NCBI GenBank assembly: GCA_902554325.1
Contig: CACDOH010000004.1
Coordinates: 1-64,000, forward strand
DNA length: 64,000 bases
Source of the DNA: an uncultured Pelagibacteraceae bacterium
GTDB lineage: Bacteria > Pseudomonadota > Alphaproteobacteria > Pelagibacterales > AG-422-B15
Reading direction: 5' to 3'
This document shows positions 1-64,000 of this stretch, in pieces. The translations under genes were made by a program, and so were the position numbers. The notes under the pieces are model-generated. The model had not been told where the DNA came from. It was given only the letters and a program-made list of their open reading frames with translations, and did not search any database. How positions within the stretch are numbered: the first letter of the stretch is position 1; each line of letters opens with the position of its first letter.

Positions 1-30
1 AAAAATATACTCAAAGAAATTTATAAATAA
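1..30 (+). CDS. C-terminal tail of an upstream gene (in-frame ...KNILKEIYK*), likely ybeY by synteny
   Basis: Frame 1 is open from base 1 to TAA at 28-30; the usual alphaproteobacterial order is ybeY-corC-lnt. Too short for homology. Confidence 0.35.
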   Translation, partial: KNILKEIYK

Positions 31-32
31 AT

Positions 33-863
33 ATGTTTAAAGACTTATTAAATAAAATATTTCCAACTAAAAATATCAATGGTGAGTCCCTTAAAGAAAG
101 CATTGAAACAGTTCTAGAGTCTTCTCAAAAAGGTACTGAAACTATCTCAAAGCAAGAGAGATTGATGCTTTTAAATATTTTAAAAATTGATGAAATAAGA
201 ACGATAGATATCATGATACCAAGAGCTGACATTGGAGCAGTCGAGGTTAATGATAGCTTTGAAAAAGTATTAGAAATATTTATCAAAGAGTCTCATTCAA
301 GAGTTCCAGTATATGAAAATAATTTAGATAATATCATTGGGATGATTCATATAAAAGATTTAGTCAAATATCAAAATGAGAATCGAAAAGAAGATAAGTT
401 TTTGGATAAAATCAAAAGAGAAGTTTTGGAAATTCCACCCTCAATGCCAGTTTTAGATCTTCTATTAAAAATGCAAATCACCCGATTACATATGGGTATA
501 GTAATTGACGAGTATGGTTGTACGGATGGCTTAGTAACGATTGAGGATGTGATTGAAGAAGTAATTGGAGAAATTGAGGATGAACATGATGAGAAAAATT
601 TGCCAATGTTAATCAAAACTTCTACCAATACAATTGAAGCAAGTGCAAGAGTTGAAATAGATGAACTTCAAAAAATAACAAACATAAATTTCTTATCGAA
701 TGAAAATAGTGATGATATTGATACTTTAGGAGGTTTAATTTTTTCTATTGCTGGGCGAGTGCCTCAAAGGGGGGAAATTATTAAACATAGTTCAGGTGTG
801 ACCTTTGAAATCAATGATGCTGATCCAATGAAAATAAAATCAGTTAAAATAAAAATCATATAA
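33..863 (+). CDS. corC: CorC/HlyC-family CBS-domain protein
   Basis: Translation: MIPRADIGAV, SRVPVYENNLDNIIGMIHIKDL, VIDEYGCTDGLVTIEDVIEEVIGEIEDEHD, CorC_HlyC C-terminal domain. Confidence 0.9.
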   Translation: MFKDLLNKIFPTKNINGESLKESIETVLESSQKGTETISKQERLMLLNILKIDEIRTIDIMIPRADIGAVEVNDSFEKVLEIFIKESHSRVPVYENNLDNIIGMIHIKDLVKYQNENRKEDKFLDKIKREVLEIPPSMPVLDLLLKMQITRLHMGIVIDEYGCTDGLVTIEDVIEEVIGEIEDEHDEKNLPMLIKTSTNTIEASARVEIDELQKITNINFLSNENSDDIDTLGGLIFSIAGRVPQRGEIIKHSSGVTFEINDADPMKIKSVKIKII

Positions 864-869
864 TAGTAA

Positions 870-2315
870 ATGAATTCAAAAGTTTCTTTTAAGAATAAAA
901 AACTTTTGATTTATGCATCCTCATTTTTTCTAGGGATATTCTTATCTTTAAGCTTTGAGCCTTTTGCATTGCCTTTTATGTCAGTCATTATCATAGGCAT
1001 ATTATTTTTAGTTAATGATTATATTTATGAAAATTTACAAAATAAAAAGAAAATATTTTTTCTCACAGGTTTACTTTTTGGGTTTGGATTTTTCATATTT
1101 AGTATTAATTGGATTTCAAATTCAATTTTACAGTTTGATGCAGATTTATATTACTTAATTCCAGTACCGCTTTTAATACTCCCACTTGTCTTGTCACTAT
1201 TTTATGCACTTATGCAAATTATTAATTATTTCTCGTGGTCTCAATCTACTTCACGTATTTTTTATTTCTCGGCTAATTGGGTAATTTTTGAATTATTAAG
1301 AAGCTATATGTTTACAGGATTTCCATGGAATCTAATTGCCTACAGTTGGTCGTGGTCCATATATTTCATGCAATCTTTATCTTTGTTTGGTGTATTTGGT
1401 CTTAGCTTAATTACTGTTTTCTGCGCAACTAGTTTTTTTTCTTTTAGGATAAAAAATAATAATATTATATTCCCTCTAATTGCCACTTTAGTATTACTGA
1501 CAATATTCTTATTTGGGTACAATCGAGTAAGTAATTACGAGGTAAAAAATTCTGGTATTAGCTTAAGAATTGTTCACACTGAATTTAATCAAAATGAAAA
1601 GTGGAAAAAGGAGTCACACAAAAAGATTGCTGAGGCGGGCTCACAGGACTTGATTACAATTTTTCCAGAAACTGCGTTTGGAATGGACGGTATAGGCCCA
1701 TCAAATTGGTTCATTGGTCATATTCGTAATGAAGCAGGACTATATTACAATTCATTATCTTTTAATGGCCACCAATACGACAAAATTAAACTAGTACCCT
1801 TTGGCGAAAAAATACCATTCTCTAATTTTCTAAAAATTTTTTTTCCGAAAAACCCTTTATTATTAAACTCAATGAAGAGCGGTAATGATGATCAACTATT
1901 TGAAAATAAAATTACGCCACTAATTTGTTATGAGGCTGTATTCCCCAATTTTGTTCGAAATAAAATTAATAATGAAACTGAATTACTAGTAAATATTACT
2001 AATGATGCATGGTTTGGTACTTTTAGTGGTCCAAAGCAACATTTTGTACATGTTTTATATAGATCAGTTGAATTGGGACTACCTCTTGCGAGATCATCAA
2101 ATATGGGCATATCTGCATTGATAAACCCTATTGGCATTGTCGATGGTATGGCCAGCTCAGATAAAATATCCTTTATAGATGTAGAAATACCTAAAAAAAT
2201 CGATACGACTATTTACCGTCAGTACGGTGAATTGATGGTGTATTTTTTAATAGTTTTATTTTTTATTATTGGCTATGCTATCGATCAATTATTTTCGGGG
2301 AAAAAAAATGACTAA
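870..2315 (+). CDS. lnt: Apolipoprotein N-acyltransferase
   Basis: Multi-TM N-terminus plus nitrilase-like domain ([36 protein letters not shown]). Confidence 0.92.
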
Positions 2316-3465
2316 AGAATATTTATTTACAAGTGAATCGGTGTCAGAAGGCCATCCTGACAAAGTGTGTGATATTATTTCAGACTCAATAGTTGATGAT
2401 TTTTTATCACAAGAAAATCCGGAGAATGCAAGGGTTGCAATGGAAACATTGGTTACTACGAATAAAGTAGTTATCGCTGGCGAAGTTCGTGGTCCTGAAG
2501 GTTACAATTGTAACTATGAAGAGTTAGCAAGAAATGCAGTAAAAGAAATTGGGTATGAACAAGATGGATTTCACTGGAAAAACTTGTCTTTTGACTCTTC
2601 AGGAGTTCATAGTCAATCTGCAGATATAGCAATGGGTGTAGATGCATCTGGAAATAAAGATCAAGGTGCGGGAGATCAAGGAATAATGTTTGGGTACGCA
2701 TGTAAAGAGACTCCATCTTTGATGCCAGCACCAATTTATTATTCCCATAAGATACTTGAGTTAATGGCATCAGAGCGAAAATCCGGAAATACAATTGGAA
2801 TTCAACCTGACTCTAAAAGCCAGGTTACATTAAAATATAAAAATGGTGAGCCTGAAATTTGTACTAAAATAGTTGTTTCTACTCAACATGATGCTGAACT
2901 TGATCAGCATGCTGTTAGTGAACTGGTAATTCCAATAATTAAAAATGTAATGCCTCAAGAATGGATGGAGAATAATACTGAAATATTAATTAATCCAACT
3001 GGAAAATTTGTAATTGGTGGCCCTGATGGTGATACTGGATTAACTGGAAGAAAAATCATTGTTGATACTTATGGTGGTGCTGCTCCTCATGGAGGTGGAG
3101 CTTTCTCTGGAAAAGATCCAACAAAAGTAGACAGATCTGCAGCTTACATTTCAAGATATATAGCTAAAAATATAGTTGCTGCTGGATTAGCTGATAGATG
3201 CACACTTCAACTTGCATATGCTATTGGTGTTTCTGAACCATTATCAATTTACGTAGATACTCATGGAACATCTCAAATAAAAGACGATGATTTAATAAAA
3301 AAAATAACTGATAATATTGATTTATCACCTAGAGGCATAAGAGATCATTTAGGTTTGCATAAGCCAATCTATAAAAAAAGTGCTGCATATGGACATTTTG
3401 GTAGGGAACCAATGGCGGATGGCTCTTTTTCTTGGGAAAAATTAGATCTAGCAGAAAAATTATAA
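2308..3465 (+). CDS. metK: S-adenosylmethionine synthetase
   Basis: [51 protein letters not shown]; start set to the ATG at 2308 (8-nt overlap with lnt) rather than the track start at 2269. Confidence 0.96.
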
Positions 3466-3469
3466 TTTA

Positions 3470-4171
3470 TTGTTAGACTTACGATCTAAATTTCCTGATT
3501 ATTATAAGTATCATGGAAGAAATATTACTAAGAAGCTTTCTTCATCTAATGTAAGAATTTTAAATGATCACTATAGTAAGTATTCATTAGATAAGAAAAT
3601 ATTAAATATTTATTCTATTGGAAGTACAGAGCAACTGCTACAATCAGACTTTTTTAAAAAAATAATATTAGAAGTTGGTTTTGGCGATGGGGAGCATCTC
3701 ATTGAATGCGCTCTTTCTAATCCAAAAGTTTTATATGTTGGGTCTGAGGTATATGTCAATGGAGTTGTTAAAGTATTAAAAAAAATTCTAGAGCATGATA
3801 TTAAAAATATTCGTTTATGCGGCATGAATTTTGTATACTTGCTTAATATACTTAATCAAAATAGCATTGATGAATTGAAAATTATAAATCCTGATCCGTG
3901 GCGTAAAAAACGTCATTTCAAACGAAGATTAGTAAATTTAGAAAATATAATTAAGATAAGTGGAGTCGTTAAAAATAAATATTCTTCCTATATAACAACA
4001 GACTCCGAGAGTTACTTTAATTATATAAATGAAATTTTTAGTTCAAATTCAAACTTAATTCATGAAAATAAAAATAAGATTTTATCAAAGAATGATAAAT
4101 TATATGGTGTGTCGAGATACCAAAGAAAAGCTATAAAAAATGGAAAGAAAATATACCAACTAACTTTTTGA
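3470..4171 (+). CDS. trmB: tRNA (guanine-N7-)-methyltransferase, TTG start
   Basis: LEVGFGDGEHL, INPDPWRKKRHFKRRLV; position after metK. Confidence 0.85.
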   Translation: MLDLRSKFPDYYKYHGRNITKKLSSSNVRILNDHYSKYSLDKKILNIYSIGSTEQLLQSDFFKKIILEVGFGDGEHLIECALSNPKVLYVGSEVYVNGVVKVLKKILEHDIKNIRLCGMNFVYLLNILNQNSIDELKIINPDPWRKKRHFKRRLVNLENIIKISGVVKNKYSSYITTDSESYFNYINEIFSSNSNLIHENKNKILSKNDKLYGVSRYQRKAIKNGKKIYQLTF

Positions 4172-4192
4172 TATCATTGTATATTTAGGTAC

Positions 4193-4221
4193 TTGATTTA
4201 TGATAATTAGCAGTGTATAGA
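4193..4221 (+). promoter_or_regulatory. Candidate sigma70-type promoter for the nusA operon (TTGATT-N17-TATAGA)
   Basis: Hexamers at 4193-4198 and 4216-4221 with 17-nt spacing, upstream of the terminator hairpin. Confidence 0.35.
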
Positions 4222-4247
4222 TCTTTCAAAATATAGCTAAACCAAGC

Positions 4248-4275
4248 AAAAGTGGGTTAAGCCCACTTTTTTTTT
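4248..4275 (+). terminator. Rho-independent terminator or attenuator upstream of nusA
   Basis: AAAAGTGGG-TTAAG-CCCACTTTT followed by further T residues; ends about 20 nt before the nusA ATG. Confidence 0.8.
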
Positions 4276-4294
4276 ACGCTAAAAGGAACATAAA

Positions 4295-5830
4295 ATGGTT
4301 AGTGCAAATAAGATTGAAATTTTAAGAATAGCTGAGACGGTTGCTCAAGAAAAAATGATTGATAAGTCAATTGTAATTTCAGCATTAGAAGAGGCAATTG
4401 AAAAAGCTGCAAAAAGCAACTATGGTGAAGAAAATGAAGTTATTGTCGAAATAAATCAAGAAAGTGGCGATATATCCATTTCTAGAAAAATGTCAGTTGT
4501 TGAAGAGGTAAAAAATAAATTTCTAGAAATCACTTTAAAATCAGCAAAAAAAATTAATGGAGCGGCTCAGTTAGGTGACGTCTTGCTTGATCCATTGCCT
4601 CCTATTGACTTTGGCAGAATTGGAGCTCAAGCAGCAAAGCAAGTTATTAATTCTAAAGTTCGAGAGGCAGAAAGAGAAAGGCAATATAATGAATATAAAG
4701 ATAGAGTCGGAGAAATAGTAAATGGTATTGTAAAAAGATCTGAATTTGGAAATATTGTACTTGATTTAGGTAAAGCTGAAGGTGTTGTTAGAAAAGATCA
4801 AACTATACCAAGAGAAAATCTCAGAAATGGTGATAGGGTAAGAGCGTATATATATGATGTTAGATCTGAACTTAAAGGCCCACAGATTTTTATGTCAAGA
4901 TCTCACCCGCAATTTATGGCAAAGCTGTTTATGCAGGAAGTTCCAGAAATTTATGATGGAATCATTTCTATCAAAAGCGTTGCAAGAGATCCAGGAAGTA
5001 GGGCTAAAATAGCAGTATATACAGAAGATGGCTCAATAGATCCGGTTGGAGCATGTGTTGGAATGCGAGGAAGCAGAGTCCAGGCAGTAGTGAATGAATT
5101 ACAAGGTGAAAAAATTGATATAATTAACTGGACCGAAAATGTTGCAAATCTAGCCATTTCTTCTCTTTCTCCAGCGGAAGTACTTAAAGTAGTTTTAGAT
5201 GAGGACCAAAATAAAATAGAGGTTGTAGTCTCTGAAGAACACTTAAGTCTTGCGATTGGAAGAAGAGGTCAAAATGTAAAACTTGCAACTGAGCTCACGG
5301 GCTATGAAATAGATATTTTAACTGAAGATGAAGAATCATCAAAAAGACAAGAAGATTTCTCAAATAAAACAAATGTATTTATTGAGTCACTTGATGTTGA
5401 TGAAACTCTAGCACAACTTCTAGTAAGTGAGGGATTTGGAAGTATTGAAGAGGTCATAGATGCTGAAGAGAGCGAACTGCTGGCTATCGAAGGATTTGAT
5501 GAAGAAATTGCAACAGAGTTAGTTGAGAGATCAAAGAAATATATTTCTAAAATGGATGAAAAAAATAATAAGAAACTTGAGGAGTATAATGTTTCAAAAG
5601 ATTTAATTGACTTCAGTTTTTTGTCAAAAGCTATGTTAGTAAAACTTGCTGAGAATAATATAAAATCATTAGAAGATTTTGCAGGCCTAACCACTGACGA
5701 TCTAATAGGATACCTTGAAGATAGAAGTGATAAAAATTCAAGAGTTACTGGTTTATTTGAAGAATTTAATATTAATAAAGATGAAGGTGATCAATTAATT
5801 ATGGAGGCAAGAAAAATATGGCTTGATTAG
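4295..5830 (+). CDS. nusA: Transcription termination/antitermination factor NusA
   Basis: S1/KH core (GACVGMRGSRVQAVVNELQGEKIDIINW; EEHLSLAIGRRGQNVKLA) plus C-terminal acidic HhH repeats. Confidence 0.96.
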   Translation: MVSANKIEILRIAETVAQEKMIDKSIVISALEEAIEKAAKSNYGEENEVIVEINQESGDISISRKMSVVEEVKNKFLEITLKSAKKINGAAQLGDVLLDPLPPIDFGRIGAQAAKQVINSKVREAERERQYNEYKDRVGEIVNGIVKRSEFGNIVLDLGKAEGVVRKDQTIPRENLRNGDRVRAYIYDVRSELKGPQIFMSRSHPQFMAKLFMQEVPEIYDGIISIKSVARDPGSRAKIAVYTEDGSIDPVGACVGMRGSRVQAVVNELQGEKIDIINWTENVANLAISSLSPAEVLKVVLDEDQNKIEVVVSEEHLSLAIGRRGQNVKLATELTGYEIDILTEDEESSKRQEDFSNKTNVFIESLDVDETLAQLLVSEGFGSIEEVIDAEESELLAIEGFDEEIATELVERSKKYISKMDEKNNKKLEEYNVSKDLIDFSFLSKAMLVKLAENNIKSLEDFAGLTTDDLIGYLEDRSDKNSRVTGLFEEFNINKDEGDQLIMEARKIWLD

Positions 5831-5851
5831 TCATATATATAAAGACTTAAC

Positions 5852-8245
5852 ATGACTGAAAATAAAGAGATAAAAAAGGGAAAAAAAACACTAAGTCTTA
5901 AGTTGGGTTCAAAACCTATCATATCTAACAAAAGAGGGATTGAGGCAGGAAAGACAGTAATTGTAGAAAAAAAAAGATATAAGAGAAATACTAATACAGA
6001 TCAGAAATCTGATGATATATTTTTAAATAAAACAGAAGTTACAAGTAGACCAAATGTAGAAGGAAAAACTATTGCGGATAAGAAGTCAAGACCTGGTGTG
6101 ATTTTGAAACCACTTACTAAGGATGAACAAAAAAAGATTTTACAAGCTGACAGTAAAGAAGAAAAAAATAATGCTATTGATAAAATAAGAAAAGGTAATT
6201 TAGATGAAGAGAAAGATACAAAAGTTGAGGAGAATTTAGAATCAAGTATTGAATTTAAAGAAAATAAAAAAGACACTGAAAAAAAGAGATCTACCCAAGA
6301 AAAAGAAGTAGATTTTCAAGAAAAGAAGAAACCTTCCAATACTTTTGGAAGAAAAAAAGTTAGGGAGAGAAAAGTAACTATTGTCACTGCCTTAAGTGAT
6401 GTAGATGAAAGAACAAGAAGTCTAGCTGCATACAAAAGAGCTAAGCAAAAGATAAGAAAAAACCAATCAGATCAAGAACCTGCTAAAAAAATCGTAAGAG
6501 ATGTATATATTCCAGAGCATATAACAGTAAAAGAACTCGCCAATCGAATGACAGAAAAATCAGGAGATTTAATTAAATCATTAATGAAAATGGGAATGAT
6601 GGCTACAATTAATGAGTCTCTTGATGCAGATACAGCTGAATTATTAGTAACTGAGTTTGGCCATAACTTTAAAAGAGAAAATATTGAAGAAATAGAAAAA
6701 GATTTAATCTCTAAGGATAATAAAGCAATTAAAGAAGATCCTAGATCACCCATTGTTACAATAATGGGTCATGTTGATCATGGAAAAACTTCTTTATTAG
6801 ACAAAATCAGGAATGCAAATGTTGTTTCAGGAGAGAGTGGTGGAATTACACAGCACATAGGCGCATACGAAGTAGAGCATAAAGACAGCAAAATTACTTT
6901 TATTGATACACCTGGACATGCAGCATTTACAGATATGAGAGCAAGGGGTGCAAATGTAACTGATATTGTTATTTTAATTGTTGCTGCTGATGATGGAGTA
7001 ATGCCTCAGACAAAAGAGGCTATAGCCCATGCTAAATCTGCAAATGCCCCAATTATAGTTGCCATTAATAAGTGTGATAAGGAAGAGTCTCAACCTCAAA
7101 AAATTAAAGAACAATTATTATCAGAGGAATTAATAGTTGAGGACTTATCTGGAGACATACAATGTATTGAAGTATCGGCAGAAACAGGGCACAACCTTGA
7201 TAAACTTCTCGATTCAATTGTTGTTCAGTCAGAGATTTCAGAACTAAAAACAAATAATCAAACTTTTGCTGAAGCTACTGTAATCGAGGCTAATGTTGAT
7301 AAAGGAAGAGGCCCAATCTGCAATATAATAATTACAAATGGGAAACTATCTGTTGGAGATATTGCTGTCGCAGGAAGTGAATACGGTAAGGTAAGAGCAA
7401 TACTTAATGATAAAGGAAAAAATTTAAAAGAGGCGACTGCATCTATGCCTGTACAGGTCTTAGGATTAAATAACCCTCCTGAAGCTGGAGATAGTTTCGT
7501 TACGGTTGAAAGTGATGAAAAAGCAAGAGAGTTATGTGAGATAAGAAGCGAAATAAAAACTAATAAGGCTTTACCAAAGAAGATCAAAAATATAGATGGA
7601 GATACAACATTTGGCTCATTAAATGGTAAAAAAGAAATATTAGAAGTTGTGGTTAAGTCTGATACCCGAGGATCTTCAGAAGCTATAATTCATCAAATTG
7701 AAGGTATTGATAGTGATAAGATAAACATAAAAGTAATTCATTCAGGTGTAGGATTTATAAATGAAAGTGACGTTGCCCTTGCGTCAGCATCTAATGCTCT
7801 ACTCATTTCATTCAATACTACTGCTACAAAAGAGGCAAAATCAAAAGCTAAATTAAGCAATCTAAATATTCAAAATTTTAACATTATCTATGAACTTCTC
7901 GAATATGTTTCTGATTTTGCAAGCGGTAAACTTAAGCCTACTCTTCAGGAGAGTTTTATTGGTAAGGCTGAAGTACTGCAAATTTTCAAAGTTTCGAAAA
8001 TTGGCTCAATTGCTGGTTGTATTGTCGTTGAAGGTTCTGTTAATAAAAATGCTAAAGTAAGAGTGATAAGAAATTCAGAAACTATATATGATGGAGATAT
8101 TCTCAGCTTGAAAAGAGAAAAAAATGAAGCAAATGAAGTTAAAGCTGGAACAGAATGTGGAATTAGTGTCAAGGAATTTAATGATTTCCAAATAGGTGAC
8201 AATATAGAAGTATTTAGTGTTGAGGAAATAGCTCAGTCACTGTGA
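5852..8245 (+). CDS. infB: Translation initiation factor IF-2
   Basis: [34 protein letters not shown]. Confidence 0.97.
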
Positions 8246-8631
8246 TCCTAAAAAGAAAACACGAAACCACTGATAGATCCCTTAAAGTTTCTGAAATAAT
8301 TAGAAAAGCAGTAAGTGAAATTCTTGTAAGAAATGAATTTCCAATAAATCCATCATTTAATTTTCCGTTAAGCGTTGTAAATGTTAAAATGAATAAGGAT
8401 TTGAAAATTGCATATGTATATGTACTAACTCATGAAGAAATAAATAAGGATGAAATTATAGAAAGATTAAAGAGTTGCAAAAAATATATATCCCAAGAAA
8501 TAAATAAGTTAGTAGATTTAAAATTTATTCCTAAGTTAGTATTTAGAAATGACGATACAGTTGACCAATTAAATCATATCAACAATCTATTAAACTCTGA
8601 TAAGTTAATTAGAGATAATAATGTAGATTAA
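8242..8631 (+). CDS. rbfA: Ribosome-binding factor A (GTG start overlapping infB stop)
   Basis: RbfA-like sequence (RSLKVSEIIRKAVSEIL; PKLVFRNDDTVDQLNHINNLL) and synteny. Confidence 0.88.
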   Translation: MILKRKHETTDRSLKVSEIIRKAVSEILVRNEFPINPSFNFPLSVVNVKMNKDLKIAYVYVLTHEEINKDEIIERLKSCKKYISQEINKLVDLKFIPKLVFRNDDTVDQLNHINNLLNSDKLIRDNNVD

Positions 8632-8632
8632 G

Positions 8633-9508
8633 ATGAAAGATGGGTGGATCTTTATAGATAAGCCTAAAGAGATAAGTTCATTTGCAGTAATCAGAAAACT
8701 TAGAAAAATCTTTAATATAAAAAAAATTGGTCATGCAGGAACTTTAGATCCTTTCGCAACTGGTGTACTGGCAGTTGCATTAGGCGAAGCAACGAAAAGC
8801 ATATCATATTTTAATGCAAATAAGTTCTATCAATTTCGAGTTTTCTTTGGAATATCAAAAGATACTGATGACTCTACAGGTAAAACTTTACAGACCTCAG
8901 ATAATATTCCATCAAAAAAAGATATTGATGTATGTCTAAAACACTTCATTGGTTTTCAACGTCAGGTACCTCCTAAATATTCAGCGGTAAAAATAAATGG
9001 CAAAAGAGCCTATAAGTTGGCGAGAGAAAACAAAACCTTTGAAATTAAATCAAAGGAAGTAAATATTTATAATCTCAAGTGCATAGCTACACAAAAAAAA
9101 GAAGAATTCATATTTACTATGGAATGTTCTAGTGGAACCTATGTAAGATCATTTGCTAGAGATTTAGGCAAAATGCTTAATACATTTGCTCATGTTTCTG
9201 AGTTAAGAAGGATCAAAATTGGAAAATTTGGAGAAAATAATATTATTTTACTAGATAAATTAGATGAATTAGTACATATTGGCGATCATTTTGAGATAAT
9301 GTATTCTATTCAAGATGTACTGGACGACATCCCGGCAGTACAGCTAAATAGAGATTTAAGTAAGAAATTTCAAAATGGATTAAACTTTGATTACTTTAAT
9401 AAAGATACATTTGAAGATACTTTATTAATTTTATCTAATGCAAAACTTCTGGGCATTGGCAAAGTTGTAGAGGGAAAAATAAAACCTGTAAGGGTTTTAA
9501 ATTTGTAA
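8633..9508 (+). CDS. truB: tRNA pseudouridine(55) synthase
   Basis: GWIFIDKPKEISSF, KIGHAGTLDPFATGVL, CSSGTYVRSFARDLG. Confidence 0.95.
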   Translation: MKDGWIFIDKPKEISSFAVIRKLRKIFNIKKIGHAGTLDPFATGVLAVALGEATKSISYFNANKFYQFRVFFGISKDTDDSTGKTLQTSDNIPSKKDIDVCLKHFIGFQRQVPPKYSAVKINGKRAYKLARENKTFEIKSKEVNIYNLKCIATQKKEEFIFTMECSSGTYVRSFARDLGKMLNTFAHVSELRRIKIGKFGENNIILLDKLDELVHIGDHFEIMYSIQDVLDDIPAVQLNRDLSKKFQNGLNFDYFNKDTFEDTLLILSNAKLLGIGKVVEGKIKPVRVLNL

Positions 9509-9519
9509 AAGGATAAGAG

Positions 9520-9789
9520 ATGTCGATAAAAAGTGAAAGTAAAAGTAAACTCATAAATGAGTACTCAAGATCAGAAAAAGATACTGGTTCTCCAGAAGTG
9601 CAAATAGCAATTCTTACTGAGAGGATTACCAATCTAACAGAACATTTTCAATCTCATAAAAAGGACAATCATTCTAGAACAGGATTAATGAGGTTGATAA
9701 ATCAAAGACGCAGTTTGCTAGCGTATTTAAAGAAGAGCAATAAAGATTCTTATGACAAGTTAATCGATAAATTAGGAATTAGAAAATAA
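9520..9789 (+). CDS. rpsO: 30S ribosomal protein S15
   Basis: [51 protein letters not shown]. Confidence 0.97.
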
Positions 9790-9825
9790 TAATGAACTAT
9801 ATAAAATTTAAAGGAATGAAGGAAT

Positions 9826-11895
9826 ATGAAAGAAGTGATTTCAAGAGAAATGAACTGGGGCAACCAGAAACTAAAAATAGAAACAGGAAAAGTAGCAAAA
9901 CAAGCAACAGCATCAACAATTGTTAGCTATGGTGATACAGTTGTTATGGCAAATGTCGTAGCAGCTAGAGAGCCAAAACCAGATTTAGATTTTTTTCCGC
10001 TAACAGTAAGTTACCAGGAAAAATTTTATGCTGCTGGTAAAATTCCAGGAGGTTTTTTTAAGAGAGAGGGAAGGCCAACAGAGTTTGAAACCCTTACCTC
10101 AAGATTAATTGATCGTCCTATCAGGCCGCTTTTTCCAGAAGGATTTAAAAATGAAACTCAAGTTATATTAACTGTACTTTCACATGATGGAGAAACCAAC
10201 CCTGATATTGTAGCAATGATAGCAGCCTCCAGTGCATTAACACTGTCTGGAGTTCCTTTTATGGGTCCAATTGGTGGTTGCAGAGTGGGTTATGATGGAT
10301 CAAACTACACATTGAATCCAAAAATAAACGATGATGGAGATTTAGATCTAGTTGTTGCTGGCACCAGCGAAGCTGTACTAATGGTTGAGTCTGAAGCGAA
10401 ACAGCTATCAGAGGAAATAATGCTAGGAGCGGTAAAGTTTGGTCACGAGTCAATGCAAGAGGTGATAAAAATCATAATCAATCTTGCTGAGGAATGTGCA
10501 AATGATCCTTGGGAGTTCAGCCATACAATTAATGAGTCTTTGTTAGATGAAATTAAAAAAACTTTTGAAGACAAAATCGCAAAGAGCTACTCAATTATTG
10601 ATAAGATGGAAAGACAAAACTCACTCTCTGAGATTAAGTCAAGTTTAGAAGATCAATATAAAGAGAATGAGGAATACAGTATCAATGAAGTTATGGGATA
10701 TTTTAAAAAAATAGAAAAAAATGTTGTAAGATCTCAAATATTAAACAATCAATCTAGAATTGACGGTCGTAAGCTGGATGAAGTACGAAATATTTCGTCG
10801 GAAGTATCATGGCTACCTAGAACGCATGGATCAGCTTTATTTACAAGAGGTGAGACACAAGCAATTGTTGTGGCAACATTAGGGTTTGGTGAAGATGAAC
10901 AGAGAATTGAAGCATTGCAAGGATCATATAAGGAAAATTTTATGCTTCATTACAATTTTCCACCATATTCAGTTGGCGAAGTTGGAAGACTAGGAGCAAC
11001 AGGTAGGCGCGAAATTGGTCATGGAAAACTTGCATGGAGAGCTCTAAAGGCAGTTTTACCATCAAAAGATGATTTTGATTATACTATTAGATTGGTCTCA
11101 GATATTACTGAATCGAACGGATCATCTTCTATGGCAACTGTGTGTGGTTCATCACTCGCGTTGATGGATGCAGGAGTCCCCATCAAAAACTCTGTCTCGG
11201 GAATAGCAATGGGATTAATCAAAGAAGGTGATGACTTTGTAGTTCTGTCAGATATTTTGGGAGATGAAGACCATCTTGGTGACATGGACTTTAAGGTAGC
11301 TGGAACCAAAGAAGGTGTAACATCTCTTCAAATGGATATTAAAATCACAGGCATCACTTATGAAATAATGGAGAAAGCTCTTGAACAAGCAAAAGGTGGG
11401 AGAGACTATATTCTTAATGAAATGAATAAAGAAATTTCTGAAGCTAGAACAGAACTAGGCCCGTACACCCCTCGTAGCGAAACAATAAAAGTTAAAAGAG
11501 ACAACATTGGCGAAATAATTGGTAAAGGCGGTTCAACAATTAAAGATATCATAGAAAAATCTGGAGCAAAAATTGACATAAGTGATAACGGAAATGTAAA
11601 AATTGCTGGAACTAATAATGAAAGCATTGAGGCAGCTAAAGAATTAATCAATTCTATAATTGAAGAGCCGGAAGTTGGGCAGGTTTATGAAGGTAAAGTT
11701 GTTAAGATTATGGAATTTGGTGCTTTTGTTAACTTCTTTGGAAAAAGAGATGGCCTTGTTCACATTTCTCAACTCTCAAAAGAAAGAGTTGAAAAAGTTA
11801 CTGACGTAATAAATGAGGGTGATATAGTCAAGGTGAAGGTTCTTGGTTTTGATAAGGGTAAAGTTAAGTTATCAATTAAGGATACTGAAGAATAA
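9826..11895 (+). CDS. pnp: Polyribonucleotide nucleotidyltransferase
   Basis: Two RNase PH domains, KH ([14 protein letters not shown]) and S1 ([28 protein letters not shown]). Confidence 0.97.
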
Positions 11896-11910
11896 TTTTA
11901 AAAATTTGAA

Positions 11911-13362
11911 ATGAACCAAATAGATACTTCTGAAGATAAACTTCATGAAGAGTGCGGTGTATTTGGTATATTCGGAAGTCCAGACGCATCAACTTTAACA
12001 GCTTTAGGATTGCATGCACTGCAACATAGGGGACAAGAGGGCGCTGGTATAGTAACTTTTGATGGTGAAAAATTTCATGGCGTTAGAAGGCCCGGCCTGG
12101 TTGGTGACCACTTTAATAAAACAAAAGTTATAGACAGGCTCTTAGGTAGCAACGCTATAGGTCATGTAAGATATTCTACAACTGGAAACTCAATACTTAA
12201 AAATATCCAGCCACTTTATGCGGATCTATCTTCAGGCGGTTTTGCATGTGCTCATAACGGAAATTTAACCAATGCATCTATTTTGAGAGACTCCCTTGTT
12301 AAAGAAGGCGCTATATTTCAGTCGACATCTGATACAGAAACAATTCTTCAGCTTGTAGCTAAATCAAATAGACGGCAAACAGTTGATAAATTAATAGATG
12401 CTTTATTCAAAATTCAAGGAGCTTACTCATTAGTAATATTAACAAATAAGAAATTAATTGGAGTAAGGGATCCTTATGGTATTCGCCCTCTTGTTCTTGG
12501 CGATCTAAATGGAGCACCTGTACTGACTTCAGAAACTTGTGCATTAGATATCATTGGTGCAAAATATGTAAGAGATGTTGAGCATGGTGAGATAATTATT
12601 ATATCTGAAGACGGCATGGAAAGTATAAAGCCGTTTCCTAAAGTTCAGGAAAGGCCATGCATTTTTGAGAGAATATATTTTTCAAGACCTGACAGTATTG
12701 TAGGGGGCAAAACTGTTTACACTTATAGAAAAAATCTAGGGAAAGAGCTTGCAAAAGAAACAAATATTAATGCTGATGTAATTATTCCAGTTCCTGACTC
12801 TGGTGTGCCAGCAGCACTTGGTTATTCGCAGGAATCTAAAATCCCATTTGAATTAGGTATTATAAGAAATCACTATGTAGGCCGCACATTTATTGAGCCA
12901 TCACAATCTATTAGACAATTTGGTGTTAAATTAAAACATAATGCAAACTCTTCTTACATAGAAAACAAGAAAGTTATTTTGATAGACGATTCTATAGTAA
13001 GAGGAACAACAGCAAAAAAAATTATAAAGATGGTTTATGATGCTGGAGCTAAAGAAGTCCACCTTGGAATAGCATGCCCTCCAATTAAACATCCAGATTT
13101 TTATGGAATCGATACACCAGATTACAATGAGCTTATTGCTGCAAAATCCTCATTAGAGGAAATCAATAATGTCATTGGTTCTAAATCAATATTCTTTCTT
13201 TCTTTAGAGGGAACTTATAAAGCGATGGGTTATGAAAAAAGAGACAATGAAACACCCCAATTTACAGATCATTGCTTCACAGGTGATTATCCAACGAGTC
13301 TTTTAGATAGAGAACAGGGAACAGTATCAAAACAATTTTCACTTTTGTCTGAGAAGAATTAA
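11911..13362 (+). CDS. purF: Amidophosphoribosyltransferase
   Basis: ECGVFGIFG, HALQHRGQEGAGI, VILIDDSIVRGTTAKKII. Confidence 0.97.
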   Translation: MNQIDTSEDKLHEECGVFGIFGSPDASTLTALGLHALQHRGQEGAGIVTFDGEKFHGVRRPGLVGDHFNKTKVIDRLLGSNAIGHVRYSTTGNSILKNIQPLYADLSSGGFACAHNGNLTNASILRDSLVKEGAIFQSTSDTETILQLVAKSNRRQTVDKLIDALFKIQGAYSLVILTNKKLIGVRDPYGIRPLVLGDLNGAPVLTSETCALDIIGAKYVRDVEHGEIIIISEDGMESIKPFPKVQERPCIFERIYFSRPDSIVGGKTVYTYRKNLGKELAKETNINADVIIPVPDSGVPAALGYSQESKIPFELGIIRNHYVGRTFIEPSQSIRQFGVKLKHNANSSYIENKKVILIDDSIVRGTTAKKIIKMVYDAGAKEVHLGIACPPIKHPDFYGIDTPDYNELIAAKSSLEEINNVIGSKSIFFLSLEGTYKAMGYEKRDNETPQFTDHCFTGDYPTSLLDREQGTVSKQFSLLSEKN

Positions 13363-14138
13363 ATTTCTTTGGGAACTCCCACCTTATTATACCCACAATC
13401 TACATAATGAACTTCACCTGTAACGCCTGAAGACATATCGCTCAGTAAATACAGGCCTGATTTACCAACATCTTCGAGGTTAATATTTCTATTCATAAGA
13501 GAATTTTTCTCAGACCATTTCATCATATCTTTGCCACCTGATATTCCAGCCATTGCAAGAGTTTTCATTGGACCAGCAGAGAGAGCATTAACTCTTATGT
13601 TTGAGGGCCCTAAATCAGCCGCTAAATATCTCACACTTGACTCCAAAGCGGCTTTTGCAACTCCCATTACATTGTAATTCCTAATATATTTCTGTGAGCC
13701 GTCATAGGTTAAGGTAACCATAGATCCTCCATTTTTCATAAGCTTTTCGGCCTCATGAGCAACTTCAGTAAATGAAAAACATGAAATCAACATGGTGTTC
13801 GAAAAGTTTTCTCTAGAGGTATTTAGATACTTACCCTTTAATTCATCTTTATTTGAAAAAGCAATGGAATGTAAAATAAAATCTATAGTTCCCCATTTTT
13901 CTTCAATGAGTTTGAATGAATCTTTTATGGAACCATCTTTTAAGACATCACACTCAATCAAAAAATCGTTATTGATAGACTCTGCTAACGGCTTTACTCT
14001 TCTTTCTAAAGACTCACCTTGGTAAGTAAAACAGAGTTCAGCTCCCTCATTAGCAAGTTGTTGTGATATTCCCCAAGCAATTGAATGATCATTTGCAACT
14101 CCCATTATAATACCTTTTTTACCACTCAGTGATTTCAT
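13359..14138 (-). CDS. fabI: Enoyl-[acyl-carrier-protein] reductase (NADH)
   Basis: [41 protein letters not shown]. Confidence 0.95.
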
Positions 14139-15346
14139 GACTCATACCTCCTAAAAACTAAAGAAGCATTAGTTCCACCGAAACCAAAACTATTACTCAT
14201 TGCTGTATTAATTTGTTCATCGATGCGAGAAGTCAATATATTCATTCCATTAGCATCTTCATCTAATTCTTCAATATTTGCAGACTCTGATAAAAAATTG
14301 TTATTCATCATAAGTAAAGTGTAAATTGACTCGTGTACTCCAGCAGCTCCAAGCGAATGTCCACTTAATGACTTAGTAGAGCTTATGAATGGAATTTCAT
14401 TTTTAAAAACTTCTTTAATAGCTTTTAATTCAGCCTTGTCTCCAACAGGAGTTGAGGTTCCATGGGCATTTATATAGTCAACTTTTTCTATATCTTTTGT
14501 TGCCATTAGCATGCACCTTGCCGCACCTTCTCCTGAAGGTTGAACCATATCATAGCCATCTGAGGTTGCTCCATAACCTACAATTTCTGCATATATTTTT
14601 GCATTTCTTTTTATTGCAGTTTCTAGTTCTTCAAGAACAACCACGCCTCCTCCACCAGCAATTACAAAACCATCTCTTTGAGAGTCAAAAGCCCTCGAAG
14701 CTTTAGTTGGATCATCATTATATTTTGACGAAAGAGCTGGCATTGCGTCAAATAAAGCTGATAAAGTCCAGTCAAGTTCTTCACCACCACCTGCAAAAAT
14801 TCTATCTTGCTTACCTAATTGAATAAGCTCATATGCATTACCTATGCAGTGGGCGCTTGTTGAACAAGCGGAACTAATAGAATAGTTAACCCCTTTAATT
14901 TTAAAATATGTTGATAAAGTTGCAGAGTTTGTACTACACATAACTTTGGGAACACTAGTGGGTCCAATTTTTTTTGGTCCTTTTTCCCTTGTAATATCAA
15001 ATGCCCTTAGCAGACTTTTAGTTGATGGGCCGCCAGACCCCATTATTAAACCTGTTTGATTATTAGAAATTTCATCTTCACTTAAACTTGAGTCACTTAT
15101 AGCTTCATTCATCGCTAAATAATTGTAGCTTGCCCCATCACCCATAAACCTTAAGAATTTTCTTTCAATTGACTCTTCCAAATTTAAATTGATTTGCCCA
15201 CTAACTTGACTTCTAAATCCCATATCTTTTTGGGACTCGTCAAACGCGATACCAGATTTTGTATTAAAAAGTGAATCATTTACTTCACTTTTGTTATTTC
15301 CTAAAGATGAGACTATTCCTATTCCTGTAATTACAACTCTTCTCAT
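14135..15346 (-). CDS. fabB: Beta-ketoacyl-ACP synthase I
   Basis: [45 protein letters not shown]. Confidence 0.95.
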
Positions 15347-15846
15347 TATTTAATTAGGCCAACTTTGAGCCCCTCTGCTGTATATATTTCCTTACCGTCT
15401 ACTAAAACGGAGCCATCACCAACGCCAACAACGACGCCTCTTTTTATTATTTTCTTCATGTTGATTTTATACTCAACAAGCTTAGACTCCTTTAATATTT
15501 CTCCACCAAATTTCACACTTGAAGAGCCTAAAGCTCTTCCTCGTCCAGGGTTACCAATCCAACCTAAATAGAAACCTACGAGTTGCCACATTGCATCTAA
15601 TCCTAGGCATCCAGGCATCACAGGGTCCATCTCAAAATGACAATCAAAAAACCAAAGATCTGGATTAATATCTAGCTCAGCAAGGATCTCTCCCTTTTCA
15701 TATTTTCCACTGTCATCTGTGATTTTAGTAATGCGGTCAAACATTAACATTGGGGGCAAGGGAAGCCTTGCATTGCCAATGCCAAACATTGTTCCATGAG
15801 CACATTTCAGTAATTCTTCTTTTGTAAAGCTTGATTTTTTTTCCAC
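15346..15846 (-). CDS. fabA: Beta-hydroxydecanoyl-ACP dehydratase/isomerase
   Basis: [31 protein letters not shown]. Confidence 0.95.
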
Positions 15847-15939
15847 TAAGATTATTTATCTCATTGTTTTATATGAAGTTTAATTAGACTAATGTATTAT
15901 TATTGTAAAATACATTAAATTTTAATAAATAGTAAAATT

Positions 15940-16332
15940 ATGAATGATATTAAGCAGTTTTTAAGATCTAATGCTTTGAGACCAACAAAGCAGAGAATAG
16001 TCATAGCAGGCTACTTATTCGATGGTACCGATAAGCATGTAACTGCTGAAAGCTTATCTACGGAGCTTGCTAAAAGAAAGCACATAATATCACTGGCAAC
16101 AATTTATAATACACTTCACGATTTTTATGAAAATGGACTTTTGAAAAAACTTACTCTTAGCGCTGATAGAGTCTATTTTGATACAAACACAGATGATCAT
16201 CATCATTTTTATTCTGAAAAGGAGCAATTCCTAATTGATATTAATAAGAACATAAAAGTAAATGGCTTGCCTAAGACTCCAAAAAATAAAAAGATTAATA
16301 AGATCGAAGTTATTGTACACCTCGATAAGTAA
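15940..16332 (+). CDS. irr: Fur-family iron response regulator, Irr type
   Basis: RPTKQRIVIAGYLFDGTDKHVTAESL, LATIYNTLHDFYENGLLK, TDDHHHFY; divergent from fabA as in many Alphaproteobacteria; lacks the C-terminal CxxC zinc site. Confidence 0.85.
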   Translation: MNDIKQFLRSNALRPTKQRIVIAGYLFDGTDKHVTAESLSTELAKRKHIISLATIYNTLHDFYENGLLKKLTLSADRVYFDTNTDDHHHFYSEKEQFLIDINKNIKVNGLPKTPKNKKINKIEVIVHLDK

Positions 16333-16350
16333 TTGATAATAGTTATCAAT
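16332..16350. promoter_or_regulatory. Perfect palindrome ATTGATAATAGTTATCAAT, contains TGA-N9-TCA (Iron-Rhodo-box-like)
   Basis: 8-3-8 inverted repeat; TGA 16334-16336 and TCA 16346-16348. Confidence 0.5.
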
Positions 16351-16355
16351 ATCAG

Positions 16356-16372
16356 TTTAGAATGATTCTAAA
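16356..16372. promoter_or_regulatory. Irr-box / ICE-like palindrome TTTAGAATGATTCTAAA
   Basis: Perfect 8-1-8 palindrome matching the described Irr-box pattern TTTAGAA-N3-TTCTAAA, 3 nt upstream of a perfect TTGACA. Confidence 0.75.
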
Positions 16373-16375
16373 GTG

Positions 16376-16405
16376 TTGACAAAATTTGAATCAACCTTAT
16401 ATAAA
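16376..16405 (+). promoter_or_regulatory. Rubrerythrin promoter (TTGACA-N18-TATAAA)
   Basis: TTGACA 16376-16381; TATAAA 16400-16405. Confidence 0.6.
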
Positions 16406-16442
16406 AAATAATTATTAATTAATTATTGTTGAGGAAGAAAAT

Positions 16443-16862
16443 ATGACTGAATTAAAAGAAAGTAAAACACTTGATAATTTGAAAGCAGCATTTGCTGGTG
16501 AAAGTCAAGCAAACAGAAGATATTTATATTTTGCTCAAAAGGCAGACGTTGAAGGCCACAATGATGTAGCTGCAGTATTTAGATCTACTGCCGAAGGTGA
16601 AACTGGCCATGCTCATGGTCATTTAGAATTCATGGAAGAAGTTGGCGATCCAGCGACTGGTGAACCAATAGGATCAACAGAAGATAATCTAAAAGCTGCA
16701 ATTGCAGGTGAAACGCATGAGTACACAGATATGTACCCTGGGATGGCAAAGACAGCACGTGAAGAAGGTTTTGACGAAATTGCCGACTGGTTTGAAACGT
16801 TAGCAAAAGCTGAAAAATCTCACGCAGGTAAATTCCAAAAAACACTAGACTCAATCGATTAA
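16443..16862 (+). CDS. Rubrerythrin-family diiron protein without C-terminal rubredoxin domain
   Basis: [68 protein letters not shown]. Confidence 0.93.
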
Positions 16863-16869
16863 GTTATTT

Positions 16870-16890
16870 GGGGCTGTTATAAACAGCCCC
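16870..16890. other. Perfect hairpin GGGGCTGTT-ATA-AACAGCCCC between rubrerythrin and the Fe-S gene, no U-tract
   Basis: 9-bp stem, 3-nt loop, followed by TAACTT. Confidence 0.75.
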
Positions 16891-16901
16891 TAACTTAAAT
16901 A

Positions 16902-18242
16902 ATGGATTATAAAAAAGAAGGAAGCCTCGCTGCACCTACTAGGGACCTAGTAGATTGGAATTCTGAAAGCTACACCAACGAAGAAGAGTTAAACGCCGAG
17001 ATGAAAAGGCAGTTTGAGGTTTGTCATAGTTGTAGAAGATGTTTTAACCTCTGTGATAGCTTTCCGACGTTATTTGATTTGATTGATGACTCTCCAAATG
17101 AATCAGTTGATGATCTCACCAAGAAAGATTTCGAAGACATTACAGACAAATGTACACTATGTGACATGTGTTTCATGACTAAATGTCCATATGTTCCACC
17201 ACATGAGTTTAACATTGATTTTCCTCACCTTATGTTGCGTTATAGAACTTTTCAGGATAAGCAAAATAAGTTGCCAAAAATTCCTAAAGAGTTGGCTAAA
17301 ATAGATCGCAACGCTAATCTTGCCAAAATTTCTCCTACTCTTGCAAACTGGAGTTCCGATAAAAAAAATAGTCTAACACGGCGTCCACTGGAGATGATAA
17401 GTGGCATTGATAAAGATGCTGAGTTACCTAAGTTCGAAAAAAAGACATTCCATGAATTATCAGAGAAAATTGATATTAAAGTAAACACAAATGCACCTGC
17501 CTTCGGAAGAAAAGTCGCAATTTACTCAACGTGCTACGTAAATTTCAATAATTCAAAGGTTGGAATCGCTGCTCAAAAAGTACTAAACCATAATGGTGTT
17601 GAAACTATTTCTTCATATCCCGGATGCTGCGGCATGCCACATTTAGAGCAAGCTCAGCATGAAAAAGTAATTAAACAATCAGAAATTGTTTCTGAAGAAC
17701 TCTGTAGCTTGATAGACCGGGGATATCAAATCGTTACTTTAACTGCAAGTTGTGGGCTCATGCTTAAATTTGAGTGGCCACTTCTCAATCCTAATAACGA
17801 AAATGTTAAAAAACTATCAAAAAATGTTTTTGATATTGATGAGTTTATCGTTGATATAAGTAAAAAAGAGGGATTAGTTGAAGGTCTCAATTCTCTTGAT
17901 GGAGGAGTGACTGTCCACAATGCGTGTCACGCAAGAGCTCAGAACATGGGTAATAAAGCTATGGAGATGTTAAAGAAATTACCTGATACAAAAGTTGATG
18001 TTGTAGAAAAGTGCGCAGGGCATGGAGGAACTTTTGGAGTTATGAAGAAAACTCGAAAGTCCGCAAATAAGTACGGCAAAGCAACAGCTAGACAAATTAA
18101 AAATAAGAAAAATAAGTTAATGGTTTCAGATTGCCCACTTGCTTGCAAGCACCTTAATGAGTTTTTAAACGAAGACAAAGACTCTAATTATATTTCAATG
18201 CATCCAATAGAAGTAGTAGCTCAAGCGTATAATCTCTCTTGA
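16902..18242 (+). CDS. GlpC/heterodisulfide-reductase-like Fe-S protein (two ferredoxin-like cysteine clusters plus two CCG-type domains)
   Basis: CHSCRRCFNLC, CTLCDMCFMTKCP, GCCGMPHLEQ, CAGHGGTFG. Confidence 0.85.
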   Translation: MDYKKEGSLAAPTRDLVDWNSESYTNEEELNAEMKRQFEVCHSCRRCFNLCDSFPTLFDLIDDSPNESVDDLTKKDFEDITDKCTLCDMCFMTKCPYVPPHEFNIDFPHLMLRYRTFQDKQNKLPKIPKELAKIDRNANLAKISPTLANWSSDKKNSLTRRPLEMISGIDKDAELPKFEKKTFHELSEKIDIKVNTNAPAFGRKVAIYSTCYVNFNNSKVGIAAQKVLNHNGVETISSYPGCCGMPHLEQAQHEKVIKQSEIVSEELCSLIDRGYQIVTLTASCGLMLKFEWPLLNPNNENVKKLSKNVFDIDEFIVDISKKEGLVEGLNSLDGGVTVHNACHARAQNMGNKAMEMLKKLPDTKVDVVEKCAGHGGTFGVMKKTRKSANKYGKATARQIKNKKNKLMVSDCPLACKHLNEFLNEDKDSNYISMHPIEVVAQAYNLS

Positions 18243-18273
18243 TTTTGTTAAGTTAGGCACTACATAAATCTTT

Positions 18274-18867
18274 ATGACTATAGAAAATAGAAAAATTGAA
18301 CCCTCTGATTTGCTTGAATATAGCACTTATGCGAAAGAAAGAAGAAGTATAAGAAAAGAGGTAGTTCAGATGAAAAAAAATAGGAGAGTGGAACTCGGAC
18401 CACATTCTACGTTTTATTTCGAAAACTTCTTTACTATGAAAGCTCAAATTCAAGAGATGCTTTACATAGAAAAGGGTGGCGATGAACAACTCAAGGATGA
18501 GTTAGAGGCTTATAATCCCCTAGTACCACAAGGCTCAGAACTTGTAGCAACTTATATGTTTGAAATTGACAACCCAAATACAAGAAAAAAAGTTTTATCG
18601 TCCTTAGGAAACGTTGAAAATAAGCTATTCATAAGTATTAATGGGACAAAACTATACGCGACACCTGAAGAAGATGTAGATCGTACAGATAATTCAGGAA
18701 AAACTTCATCTGTTCATTTTATTCATTTTAAATTTAGTGATAAGCAAATTGAGGAATTTAAAAACTCAAGCAGCAGAATTGAAATTGGTACAGACCACGA
18801 TAACTATCTCCATAGTACTGTGCTGTCTAAAGAAGTGAAAGAGGCCTTGGCAAAAGACTTTAGGTAA
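18274..18867 (+). CDS. DUF3501-family protein
   Basis: Recognised from sequence (RRSIRKEVVQMKKNRRVELGPHSTFYFENFFTMKAQIQEMLYIEKGG) and position after rubrerythrin/Fe-S protein. Confidence 0.75.
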   Translation: MTIENRKIEPSDLLEYSTYAKERRSIRKEVVQMKKNRRVELGPHSTFYFENFFTMKAQIQEMLYIEKGGDEQLKDELEAYNPLVPQGSELVATYMFEIDNPNTRKKVLSSLGNVENKLFISINGTKLYATPEEDVDRTDNSGKTSSVHFIHFKFSDKQIEEFKNSSSRIEIGTDHDNYLHSTVLSKEVKEALAKDFR

Positions 18868-18870
18868 CTT

Positions 18871-19326
18871 TTATTTACCAGTGGATCCAAATCCACCTTG
18901 ACCTCGAGTAGTGTCATCTAAATTGTTAACTTGTTTAAATTCTACTTTAGTGACGTTTGAGAAAATCATTTGAGCAATTCTATCTAGAGGACGAACAATA
19001 AATTTTTCTTTACTTAAATTTATTAATATTACTTTTATTTCTCCTCTGTAATCACTATCAATAGTACCTGGTGTATTCAAAACAGTTATTCCGTGTTTAA
19101 AAGCAAGGCCAGACCTTGGTCTTACCTGGGCTTCCATGCCTGTCGGCATTGAAACTGAAATTCCACATGCAATTATTTCTTTTTCCCATGGGGGAATTGT
19201 AATATCATTTTTTATTGAGGCACATAAATCAACTCCTGAAGCCTCTTCTGACTGATACTTAGGCAATTCAAAGTTTTCAATATCAGATATTTTTTTAATG
19301 AATATAGAATTTTTTTGAGTGGACAA
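18871..19326 (-). CDS. dut: dUTP diphosphatase
   Basis: ASGVDLCASI, RPRSGLAFKHGI, GTIDSDYRGEIKVIL, RGQGGFGSTG. Confidence 0.95.
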   Translation of the reverse strand: MSTQKNSIFIKKISDIENFELPKYQSEEASGVDLCASIKNDITIPPWEKEIIACGISVSMPTGMEAQVRPRSGLAFKHGITVLNTPGTIDSDYRGEIKVILINLSKEKFIVRPLDRIAQMIFSNVTKVEFKQVNNLDDTTRGQGGFGSTGK

Positions 19327-19330
19327 GTTT

Positions 19331-20530
19331 CTAACTTTTTAGATGCTGAACTATCTTATGAGATAATTTTTCAGCAACTTCCTCTTTTCGCATCTGTTTC
19401 CAGTTTTCGGTTTCAGATTTAGATATAAAATGAATCTCATTTGTATCTTTACCAATAACTTGTCCGTTTGAAACATTATTGCCGAGAATCCAATCACAGC
19501 CCTTTTTTTCCAATTTAATTTTTGAATTTTCCTCTAGTTTTTCAGTTTCAGCTGCAAAGCCAACTACAAGGTCTGGTCTCTTATCATTACGTTTACTTAA
19601 TCTAGATAAAATATCTGGATTCTCTTCTAATGTGATGTCTAAACTTGAACCGTTTTTCTTAATTTTGGTTTCACTTTGTTTTATAACTTTATAATCAGCA
19701 ACTGCAGCAGCACAGATAGCAATATTTACAGGTAACGCTTTATCGCATTCGAACATCATTTCATCAGCCGATGACACATGAACAATCTTATCAACATTTG
19801 GATCAGATAATTTAGTTGGTCCAGAGATTAAAGTTGTATGAGCACCCAATGATGATAATTTTTCTGCAATTGTGTAGCCCTGCTTCCCAGAAGATTCGTT
19901 GGAAATAAATCTTACAGGATCAATCATTTCTTTTGTTGGCCCAGATGTAACAAGAGCTGAGAAATCTCTAAGTGGTTTGAAATCTAAACCATTAATAAAA
20001 TCAATTGTATATTTTATAATTTCACTCGGTTCACTCATTCGGCCTTCACCATATTCCCCGCAAGCCATTTCACCATTTTCTGGTCCAACAAATTTTATGC
20101 CATCATTCCTTAGAGTTTGAATATTTCTTTGTGTTGCATTATTAAGCCACATTCTTACATTCATTGCTGGTGCAACAATAATGGGTTTATTTGTAGCCAC
20201 CAAAACAGTTGATGCTAAATCGTCTGTATTCCCATACGCAATTTTGGACATGATGTTTGCTGTTGCAGGCGCAACAAGAATGACGTCAGCTTGTCTGGAA
20301 AGTTGTATATGACCCATTTCATGTTCATCAGTTAAGTTGAATAGATCTGCATAAACCTTATTTTCTGATAAGCTCTCAATGGATAAGGGTGTTACAAATT
20401 CTGAACCTGATTTTGTTAGAATACAAGTAACATCAATGTTATTGGCTTTAAGGCCCCTTATTATTTCAAGCGATTTATAAGCGGCAATACCACCAGTAAT
20501 GATTAACAGTACCTTTTTTGTTTTATTCAT
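19331..20530 (-). CDS. coaBC: Bifunctional phosphopantothenoylcysteine decarboxylase/synthetase
   Basis: ITGGIAAYKSLEIIRGL, PAMNVRMW, TSGPTKEMIDPVRFISNESSGKQGY. Confidence 0.93.
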   Translation of the reverse strand: MNKTKKVLLIITGGIAAYKSLEIIRGLKANNIDVTCILTKSGSEFVTPLSIESLSENKVYADLFNLTDEHEMGHIQLSRQADVILVAPATANIMSKIAYGNTDDLASTVLVATNKPIIVAPAMNVRMWLNNATQRNIQTLRNDGIKFVGPENGEMACGEYGEGRMSEPSEIIKYTIDFINGLDFKPLRDFSALVTSGPTKEMIDPVRFISNESSGKQGYTIAEKLSSLGAHTTLISGPTKLSDPNVDKIVHVSSADEMMFECDKALPVNIAICAAAVADYKVIKQSETKIKKNGSSLDITLEENPDILSRLSKRNDKRPDLVVGFAAETEKLEENSKIKLEKKGCDWILGNNVSNGQVIGKDTNEIHFISKSETENWKQMRKEEVAEKLSHKIVQHLKS

Positions 20531-20590
20531 TCCGTAGAGTTATACTTTTTTGTTTATCTTGAAAAGTAAATACAATTATAAAAAAGTATT

Positions 20591-22126
20591 CTATATCAAT
20601 GATATAATTAAAGCCAAGCTTGAAATTAAGACCATTCCACCAATTATAAAGTACTTTCTATTAGTCTTTTGGGGCGTATTATCTGAATTGCCTTCAGTGA
20701 TAATATTAAAAGCTTGATCGGCTCTTGAGATAAAATCAGGAATATCAGGCATTTTACGTGCAATACTTTGAAGCGTTTCCTGTGTTTGTTTTAATCTATT
20801 TTTTATTCCCAGTTCATCTTTAAGCCAAGTTTCTATTTCAGGTTTAGAAACTTCCCAGAAATTTATTTCAGGATCCAGTTTTCTTGCTACGCCCTCAACA
20901 GTAATCATAGTTTTTTGCAGCAAAAGAAGTTGAGGTTGTAAAAACATATTAAATTGTTCTGTTATATCAAAAAGTTGAATTAATACATTGCCCATAGAAA
21001 TATTTTTTGCTTTTTGATTAATTATAGGCTCGCCAATTGACCTCAAAGCTTGTGAAAAGTCTTCAGTAGATTGACTTTTATCAATTAGTCCAGCTTCTTG
21101 ATGAATTTTAGCTATCAAATAATAATCTTGCTTTATAAATCCGTAAATAATTTCTGCTAGGTAAGATCTATTCTTCTTATCAAGCCTTCCCATAATTCCA
21201 AAGTCAACTGCAAGTAAATTTCCATTTTTATTTAAAAATAAATTACCTTGATGAAGATCTGCATGGAAATAACCGTCTCTGATTGACTGTCTTAAAAAAT
21301 TTACTATTAAATTCTCAGCTGATTTTTTGATATCATAATTATTTTCATTAAGTTTTTCGATTTTATCTGCTGGGATTCCATTAATTTTCTCCATGGTAAG
21401 TATTTTTTGAGTAATTTTTTCCCAATAAACTAGTGGGACATAAAAACTCCCGTCTAATTGAGTATTCTCTCTAAGTTCTGATGCAGCTGCTGCCTCATAT
21501 CTCAAGTCCAGTTCAAACTTAATCACTTCTTTTGCTTTTTTGATAATTGAATTAGGCCTTAACCTCTCAAATTCCTTAAAATTCTCCATGAAAGAAGTCA
21601 GCCATTCTAGGCGTGACATTTCTTGTTCTATGATTTTTTCAATTTGAGGTCTGAGTATTTTAACCGCTACTTCAGTTTCAATCCCATTATTATTTATTTT
21701 TGCAAAGTGAACTTGAGCTATAGATGCTGCAGCAATTGGTTCGCTAAAATCAGTAAATACTTTATCTATAGTTGTTCCAAACTCACTTTCTACAATTTTA
21801 ATTGCAATATCTTTTGAAAAAGGTGGTAAATTATCTCTTAAAATAGACAAGTCATCTGCAATATTATTTCCAACAATGTCTGGCCGTGTTGAAATTAGCT
21901 GGCCCAATTTGACGAAAGAGGGGCCTAGCTCATTTAACGCTTTAGCAACCCTAACTCCGTCTGAGTCATTCATTAGTTCTTTATTTTTAGAAACTCCTAT
22001 AGACAAAAGTTGAGTGATTATTGTGTAAATAATTCTGTATCTCACATTTTGACCTATTAGTCGTAATATGTCGTGTGCTTTAAATATTCTGATTATCTTC
22101 AATAGAAAAAAAAAATTATTTATCAT
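20591..22126 (-). CDS. ubiB: UbiB-type ubiquinone biosynthesis kinase-like protein
   Basis: LGPSFVKLGQLISTRPD, AAASIAQVHFAK, FHADLHQGNLFL, AVDFGIMGRLD, C-terminal TM segment. Confidence 0.95.
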   Translation of the reverse strand: MINNFFFLLKIIRIFKAHDILRLIGQNVRYRIIYTIITQLLSIGVSKNKELMNDSDGVRVAKALNELGPSFVKLGQLISTRPDIVGNNIADDLSILRDNLPPFSKDIAIKIVESEFGTTIDKVFTDFSEPIAAASIAQVHFAKINNNGIETEVAVKILRPQIEKIIEQEMSRLEWLTSFMENFKEFERLRPNSIIKKAKEVIKFELDLRYEAAAASELRENTQLDGSFYVPLVYWEKITQKILTMEKINGIPADKIEKLNENNYDIKKSAENLIVNFLRQSIRDGYFHADLHQGNLFLNKNGNLLAVDFGIMGRLDKKNRSYLAEIIYGFIKQDYYLIAKIHQEAGLIDKSQSTEDFSQALRSIGEPIINQKAKNISMGNVLIQLFDITEQFNMFLQPQLLLLQKTMITVEGVARKLDPEINFWEVSKPEIETWLKDELGIKNRLKQTQETLQSIARKMPDIPDFISRADQAFNIITEGNSDNTPQKTNRKYFIIGGMVLISSLALIISLI

Positions 22127-22806
22127 AATTCCTTCTTCTCTGCTGAATGTATTGCAACTACTCCATTTAAAATATTGCGGTAGTTAACTGTTACAAAATC
22201 TGAACTTTTAATTATTTCTAGAAACTCCTCTTGTGATGGAAATTCTTTAATTGTTCTAGTTAAATATTTATAAGGCTCTTCATCCCCAACAATAACTTTT
22301 CCAAATATCGGAATTAATGAAGAATATAAGTTGTATACCTTAGATAAAGATTCATTTTTAACCTTAGAAAATTCAAGACAAAGAAATCTACCACCGGGTT
22401 TCAAAACTCTTTTTGCTTCCTGCAATGACTTTTTAAGATCACTAAAATTTCTAACACCAAAAGAAACTAAATAAGCATCAAAAGTATTATCTTCAAAAGG
22501 CAGTTCCTCAGCTGGTGCGACTACCCACTCAATATCATTTGAATACTGTTTTATTCTTTTTCCTGCTTCAACCATATTTTCATTTGGATCACAGACTATA
22601 GCCTTACCTTTTCCATTAACTCTTTTAAGGAAGCGCCTTGAAATATCTCCTGTGCCACCAGCGACATCAATTATTTTCATTTCTTCACGAGGCGAAAGCC
22701 AATCAATCATTAACTCTTTCCAATACCTATGAACGCCCATAGACATTACATCGTTCATAATATCGTATTTACTCGCAACTGAATTAAAGACTTCTTTTGT
22801 TTCCAT
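22123..22806 (-). CDS. ubiE: Demethylmenaquinone/ubiquinone C-methyltransferase
   Basis: VFNSVASKYDIMNDVMSMGVHRYWK, VAGGTGDISRRF. Confidence 0.95.
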   Translation of the reverse strand: METKEVFNSVASKYDIMNDVMSMGVHRYWKELMIDWLSPREEMKIIDVAGGTGDISRRFLKRVNGKGKAIVCDPNENMVEAGKRIKQYSNDIEWVVAPAEELPFEDNTFDAYLVSFGVRNFSDLKKSLQEAKRVLKPGGRFLCLEFSKVKNESLSKVYNLYSSLIPIFGKVIVGDEEPYKYLTRTIKEFPSQEEFLEIIKSSDFVTVNYRNILNGVVAIHSAEKKEL

Positions 22807-22871
22807 CTAATAAATATTTGATAAATTAAGTATCTTTTATTTTATAACTAATAATTAATATATAAAAATAT

Positions 22872-23702
22872 ATGCCTGAGTTGCCTGAAGTTCAAACTGT
22901 AGTTAATGGGATAAAAAGTAAACTTATTGGATTAAAGATCAAAGACACAGAGGTATTTGTCAAAAAACTCAGATATCCTGTACCGATAAACCTAAAAAAT
23001 AAAATTAACAAAAGCTCACTATTAGATGTAGAGAGGCGAGCAAAATACATAATTTTAAGGTTATCGAATTACTATTCTCTTATTATTCACCTCGGTATGT
23101 CCGGAAGAATAATTATTGGTAAAAAAAAAGAACTAAAATCGATTAAACATACACATTTTCAGTTATATTTTTCCAATGATTTAGTATTGCAATTTATAGA
23201 TCCGCGAAGGTTTGGCTGCATATTGCTGAGAGAAACCAGCAAGCTATTGGAAGAAAATATTCTTAAACATTTGGGCGTTGAACCACTTAGCAAATCATTT
23301 AATCAAAATTATTTGTATGAAATTGCTAGCAATAAAGCTTCGTCAATTAAGTCAATAATTATGAACCAAAAGTATATTGTAGGCGTTGGGAATATCTATG
23401 CATCTGAATCTCTATATTTATCAAGAATAAGTCCTTTTAAAATAGGCAACAAACTTACAATATCTGAAAGTGATCGACTAGTACGTTCGATTAAGAGAGT
23501 ACTGAAAAAATCAATTCAAATGGGAGGATCAAGCATCAATGATCATACGATGATTTCTGGCAAGTTAGGCCATTATCAGAATAAACTTCAAGTATACGGA
23601 CGTGATGGGCAAAAATGTAGAAATAAATCTTGTCAGTTGCCCATAATACGCATAGTAATAGCCCAGCGATCGACATTCTACTGTAGTAGCTGTCAAAAAT
23701 AG
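22872..23702 (+). CDS. mutM: Formamidopyrimidine-DNA glycosylase
   Basis: PELPEVQTVVNGI, HLGMSGR, VGVGNIYASESL, Zn finger C..C(16)C..C. Confidence 0.95.
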   Translation: MPELPEVQTVVNGIKSKLIGLKIKDTEVFVKKLRYPVPINLKNKINKSSLLDVERRAKYIILRLSNYYSLIIHLGMSGRIIIGKKKELKSIKHTHFQLYFSNDLVLQFIDPRRFGCILLRETSKLLEENILKHLGVEPLSKSFNQNYLYEIASNKASSIKSIIMNQKYIVGVGNIYASESLYLSRISPFKIGNKLTISESDRLVRSIKRVLKKSIQMGGSSINDHTMISGKLGHYQNKLQVYGRDGQKCRNKSCQLPIIRIVIAQRSTFYCSSCQK

Positions 23703-23717
23703 TAAACACGAAAGAAT

Positions 23718-23981
23718 ATGGCTAATACTAAATCTGCAAAAGCAAAAATAAGAGAAATATCCAAGAAAACTGATGTAAATAAGTCAGTGAGAAATAGATA
23801 TCGCACCTTTATTAAAAAAGTTGAACTAAATATTGTGAGCGGTGATAAATCGGCAGCAAAAACTGCTCTAAGATCAGCTGAGTCTGAAATGATGTCTGCC
23901 GTGTCAAAAAAGATTGTTCATAAAAACACTGCAGCAAGAAAAATTTCTCGACTATCGAATAAGATAAAATCACTAAAATAG
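23718..23981 (+). CDS. rpsT: 30S ribosomal protein S20
   Basis: MANTKSAKAKIREISKKTDVNKSVRNRYRTFIKKVE...HKNTAARKISRLSNKIKSLK. Confidence 0.95.
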   Translation: MANTKSAKAKIREISKKTDVNKSVRNRYRTFIKKVELNIVSGDKSAAKTALRSAESEMMSAVSKKIVHKNTAARKISRLSNKIKSLK

Positions 23982-24143
23982 ATTCATCAAACTTTTTCCG
24001 TATGTTAAGGCCCTCAATGGATGTTATCTGGAAACAACAGAGTATAATTTCGTATTAAAATTTAGCATCAAGTAAATAATATTTTTTATTGCGCTTCAAT
24101 TTTAATAACGCTAAATTTACTCAATTAAAAATAATCATTTTAA

Positions 24144-24152
24144 TTATCCAAA
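24144..24152 (+). promoter_or_regulatory. Single DnaA-box-like 9-mer TTATCCAAA in the rpsT-dnaA gap
   Basis: 8/9 match to TTATCCACA. Confidence 0.3.
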
Positions 24153-24200
24153 TTATTTTTTTTTAGGCCTGGGTTCATTGTTCGAATTCAGTAGGTACTT

Positions 24201-24221
24201 TTTGGAACAGTTTCTTCCAAA
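24201..24221. other. Inverted repeat TTTGGAA-N7-TTCCAAA upstream of dnaA
   Basis: Perfect 7-bp arms. Confidence 0.4.
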
Positions 24222-24305
24222 TGAAAAAAAGTGCAAAAAAAAATTATGCTTTTATCTAAAATTGGATACAATTTTAATGAGTAAAATTGAGGGAGTTCAT
24301 AATTA

Positions 24306-25718
24306 ATGTTTCAAGATCTAGAAAATGCACAGCCCTCAAAATCTAGCATTCGAGATCAATGGAATATTGTTTTAAAAAAACTTAATTCTGAATATGGAAA
24401 TGAAATATTCAATAGCTGGATAAAAAATATATCTATAAAAAACTTAGACAGCGATATTATATATTTTACAGTTCCAACAAGGTTTATCAGAGACTGGATC
24501 ACTTCACATTATTTAGATAAGATTATTTATTTTTTAAATCAAGAAAATCCTGATATTAAACGAGTAAAAATTAGCATAGATAATGCACTTACCTCGAATA
24601 TGCTTAACCTAAATAAGGATATATCTTCTGAAAATAATCAGATTAAGGCCTCATTTAATTCAAATTCATCAGACGATTGGCCTTTAGATGAGAGATTCAC
24701 TTTTGATAAATTTATAACTGGTCCTACCAATGAACTTGCCTTTGCATCAGCCAAGAGACTTTGCTCGGATGATACATATGAATTTAATCCACTTTATGTT
24801 TATGGTGGAGTGGGACTAGGCAAAACACACCTTCTACATGCTATAGCCTGGCAGATAAGCGAAGAGAAAGTAAACACTAAAGTACTTTATCTATCAGCTG
24901 AACGATTTATGTTTCAGTTTATAAAATCACTTAGGCAAAAAGACACGATGACTTTTAAGCAGAAATTTAGATCTGCTGATGTTTTAATCATAGACGACAT
25001 TCAGTTTATGATTGGAAAAAATTCTACTCAAGAAGAATTTTTTCACACTTTTAATTCATTATTAGATTTGAATAAAAGAGTTATCATATCTGCAGATAGA
25101 TCTCCAAGTGAACTCAGCAGTTTTGATGATCGTATGAAGTCAAGATTATCAGGAGGTTTAGTTGTTGATATAATGCCAACAACATATGAATTGAGATATT
25201 CGATAATAAAAAATAAGTATAGTGAATTAAGAGAAAAAAATAAAAATAGTACTTTTGAACTTGATGCAAATATTTTAGAATTTTTAGCTAAAACAATAAC
25301 ATCAAATATAAGAGAACTAGAAGGTGCTTTAAATAAAGTATTCACTTTTTCAAATATATTAGGAAAAAAGATTGATATCGAATTAACAAAATCAGTTCTT
25401 AAAGATTTGCTTAAATCTAGCAATCGAAGAATAACAATCGATGAGATTCAAAATAAGGTTGCAAGTTACTTTAATATTAAAATTGATGATCTTATTTCAA
25501 GTAGAAGGATCAGAACTTTTGCTCGACCAAGACAGGTGGCGATGTACCTTACAAAAAAATTGACCACTAGATCCTTGCCAGAGATTGGTAGAAAATTTGG
25601 AGGCAGAGACCATACAACTGTAATACATGCAGTTAAAAAGATTGAAGAATTAAAACAGAATAATCCAAAATTTGATGAGGATATTAATTTAATAACCCAG
25701 ATGATCACATCAGTTTAG
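24306..25718 (+). CDS. dnaA: Chromosomal replication initiator protein DnaA
   Basis: VYGGVGLGKTHLLHAI, DVLIIDDIQFM, GGRDHTTVIHAVKKIEEL. Confidence 0.97.
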   Translation: MFQDLENAQPSKSSIRDQWNIVLKKLNSEYGNEIFNSWIKNISIKNLDSDIIYFTVPTRFIRDWITSHYLDKIIYFLNQENPDIKRVKISIDNALTSNMLNLNKDISSENNQIKASFNSNSSDDWPLDERFTFDKFITGPTNELAFASAKRLCSDDTYEFNPLYVYGGVGLGKTHLLHAIAWQISEEKVNTKVLYLSAERFMFQFIKSLRQKDTMTFKQKFRSADVLIIDDIQFMIGKNSTQEEFFHTFNSLLDLNKRVIISADRSPSELSSFDDRMKSRLSGGLVVDIMPTTYELRYSIIKNKYSELREKNKNSTFELDANILEFLAKTITSNIRELEGALNKVFTFSNILGKKIDIELTKSVLKDLLKSSNRRITIDEIQNKVASYFNIKIDDLISSRRIRTFARPRQVAMYLTKKLTTRSLPEIGRKFGGRDHTTVIHAVKKIEELKQNNPKFDEDINLITQMITSV

Positions 25719-25781
25719 TTATTTTCATATTATTCAAAAAATTGAAGAAATATGTTACAGTAATAATAATCAATTAGATTT

Positions 25782-26909
25782 ATGGAAATTAAAGCAAACA
25801 GTTCTGACCTTTTAAAAGCTCTAAACCATATACATGGAATTGTTGAGGTTAGACATACATTACCAATATTATCTAATATTGTATTATCTGCAGAAAACAA
25901 CGAGCTTAGCCTATCCTCTACTAATCTAGATATTTTTTGTTCCGACAAAATAGATGCAGAAATAGTGAACTCAGGGGAAATTTCTGTTCCTGCAATAACT
26001 TTCTTTGAAATTGTTAAAAGATTGCCTTCTGGATCAGATGTAATACTGACTATGGGTGATGAAGACACAGAGCTAATATTAAAGTGTGGAAGGTCTAAAT
26101 TTAATCTTTCCACGTTAAAAACTGAGGACTTTCCAATACTTTCAGATAAAAATTTATCTACTAATTTTGTAATTAGCGCTGACGAACTAAGCAGGATGAT
26201 AGATAAAACAAAGTTTGCGATATCTAATGAAGAAACAAGATACTATTTAAATGGTATTTTTTTTCACAAAGCAGAGAGTAATTCTATTAAATTTTTAAGA
26301 GCCGTAGCTACTGATGGACATCGATTGGCTCAATACGATATTCCTCTTCCACAAGGTGCTGAAGAAATTACTGGAATAATCATCCCTAAAAAAACAGTTT
26401 TTGAATTAAGAAAGGTATTAGATGATGCTGATGGTGACGTAAGCGTATCTTTAAACGAAAATAAAATTAAGTTCTCATTTAATAATTTGAAAATAATATC
26501 AAAAGTAATTGACGGCACTTTTCCTGATTATACAAAAGTTATTCCTCAAAATAATGATAAAAAATTTAAAACAAATAATTCTGAACTTAAAAATGCTATT
26601 GATAGAGTATCAGCTGTAGCAATTAATGAGGAAACAAAATCAAAGGCAATTAAATTAACAATTGAAAATAATAAACTAAACCTCAGTGTTGAAAGTCAAT
26701 CTAAGGGATCCGCAAAAGAAGAGATTGATATTAGTTATAGTAATGAAAAAGTTGATATTGGTTTTAATTCTAGGTATCTACTGGATATCTGTAATGAGGT
26801 TGATGGTGATGAAATAGATGTAAACTTACTCGATTCAATATCACCTGCTATTATTTTAGATAAAACTGATGAACATTTATTCTTTGTTTTAATGCCAATG
26901 CGTATTTGA
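25782..26909 (+). CDS. dnaN: DNA polymerase III beta subunit
   Basis: Full-length sliding clamp (RHTLPILSNIVL, ATDGHRLAQ, C-terminal FVLMPMRI). Confidence 0.96.
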   Translation: MEIKANSSDLLKALNHIHGIVEVRHTLPILSNIVLSAENNELSLSSTNLDIFCSDKIDAEIVNSGEISVPAITFFEIVKRLPSGSDVILTMGDEDTELILKCGRSKFNLSTLKTEDFPILSDKNLSTNFVISADELSRMIDKTKFAISNEETRYYLNGIFFHKAESNSIKFLRAVATDGHRLAQYDIPLPQGAEEITGIIIPKKTVFELRKVLDDADGDVSVSLNENKIKFSFNNLKIISKVIDGTFPDYTKVIPQNNDKKFKTNNSELKNAIDRVSAVAINEETKSKAIKLTIENNKLNLSVESQSKGSAKEEIDISYSNEKVDIGFNSRYLLDICNEVDGDEIDVNLLDSISPAIILDKTDEHLFFVLMPMRI

Positions 26910-31148
<4,239 letters not shown>

Positions 31149-31166
<18 letters not shown>

Positions 31167-32513
31167 AATACAACTATAAATTATTATATAAATATTTTAA
31201 CTTTAAAATTTACTTTGAATAATTCTCTTGAGCTATCACAAAATGAAGACATTAACTTACGATTAAGAACACTAAATCTTATTCGTTGGATAGCAGTGCT
31301 TGGCCAATTCTCTGCTGTCGTTATTGCTTTTTTTTATTTCCAGATAGTTTTTAATATTTATATCTGTATTTTATTAATCTTACTTAGCGTAACTCTTAAT
31401 ATAGCTGTAAGCGTTTTATATCCTCTGACAAAAATTCTAAACTATAATGAAACCTTCTTTTATTTGGTTTTTGATCTAATCCAATTAGTCTCACTATTGT
31501 ATTTAACTGGAGGACTAACAAACCCTTTCTGTGTTTTGATATTAGCACCACTTGTAATTGCAGCCACATATTTAGATTTTAGAAGAACGGTTCTGATAAC
31601 AGTGGTTGCAATCATCTCCCTCAATTTTTTAGCTTATTATTACTTTCCTCTTGAAAGCATAACCCTTGGGATAGGTAAAGATGATTTTTCAGGATTTGAA
31701 ATATTTTTAATCTGGTCAGCCTTAGTAATTACTTCAATCTTTATAACAGCCTACTGTTTTAGAGTTGCAGATGACTCAAGGAAAACAAGACAGGCTCTAA
31801 GACAATCTCAATTATCGTTATCCAATGAAGAACAAGTCTCTGCTTTAATGAGTTTAACAGCAGCAGCTGTTCATGAACTTGGAACACCACTATCAACAAT
31901 TTCAATCATCAATAAGGAATTAGTTAACAATAACAAAGATGGAGTCTTAGGTGAGGACTTATTGGTTATCCAGTCTCAACTAGAGCGGTGTAAAGAAATA
32001 TTAGAACGACTGAGATCAAATGATTTATCTGATAAAAGTAATGAATTTATCAATCAATTAAATTTTGTCCGCTTAATAAATGAAATTGTTTCACCGTATG
32101 ATAATGATAAAATAAAATTTGATATATTTTTTGATGACTATTTTGAGAGAGATAAAGTTGTTATACCCAGATCTGCTGAATTAGTACACTCACTAACTAA
32201 TATCATAGATAATGCATTTAAGTATGCCATAAATTCTGTAGAAATCATTCTAAAAAATGAGCAGGAAAAAATCATAATAGAAATCGTCGATGATGGTCCA
32301 GGTTTTGCATCAGAAATTTACCCATTTCTTGGTGAACCATATTTACGGAATAATAGGGATAAAAACAAGGAAGGTCTTGGTTTGGGCTTATTTATTTCAA
32401 AGAACTTACTTGCAAAGTCACTTGGTGAGATTAAGTTCCTTTATAGAAAAAATAAAGGTGGATGTGTTCAGGTAATTTTAATTAAAAGTGCTTTAGGACT
32501 TCAAAATGAATAA
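31149..32513 (+). CDS. regB: RegB/PrrB-type redox sensor histidine kinase; start uncertain (track start is TTG, likely downstream)
   Basis: Six-TM domain with quinone-site-like GGLTNPF, H-box AAAVHELGTPLSTI, cysteine in LERCKEIL, paired with RegA. Confidence 0.88.
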
Positions 32514-33057
32514 TATAGAAGGTAATTTAAATTTGGATAAGTCGTTATTGATACTCGATGATGATGATGTATTCAGAAATAGACTTATCACCGCCATGAA
32601 GAGAAAAGGGTACGAAGCATATGGTGTTGCTTCGGTTAAAGAGGCCAAGTCATCACTATCTGAGAAATTTCCAAAATATGCCGTAGTTGATCTAAGGCTG
32701 GATGATGGAAATGGCTTAGAGATAGTATCTCTACTTTCAAAGCAAAGATCTGATAGTAAAATTGTTATGCTTACTGGGTATGGAAACATTCCAACTGCTG
32801 TAGCAGCTGTGAAGGAAGGAGCCTGCGACTATTTAGCTAAGCCTGCTGATGCAGACGACATTGATGCAGCTTTAAAAGCACCTTATTTATCTAGTCCAGA
32901 GCCCCCAAAAAATCCTATGTCAGCTGATAGAGTAAAATGGGAACATATACTTAGAGTTTATGAGTTGTGCAATCGAAACGTTTCTGAGACAGCTAGAAGA
33001 TTGAAAATGCATCGAAGAACACTCCAAAGAATACTTCAGAAGAAATCACCAAAATAA
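32506..33057 (+). CDS. regA: RegA/PrrA-type response regulator
   Basis: Receiver plus Fis-type HTH: DLRLDDGNGLEIV, MLTGYGNIPTAVAAVKEGACDYLAKPADADDI, NVSETARRLKMHRRTLQRILQKKSP. Confidence 0.92.
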   Translation: MNNIEGNLNLDKSLLILDDDDVFRNRLITAMKRKGYEAYGVASVKEAKSSLSEKFPKYAVVDLRLDDGNGLEIVSLLSKQRSDSKIVMLTGYGNIPTAVAAVKEGACDYLAKPADADDIDAALKAPYLSSPEPPKNPMSADRVKWEHILRVYELCNRNVSETARRLKMHRRTLQRILQKKSPK

Positions 33058-33069
33058 AATTTATAGAAA

Positions 33070-34266
33070 TTAAGCTACTTTACGGCCTTTATTGATCTGT
33101 TCAAGCTGAGCTAATCCTTCGTTTGCTATGTCAATTCCAGCAACTTCATCATCTTCAGCGTTAAGCTCTTCCATATTAACAAATTCAGCGTAAGTTTTTC
33201 TCGTTCTTTCAGTTATGATGTTCGCTTTAAGTAACGTTTTACAAAGTACTCTGAATATATTGTTACTCTCCATCATTTCTTCGCGTATTACGGAGTCTCG
33301 ATCAATTTCTTGCATAAAATGTTTAGTAACAAATTTATGATCTAAGCCAACACTTTGATAGATTGCCTTCTTTTCCCAAGGATTAACAAGATTATAGAGT
33401 AAATCTTTGAAAATCATGGCTGACCAATCTTCCACTTTGTATCTTTCTGATTCAGACAACTTTGGTACAGTTCTGTCTGCCCAAATTTTACCAAACTTAT
33501 GATGAAATGCCTCATCACTCATTGTAAATTTCAAAAGAGTTTTTAGGAGTGGATCATTAGTGTCTTGGTGAGCCATTCCGAATGCTCCCATTGCAAGACC
33601 TTCAATCATCATCTGCATGCCTACAATTTTTTTATAAACAACATCTGAAGATACAATTTGTTCTAAAATTCGTCCTAGGGTTGGACCTACTGGATATGGA
33701 GATCCCCATCTTGCTTTTATGTAATTAGTGAATCCAGTAACATGTCTAGCCTCTTCACGAGTTTGGTTAGCTGCGTATTCTTGTGCACCCGGATCTTTTA
33801 ATACATGACAAAGGCTTGCGCTTAACGATAAAGCACCTTGTTCACCATGCAGAATTTGAGAAAGCACCCATCTGAAACTTTCATTATTTAATTTTATTTT
33901 TTGTTTTTCAGTTAGGCTATTAGCGATCGCTGGAACTCTAAGTTCCATGCAAAAGACATCAGGGTCGACAATATATTCATTTTTCATATCGAATGGTTCG
34001 TCGAAATCAATGTATGATTTATCATTAGGGTCCCAAAAATGCTTATGAGTCGCCGAAATCATCTGATCAAAACTATCTACTCTTTCGATGTACCTATCTT
34101 TTTCTATCATTGGTATAAAATGACTTGGATTGGTGGCATTATATGCAGGATCTTTATTCATCGCATTTTTGCCGTTACGAGACATTTGCCACATTCTTTT
34201 CAGTTTAAAGATCTGATCTTTTGCATATATTTTTGCAAAATCTAATTTGTGTTGAAGTTCAGCCAT
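33070..34266 (-). CDS. Ferritin-like diiron protein (oxygenase/oxidase-like), function unknown
   Basis: Carboxylate/His pattern: LHGEQGAL, EEARHVTGF, MMIEGLAMG, SDEAFHHKFG. Confidence 0.75.
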   Translation of the reverse strand: MAELQHKLDFAKIYAKDQIFKLKRMWQMSRNGKNAMNKDPAYNATNPSHFIPMIEKDRYIERVDSFDQMISATHKHFWDPNDKSYIDFDEPFDMKNEYIVDPDVFCMELRVPAIANSLTEKQKIKLNNESFRWVLSQILHGEQGALSLSASLCHVLKDPGAQEYAANQTREEARHVTGFTNYIKARWGSPYPVGPTLGRILEQIVSSDVVYKKIVGMQMMIEGLAMGAFGMAHQDTNDPLLKTLLKFTMSDEAFHHKFGKIWADRTVPKLSESERYKVEDWSAMIFKDLLYNLVNPWEKKAIYQSVGLDHKFVTKHFMQEIDRDSVIREEMMESNNIFRVLCKTLLKANIITERTRKTYAEFVNMEELNAEDDEVAGIDIANEGLAQLEQINKGRKVA

Positions 34267-34303
34267 GTTTTAATAATACACAATTTTAAACATGTTCATA
34301 GAA

Positions 34304-34327
34304 ATTTATGAGCATATGTTCATAAAT
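34304..34327. promoter_or_regulatory. 24-bp near-perfect palindrome ATTTATGAGCATATGTTCATAAAT
   Basis: Differs from its reverse complement only at one mirrored position pair. Confidence 0.65.
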
Positions 34328-34371
34328 ATTAAAAAATAAATTATAAATTTCAGTAGTTTATAATTATTTGA

Positions 34372-34388
34372 AAATTATGTCATAATTT
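34372..34388. promoter_or_regulatory. 17-bp perfect palindrome AAATTATG-T-CATAATTT
   Basis: 8-1-8 inverted repeat in the same divergent intergenic region. Confidence 0.6.
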
Positions 34389-34491
34389 CAGTACAGTTTA
34401 TATAGCTGATATTTATTTTCAATTCTAAAAGATTTAGTTGTACAAATTACGTTTTTTTCCATATTTTGGGCCACTATTATAAATACTTATA

Positions 34492-37179
34492 ATGTTACAA
34501 AAAATAGAAAATTGGTTTTTTAAATTTCGCCTTCCTGTTCTTGCGGCATTCGTACTCATTACAATTGTAATGGCCTATTTCGCAGTTCAAATAAGAATGG
34601 ATGCTGGTTTTGCTAAACAGCTACCCAATAGCCACTCATTTGTAAAAACTTACTATGAATATCAAGATGATCTTAGCGGAACAAATAGCATTACTGTAGC
34701 TCTCAGAACTACTGAAGGTGATATATTTACGAAAGAATATTTATCCAACCTTTTTAGATTAAATAATACCATTAGATATCTCCCTGGGGTAAATCAGGGA
34801 TCGATGCAATCTTTATGGACTCCTAATATTAGAGTAATGAGGGTTACAGAAGAGGGCTTTGAAAGTTCAGAGGTAATACCTGGAACTGTTATACCTGAAA
34901 ACCTTACCCCTGAAATAATTGAAAATATAAAAGAAAGAATTTTAACCGGTGGCCATGTAGGAAGCATTGTTGCAAATGATTTTACATCCTCACTAATTAA
35001 AGTTGAATTAACAGAATACAATCCCAAGACTGGTGAAAAATTAGATTATCTTAAACTTGGCCAAGAAATTGAGACCATTAGGGAGCAGTATGAAATAGGC
35101 GAATACAGGGTTGAAATTACTGGCTTTGCTAAAATGATTTCTGATATTGCAAACGAAGCTTATAATGTTGTAATCTTTTTTGGACTAGCTTTCTTTCTGA
35201 CCGTTTTAGCAGTTTATTGGTACTCAAGATCTTGGACATTAACATTTCTCCCATTAATTTGCTCATTAACATCGCTTATTTGGCAATTTGGGATGCTAAA
35301 AATTCTTGGTTTTGGATTAGACCCTCTTGCAATTCTCGTCCCTTTTTTAGTTTTCGCTATTGGTGTTTCTCATGGAATTCAACAGGTAAATCAAATAACA
35401 AAGGAAGTTATTGAAGGAGAAACTGCTGAATATGCAGCCAGAGCTTCTTTTTCTAGATTGCTTGTACCAGGCTCAATGGCATTAGTTACAGACTTGGTAG
35501 GGTTTGGTACATTGATATTGTTGCCAATAGGAATGATACAGGAGCTTGGCATTACTGCTTCTATAGGGGTTGCTTTTAAAATTGTAACAAATCTAATTAT
35601 GTTACCCCTTGCAGCATCATATGCACGGTACAATGAAAGTTTTGCTACTCGAGCACAATCTGCAATTACTTATAGGCAAAATCTTATGGGATTTTTTGGT
35701 AAACTAGCTAGGCCAAGAGAGGCCGTTATCACACTTTCTGTTAGTGCGGTATTATTTATAGGCGCAGCATATTTAGCAAGTGAGAGGCATGTGGGAGACT
35801 TACACGCTGGGGCTCCAGAGTTGAGACCGGAAGCAAGATTTAATCAAGATATTGAGGAAATAACCAAAAGATATAATGTTACGACAGATGTCTTAGTGGT
35901 AATTACCGAAGCGGCATTCACAGGGGGTGTTAATCCCTGCAGGTCTACATATGTTATGGATGCACAAAATAATCTTCATTGGTACTTGGAAAATATTCCA
36001 GGAGTTTCAAAAGTAATTTCTCTTTCAAGTGTGGCAAAAAGAGCTTTAAGTGGCTATGCCGAGGGTAATTTAAAATGGTCTTATTTACCCCGCAATGAGC
36101 AAGCACTAGGTTTTGCCACGAGTGTTGTAGATCCATCAACCGGGTTGATTAATGAACAATGTTCTATTATGCCCATTTATGTTTTCACAGAAGATCATAA
36201 AGCAACTACACTAAACACCGTCATTAAAAGTATTGAGAATTATAATGAAAAGTTTCGTGAATTAGATGACACGATAACATTTAAGACCTTAATCGCGAAA
36301 CCTGCAGAAGGTACCGATGTAATACCTTCTGTAGATAGTTTAGGTGGTGAAGAAACCAAGATTGACGACTTGCTAAATATTAATAACCCAAAAATATTTA
36401 CCGACGATGAATTCACTGATTTTGGTTATGAGAATGGCTTCAATACTAGAAACTTAATGCTTGGTCCTGGTCTTATTAATTATTACAGAGATATAGACTC
36501 ATTCGATGATAACGTAAATCATATGGTAAAGGATATTAAACAATCAGAAATAAGTATTAAGGAATTCTTCAAAAATAATCCGGAGTTCGAAAGTATTATT
36601 TTTGAGTCTGATGAAATTAAAAATAGACTGGCAAGTGGATCAGTAGGTATTCAGTATGCGACTAATGAAGTCATTGAGAAAGGTGAATTGCCAATGATGA
36701 TAATTGTTTACATAGTTATTTTAATTCTAGTTTTTGTAACTTATCTTGATTGGCGAGCAACAATATGTTGCACAGTACCACTCACATTTGCAACTATGTT
36801 AGGCTATGCATTTATGGACCTAGCACAAATAGGTTTAAAGGTGTCTACTCTTCCGGTTATGGTTTTAGCGGTCGGCGTAGGTGTTGACTATGCATTCTAC
36901 ATATATAATCGAACTCAGACACGCTTAAAAGAGGGCATGAATATAACTGAAGCTTTTGAACATACCTTTGCTAATACTGGTGCAGCAGTTGTCTTCACAG
37001 CCATTACTCTTGCAATTGGTGTTTCTACATGGTCGTTTTCTGCATTAAAATTCCAAGCTGATATGGGATCATTACTGACATTCATGTTCTTAATCAACAT
37101 GGTTTGTGCAATGACAACACTTCCAGCGCTTGCAGTTATACTAGATAAGCTTTTCCCTAGAAAAATTACGTCTGAGTAA
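34492..37179 (+). CDS. RND/MMPL-family transporter
   Basis: Two MMPL-type 6-TM blocks (FALAFFLTVLAVYWYSRSW-like; GVGVDYAFYIYNRTQTRL) with large extracytoplasmic loops. Confidence 0.88.
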   Translation: MLQKIENWFFKFRLPVLAAFVLITIVMAYFAVQIRMDAGFAKQLPNSHSFVKTYYEYQDDLSGTNSITVALRTTEGDIFTKEYLSNLFRLNNTIRYLPGVNQGSMQSLWTPNIRVMRVTEEGFESSEVIPGTVIPENLTPEIIENIKERILTGGHVGSIVANDFTSSLIKVELTEYNPKTGEKLDYLKLGQEIETIREQYEIGEYRVEITGFAKMISDIANEAYNVVIFFGLAFFLTVLAVYWYSRSWTLTFLPLICSLTSLIWQFGMLKILGFGLDPLAILVPFLVFAIGVSHGIQQVNQITKEVIEGETAEYAARASFSRLLVPGSMALVTDLVGFGTLILLPIGMIQELGITASIGVAFKIVTNLIMLPLAASYARYNESFATRAQSAITYRQNLMGFFGKLARPREAVITLSVSAVLFIGAAYLASERHVGDLHAGAPELRPEARFNQDIEEITKRYNVTTDVLVVITEAAFTGGVNPCRSTYVMDAQNNLHWYLENIPGVSKVISLSSVAKRALSGYAEGNLKWSYLPRNEQALGFATSVVDPSTGLINEQCSIMPIYVFTEDHKATTLNTVIKSIENYNEKFRELDDTITFKTLIAKPAEGTDVIPSVDSLGGEETKIDDLLNINNPKIFTDDEFTDFGYENGFNTRNLMLGPGLINYYRDIDSFDDNVNHMVKDIKQSEISIKEFFKNNPEFESIIFESDEIKNRLASGSVGIQYATNEVIEKGELPMMIIVYIVILILVFVTYLDWRATICCTVPLTFATMLGYAFMDLAQIGLKVSTLPVMVLAVGVGVDYAFYIYNRTQTRLKEGMNITEAFEHTFANTGAAVVFTAITLAIGVSTWSFSALKFQADMGSLLTFMFLINMVCAMTTLPALAVILDKLFPRKITSE

Positions 37180-38095
37180 GCTGAAGAAAAACATCTTCTA
37201 ATTTAATTTCTATTATCTTCATATTTTTTATTTGAGATCCTGAAGAATTTAATGCATTAAGTATTATATTAAAATTAACTTCACTGGGTTTATAATTAAC
37301 TTGAACTTGTTTGTCTTTAATTTTTATCTCTAAATTTAATTCATCAAGTCCTGACAATTCAAAATTGTTATCATGATAATCAACAATTACCGTCATTTTA
37401 TCTAAAAAGGATTTTATGTTTAATGTAGTATCATTAGCTATCAACTTACCTTCATTAATAATTGCTATCTCATTGCATAGTTCCTCTGCTTCATGCAAAT
37501 AATGAGTAGTAATGATTATAGTTTTTCCATTTTTATTTAGTCTATGAATATTCTCCCATAAGTTACTCCTCAGCTCCACATCAACACCTGCTGTTGGTTC
37601 GTCTAGGATCAATATTTCTGGATCATGGACCATTGCTTTAGCAATAAGAAGGCGCCTTCTCATTCCTCCAGATAAAGTTCTAGCATAAGCTTTAGCTTTG
37701 TCTTCTAATGCAAGCATTTTCAGAATTTCCATTGTTTTTCTGTCTTTCTTTCTAATACCATATAAGCCTGCCTGGATCTCTAAAAGTTCGTAAGGAGTAA
37801 AAAAAGGATCTATATTTAATTCTTGAGGTACAATGCCCATAAGCTTCTTAGTTTCTATTAAATTGCTTTCGTGATTAATATTTAGTACTTCAATCTCACC
37901 AGAAGTTTTTTTTGCTAAGTCTGCTAAAATATTAATAAACGTAGACTTCCCAGCTCCATTAGGTCCAAGTAAGCCGAATATTGAACCTTTCTTTATTGTC
38001 AAAGAAATATTGTCTAATGCAAGTTTATCAGTGTTAGAACTTGATTTATAAACCTTGCTTAAATTATTAACTGCTATTGCTAATTCACTTTTCAT
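37166..38095 (-). CDS. ABC transporter ATP-binding protein (DrrA/CcmA-like), no adjacent permease
   Basis: LLGPNGAGKSTFINIL, TLSGGMRRRLLIAKAM, LILDEPTAGVD. Confidence 0.9.
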   Translation of the reverse strand: MKSELAIAVNNLSKVYKSSSNTDKLALDNISLTIKKGSIFGLLGPNGAGKSTFINILADLAKKTSGEIEVLNINHESNLIETKKLMGIVPQELNIDPFFTPYELLEIQAGLYGIRKKDRKTMEILKMLALEDKAKAYARTLSGGMRRRLLIAKAMVHDPEILILDEPTAGVDVELRSNLWENIHRLNKNGKTIIITTHYLHEAEELCNEIAIINEGKLIANDTTLNIKSFLDKMTVIVDYHDNNFELSGLDELNLEIKIKDKQVQVNYKPSEVNFNIILNALNSSGSQIKNMKIIEIKLEDVFLQLTQT

Positions 38096-38156
38096 ATATT
38101 TTATTAATTATGAGAATATATAGTTTTTCAAACTAATTTCTTGTATCATTCAGTGT

Positions 38157-38333
38157 ATGAATTCTCCAGAAATAAAAAAAAATCAAGATGAAAATATTGA
38201 TTTAGTATCATCTAAAAAGGTAACATGTTCTGGACCAGATGGTCCACTTGGACACCCAAAAGTTTATTTAGATATGGGCGATAATGAAAGTGTGGTTTGT
38301 CCTTATTGCAGTAAAATATTTAAATTTGTTTAA
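38157..38333 (+). CDS. Zinc-finger (zf-CHCC / NDUFS6-C-terminus-like) small protein, 58 aa
   Basis: Read from the bases; absent from ORF track: MNSPEIKKNQDENIDLVSSKKVTCSGPDGPLGHPKVYLDMGDNESVVCPYCSKIFKFV; C-x8-H-x14-C-x2-C pattern. Confidence 0.85.
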   Translation: MNSPEIKKNQDENIDLVSSKKVTCSGPDGPLGHPKVYLDMGDNESVVCPYCSKIFKFV

Positions 38334-41135
38334 ATGAAAAGCAATAATCATCTTTTTTTAGTTGATGGCTCAGGATATATTTTTAGAGCATATTACGCTT
38401 TGCCGCCATTATATAGAAAGAGTGATGGTTTACCAACAGGTGCAGTAAACGGTTTCTGTAATATGCTTTATAAGTTAATTCAAGATACTAATAAAAGCGT
38501 TGGACCAACTCACCTAGCTGTAATTTTTGACAGCGCAAGGAAAACTTTCAGGAACAATATTTATAAAGACTATAAAGCTAATAGAGGTGATCCCCCAGAT
38601 GATTTAATACCACAATTTAAAATTATAAAGAATGCAGTATCTGCTTTTGGGATACAATCAATAGAGTCGAGAGGTTTCGAAGCTGACGATATAATAGCTA
38701 CATATGCCGAAGCTGCTGTAAAAAAGAATTGGCAAGTTTCGATTGTATCATCTGACAAAGATTTAATGCAATTGGTTTCAGAAAAAATAAATCTTGTTGA
38801 TACAATGAAAAATAAAAATATTGGACCAAACGAAGTTGAGGAAAAATTTGGTGTAGGGCCACATAAAGTAATTGATGTTCAAGCTCTTGCTGGGGATAGT
38901 TCAGATAATGTTCCGGGAGCGCCTGGCATAGGTATAAAGACGGCAGCTCAACTAATAAATGAATTTGGAAATCTTGAAAAATTGTTAGAAAAGTGTGGAG
39001 ATATTAAACAACAAAAAAGAAGAGATAATATTAAAAATAACATAGAGCAAATAAGAATAAGTAAGGAGTTAGTAACTTTAAAGAAAGATGTAAAAGATAT
39101 CCCGTCACTTTCAGATCTAAAAAATAATAATTTAGCAATTGAGAAATTAGTGCCATTTCTAGAAGATCTTGAATTGAAGAAATTAGCAGATCGTATTAGA
39201 AAAAAAAATCCAGAAGCAAAATTTGAAACTGTAAATTTTAAAAAATCAAAAGATGAAAAAGAAGAAAAAGGCAATATTAATATTGATAAAGAGATTCCAA
39301 CAAAAAATGTAAGCACTAAATATATACTCATAGATAACTTAAAAAAACTTGAGGAATTAAAATCAAATATCTATGATACAGGTCATTTTGTTTATGATGT
39401 AGAAACTGACTCTTTGAATATATTAGAAGCCAATCTTATTGGTATATCAATTTGTTATAGCCTTGAAACCTCTTACTATATTCCATTTCAACACACTGAT
39501 GAGCTTAATCAAATAATATCAAAGCAAATTAAAATAAAAGAGTTCTTTAAAATATTTAAGCCCATAATGGAAGACTCATCAATTATCAAAATTGGACACA
39601 ATATAAAATACGATAATGCTATTTTAAAAAAATATAGTATCGACGTTATTGGCTATGATGATACAATGTTAATGTCATTTATTTCAGATGCGGGGATCAA
39701 TCGTCATGGTATGGACGATCTTGCAAAGATACATCTCAATAAAGAAACTATAAAATATAAAGAAGTTGTAGGAAGTGGAAAATCTCAGATCACATTTGAT
39801 AAAGTTGATTTAAAGAGTGCGTTAAAATATGCGGCCGAGGATGCTGATATTACGTATAAACTTTACTTATTTTTTAAAAAAAGAATTAACCATGAAAAAA
39901 ATAATTATGTTTATTCCAATATTGAGAAGCCCCTAATTGATTGTATTCAAACTATGGAATTCAATGGTATAAAAGTTGATAAAGAATACTTAAAAAATTT
40001 ATCAAGAGATTTTTCAAAGAGAATATTAAAATTAGAAAGTAAGATATACAAGGATACCGGTACAGAGTTTAATATTGCATCACCAAAGCAGCTGTCAGAG
40101 GTATTATTTGATAAACTCAAACTTAAACCACCAAAAAAAACAAGAACAGGAGAAAAATCTACAGGAATAGATGTACTTGAAGATCTTGCCTACAGTGGCA
40201 ATAAAGTTGCTGAAACTATTATTGAATGGAGACAGCTATCTAAGCTAAAGAATACTTATACAGAAGCCTTACAAGCTCATATTATTAAATCTACAGGAAG
40301 AATACATACCTCATATGCAATGGCATCTACTAGCACAGGTAGACTTGCGTCCTCTGACCCAAACTTACAAAATATTCCAATCAGAACAGAAGAAGGTCGA
40401 TCAATTCGTAAAGCATTTATTCCTGATAAAGACCAAACAATTTTTGCCGCAGACTACAGTCAAATAGAATTAAGAGTTTTGGCTCATATGGCTGACGTAT
40501 CTCAACTAAAAGATGCTTTCAATAATAATGAGGACATACATCAATTAACCGCGTCAGAGATCTTCAATATCAAACACAAAGATGTCACTAAAGATTTACG
40601 CAGAAAAGCTAAAGCTGTTAATTTTGGAATAATTTATGGGATTTCTGCATTTGGACTGGCAAAACAGTTATCAATATCAAACTATGAAGCAGGTAATTTT
40701 ATTAAAGAATATTTTAAAAAGTTTTCTGGAATAAAAGAATATATGGAAAATACAAAGGAGCTTTGTAGAAAAAATGGCTATGTTGAAACACTATGTGGGC
40801 GAAAGTGTTTTTTTCCAAGAATAAAAGATAAAAATTTTGCTTTAAGATCTTTTCAAGAAAGAGCGGCTATAAATGCTCCTATTCAGGGGACTGCAGCAGA
40901 TATAATAAAGTTAGCTATGATAAAGATTAATGATAAAATAAAGCATACTAATGAATGCAAGATGCTACTTCAAGTTCATGATGAGCTAATTTTTGAAATT
41001 AAAAATGATAAACTTAATAAATTTAGTAAAGTAATTGTAACCGAAATGGAAAACGCATTAAGGCCAAAGTTTGATCTCTCGGTACCTCTTTCAGTTGATA
41101 GTAATAATGCAGATAATTGGAGTGATGCGCATTAA
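38334..41135 (+). CDS. polA: DNA polymerase I
   Basis: 5'-3' exonuclease, 3'-5' exonuclease (YDVETDSL, IGHNIKYDNAIL, YAAEDADITY) and polymerase (DYSQIELRVLAH, LLQVHDELIFE). Confidence 0.97.
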   Translation: MKSNNHLFLVDGSGYIFRAYYALPPLYRKSDGLPTGAVNGFCNMLYKLIQDTNKSVGPTHLAVIFDSARKTFRNNIYKDYKANRGDPPDDLIPQFKIIKNAVSAFGIQSIESRGFEADDIIATYAEAAVKKNWQVSIVSSDKDLMQLVSEKINLVDTMKNKNIGPNEVEEKFGVGPHKVIDVQALAGDSSDNVPGAPGIGIKTAAQLINEFGNLEKLLEKCGDIKQQKRRDNIKNNIEQIRISKELVTLKKDVKDIPSLSDLKNNNLAIEKLVPFLEDLELKKLADRIRKKNPEAKFETVNFKKSKDEKEEKGNINIDKEIPTKNVSTKYILIDNLKKLEELKSNIYDTGHFVYDVETDSLNILEANLIGISICYSLETSYYIPFQHTDELNQIISKQIKIKEFFKIFKPIMEDSSIIKIGHNIKYDNAILKKYSIDVIGYDDTMLMSFISDAGINRHGMDDLAKIHLNKETIKYKEVVGSGKSQITFDKVDLKSALKYAAEDADITYKLYLFFKKRINHEKNNYVYSNIEKPLIDCIQTMEFNGIKVDKEYLKNLSRDFSKRILKLESKIYKDTGTEFNIASPKQLSEVLFDKLKLKPPKKTRTGEKSTGIDVLEDLAYSGNKVAETIIEWRQLSKLKNTYTEALQAHIIKSTGRIHTSYAMASTSTGRLASSDPNLQNIPIRTEEGRSIRKAFIPDKDQTIFAADYSQIELRVLAHMADVSQLKDAFNNNEDIHQLTASEIFNIKHKDVTKDLRRKAKAVNFGIIYGISAFGLAKQLSISNYEAGNFIKEYFKKFSGIKEYMENTKELCRKNGYVETLCGRKCFFPRIKDKNFALRSFQERAAINAPIQGTAADIIKLAMIKINDKIKHTNECKMLLQVHDELIFEIKNDKLNKFSKVIVTEMENALRPKFDLSVPLSVDSNNADNWSDAH

Positions 41136-41911
41136 TGACTGAAATTATTATACTTGTTACAGGGGGATTTGACCCTATTCACAGTGGACATATTGCTTAC
41201 TTAAAGGATGCAAAAAAATTAGGAAACAATTTAATAGTTGGTGTTAATTCAGATAATTGGTTGATACAAAAAAAGGGTAGTGCATTTCTTCCAATTCAAG
41301 AAAGAATAGAAATTATTTCTAATTTAGCGGTAGTTGATGCTGCCATTGAATTTGAAGATGATGGGTACCAATCAGCTTCAAATGCGATACAAAAAGTTTT
41401 AGAGATGTATCCAAATGATAAAATAATTTTCGCGAATGGCGGTGACAGAGATCAAGATAATATTCCTGAAATGGAAAAATTTGTGAATAATGAAAGAGTA
41501 AGTTTTGAGTTTGGAGTTGGAGGGGATTTTAAAAAAAACTCGTCAAGTTGGATTTTAAAAAATTGGAAAGGACCAGTTGAATACCGACCATGGGGTTGGT
41601 ATCGAGTTTTAGATGATAGTGATGACCACAAGGTCAAAGAGATAGAAGTCAATCCTAAGTCACGATTGAGTTATCAATCACACACTAAAAGATCTGAGGT
41701 TTGGACCGTGATCAGTGGAGAGGCTCTGGTTACCATTGATGATAAAATAAAAGAGTTAAAGATGAATGACTCAATATTTATTCCAGTTAATTCTAAGCAC
41801 CGGTTAGAGAATAAATCAAATATGAAATTAAATATTATTGAAATTCAAACGGGATCATATTTTGGTGAAGATGATATAGAAAGATATGAAGATGACTACA
41901 ATAGATCATAA
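41135..41911 (+). CDS. Fusion: HIGH-type nucleotidylyltransferase + ManC-type mannose-6-phosphate isomerase cupin
   Basis: N-term VTGGFDPIHSGHIAYLKDAKKLG; C-term YRPWGWYRVL...RLSYQSHTKRSEVWTVISGEALVTID...SIFIPVNSKHRLENKSN...IEIQTGSYFGEDDIERYEDDYNR. Confidence 0.88.
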   Translation: MTEIIILVTGGFDPIHSGHIAYLKDAKKLGNNLIVGVNSDNWLIQKKGSAFLPIQERIEIISNLAVVDAAIEFEDDGYQSASNAIQKVLEMYPNDKIIFANGGDRDQDNIPEMEKFVNNERVSFEFGVGGDFKKNSSSWILKNWKGPVEYRPWGWYRVLDDSDDHKVKEIEVNPKSRLSYQSHTKRSEVWTVISGEALVTIDDKIKELKMNDSIFIPVNSKHRLENKSNMKLNIIEIQTGSYFGEDDIERYEDDYNRS

Positions 41912-41914
41912 TGT

Positions 41915-43183
41915 ATGAAGGCAAACTATTCATATATTTATTTAGCTTTTTTTTTACTTTTAAATATTTTTAATTTTGTAGATAGAAATCTACTTATAGC
42001 TTTTGCTCCTCAAATAAAGTCTGAGTTTAATCTTACAAATGTACAATGGGGACTGCTGACAGGTGTTTACTTCCTCTTTTTCTATTCAGTATTTGGTATA
42101 TTAATGGGCGTGCTTGGAGATAAATTTAGTAGGATGAAAATTGCTGCCGCAGGAGTATTTTTGTGGAGTTTAATGACCGCTCTCACCGGTGTCGCTAAAA
42201 ATTTTTCACACTTAATTGTTGCTAGAGCATTAATTGGCGTTGGAGAGTCTGCATTAACCCCCAATGCGATATCAATGCTATCTGACCTTTTTAACCAAAA
42301 TAAAAGAGGAACGGCATCTGCAATTTATTACTTAGGTATACCTTTAGGTGTCGGATTTGGAATGTTGATAGCAGCTTTTTTTGGACCAGTTTTTGGATGG
42401 CGCGCAGTATTTATCACATTAGGTATGATTGGAATGGGACTTGGCATAGTAACATATTTTCTTTTGGAACCAAAGCGTGGGCAATTAGACGTATCTTTTG
42501 ATGAAGATAATAAATCTGCAAGTATTCGAGAAATTGTAAGTATGACAAAACATGCTCTCTATAATTCTAAATGTTTAACATTTGCAATTATTGGCAGTAT
42601 TTTTCTCCATATTCCATTAGGCGCCGGTAACTTTGAGGTTTTATGGGCTGTAAATGAAAGAGGTTTTACTGCTAGTGCGTATAATTTTTTATTTGGCATT
42701 TTTTTTATATTAGGCGGTACCGTCGGTGCAGTCCTTGGTGGTGTTTTGTCTGATCGTTTAAGTCATTACTTCAAAGGTGGTGTAATGACCTTTTTAGTAA
42801 TATCTTATTTGCTCTTAACACCTTTAACAATAAGCTACAGATTTATAAGTCCTGATACTAACTTTTTTTATTTAACATTATTCTTCGTTTCATTTAATGT
42901 CACTTTTTTTTATGGTCCAGTTTTTGCTTCAGTGCAGGAATTAACTCCAGTAAAAGTGAGATCAACTATGGTTGCAGTATGGATACTAGGAGTAAACATT
43001 ATTGGAATGGGAGTTGGTAGTTTTTTTACTGGCTATCTTGTTGATTATGTATTTAATGACTTTTCGTCTCCATATACACTTTCTTTAATTTCAATTGGAC
43101 TAACATCAATTTTAGCAATTATTTGTTACTATATTGCTAGTCTTAGTTATACAGAAGATATCGCGAGAGTAAATAACTCCTAA
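41915..43183 (+). CDS. MFS transporter
   Basis: 12-TM pattern, [36 protein letters not shown]-like N-terminus, [16 protein letters not shown]. Confidence 0.88.
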
Positions 43184-44784
43184 TTGGCAATAGGTCCTGA
43201 AGTTTTAATATTCTCTTCAACGTCAGATTCAAACTTAGTAAAATTACTAATAAACATTTGTACTAGTTTTTTTGCCTGCGCATCATAATCAGACTCACTT
43301 TGCCATGTTTTCTTGGGATCTAATATTTGTTCATTAATTCCATCAACCTTAACTGGGACTGAGAAGCCAAAATTTGGATCCTTTCTCATTTCAGCGTTAG
43401 CTAGTTTGCTTGAGAGTGCAGCATTAAGTAATGCTCTAGTATTTTTAATCGATATTCTTTTACCAACTCCATAAACACCACCAGACCAACCTGTATTTAC
43501 AAGCCAACAATTAACCTTATGATCTGATATCTTTTTTTTAAGTAAATTTCCGTATTCTATTGGATTTCTTGGCATGAATGGTGCACCAAAACATGTTGAA
43601 AATGTTGCCTGAGGCTCGTTTGAAAGACCAATTTCAGTGCCTGCAACTTTTGCTGTATAACCTGATAGAAAATGATACATCGCCTGATCTGCAGAAAGTT
43701 TAGCAATTGGAGGCAATACGCCAAATGCATCAGCAGTAAGCATAATTATATTTTTAGGGTGACCAGTTTTTCCAGATACGGTAACTCCTGGTATATAGTC
43801 TAAAGGATATGCTCCTCTTGTATTTTCTGTTAAAGAATTATCATCTAGATCTAAAGTTCCGTCATCTTTCATGACAGCATTTTCAATTACTGTGCCTTTC
43901 ATTTGAGTAGTAGCATAAATTTCTGGCTCAGCTTCTTCAGATAGTCTTATGAGTTTTGCGTAGCATCCACCTTCAAAATTAAAAAGTCCATCATCTGACC
44001 ATCCATGCTCATCATCTCCAAGAAGTGATCTTTTAGGATCCGCACTTAATGTGGTTTTACCCGTGCCAGATAGACCAAAGAAAATTGCAGCATCACCATT
44101 TTCACCAGTATTAACAGAACAATGCATTGGCATAATATTTTTTTCAGGAAGCAAGAAATTTAAAAGAGTAAATACAGATTTTTTTGTTTCGCCAGCGTAC
44201 TCAGTGCCAGCTATTAAAATTATTTTTTCTGCAAGATTAACAGCTATAACAGTTTCACTATTCGTACCATGAATGCTTGGATCCATTTTTAAACTTGGAA
44301 AGTTGACAATAGTATATTCTGGATTAAAATGTTTCAGTTCATCAGCACTTGGTCTTACGAGTAAATGTCTGGCAAATAATCCATGCCAAGCGTATTCTGT
44401 TATTATTGAAACATTTAATGAGTGATTACGATCTGCTCCGCCCATTAAGTTATGTAAATATAGTGATTTATCCTTAGAGAAATCTATAAATGCACTGGCA
44501 ATTTTTGCATAATATTCTTCTGAGATAGGTACGTTTGTTTCACCCCAATGGATTTTCTGATCATTTATACTTTCTTTAACAAAAAATTTATCATTAGCTG
44601 ACCTACCTGTATGCTTACCTGTTTTGACAACTAAAGCTCCATGCGATGATAGTTTGCCTTCGCCAGAGGTATGCGCAGCTTCATATAGTTCCTCAGAATT
44701 AAGGTTATATTTAATTGCAGAAGCGTTTTGTATAATGCTATTTTTTACTGAATTTTGCATATTTTGAGGTTGTGATAAAAACAT
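43180..44784 (-). CDS. pckA: Phosphoenolpyruvate carboxykinase (ATP)
   Basis: [28 protein letters not shown]. Confidence 0.96.
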
Positions 44785-44906
44785 ATAATAACATGTATGT
44801 TAAGTGCTAATATCTAAATAAATGAAAAAAACTGTTAGTTAAATTATTTAATATTTCTGCCATTTTATGGTCATATAATACTTTAAAAATACAATGAAAA
44901 TTTAAA

Positions 44907-45605
44907 ATGAAACACCTTATTGCTCTCGTAGATGATGATCGGAATATTTTAATTTCTCTTGAAGAGTTGCTTAAAAAAGAGGAATTTGAAATCCATACTT
45001 ATAGTGACGGTCAGTCGGCATTGATCGGCATGTCTAGGTATCCTCCAGAATTAGCAGTAATTGATATAAAAATGCCAAAAATGGATGGATACGAATTATT
45101 TAAAAAAATAAGAAAAAAAACTGAAATACCGGTGATCTTTTTGACATCCAAAGACCAAGAAGCCGATAGATTAAAAGGCTTAATGCATGGTGTTGATAGC
45201 TATGTTACAAAAAGTGGAAATTTTTCCAAAGAAATTTTAATAGAAACAATTAAAAATACACTCAACAGAAAAAATATAGAGAATGAAAATTCTGAAAAAA
45301 AACAAATTATTATACTAGGAAATCTGAGGCTAGACTGTTTGAGACACGAATGTGAGTGGAAGGCAAAATCACTTTTAGAGCCTTTAACTACCACTGAATT
45401 TAAAATAATAAAAGAATTGGTTGAAAGACCAGGTATTGTTAAATCAAGAGATAGATTAATGGAGATTGCTTATAGAGATGAATTAGATGTTGATGATAGA
45501 ACTATAGACAGTCATATAAAAAGAATTAGAAAAAAATTTAGAAAGATCGATCCTGAATTTAAATCCATTAATACTTTATATGGATCAGGATATAAATGGA
45601 AATAA
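44907..45605 (+). CDS. chvI: Response regulator, ChvI-type
   Basis: IALVDDDRNILISLEELL, VIDIKMPKMDGYELFKKIR, OmpR-type C-terminal wHTH; next to pckA. Confidence 0.88.
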   Translation: MKHLIALVDDDRNILISLEELLKKEEFEIHTYSDGQSALIGMSRYPPELAVIDIKMPKMDGYELFKKIRKKTEIPVIFLTSKDQEADRLKGLMHGVDSYVTKSGNFSKEILIETIKNTLNRKNIENENSEKKQIIILGNLRLDCLRHECEWKAKSLLEPLTTTEFKIIKELVERPGIVKSRDRLMEIAYRDELDVDDRTIDSHIKRIRKKFRKIDPEFKSINTLYGSGYKWK

Positions 45606-47151
45606 TAAAGTATATAACTTGAACAGCCTATTTAGAAAATTTTTATTATATAATTTCGTTGGATTACTAATTTTAATCGTTAGTGCAATATTCATAATTA
45701 TTTTCCTTAACAACTATCAACTTAATAAGAGACTTAAACAAATCGATAATCAGTCGTTAATTATTTATAACTTCTTAAAAACGTCAAATTTACTCAGAGA
45801 TATAAAAACAGAACTAAATGCTGAGGCTATTCTCTCCAAGTTAGAAATCAAAAATCTCTCTATTATAATAATCGATGAGAGTATGAATATCTTGTTAGAT
45901 ACGAAAGGATATGACTTAGAAAATAGTTCTTTTATAAATCAGTCTGCCACTGAAGTAGAGATTATAGACAGGAATAGTTCAATAGTTACTATTAATTTAG
46001 ATCAAAATGAAAATTTAGCTAATAGAGATTTTTTAAATCACCCAAAATTCCTGACAAATTTTAAAAATTTAGAAAAAGGAACTCAAAAAAATTTTTCGAT
46101 TGAGCTGAGCAATAATAAACTTGAATTAGTCTCGATATTTCCTATTAGTTATAATGACATTTACTACTATATTGTTGCACACGAAGATAATACCAAAATT
46201 CAAAGTATAAATAATCAAATACAACTTAACGTATTACTAACAGGCTTTGCTATTGGAGGTTGCCTGATATTATTTTCATTTTTTTTAAACTTTATAATCC
46301 TCAAGCCTATAAGAAACTTAGCAAATGCTGCGGAAAAAGTCCAAAGGGACTACAAAACAAAACCTCTAATTTCTGGATTGGACAGAAGAGACGACGAAAT
46401 TGGCCAACTTTCTAAAATCATTAATGAAATGTTGAATAGTTTATATAATAAAATTGATAATGCTGAAAATAATTCAGCTGATTTAATGCATGAAATCCGA
46501 AATCCGCTTGCCTCAATTAAAATGGCATCCGAGGTTATTACAGATGAAATGAGCGATGGTCAAAAAAAATTTCTAAATCTTATTCAAAATGATATTTCAA
46601 GAATTGAAAGCATCATTACCGATTACTCAGCAATGATTAAAAATGAGGTAAATCTATATAAAAGTCAGTCGCAAAAATTTGAAATAAAATCTTTATTGTA
46701 TGAGATTATTGAAGACACCCAAAAAGTATTACCTGATCAAATTCAAATAAAATATTTATATGATCAAGATAGTCAAAAGGATATTTTTGTTGATGGTCAG
46801 AAGAAGTTTTTTTCACAAGCTGTTAAAAACATTATAGACAATGCTATTTCCTTTTCTCCAAAGCCTGGAATTATAAAAGTTATTTTATCATCGACAAGTA
46901 ACTACTTGAGCATAGCAATTGTGGACGAGGGACCAGGCATTAAAGAGCCTGATATGAAAAGAATTTTTGAGCGTTTTTATTCTCTGAGAGAGGAAGATAA
47001 TAAATCACATTCGGGACTTGGATTGAATATTGCCAAACAGATTATTGATGCACATGAAGGCTCAATTTCTGTAGATAATATTATGGAAGAAAATGATATT
47101 AAGGGTGCGAAGTTCATCGTCAATTTGCCCCAGGTAAATATTAATAAATAA
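45580..47151 (+). CDS. chvG: Sensor histidine kinase, ChvG-type (start uncertain)
   Basis: TM segments, HAMP, MHEIRNPLASIKMASEVI, DNAISFSPKPG, HSGLGLNIAKQIIDAHEG. Confidence 0.85.
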   Translation: MDQDINGNNKVYNLNSLFRKFLLYNFVGLLILIVSAIFIIIFLNNYQLNKRLKQIDNQSLIIYNFLKTSNLLRDIKTELNAEAILSKLEIKNLSIIIIDESMNILLDTKGYDLENSSFINQSATEVEIIDRNSSIVTINLDQNENLANRDFLNHPKFLTNFKNLEKGTQKNFSIELSNNKLELVSIFPISYNDIYYYIVAHEDNTKIQSINNQIQLNVLLTGFAIGGCLILFSFFLNFIILKPIRNLANAAEKVQRDYKTKPLISGLDRRDDEIGQLSKIINEMLNSLYNKIDNAENNSADLMHEIRNPLASIKMASEVITDEMSDGQKKFLNLIQNDISRIESIITDYSAMIKNEVNLYKSQSQKFEIKSLLYEIIEDTQKVLPDQIQIKYLYDQDSQKDIFVDGQKKFFSQAVKNIIDNAISFSPKPGIIKVILSSTSNYLSIAIVDEGPGIKEPDMKRIFERFYSLREEDNKSHSGLGLNIAKQIIDAHEGSISVDNIMEENDIKGAKFIVNLPQVNINK

Positions 47152-47196
47152 TCATATTGAATATTAATCTATTTAACCCTATATTTTACTCTTATT

Positions 47197-48489
47197 ATGG
47201 CAATGGATGATTTTAAAGTAGCGGATATAGAACAAGCAGAATTCGGCAGGAAAGAAATATCCTTAGCTGAGACAGAGATGCCAGGCCTTATGGCCCTCAG
47301 GGATGAGTATAAGGGCCAGAAACCTCTAGATGGTGCAAGAATAGTCGGCTGTCTTCACATGACTATACAAACCGCAGTCTTAATTGAAACTTTGGTAGAA
47401 TTGGGAGCAGACGTAAGATGGTCATCCTGTAATATTTTTTCAACACAAGACCATGCTGCTGCTGCAATAGCTAAAGCAGGTATCCCAGTATTTGCCTGGA
47501 AAGGTGAAACAGAAGAAGAGTATTGGTGGTGTGTTCGACAAACTATTGAGGGAAAAGAAGGATGGAAACCTAATTTAATATTAGATGACGGCGGTGATCT
47601 TACAGGTCTTATGCATAAGGAATATAAGGAGCTGCTTCATGAAGTAAGAGGTTTATCGGAAGAAACTACTACTGGGGTACTAGCGCTCAAAAAAATGGAA
47701 ATTGATGGAACTCTTATGGTGCCAGCAATAAATGTGAATGACTCTGTAACTAAATCTAAATTTGATAATCTTTATGGTTGTAGAGAGAGTTTAGTGGACG
47801 GCATTAAAAGAGCAACTGATGTGATGATGTCAGGAAAGGTTGCAATCGTTGCTGGGTTTGGAGATGTTGGAAAAGGAAGTGCAGCTTCATTACGTCAAAG
47901 CGGGGCAAGAGTAATGGTTACAGAAGCAGATCCAATATGTGCATTGCAAGCAGCAATGGAAGGTTATGAAGTTGTTACAATGGATGATATGATAAAAGAA
48001 GCAGACATTGTCGTAACTGCTACAGGAAACAAAGATATTGTAACTGCCGATCATATGAGAGAAATGAAGGACAGAGCAATACTATGTAACATTGGTCACT
48101 TCGATAACGAAATTCAAGTTGAAGCGCTGAAAAACTATAAATGGGATGAAATTAAACCTCAGGTCCACGAAATTACTCTTCCTAGTGAAAAGAGAATTAT
48201 TTTATTAGCAGAAGGTAGATTGGTAAACCTTGGCTGTGCAACAGGTCATCCTAGCTTTGTTATGAGTGCATCATTTACAAACCAGGTTACTGCTCAAATT
48301 GAGCTTTGGAACAATCCTGAAAAATATGAGAAAAAAGTTTACGTACTACCCAAGCATTTAGATGAGAAGGTAGCAAGACTTCATTTGGAAAAGGTAGGTG
48401 CGAAACTCACAAAATTATCTAAAGAACAAGCTGATTATATAAGCGTTACTCCTGAAGGGCCTTATAAGCCTGAAGCTTATAGATACTAA
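47197..48489 (+). CDS. ahcY: Adenosylhomocysteinase
   Basis: [39 protein letters not shown]-terminal [12 protein letters not shown]. Confidence 0.97.
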
Positions 48490-48517
48490 TTAACATTTTT
48501 TAAGATATTATTTTCTC

Positions 48518-48961
48518 ATGCTTCTGAAGAATGAAGGTGATACTGAGAAACTCGCCAAAAGACTTGCTAAACTGTCAAAAAAATACAATACAGTTATATG
48601 TTTAAATGGGGATCTAGGCTCAGGAAAAACTACGTTTACAAGATATTTCATTAGATATTATTTTAAAGGTTTAGAAATTAAAGAAATTCCAAGCCCAACA
48701 TTTACTCTATTACAAGTTTATGAGCACGATGGCCATACAATAAATCATTATGATTTTTATCGATTGAAAAATTCTAGTGAACTTCTTGAACTTAATTTTG
48801 GTGAGGCAGTAACTGACGATGTCTGCTTGATTGAATGGGCAGATAAATTTGAAGAAATATTGCCAAATGACCGTATCCAACTTAATTTTCAAATCAAAAG
48901 CAAGGTTTCAAGAAGTGTACAAATTACTTTAAGAGGAAAATTTAAAAATCAAAAGTATTAG
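48518..48961 (+). CDS. tsaE: tRNA threonylcarbamoyladenosine biosynthesis protein TsaE
   Basis: CLNGDLGSGKTTFTRYFI, SPTFTLLQVY, HYDFYRLKNSSEL, CLIEWADKF. Confidence 0.92.
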   Translation: MLLKNEGDTEKLAKRLAKLSKKYNTVICLNGDLGSGKTTFTRYFIRYYFKGLEIKEIPSPTFTLLQVYEHDGHTINHYDFYRLKNSSELLELNFGEAVTDDVCLIEWADKFEEILPNDRIQLNFQIKSKVSRSVQITLRGKFKNQKY

Positions 48962-49942
48962 ATGAATAATCGAGATTTAGAACTTCATAGTTTTGTTCGT
49001 AACTGCGGCTTCAAAGGAGAGGATATGATTTCTGTTAAAAATGATGCTTCTTTTAGAAGATATTATCGTATTAAAAATAAAAATTTGATTGTTATGGATG
49101 CACCACCTGATAAAGGGGAGTCAATTGAACAATTCAAAGTTGTAGCTGATATCATTCATACCTTTAATCTGAGTGCGCCACAAATAGAATCTATCGATAC
49201 AAAAAATGGATTTATGTTACTTGAAGATTTTGGACAAACATCATTTTCGAATATTCTCAACAAAGATAATGAGAGTGAATTGTATAAAAAAGCTATTGAG
49301 GTATTAATAGAAATTAATCGACAATCGAAAAGTAAAGAAAAAAAACTCGGTACATTAAAAAGTTATTCTATAGATTTGCTCGTGAATGAGTCATTGCTAT
49401 TTATTGATTGGTATTTAGAAAAAAGAAATGGCAAGTCGGTTAGTAGTTTTCAAAAAAAAGAGTTCATTCAAATTTTAAATGATTTGTATAATAACATAAA
49501 ACCGCAATTATCGACTTTAGTATTAAGAGACTATCACGTAGACAATTTATTTTATTTAAGTAAGCAAAAGTCTTTAAAACAAGTTGGTTTAATTGATTTT
49601 CAAGATGCTGTAATCGGATCTCCTCTATATGATATAGTATCCTTACTTGAGGATGTAAGAAGACCGCTTAAAGGAAATTTACAAAAAAAATTATTAGAAT
49701 TTTATATAAAAGCTATGAATATTAACGCTCAGAATACAGAGCTAGAAATGAGGTTCTTTTCAATTCAGAGAAATTTGAAAATATTAGGTATTTTTCAGAG
49801 ACTTTCCATAAGAGATAAAAAAGATAGTTATCTAAAATATTTACCAAATGCTGTAAAACTTTTAAGAAAAAATTTACAAGATCCATTTTTTAATAATCTT
49901 GTAAATTGGTTAAAGCAATTTAAAAATCATGAATTAATATGA
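48962..49942 (+). CDS. amgK: AmgK-like aminoglycoside-phosphotransferase-fold sugar kinase
   Basis: LLEDFGQTSF, LVLRDYHVDNLFYL, VGLIDFQDAVIGSPLYDIVSLLEDVRR; followed by MurU-like gene. Confidence 0.82.
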   Translation: MNNRDLELHSFVRNCGFKGEDMISVKNDASFRRYYRIKNKNLIVMDAPPDKGESIEQFKVVADIIHTFNLSAPQIESIDTKNGFMLLEDFGQTSFSNILNKDNESELYKKAIEVLIEINRQSKSKEKKLGTLKSYSIDLLVNESLLFIDWYLEKRNGKSVSSFQKKEFIQILNDLYNNIKPQLSTLVLRDYHVDNLFYLSKQKSLKQVGLIDFQDAVIGSPLYDIVSLLEDVRRPLKGNLQKKLLEFYIKAMNINAQNTELEMRFFSIQRNLKILGIFQRLSIRDKKDSYLKYLPNAVKLLRKNLQDPFFNNLVNWLKQFKNHELI

Positions 49943-50634
49943 TCGATACTGCTATTATTCTAGCCGCAGGACTTGGAAAAAGAATGAGAGATTTTGATCC
50001 TGTAATTCCTAAACCATTAATTAAGGTCAACAATAAACCATTTATACAATACGCAATCGATTTACTTAATGAAATTAGAACTAAAGAAATTATCATAAAT
50101 GTTCACTATAAGTCAGACGAGATATTGAAATTTATACAAAGCTTAAGCCAAAAAAATATCATAGTCTCAGATGAGTCAGACTTGCTTTTAGATACTGGAG
50201 GTGGTATTAAGAAAATATTTAATAAACATAATATTAATAAATCTCTGGTTTTGAATAGCGATGTTATATGGGGTGACTCAGATAGGAAATTAATTATAGA
50301 TATGATAAATAGCTATCCAGAAAAAGCCGAAGCATTTCTTGGCTTGGTACCTAAACGAAACTTGAAATCGTTCATGGGTAATGGCGATTTTTGTAAATTA
50401 AAGAATAATGATTTAATAAGATACGATGAAAGTTCTGAGCCATATGTGTACATTGGCGCTCAAATTATACATAAAAATGCATTTAACGGTATAGAAAAAA
50501 AGGTATTTTCAGTCAATGAAGCTTGGAATTCATGTATAAGCAAAAAAACCCTGAAGGGGTACCAATTTAATACAAATGCACTACATTTAGGAACAGCTGA
50601 ATCTTTGAAAGAATATTTAAGTGATGATAAATAA
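49939..50634 (+). CDS. murU: MurU-like nucleotidyltransferase
   Basis: AIILAAGLGKRMRDFDPVIPKPLIKVNNKPFI; DTGGGIKKI. Confidence 0.82.
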   Translation: MIDTAIILAAGLGKRMRDFDPVIPKPLIKVNNKPFIQYAIDLLNEIRTKEIIINVHYKSDEILKFIQSLSQKNIIVSDESDLLLDTGGGIKKIFNKHNINKSLVLNSDVIWGDSDRKLIIDMINSYPEKAEAFLGLVPKRNLKSFMGNGDFCKLKNNDLIRYDESSEPYVYIGAQIIHKNAFNGIEKKVFSVNEAWNSCISKKTLKGYQFNTNALHLGTAESLKEYLSDDK

Positions 50635-51226
50635 ATTATTTCAAACAACCATACTGATAATTTTATTTTTTAATATATTTAGCATTAGTTTTGCTGAAGA
50701 TGATCAAAATCTTGCAAGTTTCATCATAAGAAATTATGAAACTGCAGCTCTTCCCACAGTAGGAAATAGTGAAGCAGGTTATACAATTATAGAGTTTTTT
50801 GATTATAGATGTGCTTACTGTTCAAAGCAGGCTAATGATTTTCAAAAGCTATTGAATAATACAGATAATGTTAAAATAATTTATATGGAATGGCCAATAT
50901 TTGGAGATATATCTGATACAGCCGCTAAAATTGCCCTCATTGTTTGGCAAAGACATCCTAATTTGTATTTTGAGGTTCATAATCAGTTTATGCAGCTTGG
51001 TTCAAAGATGAAAAAAGTAAGTATCGTCGACATACTTAATAAAATTGATTTAAATGGTGAAGAAATATTTCAAGAGGCTGCCAGTCAAAAATCAAATGAC
51101 ATCATAGAGGCAAATATGAAATTAGCAAAAAGTTTGGGGCTTCGTGGAACGCCTGCTTCGATTGTAAATGATTCTATTTATCCTGGTTATCTTCAATATA
51201 AGACGTTAGAAACATTAATTAAGTAA
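50621..51226 (+). CDS. DsbA-family thiol:disulfide oxidoreductase with signal peptide
   Basis: Signal-like N-terminus, IEFFDYRCAYCSKQANDFQKLL, SLGLRGTPASIVNDSIYPGYL. Confidence 0.85.
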   Translation: MMINKLFQTTILIILFFNIFSISFAEDDQNLASFIIRNYETAALPTVGNSEAGYTIIEFFDYRCAYCSKQANDFQKLLNNTDNVKIIYMEWPIFGDISDTAAKIALIVWQRHPNLYFEVHNQFMQLGSKMKKVSIVDILNKIDLNGEEIFQEAASQKSNDIIEANMKLAKSLGLRGTPASIVNDSIYPGYLQYKTLETLIK

Positions 51227-51254
51227 TTATCAGATATATTGTTTTAAGAACACA

Positions 51255-51283
51255 CTTGAAAATATCCGTGAATATACTTATTC
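51255..51283 (+). promoter_or_regulatory. Candidate heat-shock (RpoH-type) promoter CTTGAAA-N15-CTTATTC for hspQ
   Basis: Heat-shock -35 CTTGAAA 51255-51261, -10-like CTTATTC 51277-51283. Confidence 0.5.
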
Positions 51284-51292
51284 TTTTCATTA

Positions 51293-51619
51293 ATGATCAA
51301 TAAAGCAAAATTTCAAATCGGCTCGATTGTAAAACATAAGTATTTTGATTTTCGTGGTGTCATTTTTGATGTCGATCCAGAATTTAATAATACTGAAGAA
51401 TGGTATCAGTCAATACCTATGCAAGTTCGTCCAAGAAAAGATCAACCTTTTTATCATTTACTCGCTGAAGCCCCAAGTCAACCATCTTACGTTGCATATG
51501 TTTCTCAACAAAACTTATTAGTTGATGAGTCGGATGACCCAGTAACACATCCTTTGCTAGACGAGATGTTTGAGGGTATTAAAAATGGAAAATATATTTC
51601 CAAAGCAAAACATAATTAA
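51293..51619 (+). CDS. hspQ: Heat shock protein HspQ
   Basis: FQIGSIVKHKYFDFRGVIFDVDPEFNNTEEWYQSIP...QPFYHLLAE...YVAYVSQQNLL. Confidence 0.93.
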   Translation: MINKAKFQIGSIVKHKYFDFRGVIFDVDPEFNNTEEWYQSIPMQVRPRKDQPFYHLLAEAPSQPSYVAYVSQQNLLVDESDDPVTHPLLDEMFEGIKNGKYISKAKHN

Positions 51620-51631
51620 AATAGTATCTAT

Positions 51632-52174
51632 ATGCGTGGGTCTTTAAAACAAGTATTTGAACTCGGACCTTTGGTTGTCTTTTTTTATTTTTTTATTAAA
51701 ACAGGTCAAATTCAAGAAGCTATTCTTCCCTTGATGATTGCTGCAGGTATTGCAATTGCTGGATCGTATATAATTGAAAGAAAAGTATCTCCAATGTTAT
51801 TATTCAGTACTATTTTGATTTTTGTTTTTGGAGGATTGACAATCTATTTCAATGATCCGTTCTTTATTAAGTTTAAAGTAACACTTGTAAATTTAATCTT
51901 TTCTTTAGCCTTATTTATAGGATTATATTTCAGAAAACCCTTATTAAAAAATCTTATGGGTTCCGCAATAAATTTAACCGATTACGGTTGGATTAATTTA
52001 AGCAGAAGATGGGCGTACTTCTTTCTATTTTTAGCAGTTTCAAATGAAGTAGTTTATAGGAATTTTTCTGATGCAGTATGGGTAAATTTCAAGCTTTTTG
52101 GGATTATGGGACTTACTTTTATATTTATATTTTCTCAAGTTTTTTTTATTCAAAAAAATATAGCTGATAACTAG
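51632..52174 (+). CDS. ispZ: Septation protein A / IspZ (YciB)
   Basis: FELGPLVVFFYFF, GGLTIYFNDPFFIKFKVT, WINLSRRWAYFFLFLAVSNEVVYR. Confidence 0.92.
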   Translation: MRGSLKQVFELGPLVVFFYFFIKTGQIQEAILPLMIAAGIAIAGSYIIERKVSPMLLFSTILIFVFGGLTIYFNDPFFIKFKVTLVNLIFSLALFIGLYFRKPLLKNLMGSAINLTDYGWINLSRRWAYFFLFLAVSNEVVYRNFSDAVWVNFKLFGIMGLTFIFIFSQVFFIQKNIADN

Positions 52175-53001
52175 TAGGGCTCATCGCCAAGTATTGCTAC
52201 TCTATCCATAATTCTTTCATGGCCCATCCCCCTACCAGGAAAAAAATCAGCTATTGCATAATGAATTACACTGCGATTATCCCAAATTGCTAACGTATTT
52301 TCTGTCCACGAAAATCGACATGTAAAATCTAGAGTACTCTGATGTTCAAAAAGTTTGTTCAAAGTATGTGTGCTTTCTTCTTCAGGCATATCTACAATTG
52401 ATTTTGTATACATCCAATTGACATATAAAATTTTCTTTCCAGTGTCAGGGTGTGTACGAACAATTGGATGTTCATTGTAATATTCTTTAGGGTTATTTCC
52501 GTTACTTTCAAAATGTTTGAAATTTTCAATGAAAGAGTCTGCGCCCAGTGAATAATGTCTTGCTGACTTATTTAAAATTTTTTCTTTTATTGAGTCATGT
52601 AGTGTCTCCCAAGCCAACTCCATATTAGAAAATACTGTATCACCTCCAACAGGTGGTATTTTTATTGACTTTAATATTACAGCTTTTGTTGGTCGAACAT
52701 TAAAACTTACATCACTGTGCCATCCTTCCCCCCATTGATTCTTTTCATCAGCACCTTTAATCAATCTCGTTATTTCAGGATAACCATCCCTTCCCTTAAC
52801 ATATGCGTGCTGTTCAATAGGGCCAAAAAATTTTGCTAACCTTATCTGTTCCTCAGGTGTGATATTCTGATCTCTAAAAAAAATTACTTTATGTTCAAGT
52901 AATAATTCATTCACAGTGTTAAATATTTCTTTATTGATATCTTTTAGAGATATACCAGCAATTTCTGCTCCTAACGCTCCTGAAAGAAGTTTAACATCCA
53001 T
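52171..53001 (-). CDS. TauD/TfdA-family alpha-ketoglutarate-dependent dioxygenase
   Basis: LGAEIAGISLKDI, FFRDQNITPEEQI, WHSDVSF, TLAIWDNRSVIHYAIADFFPGRGMGHERIMDR. Confidence 0.9.
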   Translation of the reverse strand: MDVKLLSGALGAEIAGISLKDINKEIFNTVNELLLEHKVIFFRDQNITPEEQIRLAKFFGPIEQHAYVKGRDGYPEITRLIKGADEKNQWGEGWHSDVSFNVRPTKAVILKSIKIPPVGGDTVFSNMELAWETLHDSIKEKILNKSARHYSLGADSFIENFKHFESNGNNPKEYYNEHPIVRTHPDTGKKILYVNWMYTKSIVDMPEEESTHTLNKLFEHQSTLDFTCRFSWTENTLAIWDNRSVIHYAIADFFPGRGMGHERIMDRVAILGDEPY

Positions 53002-53031
53002 GCTAAAATGTACTTTTTTTAAAAAAAATTG

Positions 53032-53910
53032 TCATTGTTTATGTTTCTCAGCTTCAAGGAATTGATCAATCAGTATCCAGAGTACGAAAGAAAAGACAAT
53101 TAACCCACCAAGAAGTTCAATATAAGGAGGTGTTTCGCCCACACCGATCCACGCCCAAAGTGGAGCCAGTACTGGTTCAAGAAGTACATAAAGTGCGGCT
53201 CTATGTGGGGGTATATATCTTGATCCAATTGTTATTAATAAAAATCCTAACCCTACTTGAAATGCACCCATAAAAAGAACTATAAGCAAGTCTTTTATAC
53301 TAATTGAATGATCTGGAATGATAGCTAGACCGACAAATAATACAAAGAGACCTGAAAGAAAGACAGAAGGAACGTAATCGACGTCAGGCTTGCTATTAAC
53401 CATTGTTAATTGAATAGCAAAACAAATTGGAACAAATAAAATAATTATATTTCCAAAATTATTAGCAGACCCTAATCCTTGAGAAAACATTATAGCAATT
53501 CCAAACATTGATCCCGCTATTGCGATGATAGTTTTATTACTTATTATTTTTTTTAAAAAAAAATAACTTGCGAAGGCTGCAAACAAAGGACCTGTACTCA
53601 TTATAAATACTGCGTTAGCAACAGTGGTATTGCTCATCCCAAAAACAAAAAAAATATTACTTAAACCTAGAACAAGCATAAGTATTATTCCTCTGTTTCC
53701 AATATTGATAAAAGCGTTTGGGGTTTGAGATTTATACTTAAATAAAATATAAATGAGTGCCACAAGTGAGAACGTGATTGATCGATAGGATGTTATCTGA
53801 ATTGTTGATGCTTCATCAACAAGCCTTATTAGTAGCCCACCAAAACTAAGAAAGAAACCTGCAGCCAATAAGCATAAAGTTCCAAAAATTTCACTGTTGT
53901 ATTTGTTCAT
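53032..53910 (-). CDS. EamA/DMT-superfamily transporter
   Basis: Ten predicted TM segments in two EamA repeats. Confidence 0.87.
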   Translation of the reverse strand: MNKYNSEIFGTLCLLAAGFFLSFGGLLIRLVDEASTIQITSYRSITFSLVALIYILFKYKSQTPNAFINIGNRGIILMLVLGLSNIFFVFGMSNTTVANAVFIMSTGPLFAAFASYFFLKKIISNKTIIAIAGSMFGIAIMFSQGLGSANNFGNIIILFVPICFAIQLTMVNSKPDVDYVPSVFLSGLFVLFVGLAIIPDHSISIKDLLIVLFMGAFQVGLGFLLITIGSRYIPPHRAALYVLLEPVLAPLWAWIGVGETPPYIELLGGLIVFSFVLWILIDQFLEAEKHKQ

Positions 53911-53949
53911 ATTTTAGTTCAAGATTAATTCACTAAACAAGTTCATTTA

Positions 53950-55671
53950 ATGATCAGTAATTTAAAAGTAATTTTATTAAGTTTATTTTTCCTTATTTCA
54001 TGTAACGATCAAAATCAGTCTAAAGAGACATTAGATTCTGATCAAGGCTTGTCTCAGAAACATAAATATGAGTTTAGAAAAGAATTAATTGAGGTAACAG
54101 ACGACATTTACGTAGGTGTTGGTTACGGTCTTGCCAACTCAATTATGATTGAAACAGAAAATAATCTCATAATCGTAGATACTTTAGGTTCTGTTGAAAC
54201 TGCGACAGAATTAATTAATGATTTTAGAAAAATTTCAGAAAAGCCAATTATAGCAATTATATACACTCACAATCACTTGGATCATTTAGGTGGAGCTAAA
54301 GTATTTTTTGATGAGGAATACACAGAAATATATGCACAAGAAAATATAATTTATAATTTAGATAATATTGCTACAACAATTAGACCAATAATTTTTGAAA
54401 GATCATCGAGACAATTTGGGATTCCACTTCCAGAAGAGGAAATTGTTCATCAAGGCATAGGAGGATTCCTCGAAATTAATGATCAATCTACATTCGGACT
54501 TGTTAGGCCTAACATTCTTTTTGATGATCAAATGACGTTAAAAATTGATGATCTCACATTAATGTTAGCCCATGTGCCCGGGGAAACAGATGATCATCTT
54601 TATGTATGGATACCTGAAAAAAAAGTTGTGATGGTTGGTGATAATTTTTATCGATCATTTGCAAATTTATACGCGATAAGAGGAACAAAATTTAGAAATC
54701 CAATGGAATGGGTTCATAGCCTTGATAAAATAAGGTTACTTAATGCAGAACATTTAGTCCCGAGTCACTCACGCCCTATTAGTGGAAAAGAAAATGTTTC
54801 AAAAGCCTTGACTGATTATAGAGATGGTATTCAGTTTGTTCATGACCAAACGATAAGATACATTAATAAGGGCTTAACACCTAATGAGATTGTACAAAAA
54901 GTAAAACTTCCAAATCACTTAGCTGAGTCTCCTTACCTTCAACCTTTTTACGGATCAATATCCTCTTACATAAGATCAATTTTTAGTGGATACATAGGTT
55001 GGTTTAGTGGTAACATTTCTGACCTACATCCACTTTCTGCGACTGAAAGGGCACAAAAATTTGTCAATATAGCTAGGAAACAAACTAAAATTTCAGATGA
55101 GGCAGAAAGCGCTCTTACCAATGGAGAATATCAGTGGGCACTAGAGCTTGCAGATATTTTACTTGCTTTAGACCCTGACAGTACAAACGCCAAAAATATT
55201 AAGGCAAATGCTGCAGAAAAATTATCGCAATATCAGCTTGCTTCAAATGATTACTATTTTTATAGAACTGTTGCGGGCGAATTAAGAAATGAGATTAATG
55301 TCGATCCTTCAACAGCAAATAGCGTAACCCCAGAACAATTGGAAGCTACACCTATAGATGCAATAATGAATATACTTCCAGTCAATCTTAATTTAGAAAA
55401 ATCTGAAGAAATAATAAAAACATATCAATTTTCGTTTACCGATAGCGAAGAAAAGTACTCTGTGTACGTAAGAAGGGGGGTAGCACAAATCAGTAAATAT
55501 CCTGAGCCTAATGCAGAAATTAAAGTTATTACAGATCAGCAAACACTCAAAGAAGTTTTTGGTGGTTTAAAGAACTTAGCCGCTATATCACTTCTTTTAA
55601 CAAACAATACAATTAATGTAGAAGGCAGCAAGCTTGAATTTTTACAGTTTCTTGATTTATTTACGGATTAG
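53950..55671 (+). CDS. SdsA-like alkyl sulfatase, MBL fold, putative lipoprotein
   Basis: Lipobox-like LISC|NDQ; YTHNHLDHLGG, HVPGETDDHLYVWIPEKKVVMVGDNFY, C-terminal SCP2-like domain. Confidence 0.87.
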   Translation: MISNLKVILLSLFFLISCNDQNQSKETLDSDQGLSQKHKYEFRKELIEVTDDIYVGVGYGLANSIMIETENNLIIVDTLGSVETATELINDFRKISEKPIIAIIYTHNHLDHLGGAKVFFDEEYTEIYAQENIIYNLDNIATTIRPIIFERSSRQFGIPLPEEEIVHQGIGGFLEINDQSTFGLVRPNILFDDQMTLKIDDLTLMLAHVPGETDDHLYVWIPEKKVVMVGDNFYRSFANLYAIRGTKFRNPMEWVHSLDKIRLLNAEHLVPSHSRPISGKENVSKALTDYRDGIQFVHDQTIRYINKGLTPNEIVQKVKLPNHLAESPYLQPFYGSISSYIRSIFSGYIGWFSGNISDLHPLSATERAQKFVNIARKQTKISDEAESALTNGEYQWALELADILLALDPDSTNAKNIKANAAEKLSQYQLASNDYYFYRTVAGELRNEINVDPSTANSVTPEQLEATPIDAIMNILPVNLNLEKSEEIIKTYQFSFTDSEEKYSVYVRRGVAQISKYPEPNAEIKVITDQQTLKEVFGGLKNLAAISLLLTNNTINVEGSKLEFLQFLDLFTD

Positions 55672-55681
55672 TTATTTATAA

Positions 55682-56128
55682 ATGGGACAAAAACAATCTT
55701 ACATTCTTGGCTTATTTGGCCTCATACCATTTATCATAATTTTTTTGATGTATTTTATCTCTCCTCCAAATGATGAAATATATGATTTAATGATATTTAT
55801 TTATATTGCTTATGCTGCAATCATTTCATCTTTCTTGGGGGGTATACAGTGGGGACTAATAACAGCCTTTGCGGACAAAATTTTTTACGTTTTCACTCCA
55901 CTCTTAATAACGGTAATTCCAGCGCTAATCTCTTGGGCTGCATTATTGTCTTTAGAAAATTTAAAACTTTCTTTGGTACTATTACTTATTAGCTATGTTA
56001 TTTCTCTTTTACATGATTACTATCTTTATCAACAGCTAAAGATTACGCCACGCTGGTTCATTACAATGAAAGTTATACTTTCATTAACGGTTTCAATGCT
56101 GACAATTATACTTATAATTTTTGTGTAA
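55682..56128 (+). CDS. DUF3429-family membrane protein
   Basis: AYAAIISSFLGGIQWGLI plus four TM segments. Confidence 0.78.
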   Translation: MGQKQSYILGLFGLIPFIIIFLMYFISPPNDEIYDLMIFIYIAYAAIISSFLGGIQWGLITAFADKIFYVFTPLLITVIPALISWAALLSLENLKLSLVLLLISYVISLLHDYYLYQQLKITPRWFITMKVILSLTVSMLTIILIIFV

Positions 56129-56129
56129 C

Positions 56130-57353
56130 TTAAACTATTAGTCTTTGAATAAAAAAATATAGGCCAAAACAAATCAATAATGCAAAAGAAGTATCTTTAA
56201 ATAAATTAATAATGAAATTCAGGCGAATAAAATTAACTAATTGAAATATTAATAATGCTGCAAATACGAACAATATTTGACCGAATTCAACTCCTAAATT
56301 AAATCCTAATAAACCTGATAAAATATTGCCTGAGTTTATTTCTGTATTTAATAAAAATCCTCCAAAACCAAAGCCATGAATGAGTCCAAATACTATAGTT
56401 ATTAATAATAATAAATTATCACTATTCTTTAAATTTTCTTTTAGTAAAAAATATCCTACAGAAAATAGTAATAAGCCCATCATTAGGAATCCCGAAAACT
56501 GGATATTAGTAATAAAGCTTAAAATAAATAATAGGGGTAAAAGTATAACTAGATACCCCAAGCTTAATAATTTTCCGTTATTATGTTTGTAGAAATATTC
56601 CAAACCTACAAACATAATAGTAAATCCAATAAGTGATTCTACTATGCTTGCATTTACTTGAACAATCTCAACTAAAGATAAGAATAAGGTAAGACTATGT
56701 CCAATGGTAAAGCCTGTAATGATTAATATAAGCCTATTAAGATTTGTTACTATAATGAGCAGTCCTAGAATAAAGAGAAGATGGTCATACCCTCCTAAAA
56801 TATGATTTAGTCCAGAATAAAAAAAATTTTGAAAACTGCTAAAAAAACTTAATTGAGTTTCCTTTTCTGATATATCAACTGATTGGTCGTTAAAAAAAAG
56901 TGCTTTCTCTGTGAGTAAATCATTTTCTAAATATATTCGTGCTATATGAATATGACTTTGAATAACATTAAATAAAGCATTATTAATAATCTTTATATTT
57001 TCTTCTGAAGGACATTTAAATGTTAGTTCATATCTTAAGTAGCCTTCATCTGAACTTAACTCTCTAATATCATTGATAGACTGACATTTTATATCAGCTG
57101 AATAAACATGAATGTGATCATTCAAATAAATTTTAAATATATCTTTTTCATTAAGCTCGTTGTCTATTAAAATTTTTTCATATTCTTTAACCTGAAGCAC
57201 TCTTGTGGCTTCCAATTCTAGTATGGAGAAGTTAGCAATAATATCTGATCCCATAATATTCCACTTAGAAAAGGACTCACTAAAATAATGGGCATATGAT
57301 TGTGAATTAAATAACAGAAATATTAAAATTATTAGTAATTTACGAATATGCAT
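56130..57353 (-). CDS. HupE/UreJ_2-family membrane protein
   Basis: GGYDHLLFILGLLIIV, TGFTIGHSLTLFLS, FGLIHGFGFGGFLL, FNLGVEFGQ; N-terminal signal and extracytoplasmic domain. Confidence 0.85.
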   Translation of the reverse strand: MHIRKLLIILIFLLFNSQSYAHYFSESFSKWNIMGSDIIANFSILELEATRVLQVKEYEKILIDNELNEKDIFKIYLNDHIHVYSADIKCQSINDIRELSSDEGYLRYELTFKCPSEENIKIINNALFNVIQSHIHIARIYLENDLLTEKALFFNDQSVDISEKETQLSFFSSFQNFFYSGLNHILGGYDHLLFILGLLIIVTNLNRLILIITGFTIGHSLTLFLSLVEIVQVNASIVESLIGFTIMFVGLEYFYKHNNGKLLSLGYLVILLPLLFILSFITNIQFSGFLMMGLLLFSVGYFLLKENLKNSDNLLLLITIVFGLIHGFGFGGFLLNTEINSGNILSGLLGFNLGVEFGQILFVFAALLIFQLVNFIRLNFIINLFKDTSFALLICFGLYFFIQRLIV

Positions 57354-57357
57354 AAAT

Positions 57358-58281
57358 TTAAAAAGAATATCGAATAATTTCAGAATTATCTTTTAAGTAT
57401 TTTAGATAGTTTTTTAATTTTTCATCATCTAAACCATTGTTATAATCAAAAATAATCTTCTCTCTAATTTCATTATAATAGTTTTCATCAATTTCTTGTT
57501 TAATCCGATCTACAAGCTTAAAGATAAAATATCCGTTATCAAAAAATATGGGTTGAGATACTTCATCAAGATTTAGTGAAGCAATTTGATTGCATATAGA
57601 CTTACCAAAAAGAAGATTACAATCTTTAATATTAATTAACTTATCGGGAACCTCAAAAAAATTATTTTCATCATAACTAGATTTAATATCTAAAAAATCT
57701 TTTGTATTAAGCTCATTATACAATTTTGATATTTTTGGTTGAAGTGTCTTCAAGTCTGACTCTGTACCGAGTAGAACAGACTCTTGATTACGAGAATTTA
57801 TGTAAATTGATTGAAATTGAATTTTTTGCGTAGGGGTATATTTTCCAATATTTTTATTGTAAAAATTTCTTAGATCTTCTTCACTAATCTGATTTTTTTC
57901 GACTTGAATGATGAAGTCAATCACCTGTTTTATCATTTCTTTTCTGACGCCAATATCCTTCTTATGCAGATCAAGCTCTATTCCTCTTTGTACCAGAAGT
58001 TCTTCCTCTATCATTCTTTCTAATAGCAACTCTAAGATTTCAATATCATCCTCTGGTTGGATATCTGCTCCAAGGTTTGAGGCGTACTTTAGAAATTGGT
58101 CTTCAGAAATAACAACATCATTCACCAGAGCAACAGCCTTTCTATTTTTAAGCTGAAGAAATTGATCATTGAATGAAATGGTCTCATAAAAAATAAGAGT
58201 TAGGCCTATAATTATGGCAATACTAAATATGAGAATATTTTTATTTATGATCTTGGTCATTGCATGTAATATTATACTCAA
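57358..58281 (-). CDS. Parvulin-type peptidyl-prolyl isomerase, membrane-anchored (start probably 58260)
   Basis: N-terminal TM anchor, SurA/PpiC-like VNDVVISEDQFLKYA...LLERMIEEELLVQRGIEL...YTPTQKIQFQSIYI. Confidence 0.8.
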   Translation of the reverse strand: MSIILHAMTKIINKNILIFSIAIIIGLTLIFYETISFNDQFLQLKNRKAVALVNDVVISEDQFLKYASNLGADIQPEDDIEILELLLERMIEEELLVQRGIELDLHKKDIGVRKEMIKQVIDFIIQVEKNQISEEDLRNFYNKNIGKYTPTQKIQFQSIYINSRNQESVLLGTESDLKTLQPKISKLYNELNTKDFLDIKSSYDENNFFEVPDKLINIKDCNLLFGKSICNQIASLNLDEVSQPIFFDNGYFIFKLVDRIKQEIDENYYNEIREKIIFDYNNGLDDEKLKNYLKYLKDNSEIIRYSF

Positions 58282-58306
58282 ATATAGTTAATTATTATCA
58301 AATAAT

Positions 58307-60718
58307 TTGCTTATGAGTATTGTAAAAGTTATAAAATATTTCTTCATCCTTTCAATCCTCTTTATAATTAGTTTACTTGTAGTTTTAGAATTTCATTTAT
58401 TTAGTGAAGACTTAGATGGAGGGAAAATCACTGGTAAAATTAATACTATCGAGTTTGTAAAAGACAAAGAGACGAGGCAATTAAGTGCAATGGCAACTCT
58501 TAACGAGGTGCCAACAAAACAAATTTTGTTTGGCGATCTTCATGTTCATTCAACATTTTCAGCCGATGCACATATGATGAGCTTGCCCATCACTGGTGGG
58601 CTAGGAGTACATCCTGTTGCAGATGCCTGCGACTTTGCAAGACATTGTTCAGCATTAGATTTTTGGTCAATCAATGATCATGCTGAAGCAACTACACCAA
58701 AAAGATGGATGGAAACAAAAGAAACGATCAGGAAATGTAATGCTTTAAATGTGGATCCAGCTAATCCAGATTGTGTTGCTTTTTTGGGATGGGAGTGGAC
58801 ACAAGTAGGGGTTATAAGAGGAAATCATTGGGGTCATCATAATGTCATTTTGAAAGAAGAGACTGATGAAGCGGTTCCAACCAGAGCTATTGCATCATTA
58901 TCTGTAACTCGACAAGCAATGACTTCTAGACCCTTAGTACCAAATGTATTTTTCCCATTCGTAGATTTTGATAATTTCAAAAGATACAATGACATAAATC
59001 GATATTTCACAGAAACAGGAAAAATAAAAAATTGTGAGCGAGGTGTACTTTCTAAAGATTTACCAATGAACTGTCATGAAGAAGCAGTAACTCCATTAGA
59101 TTTAGTTAAGAGGCTTGAGGAATATGATAGTGACTACATGGTTATACCGCACGGGCAGTCCTGGGGACTTTATACTCCTGCTGGATATACTCTAGATAAG
59201 GGCTTAGAGATTTCAAAAAAATACCCAAAAATGTTTGAATTATTGGAAACTTATTCCGGGCATGGTAATGCTGAGGAGTACCGCTCATGGAGAGGAGTCA
59301 ATGTTGTAAGAGACGGTGAGGAAATAATTAGACCATTTACGTTTCCGATGGGTGAAATTGATTTAGATCAAGGAACTTTTACACTCAAAAATCAAAATGG
59401 ACCGGATGAGGTCATTGATATTGGAACTCAAACTTGCCCAGAACCATCTAATAATTATATTCCACAATGTTGGCAAGCAGGTAAAGTAATCTATGAAAGA
59501 TGTATTGCCGACGGTGAGTCAGTTTCAGAATGCAGCGAAAGACGAGAAGCGACAGAACAAGCATCAGTAGATAGAGGTAGATCAGGGTACAATGTTGTTC
59601 CAAAGTTTACAGAATTTGATCGAAATATATCCGGTCAGTGTTTAGATTGTTTTAGTCCTCCGATGAACCATGTTCCTGGTGGCAGCGCTCAGTATGGATT
59701 AGCGTTAACAAAATATAAAGAAGATGGTTCAAAACATAGATTTAGATACGGGTTCATAGGTTCCAGTGATAACCATTCTGCTGCACCTGGCAGTGGATAT
59801 AAAGAACTATTTGGCAACAATATAGATGGAAGCGGACCTCCAAGCGAATTTTTAGATAAGGTTTTACATATGAGTCCATATTATTTCCCTAAAAGTACAA
59901 GTCCAATTGGTCGAAATTCTGATCCAATTGGCGACTCCTTTGTCTCGCCTTCGCAGCCGCAAGTTTATGATATTCCTGATCTAATCGTTGGCTTTAATAC
60001 TGTTGAGTGGGAAAGGCAAAGAGGTTTCTTTACGACAGGTGGACTGGCAGCTGTTCACTCTGAGGGACGGTCTAAAGAGGAAATTTGGGATGCGTTAAAA
60101 AGAAAAGAAACTTACGCAACAAGTGGCACCCGCATGTTACTTTGGTTTAATTTAATCAGTGAGAATAAAAAAGTCTCTATGGGTTCTTCAATTGAAACAG
60201 ATACTAAACCTGAATTTGAAGTTAAAGCTATGGGCTCGTTCGTTCAGAAACCAGGGTGTCCAGAGGATGCATACATTGCATTGGGAGAAGAAAGAGTAGA
60301 CGAGCTGTGTTTTAATGAATGTTATAATCCTTCAGATGACAGAAAATTTATTCATAGAATTGAAGTAATTAAAGTATTACCGCAAGAGTATGTAGATCAA
60401 CCTATTGAAGGACGAATTCTAGACCCTTGGTATACCCATTATTGTGATCCAAATGAATTAGGCTGTTCTTTTAAATTCACAGATGAGGATTTTTCGATAG
60501 ATCAAAAAGATGTGAGTTATTATGTAAGAGCCATAGAAGTACCCACTCCTCAAATTAATGTTAAGGGAGGTGTTTGTGAATTTGATGCAGATGGGAATTG
60601 TGTAAAGTTTAAGCTTTGCACTCAAGACTGGAAGCATCCAAGAGACATCGAGACTTGTTCTGAAATAGATGAACATCGCGCTTGGTCATCGCCGATTTAT
60701 TTGGATTATTTATCCTAA
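58307..60718 (+). CDS. DUF3604 protein with PHP-like metal-site motifs, exported
   Basis: FGDLHVHSTFSADAHM, DFWSINDHAEATTPKRW, GWEWTQVG, ETYSGHGNAEEYRSW, GFIGSSDNHSAAPGSGYKE, KRKETYATSGTRM. Confidence 0.9.
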   Translation: MLMSIVKVIKYFFILSILFIISLLVVLEFHLFSEDLDGGKITGKINTIEFVKDKETRQLSAMATLNEVPTKQILFGDLHVHSTFSADAHMMSLPITGGLGVHPVADACDFARHCSALDFWSINDHAEATTPKRWMETKETIRKCNALNVDPANPDCVAFLGWEWTQVGVIRGNHWGHHNVILKEETDEAVPTRAIASLSVTRQAMTSRPLVPNVFFPFVDFDNFKRYNDINRYFTETGKIKNCERGVLSKDLPMNCHEEAVTPLDLVKRLEEYDSDYMVIPHGQSWGLYTPAGYTLDKGLEISKKYPKMFELLETYSGHGNAEEYRSWRGVNVVRDGEEIIRPFTFPMGEIDLDQGTFTLKNQNGPDEVIDIGTQTCPEPSNNYIPQCWQAGKVIYERCIADGESVSECSERREATEQASVDRGRSGYNVVPKFTEFDRNISGQCLDCFSPPMNHVPGGSAQYGLALTKYKEDGSKHRFRYGFIGSSDNHSAAPGSGYKELFGNNIDGSGPPSEFLDKVLHMSPYYFPKSTSPIGRNSDPIGDSFVSPSQPQVYDIPDLIVGFNTVEWERQRGFFTTGGLAAVHSEGRSKEEIWDALKRKETYATSGTRMLLWFNLISENKKVSMGSSIETDTKPEFEVKAMGSFVQKPGCPEDAYIALGEERVDELCFNECYNPSDDRKFIHRIEVIKVLPQEYVDQPIEGRILDPWYTHYCDPNELGCSFKFTDEDFSIDQKDVSYYVRAIEVPTPQINVKGGVCEFDADGNCVKFKLCTQDWKHPRDIETCSEIDEHRAWSSPIYLDYLS

Positions 60719-60729
60719 AGTTTTTATAA

Positions 60730-60894
60730 ATGAAATATCTGATCCCATCCATTGTATCGTTAGTAGTAGGCAGTCTTTTTAGTTGGGCTTACTTAACTGC
60801 TTATGGATTCGGTTTCTCTTATATTATTTATCTTGGCATGATGATAGCAATGGTCTTCCTAGCTATAGATGCCTGGAGAAATATTAATAAATAA
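60730..60894 (+). CDS. 54-aa small membrane protein directly downstream of DUF3604
   Basis: Absent from ORF track: MKYLIPSIVSLVVGSLFSWAYLTAYGFGFSYIIYLGMMIAMVFLAIDAWRNINK; starts 11 nt after the DUF3604 stop, two predicted TM helices. Confidence 0.65.
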   Translation: MKYLIPSIVSLVVGSLFSWAYLTAYGFGFSYIIYLGMMIAMVFLAIDAWRNINK

Positions 60895-61028
60895 GCAAAT
60901 TAAAACAATTACTTAGATATTTAATTTTAAGATATTCACACTTTGTCAATTTGGCAAGCATCAGTAATTGTGAAAGCCCTTAATTGATAAAAGATGCCTT
61001 TATAAAATTAAATATAGGGAGAAAATAC

Positions 61029-62297
61029 ATGTTAAAAAAAGTACTACTTTATACAGTATTGTTTTCATCACTATTATCTGCCAATGCATTTGCAGCCGTC
61101 GATGACGAAACAGCTTATGCATTGAACACATTATTATTTCTAATAAGTGGATTTTTGGTGATGTGGATGGCCGCTGGATTCTGTATGTTAGAATCTGGTC
61201 TGGTTACATCTAAAAGTGTTTCAACAATTGCTGCAAAAAATATAGGTTTGTATTCTATCGCTGGGATCATGTTCTGGTTGGTAGGTTATAATCTTGCATA
61301 CGGTATTCCAGAAGGTGGATATATTGGAACGTTTACTACATGGAGCGATGGTTCAGCAGTAGCGACTGGTTATTCTGATGGATCTGACTGGTTTTTCCAG
61401 ATGGTATTCTGTGCAACAACAGCTTCAATTGTTTCAGGAACTTTGGCTGAAAGAATAAAGATTTGGCCTTTCTTTCTGTTCGTAGCAATATTAACAGGAG
61501 TTATTTATCCAATCGAGATGGGTTGGCAATGGGGTGGTGGATGGTTATCTGCTGCTGGCTTCTCAGACTTTGCTGGATCAACTCTTGTGCATGCTGCAGG
61601 TGGTGCAGCGGCATTAGCTGGTGCAATTGTACTAGGTCCAAGACTTGGAAGATTTGATAACGGAAAGTTAGTTCCATTTGCAAATTCCTCAATACCTCTA
61701 GCAACACTTGGTGTATTCATCTTGTGGTTGGGCTGGTTCGGTTTTAATGGTGGATCGCAGCTAGCTCTAGGTTCATTTGATGATGCAACAGCTGTGGCAA
61801 CAATTTATATCAATACAAACCTAGCAGCTTGTGCTGGTGTATTGGTCTGTGCAGCCATAACAAGATTAGCAAGAGGTAAAACTGACGTTGTAATGATGTT
61901 AAACGGTGCACTCGGTGGTCTTGTAGCAATTACTGCGGAACCATTAATGCCTTCTCCATTGATGGCAATCATCATAGGTGGAATTGGTGGTGCGCTAGTA
62001 TTCGCAGGTACTGAACTCTTGGTGTCATTAAAAATTGATGACGTTGTAGGGGCTATTCCGGTTCACTTGATTGCAGGTATCTGGGGTACTCTTGCTGTAC
62101 CAATTACAAATCCTGATACTAGCTTTGGAACTCAACTCCTTGGCACAGCATCTATTTGTGTGTTTGTTTTTGTGGTGTCCTTTATTATTTGGACAATCAT
62201 GAAAGCCACAATAGGTATAAGGATAAGTGAAGAAGCAGAAAAAGAAGGAACAGACGTAGCTGAGACAGGTGTCATTGCCTACTCAATTAGAGACTAA
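61029..62297 (+). CDS. amtB: Ammonium transporter
   Basis: Signal peptide MLKKVLLYTVLFSSLLSANAFA then Amt core (AAGFCMLESGLVTSKS, HAAGGAAALAGAIVLGPR); start moved to 61029, which has a GGGAG upstream, from track start 60984. Confidence 0.95.
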   Translation: MLKKVLLYTVLFSSLLSANAFAAVDDETAYALNTLLFLISGFLVMWMAAGFCMLESGLVTSKSVSTIAAKNIGLYSIAGIMFWLVGYNLAYGIPEGGYIGTFTTWSDGSAVATGYSDGSDWFFQMVFCATTASIVSGTLAERIKIWPFFLFVAILTGVIYPIEMGWQWGGGWLSAAGFSDFAGSTLVHAAGGAAALAGAIVLGPRLGRFDNGKLVPFANSSIPLATLGVFILWLGWFGFNGGSQLALGSFDDATAVATIYINTNLAACAGVLVCAAITRLARGKTDVVMMLNGALGGLVAITAEPLMPSPLMAIIIGGIGGALVFAGTELLVSLKIDDVVGAIPVHLIAGIWGTLAVPITNPDTSFGTQLLGTASICVFVFVVSFIIWTIMKATIGIRISEEAEKEGTDVAETGVIAYSIRD

Positions 62298-62313
62298 GTC
62301 TAGTTCGTAATTA

Positions 62314-62366
62314 AAAAACGGGTCCGAAGGTTTCCCCTAGTTATTCCTTCCATCGGACCCGTTTTT
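62314..62366. terminator. Strong intrinsic terminator after amtB (could act on both strands)
   Basis: AAAAACGGGTCCGA...TCGGACCCGTTTTT. Confidence 0.88.
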
Positions 62367-62418
62367 ATTTAATTTTAAATTTGAATTAAGTTTTTTTTGG
62401 TAATACATTGCACCATTC

Positions 62419-63363
62419 ATGACCGAACAAAACAATCCTTTTCACAAAAAAAAATCTGGAGTTTTTTTCTTCAAATCATCTAATCCCTATGAATTTTATG
62501 ATTTGCTGAATGGTGTTGATATGGAACCTAAACAAGACGTATGGGGAACTTTGATTTTTCCTGAAAATGCTAAATTGCCATGTCCAGTAATTGTTCCGAT
62601 TCATGGAAGCGCAGGTTTGAGAGAAGGTCATTACACACACATGGTTAACCTATTAGAAGCAGGCTTTGCTGTTTTCAGAATTCATCATTTTGAATCTAGG
62701 GGAGTAATTTCTATCGTAGAAAATCAAACACAAATTACTCTGGCTACCATGATAACAGATGCATTCCATGCACTTGCACTTTTAAATAAACATCCAGATA
62801 TTGATAAAGATAAAATTGGTATCATGGGATGGAGTTTAGGTGGCAGCACTGCTCTTTATTCAGCTTGGCAGCCAATAATAGATACATTAACATCAGGGGA
62901 TGAAAAATTTTCTGCATATTTACCATTGTACCCTGGAGCATTACTTAAACCTGAAGATAATCGTTGGTCTAATGCTCCAATGCATATTCTATTTGGTGAA
63001 GACGATGATTATACGCCTCTAAGTTTATGTAAAAAACTTATTGATTATATGAAACCAGCTCGTGATGTTGAGTTAACAGTTTATCCCAATGCGCATCATT
63101 CTTTTGACTCAATTGATCCTGTTGAATTCATTCCTTACGCCATCAAGCTAAAAGATATGTTTATTGATTTAAAGAAAGATGGGCGTCAGGTTTATACTGA
63201 TGAAAACGATAATACTTTTTACTTGGACAATAAGGAAGAAAGGTTTCGCTTGATTAAAGAAACACCCAATCTCTTAGGCGCTCATGCTGGAGGAAACTGG
63301 ACGGCACGTAAACAATCACATCATGATGTGGTTGACTTTTTTAGGAAGCAATTTTTCTCATAA
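62419..63363 (+). CDS. Dienelactone-hydrolase-family alpha/beta hydrolase
   Basis: PVIVPIHGSAGLREGH, GIMGWSLGGSTALY, LFGEDDDYTPLSLCKKLI, YPNAHHSFD. Confidence 0.87.
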   Translation: MTEQNNPFHKKKSGVFFFKSSNPYEFYDLLNGVDMEPKQDVWGTLIFPENAKLPCPVIVPIHGSAGLREGHYTHMVNLLEAGFAVFRIHHFESRGVISIVENQTQITLATMITDAFHALALLNKHPDIDKDKIGIMGWSLGGSTALYSAWQPIIDTLTSGDEKFSAYLPLYPGALLKPEDNRWSNAPMHILFGEDDDYTPLSLCKKLIDYMKPARDVELTVYPNAHHSFDSIDPVEFIPYAIKLKDMFIDLKKDGRQVYTDENDNTFYLDNKEERFRLIKETPNLLGAHAGGNWTARKQSHHDVVDFFRKQFFS

Positions 63364-63379
63364 ATCTTTTTAAGTAGTG

Positions 63380-63408
63380 TTGACTCTTATATTGAGTAAT
63401 GCAATAAT
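63380..63408 (+). promoter_or_regulatory. umuD promoter TTGACT-N17-AATAAT
   Basis: Hexamers at 63380-63385 and 63403-63408. Confidence 0.6.
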
Positions 63409-63410
63409 AA

Positions 63411-63425
63411 GAACAAAACAAGAAC
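63411..63425 (+). promoter_or_regulatory. LexA (SOS) box GAAC-N7-GAAC
   Basis: GAACAAAACAAGAAC immediately downstream of the -10 and 17 nt before the umuD ATG. Confidence 0.8.
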
Positions 63426-63442
63426 ATAATTAGACGTATTTC

Positions 63443-63832
63443 ATGCTTTTAACATTTTATAAAGAGGCCGTAGAGTGCGGTTTTCCTTCTCCAGCAAGGG
63501 ATTTTACTGAAGGGACAATTGATTTGAATGAAGAACTTATTCCTCATCCAAATGCAACTTTTATTGTTCGTGCGCGAGGAGATTCAATGGTGGGTTCAGG
63601 GATTTATCCTGGAGATTTATTGATTGTTGACCGAAGCATTAAGCCTCGAAATGAGTCAATTATTATTGCTGTTCTGGATGGAGAGTTGAGCGTAAAGATT
63701 CTCAGATTTAAGAATAAGCAAGTCAATTTATCATCTTCTAATAACAACTACAAAGATGTCTTAGTCTCTGAAGAAATGGATTTTACCATATGGGGAGTAT
63801 GTACGAATGTTATTCATAATTTAAGTCCATAA
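63443..63832 (+). CDS. umuD: UmuD-like S24 peptidase, translesion polymerase V subunit
   Basis: GFPSPARDFTEGTIDLNEELIPHPNATFIVRARGDSMVGSGIYPGDLLIVDRSI; catalytic S and K (GELSVKIL). Confidence 0.94.
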   Translation: MLLTFYKEAVECGFPSPARDFTEGTIDLNEELIPHPNATFIVRARGDSMVGSGIYPGDLLIVDRSIKPRNESIIIAVLDGELSVKILRFKNKQVNLSSSNNNYKDVLVSEEMDFTIWGVCTNVIHNLSP

Positions 63833-63843
63833 ATAGATGAAGC

Positions 63844-64000
63844 ATGAATAATAAAGTTTTTGCATTAATTGATTGTAACGCATTTTATGTTTCTTGTGAG
63901 AGAGTTTTTAATCCCAAGCTTAACAATAGACCAGTTGTAGCACTATCCAATAATGATGGGTGTATTATATCTCGTTCAAAAGAAGCAAAAGCGCTTGGAA
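63844..64000 (+). CDS. umuC: UmuC, DNA polymerase V catalytic subunit, 5' portion cut by window end
   Basis: [52 protein letters not shown]. Confidence 0.93.

Follow-up and report, generated by a model that had tools for sequence, protein, structure and literature searches.

Predicted Fur and Irr boxes at a fixed distance ahead of a rubrerythrin operon in SAR11 bacteria

The promoter of a peroxide-defence operon in a SAR11-like (Pelagibacterales) bacterium probably contains a composite operator in which a Fur box and an Irr box (ICE) stand before the rubrerythrin-RFO-DUF3501 genes, with Irr repressing and Fur acting beside it; both the binding and the direction of expression are inferred. We consider it highly probable that the two regulators of this phase-locked element are Fur and Irr, since an ICE stands next to a Fur-type box, Fur is encoded, RirA was not found in this genome or in more complete relatives, and the IscR of the relatives has a different site. 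That Irr acts as a repressor at this promoter we rate at even odds. The window, the whole stretch of DNA analysed here, is 64 kb of contig C4 in an assembly of 1.17 Mb that is 79% complete; AG-900-K14, AG-896-A02 and AG-422-B15 are names among its near relatives.

Within the window irr is followed by the genes for rubrerythrin (rbr), a CCG-domain Fe-S oxidoreductase (RFO) and a DUF3501 protein (Table 1). The last three make up an aerobic-type gene trio that has already been described (PMC5114695); that paper never mentions Irr, whereas the neighborhood studied here adds irr and a conserved ICE. The Irr protein retains the HHH motif and, in an alignment with HTCC1062 Irr and the Fur of the window genome, has the recognition helix IYNTL. 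It contains no cysteine and hence lacks the N-terminal Cys-Pro heme regulatory motif (HRM) of the B. japonicum type. Fur is encoded on contig C14 of the same genome (G000; PF01475, 130 bits) and retains the Tyr-Arg pair of its recognition helix, whereas the alignment puts Tyr-Asn at the matching place in Irr. On the other side of irr, between it and a divergent fabA-like gene, AATGTATT-N10-AATACATT (15891-15916) is found genus-wide and partly in other genera; it may serve the two genes as an operator or as a common promoter.

Table 1. Genes and predicted regulatory elements of the irr-rbr region, in window coordinates
Feature	Position	Strand	Description
irr	15940..16332	+	130 aa; Fur-family heme-responsive regulator; NCBIfam IrrA 150.2 bits, cut-off 150
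First palindrome, ATTGATAATAGTTATCAAT	16332..16350		Predicted Fur box, 7-1-7, one mismatch to TGATAATNATTATCA
Spacer, ATCAG	16351..16355		5 nt; length same in 33/33 family genomes; box starts 23 bp apart
Second palindrome, TTTAGAATGATTCTAAA	16356..16372		Predicted Irr box (ICE); exact palindrome; kept in the family, with more changes across the class
-35 element, TTGACA	16376..16381	+	Begins 3 nt past the ICE
-10 element, TATATA	16398..16403	+	16-nt spacer; preferred over N18-TATAAA; N16-TATATN recurs in L036, L038, L052, L054 and L206
rbr (rubrerythrin)	16443..16862	+	Aerobic type, 139 aa, without rubredoxin domain; Pfam PF02915, 105.7 bits
RFO	16902..18242	+	CCG-domain Fe-S oxidoreductase, GlpC-like; Pfam PF02754; trio member (PMC5114695)
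DUF3501 gene	18274..18867	+	Third gene of the trio; Pfam PF12007, 212 bits

The original prediction described a perfect palindrome between irr and rubrerythrin, a second perfect palindrome 5 nt further on, and then TTGACA-N18-TATAAA. The first lies where it was placed, sharing one base with the irr stop codon (16330-16332), but it is imperfect, with 8 of 9 pairs matching and T/G as the innermost pair; the second is exact and follows ATCAG as described. The hexamer TATAAA is literally there (16400-16405), but the relatives fit a different -10 element: because TTGACA-N16-TATATN recurs in distant relatives, we prefer TATATA after 16 nt. A generic promoter scan did not list the rbr promoter, so that its assignment rests on conservation. 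The transcript is predicted to start near 16410, and the first palindrome would be centered at about -69 and the ICE at about -46, abutting the -35 element.

The block is strikingly constant among relatives. The family set comprises 33 genomes with an irr-rbr junction, our own included, from three genera and with Irr identity down to 61%. Across them, 44 to 50 of the 50 bases of the operator block are identical to the window, while identity at the four-fold degenerate positions in the genes irr, rbr and RFO falls to about 40% in the more distant family genomes; judged by these alignments, the block is under strong selection. A start-to-start distance of 23 bp between the boxes and the arrangement ICE-N3-TTGAC occur in all 33, and in 16 of them one Fur half-site reads TTCTCAA, not TTATCAA. 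Poor conservation at orthologous loci had been named among the grounds for giving up the original prediction; instead, both boxes and their spacing are conserved throughout the family set.

The boxes are also rare. The genome-wide scan suggested earlier finds the exact ICE TTTAGAATGATTCTAAA once in the 1.17-Mb assembly, as one of two sites with at most one mismatch, and three sites that depart from the Fur consensus at no more than one position, which include the first palindrome and the best of which precedes fbpA. The number of matches with at most two mismatches expected in the window is 0.44 and 0.34 for the two motifs, and the genome-wide counts together with the conservation rule out a chance origin of the boxes. 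A Fur-like match at C5:33559 falls within a coding region and was discarded as an operator. A strict form of the composite pattern had zero matches in 384 other genomes across the Alphaproteobacteria, so the tight Fur-plus-Irr form looks restricted to the SAR11 family of the window genome. Looser tandem pairs, 19 bp apart, are present in L111, L128, L140 and L155 and may be analogues of the composite. In L039 and L040, from another genus of the family, irr is followed by an exact ICE before a 61-aa ORF, MIK(E/K)ALIKKLEGQVAVA..., in place of rbr; L039 also has a Fur-type box 23 bp from the ICE.

The second palindrome is a perfect ICE that is predicted to be read by Irr. It matches TTTAGAANNNTTCTAAA exactly and lies near the promoter, it adjoins a gene for a true Irr by the IrrA model (150.2 bits, just over the cut-off of 150), and it is conserved at the orthologous promoters. 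The earlier assignment of this palindrome to Irr is thus supported, and so is the prediction that rubrerythrin and its operon are under iron/heme control. A survey of rubrerythrin loci in named genomes, 80 in all, extends this arrangement to the class: irr lies directly upstream of rubrerythrin in 50, and 43 of these 50 irr-rbr loci of the Alphaproteobacteria have a usable ICE (at most 4 mismatches). A -35 hexamer (at most one mismatch) starts 3, 4 or 5 nt past the ICE in 34 of the 43, compared to a mean of 0.7 and a maximum of 6 in shuffled sequence. The rbr loci of Novosphingobium and other sphingomonads, which lack irr, have TTGCGAATNATTCGCAA instead, presumably an alphaproteobacterial Fur box. 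TTTAGA-N5-TCTAAA-like palindromes lie upstream of rbr without irr at L118, L147, L148 and L151, and some of these loci are labelled gamma- or betaproteobacterial. Elsewhere in the window genome, the promoter of a 1-Cys peroxiredoxin (L056 1501-1517; G000 C2:2722) has a one-mismatch ICE overlapping TATAAT, which is kept in 9 of the 10 genomes of the genus with this gene and has two mismatches in the tenth; Irr may act on it, or it may be no more than a -10 element.

The first palindrome fits a Fur box, which would be read by Fur. It has the 7-1-7 structure of TGATAATNATTATCA, with one mismatch in the window and none in L087, and the motif also stands before other iron genes: 29 genomes have a conserved TATTGATAATCATT(A/C)TCAATAA upstream of fbpA (ferric-iron binding protein), with an ICE-like half-site downstream, and a one-mismatch match precedes iscR in one sister-family genome. 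The likeness to the classical Fur box therefore covers the palindrome sequence and its place before the ferric-iron uptake gene; the classical box lies over the promoter, whereas that of the window lies upstream of it and beside an ICE. At the fbpA promoter (G000 C21; L060, L175-L204), the half-ICE near the ribosome-binding site, ATCATTCTAAA, is conserved along with the Fur-type box, and in one clade an AGAATGA...TCATTCT hairpin is also possible.

The original prediction had linked this palindrome to RirA through the Iron-Rhodo box, an assignment that we now consider very unlikely. The palindrome does contain TGA-N9-TCA, it resembles the 19-bp palindrome with TGA...TCA ends of that system (Rhodobacter IscR, PMC4618611), and an Rrf2 protein is present in 12 of 12 more complete relatives. 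However, this protein, the sole one above the cut-off in each of them, is a multi-cysteine IscR encoded in a cysE-iscR-suf operon, and the iscR-suf promoters of the family have TTGACTAAATTAGTNGG-type sites that look like the type-1 IscR box of E. coli and differ from the palindrome, whose motif finds a best match with 4 to 6 mismatches there. No RirA-type gene was found in the incomplete assembly of our genome or in the 12 relatives, and these genomes yielded no Rhodobacter-type IscR as a reader. The proposed search for rirA and iscR thus succeeded for iscR alone and in the relatives alone: the window's own assembly, 79% complete, has no Rrf2/IscR protein above the cut-off, probably as a result of incompleteness, and a weak Rrf2 match in it proved to be a GntR-type regulator beside phn genes. 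Moreover, the full match over 17-19 bp is to the Fur consensus, which the palindrome has in common with the fbpA box. The regulator content and the iscR promoter motif hence lead us to reject the RirA/Iron-Rhodo reading and to retain the predicted Fur box.

Could Irr alone read both palindromes as a tandem pair? Tandem ICEs 31-32 bp apart exist at rbr of the sister family and in L100, but the boxes considered here are 23 and not 31 bp apart, and nearly every half-site of the first departs from an ICE at two positions, while the box as such matches that of fbpA; we regard this reading as improbable. Little speaks, too, for the first palindrome as a part of the 3' end of irr (an attenuator, a terminator or an mRNA-stability hairpin) unrelated to the rbr promoter. 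The one-base overlap with the irr stop codon and the RNA hairpin that can be drawn would suit such an element, but the hairpin is weak (-3.4 kcal/mol) and has no T run, most genomes in which irr is not followed by rbr lack the palindrome behind irr, and where it is present its distance to the ICE and the -35 element is invariant. We therefore discarded a terminator or attenuator at this place, and give the 3'-end reading as a whole a very small chance beside the Fur box.

The sister SAR11 genomes inform the direction of Irr action. We take one of them, G058, to be Ca. P. ubique HTCC1062; its genes run irr-rbr-RFO-DUF3501, an ICE stands 3 nt ahead of the -35 element, and a Fur box was not found at its rbr promoter. 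In the sister family, a second ICE-like site lies at exactly +31 bp in seven rbr promoters, where it overlaps the -10 element, and the irr promoter there has an ICE of its own, placed after the -10 element and before the start codon. In 18 sister SAR11 genomes without rbr at this place (L044-L051, L053, L055, L209, L210, L212, L214, L216-L218 and L222), the gene next after irr is katG, encoding catalase-peroxidase, and at nearly all of these promoters an ICE overlaps the -35/-10 spacer and the -10 element. Because ICEs are found at the rbr, katG and irr promoters of the sister genomes, they appear to mark the iron-rich genes of peroxide defence around irr, and in many cases they lie where a bound protein would be expected to block the polymerase. 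Rubrerythrin and katG look interchangeable in a slot predicted to be governed by Irr.

The original prediction held activation to be as possible as repression. We favor repression by Irr because the corresponding slot in the sister genomes holds either katG, with ICEs overlapping the -10 element, or rbr, in some cases with a second ICE at the -10 element. In both Bradyrhizobium and R. sphaeroides, Irr is known to repress mbfA, a rubrerythrin-like gene (PMC3413700). The mbfA system (blr7895 / RSP_0850; Bradyrhizobium, Rhodobacter) resembles the window in Irr, the ICE, a rubrerythrin-domain target and the theme of iron and peroxide (PMC3413700). However, mbfA encodes a membrane-bound ferritin and its ICE lies over the transcript start, whereas the window has a soluble aerobic-type rubrerythrin operon with an ICE that abuts the -35 element and, at a constant 23 bp upstream of this ICE, a Fur box.

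Activation deserves a hearing, and we judge it possible but unlikely. Heme-free Irr beside the -35 element would recruit RNA polymerase at low iron, and Fe-Fur would block or gate the promoter in iron-replete cells. The window ICE stops short of the -35 hexamer, and a fixed position directly before this hexamer would suit an activator too; the locking of the ICE 3-5 nt before the -35 element in 34 of the 43 class loci is the rigidity expected of a contact between an activator and the polymerase. According to a review, Irr activates or represses depending on the position of the ICE (PMC7762939). In the one expression data set considered, from Ca. P. ubique HTCC1062, rbr rises 1.57-fold under iron limitation (PMC2864753), a result that agrees better with activation. 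This is the opposite of simple low-iron repression, though the effect is small, and it comes from a promoter with an ICE but without a Fur box; in R. sphaeroides, mbfA likewise goes up by about 1.5-fold although it is repressed by Irr (PMC3413700). Against activation stand the ICEs over the -10 element or the transcript start at katG, at the second rbr site and at irr itself, which is a repressor arrangement. Likewise, R. sphaeroides ccpA, with a similar distance from box to start (about 40 nt), is slightly higher without Irr (PMC3413700), and an iron-rich operon product would be odd to induce when iron is short.

We hypothesize that under iron or heme shortage heme-free Irr, the product of the gene just upstream, would occupy the ICE beside the -35 element and hold the iron-rich peroxide-defence operon down. 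Irr is peroxide-labile in other species. When heme is plentiful, or when peroxide destroys Irr, the regulator would leave the DNA and release the operon. In iron-replete cells, iron-loaded Fur bound to the upstream palindrome would displace Irr or further tune the promoter. It is conceivable, though we hold it tentatively, that the element is a phase-locked switch with two sensors, in which Fe-Fur (iron plentiful) and heme-free Irr (iron short) compete or cooperate over the fixed 23 bp, and the cell computes its status for iron, heme and peroxide at one peroxide-defence operon.

That Irr controls rubrerythrin-type genes is already known. In those portions of the literature that were searched, we did not find a Fur box locked to an ICE at a fixed distance; an earlier prediction of an ICE at SAR11 rbr is possible. 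Regulators are very few in SAR11 bacteria, and large parts of the ocean are iron-limited. The conserved predicted Fur-Irr element and the slot next to irr that holds rbr or katG, with ICEs in either case, offer a testable account of how peroxide defence is tied to iron and heme. The geometry ICE-N3-(-35), which recurs across the class, raises the question of whether an Irr dimer acts there as an activator or a repressor. The predicted sites suggest that two iron signals are combined at one promoter in very streamlined cells.
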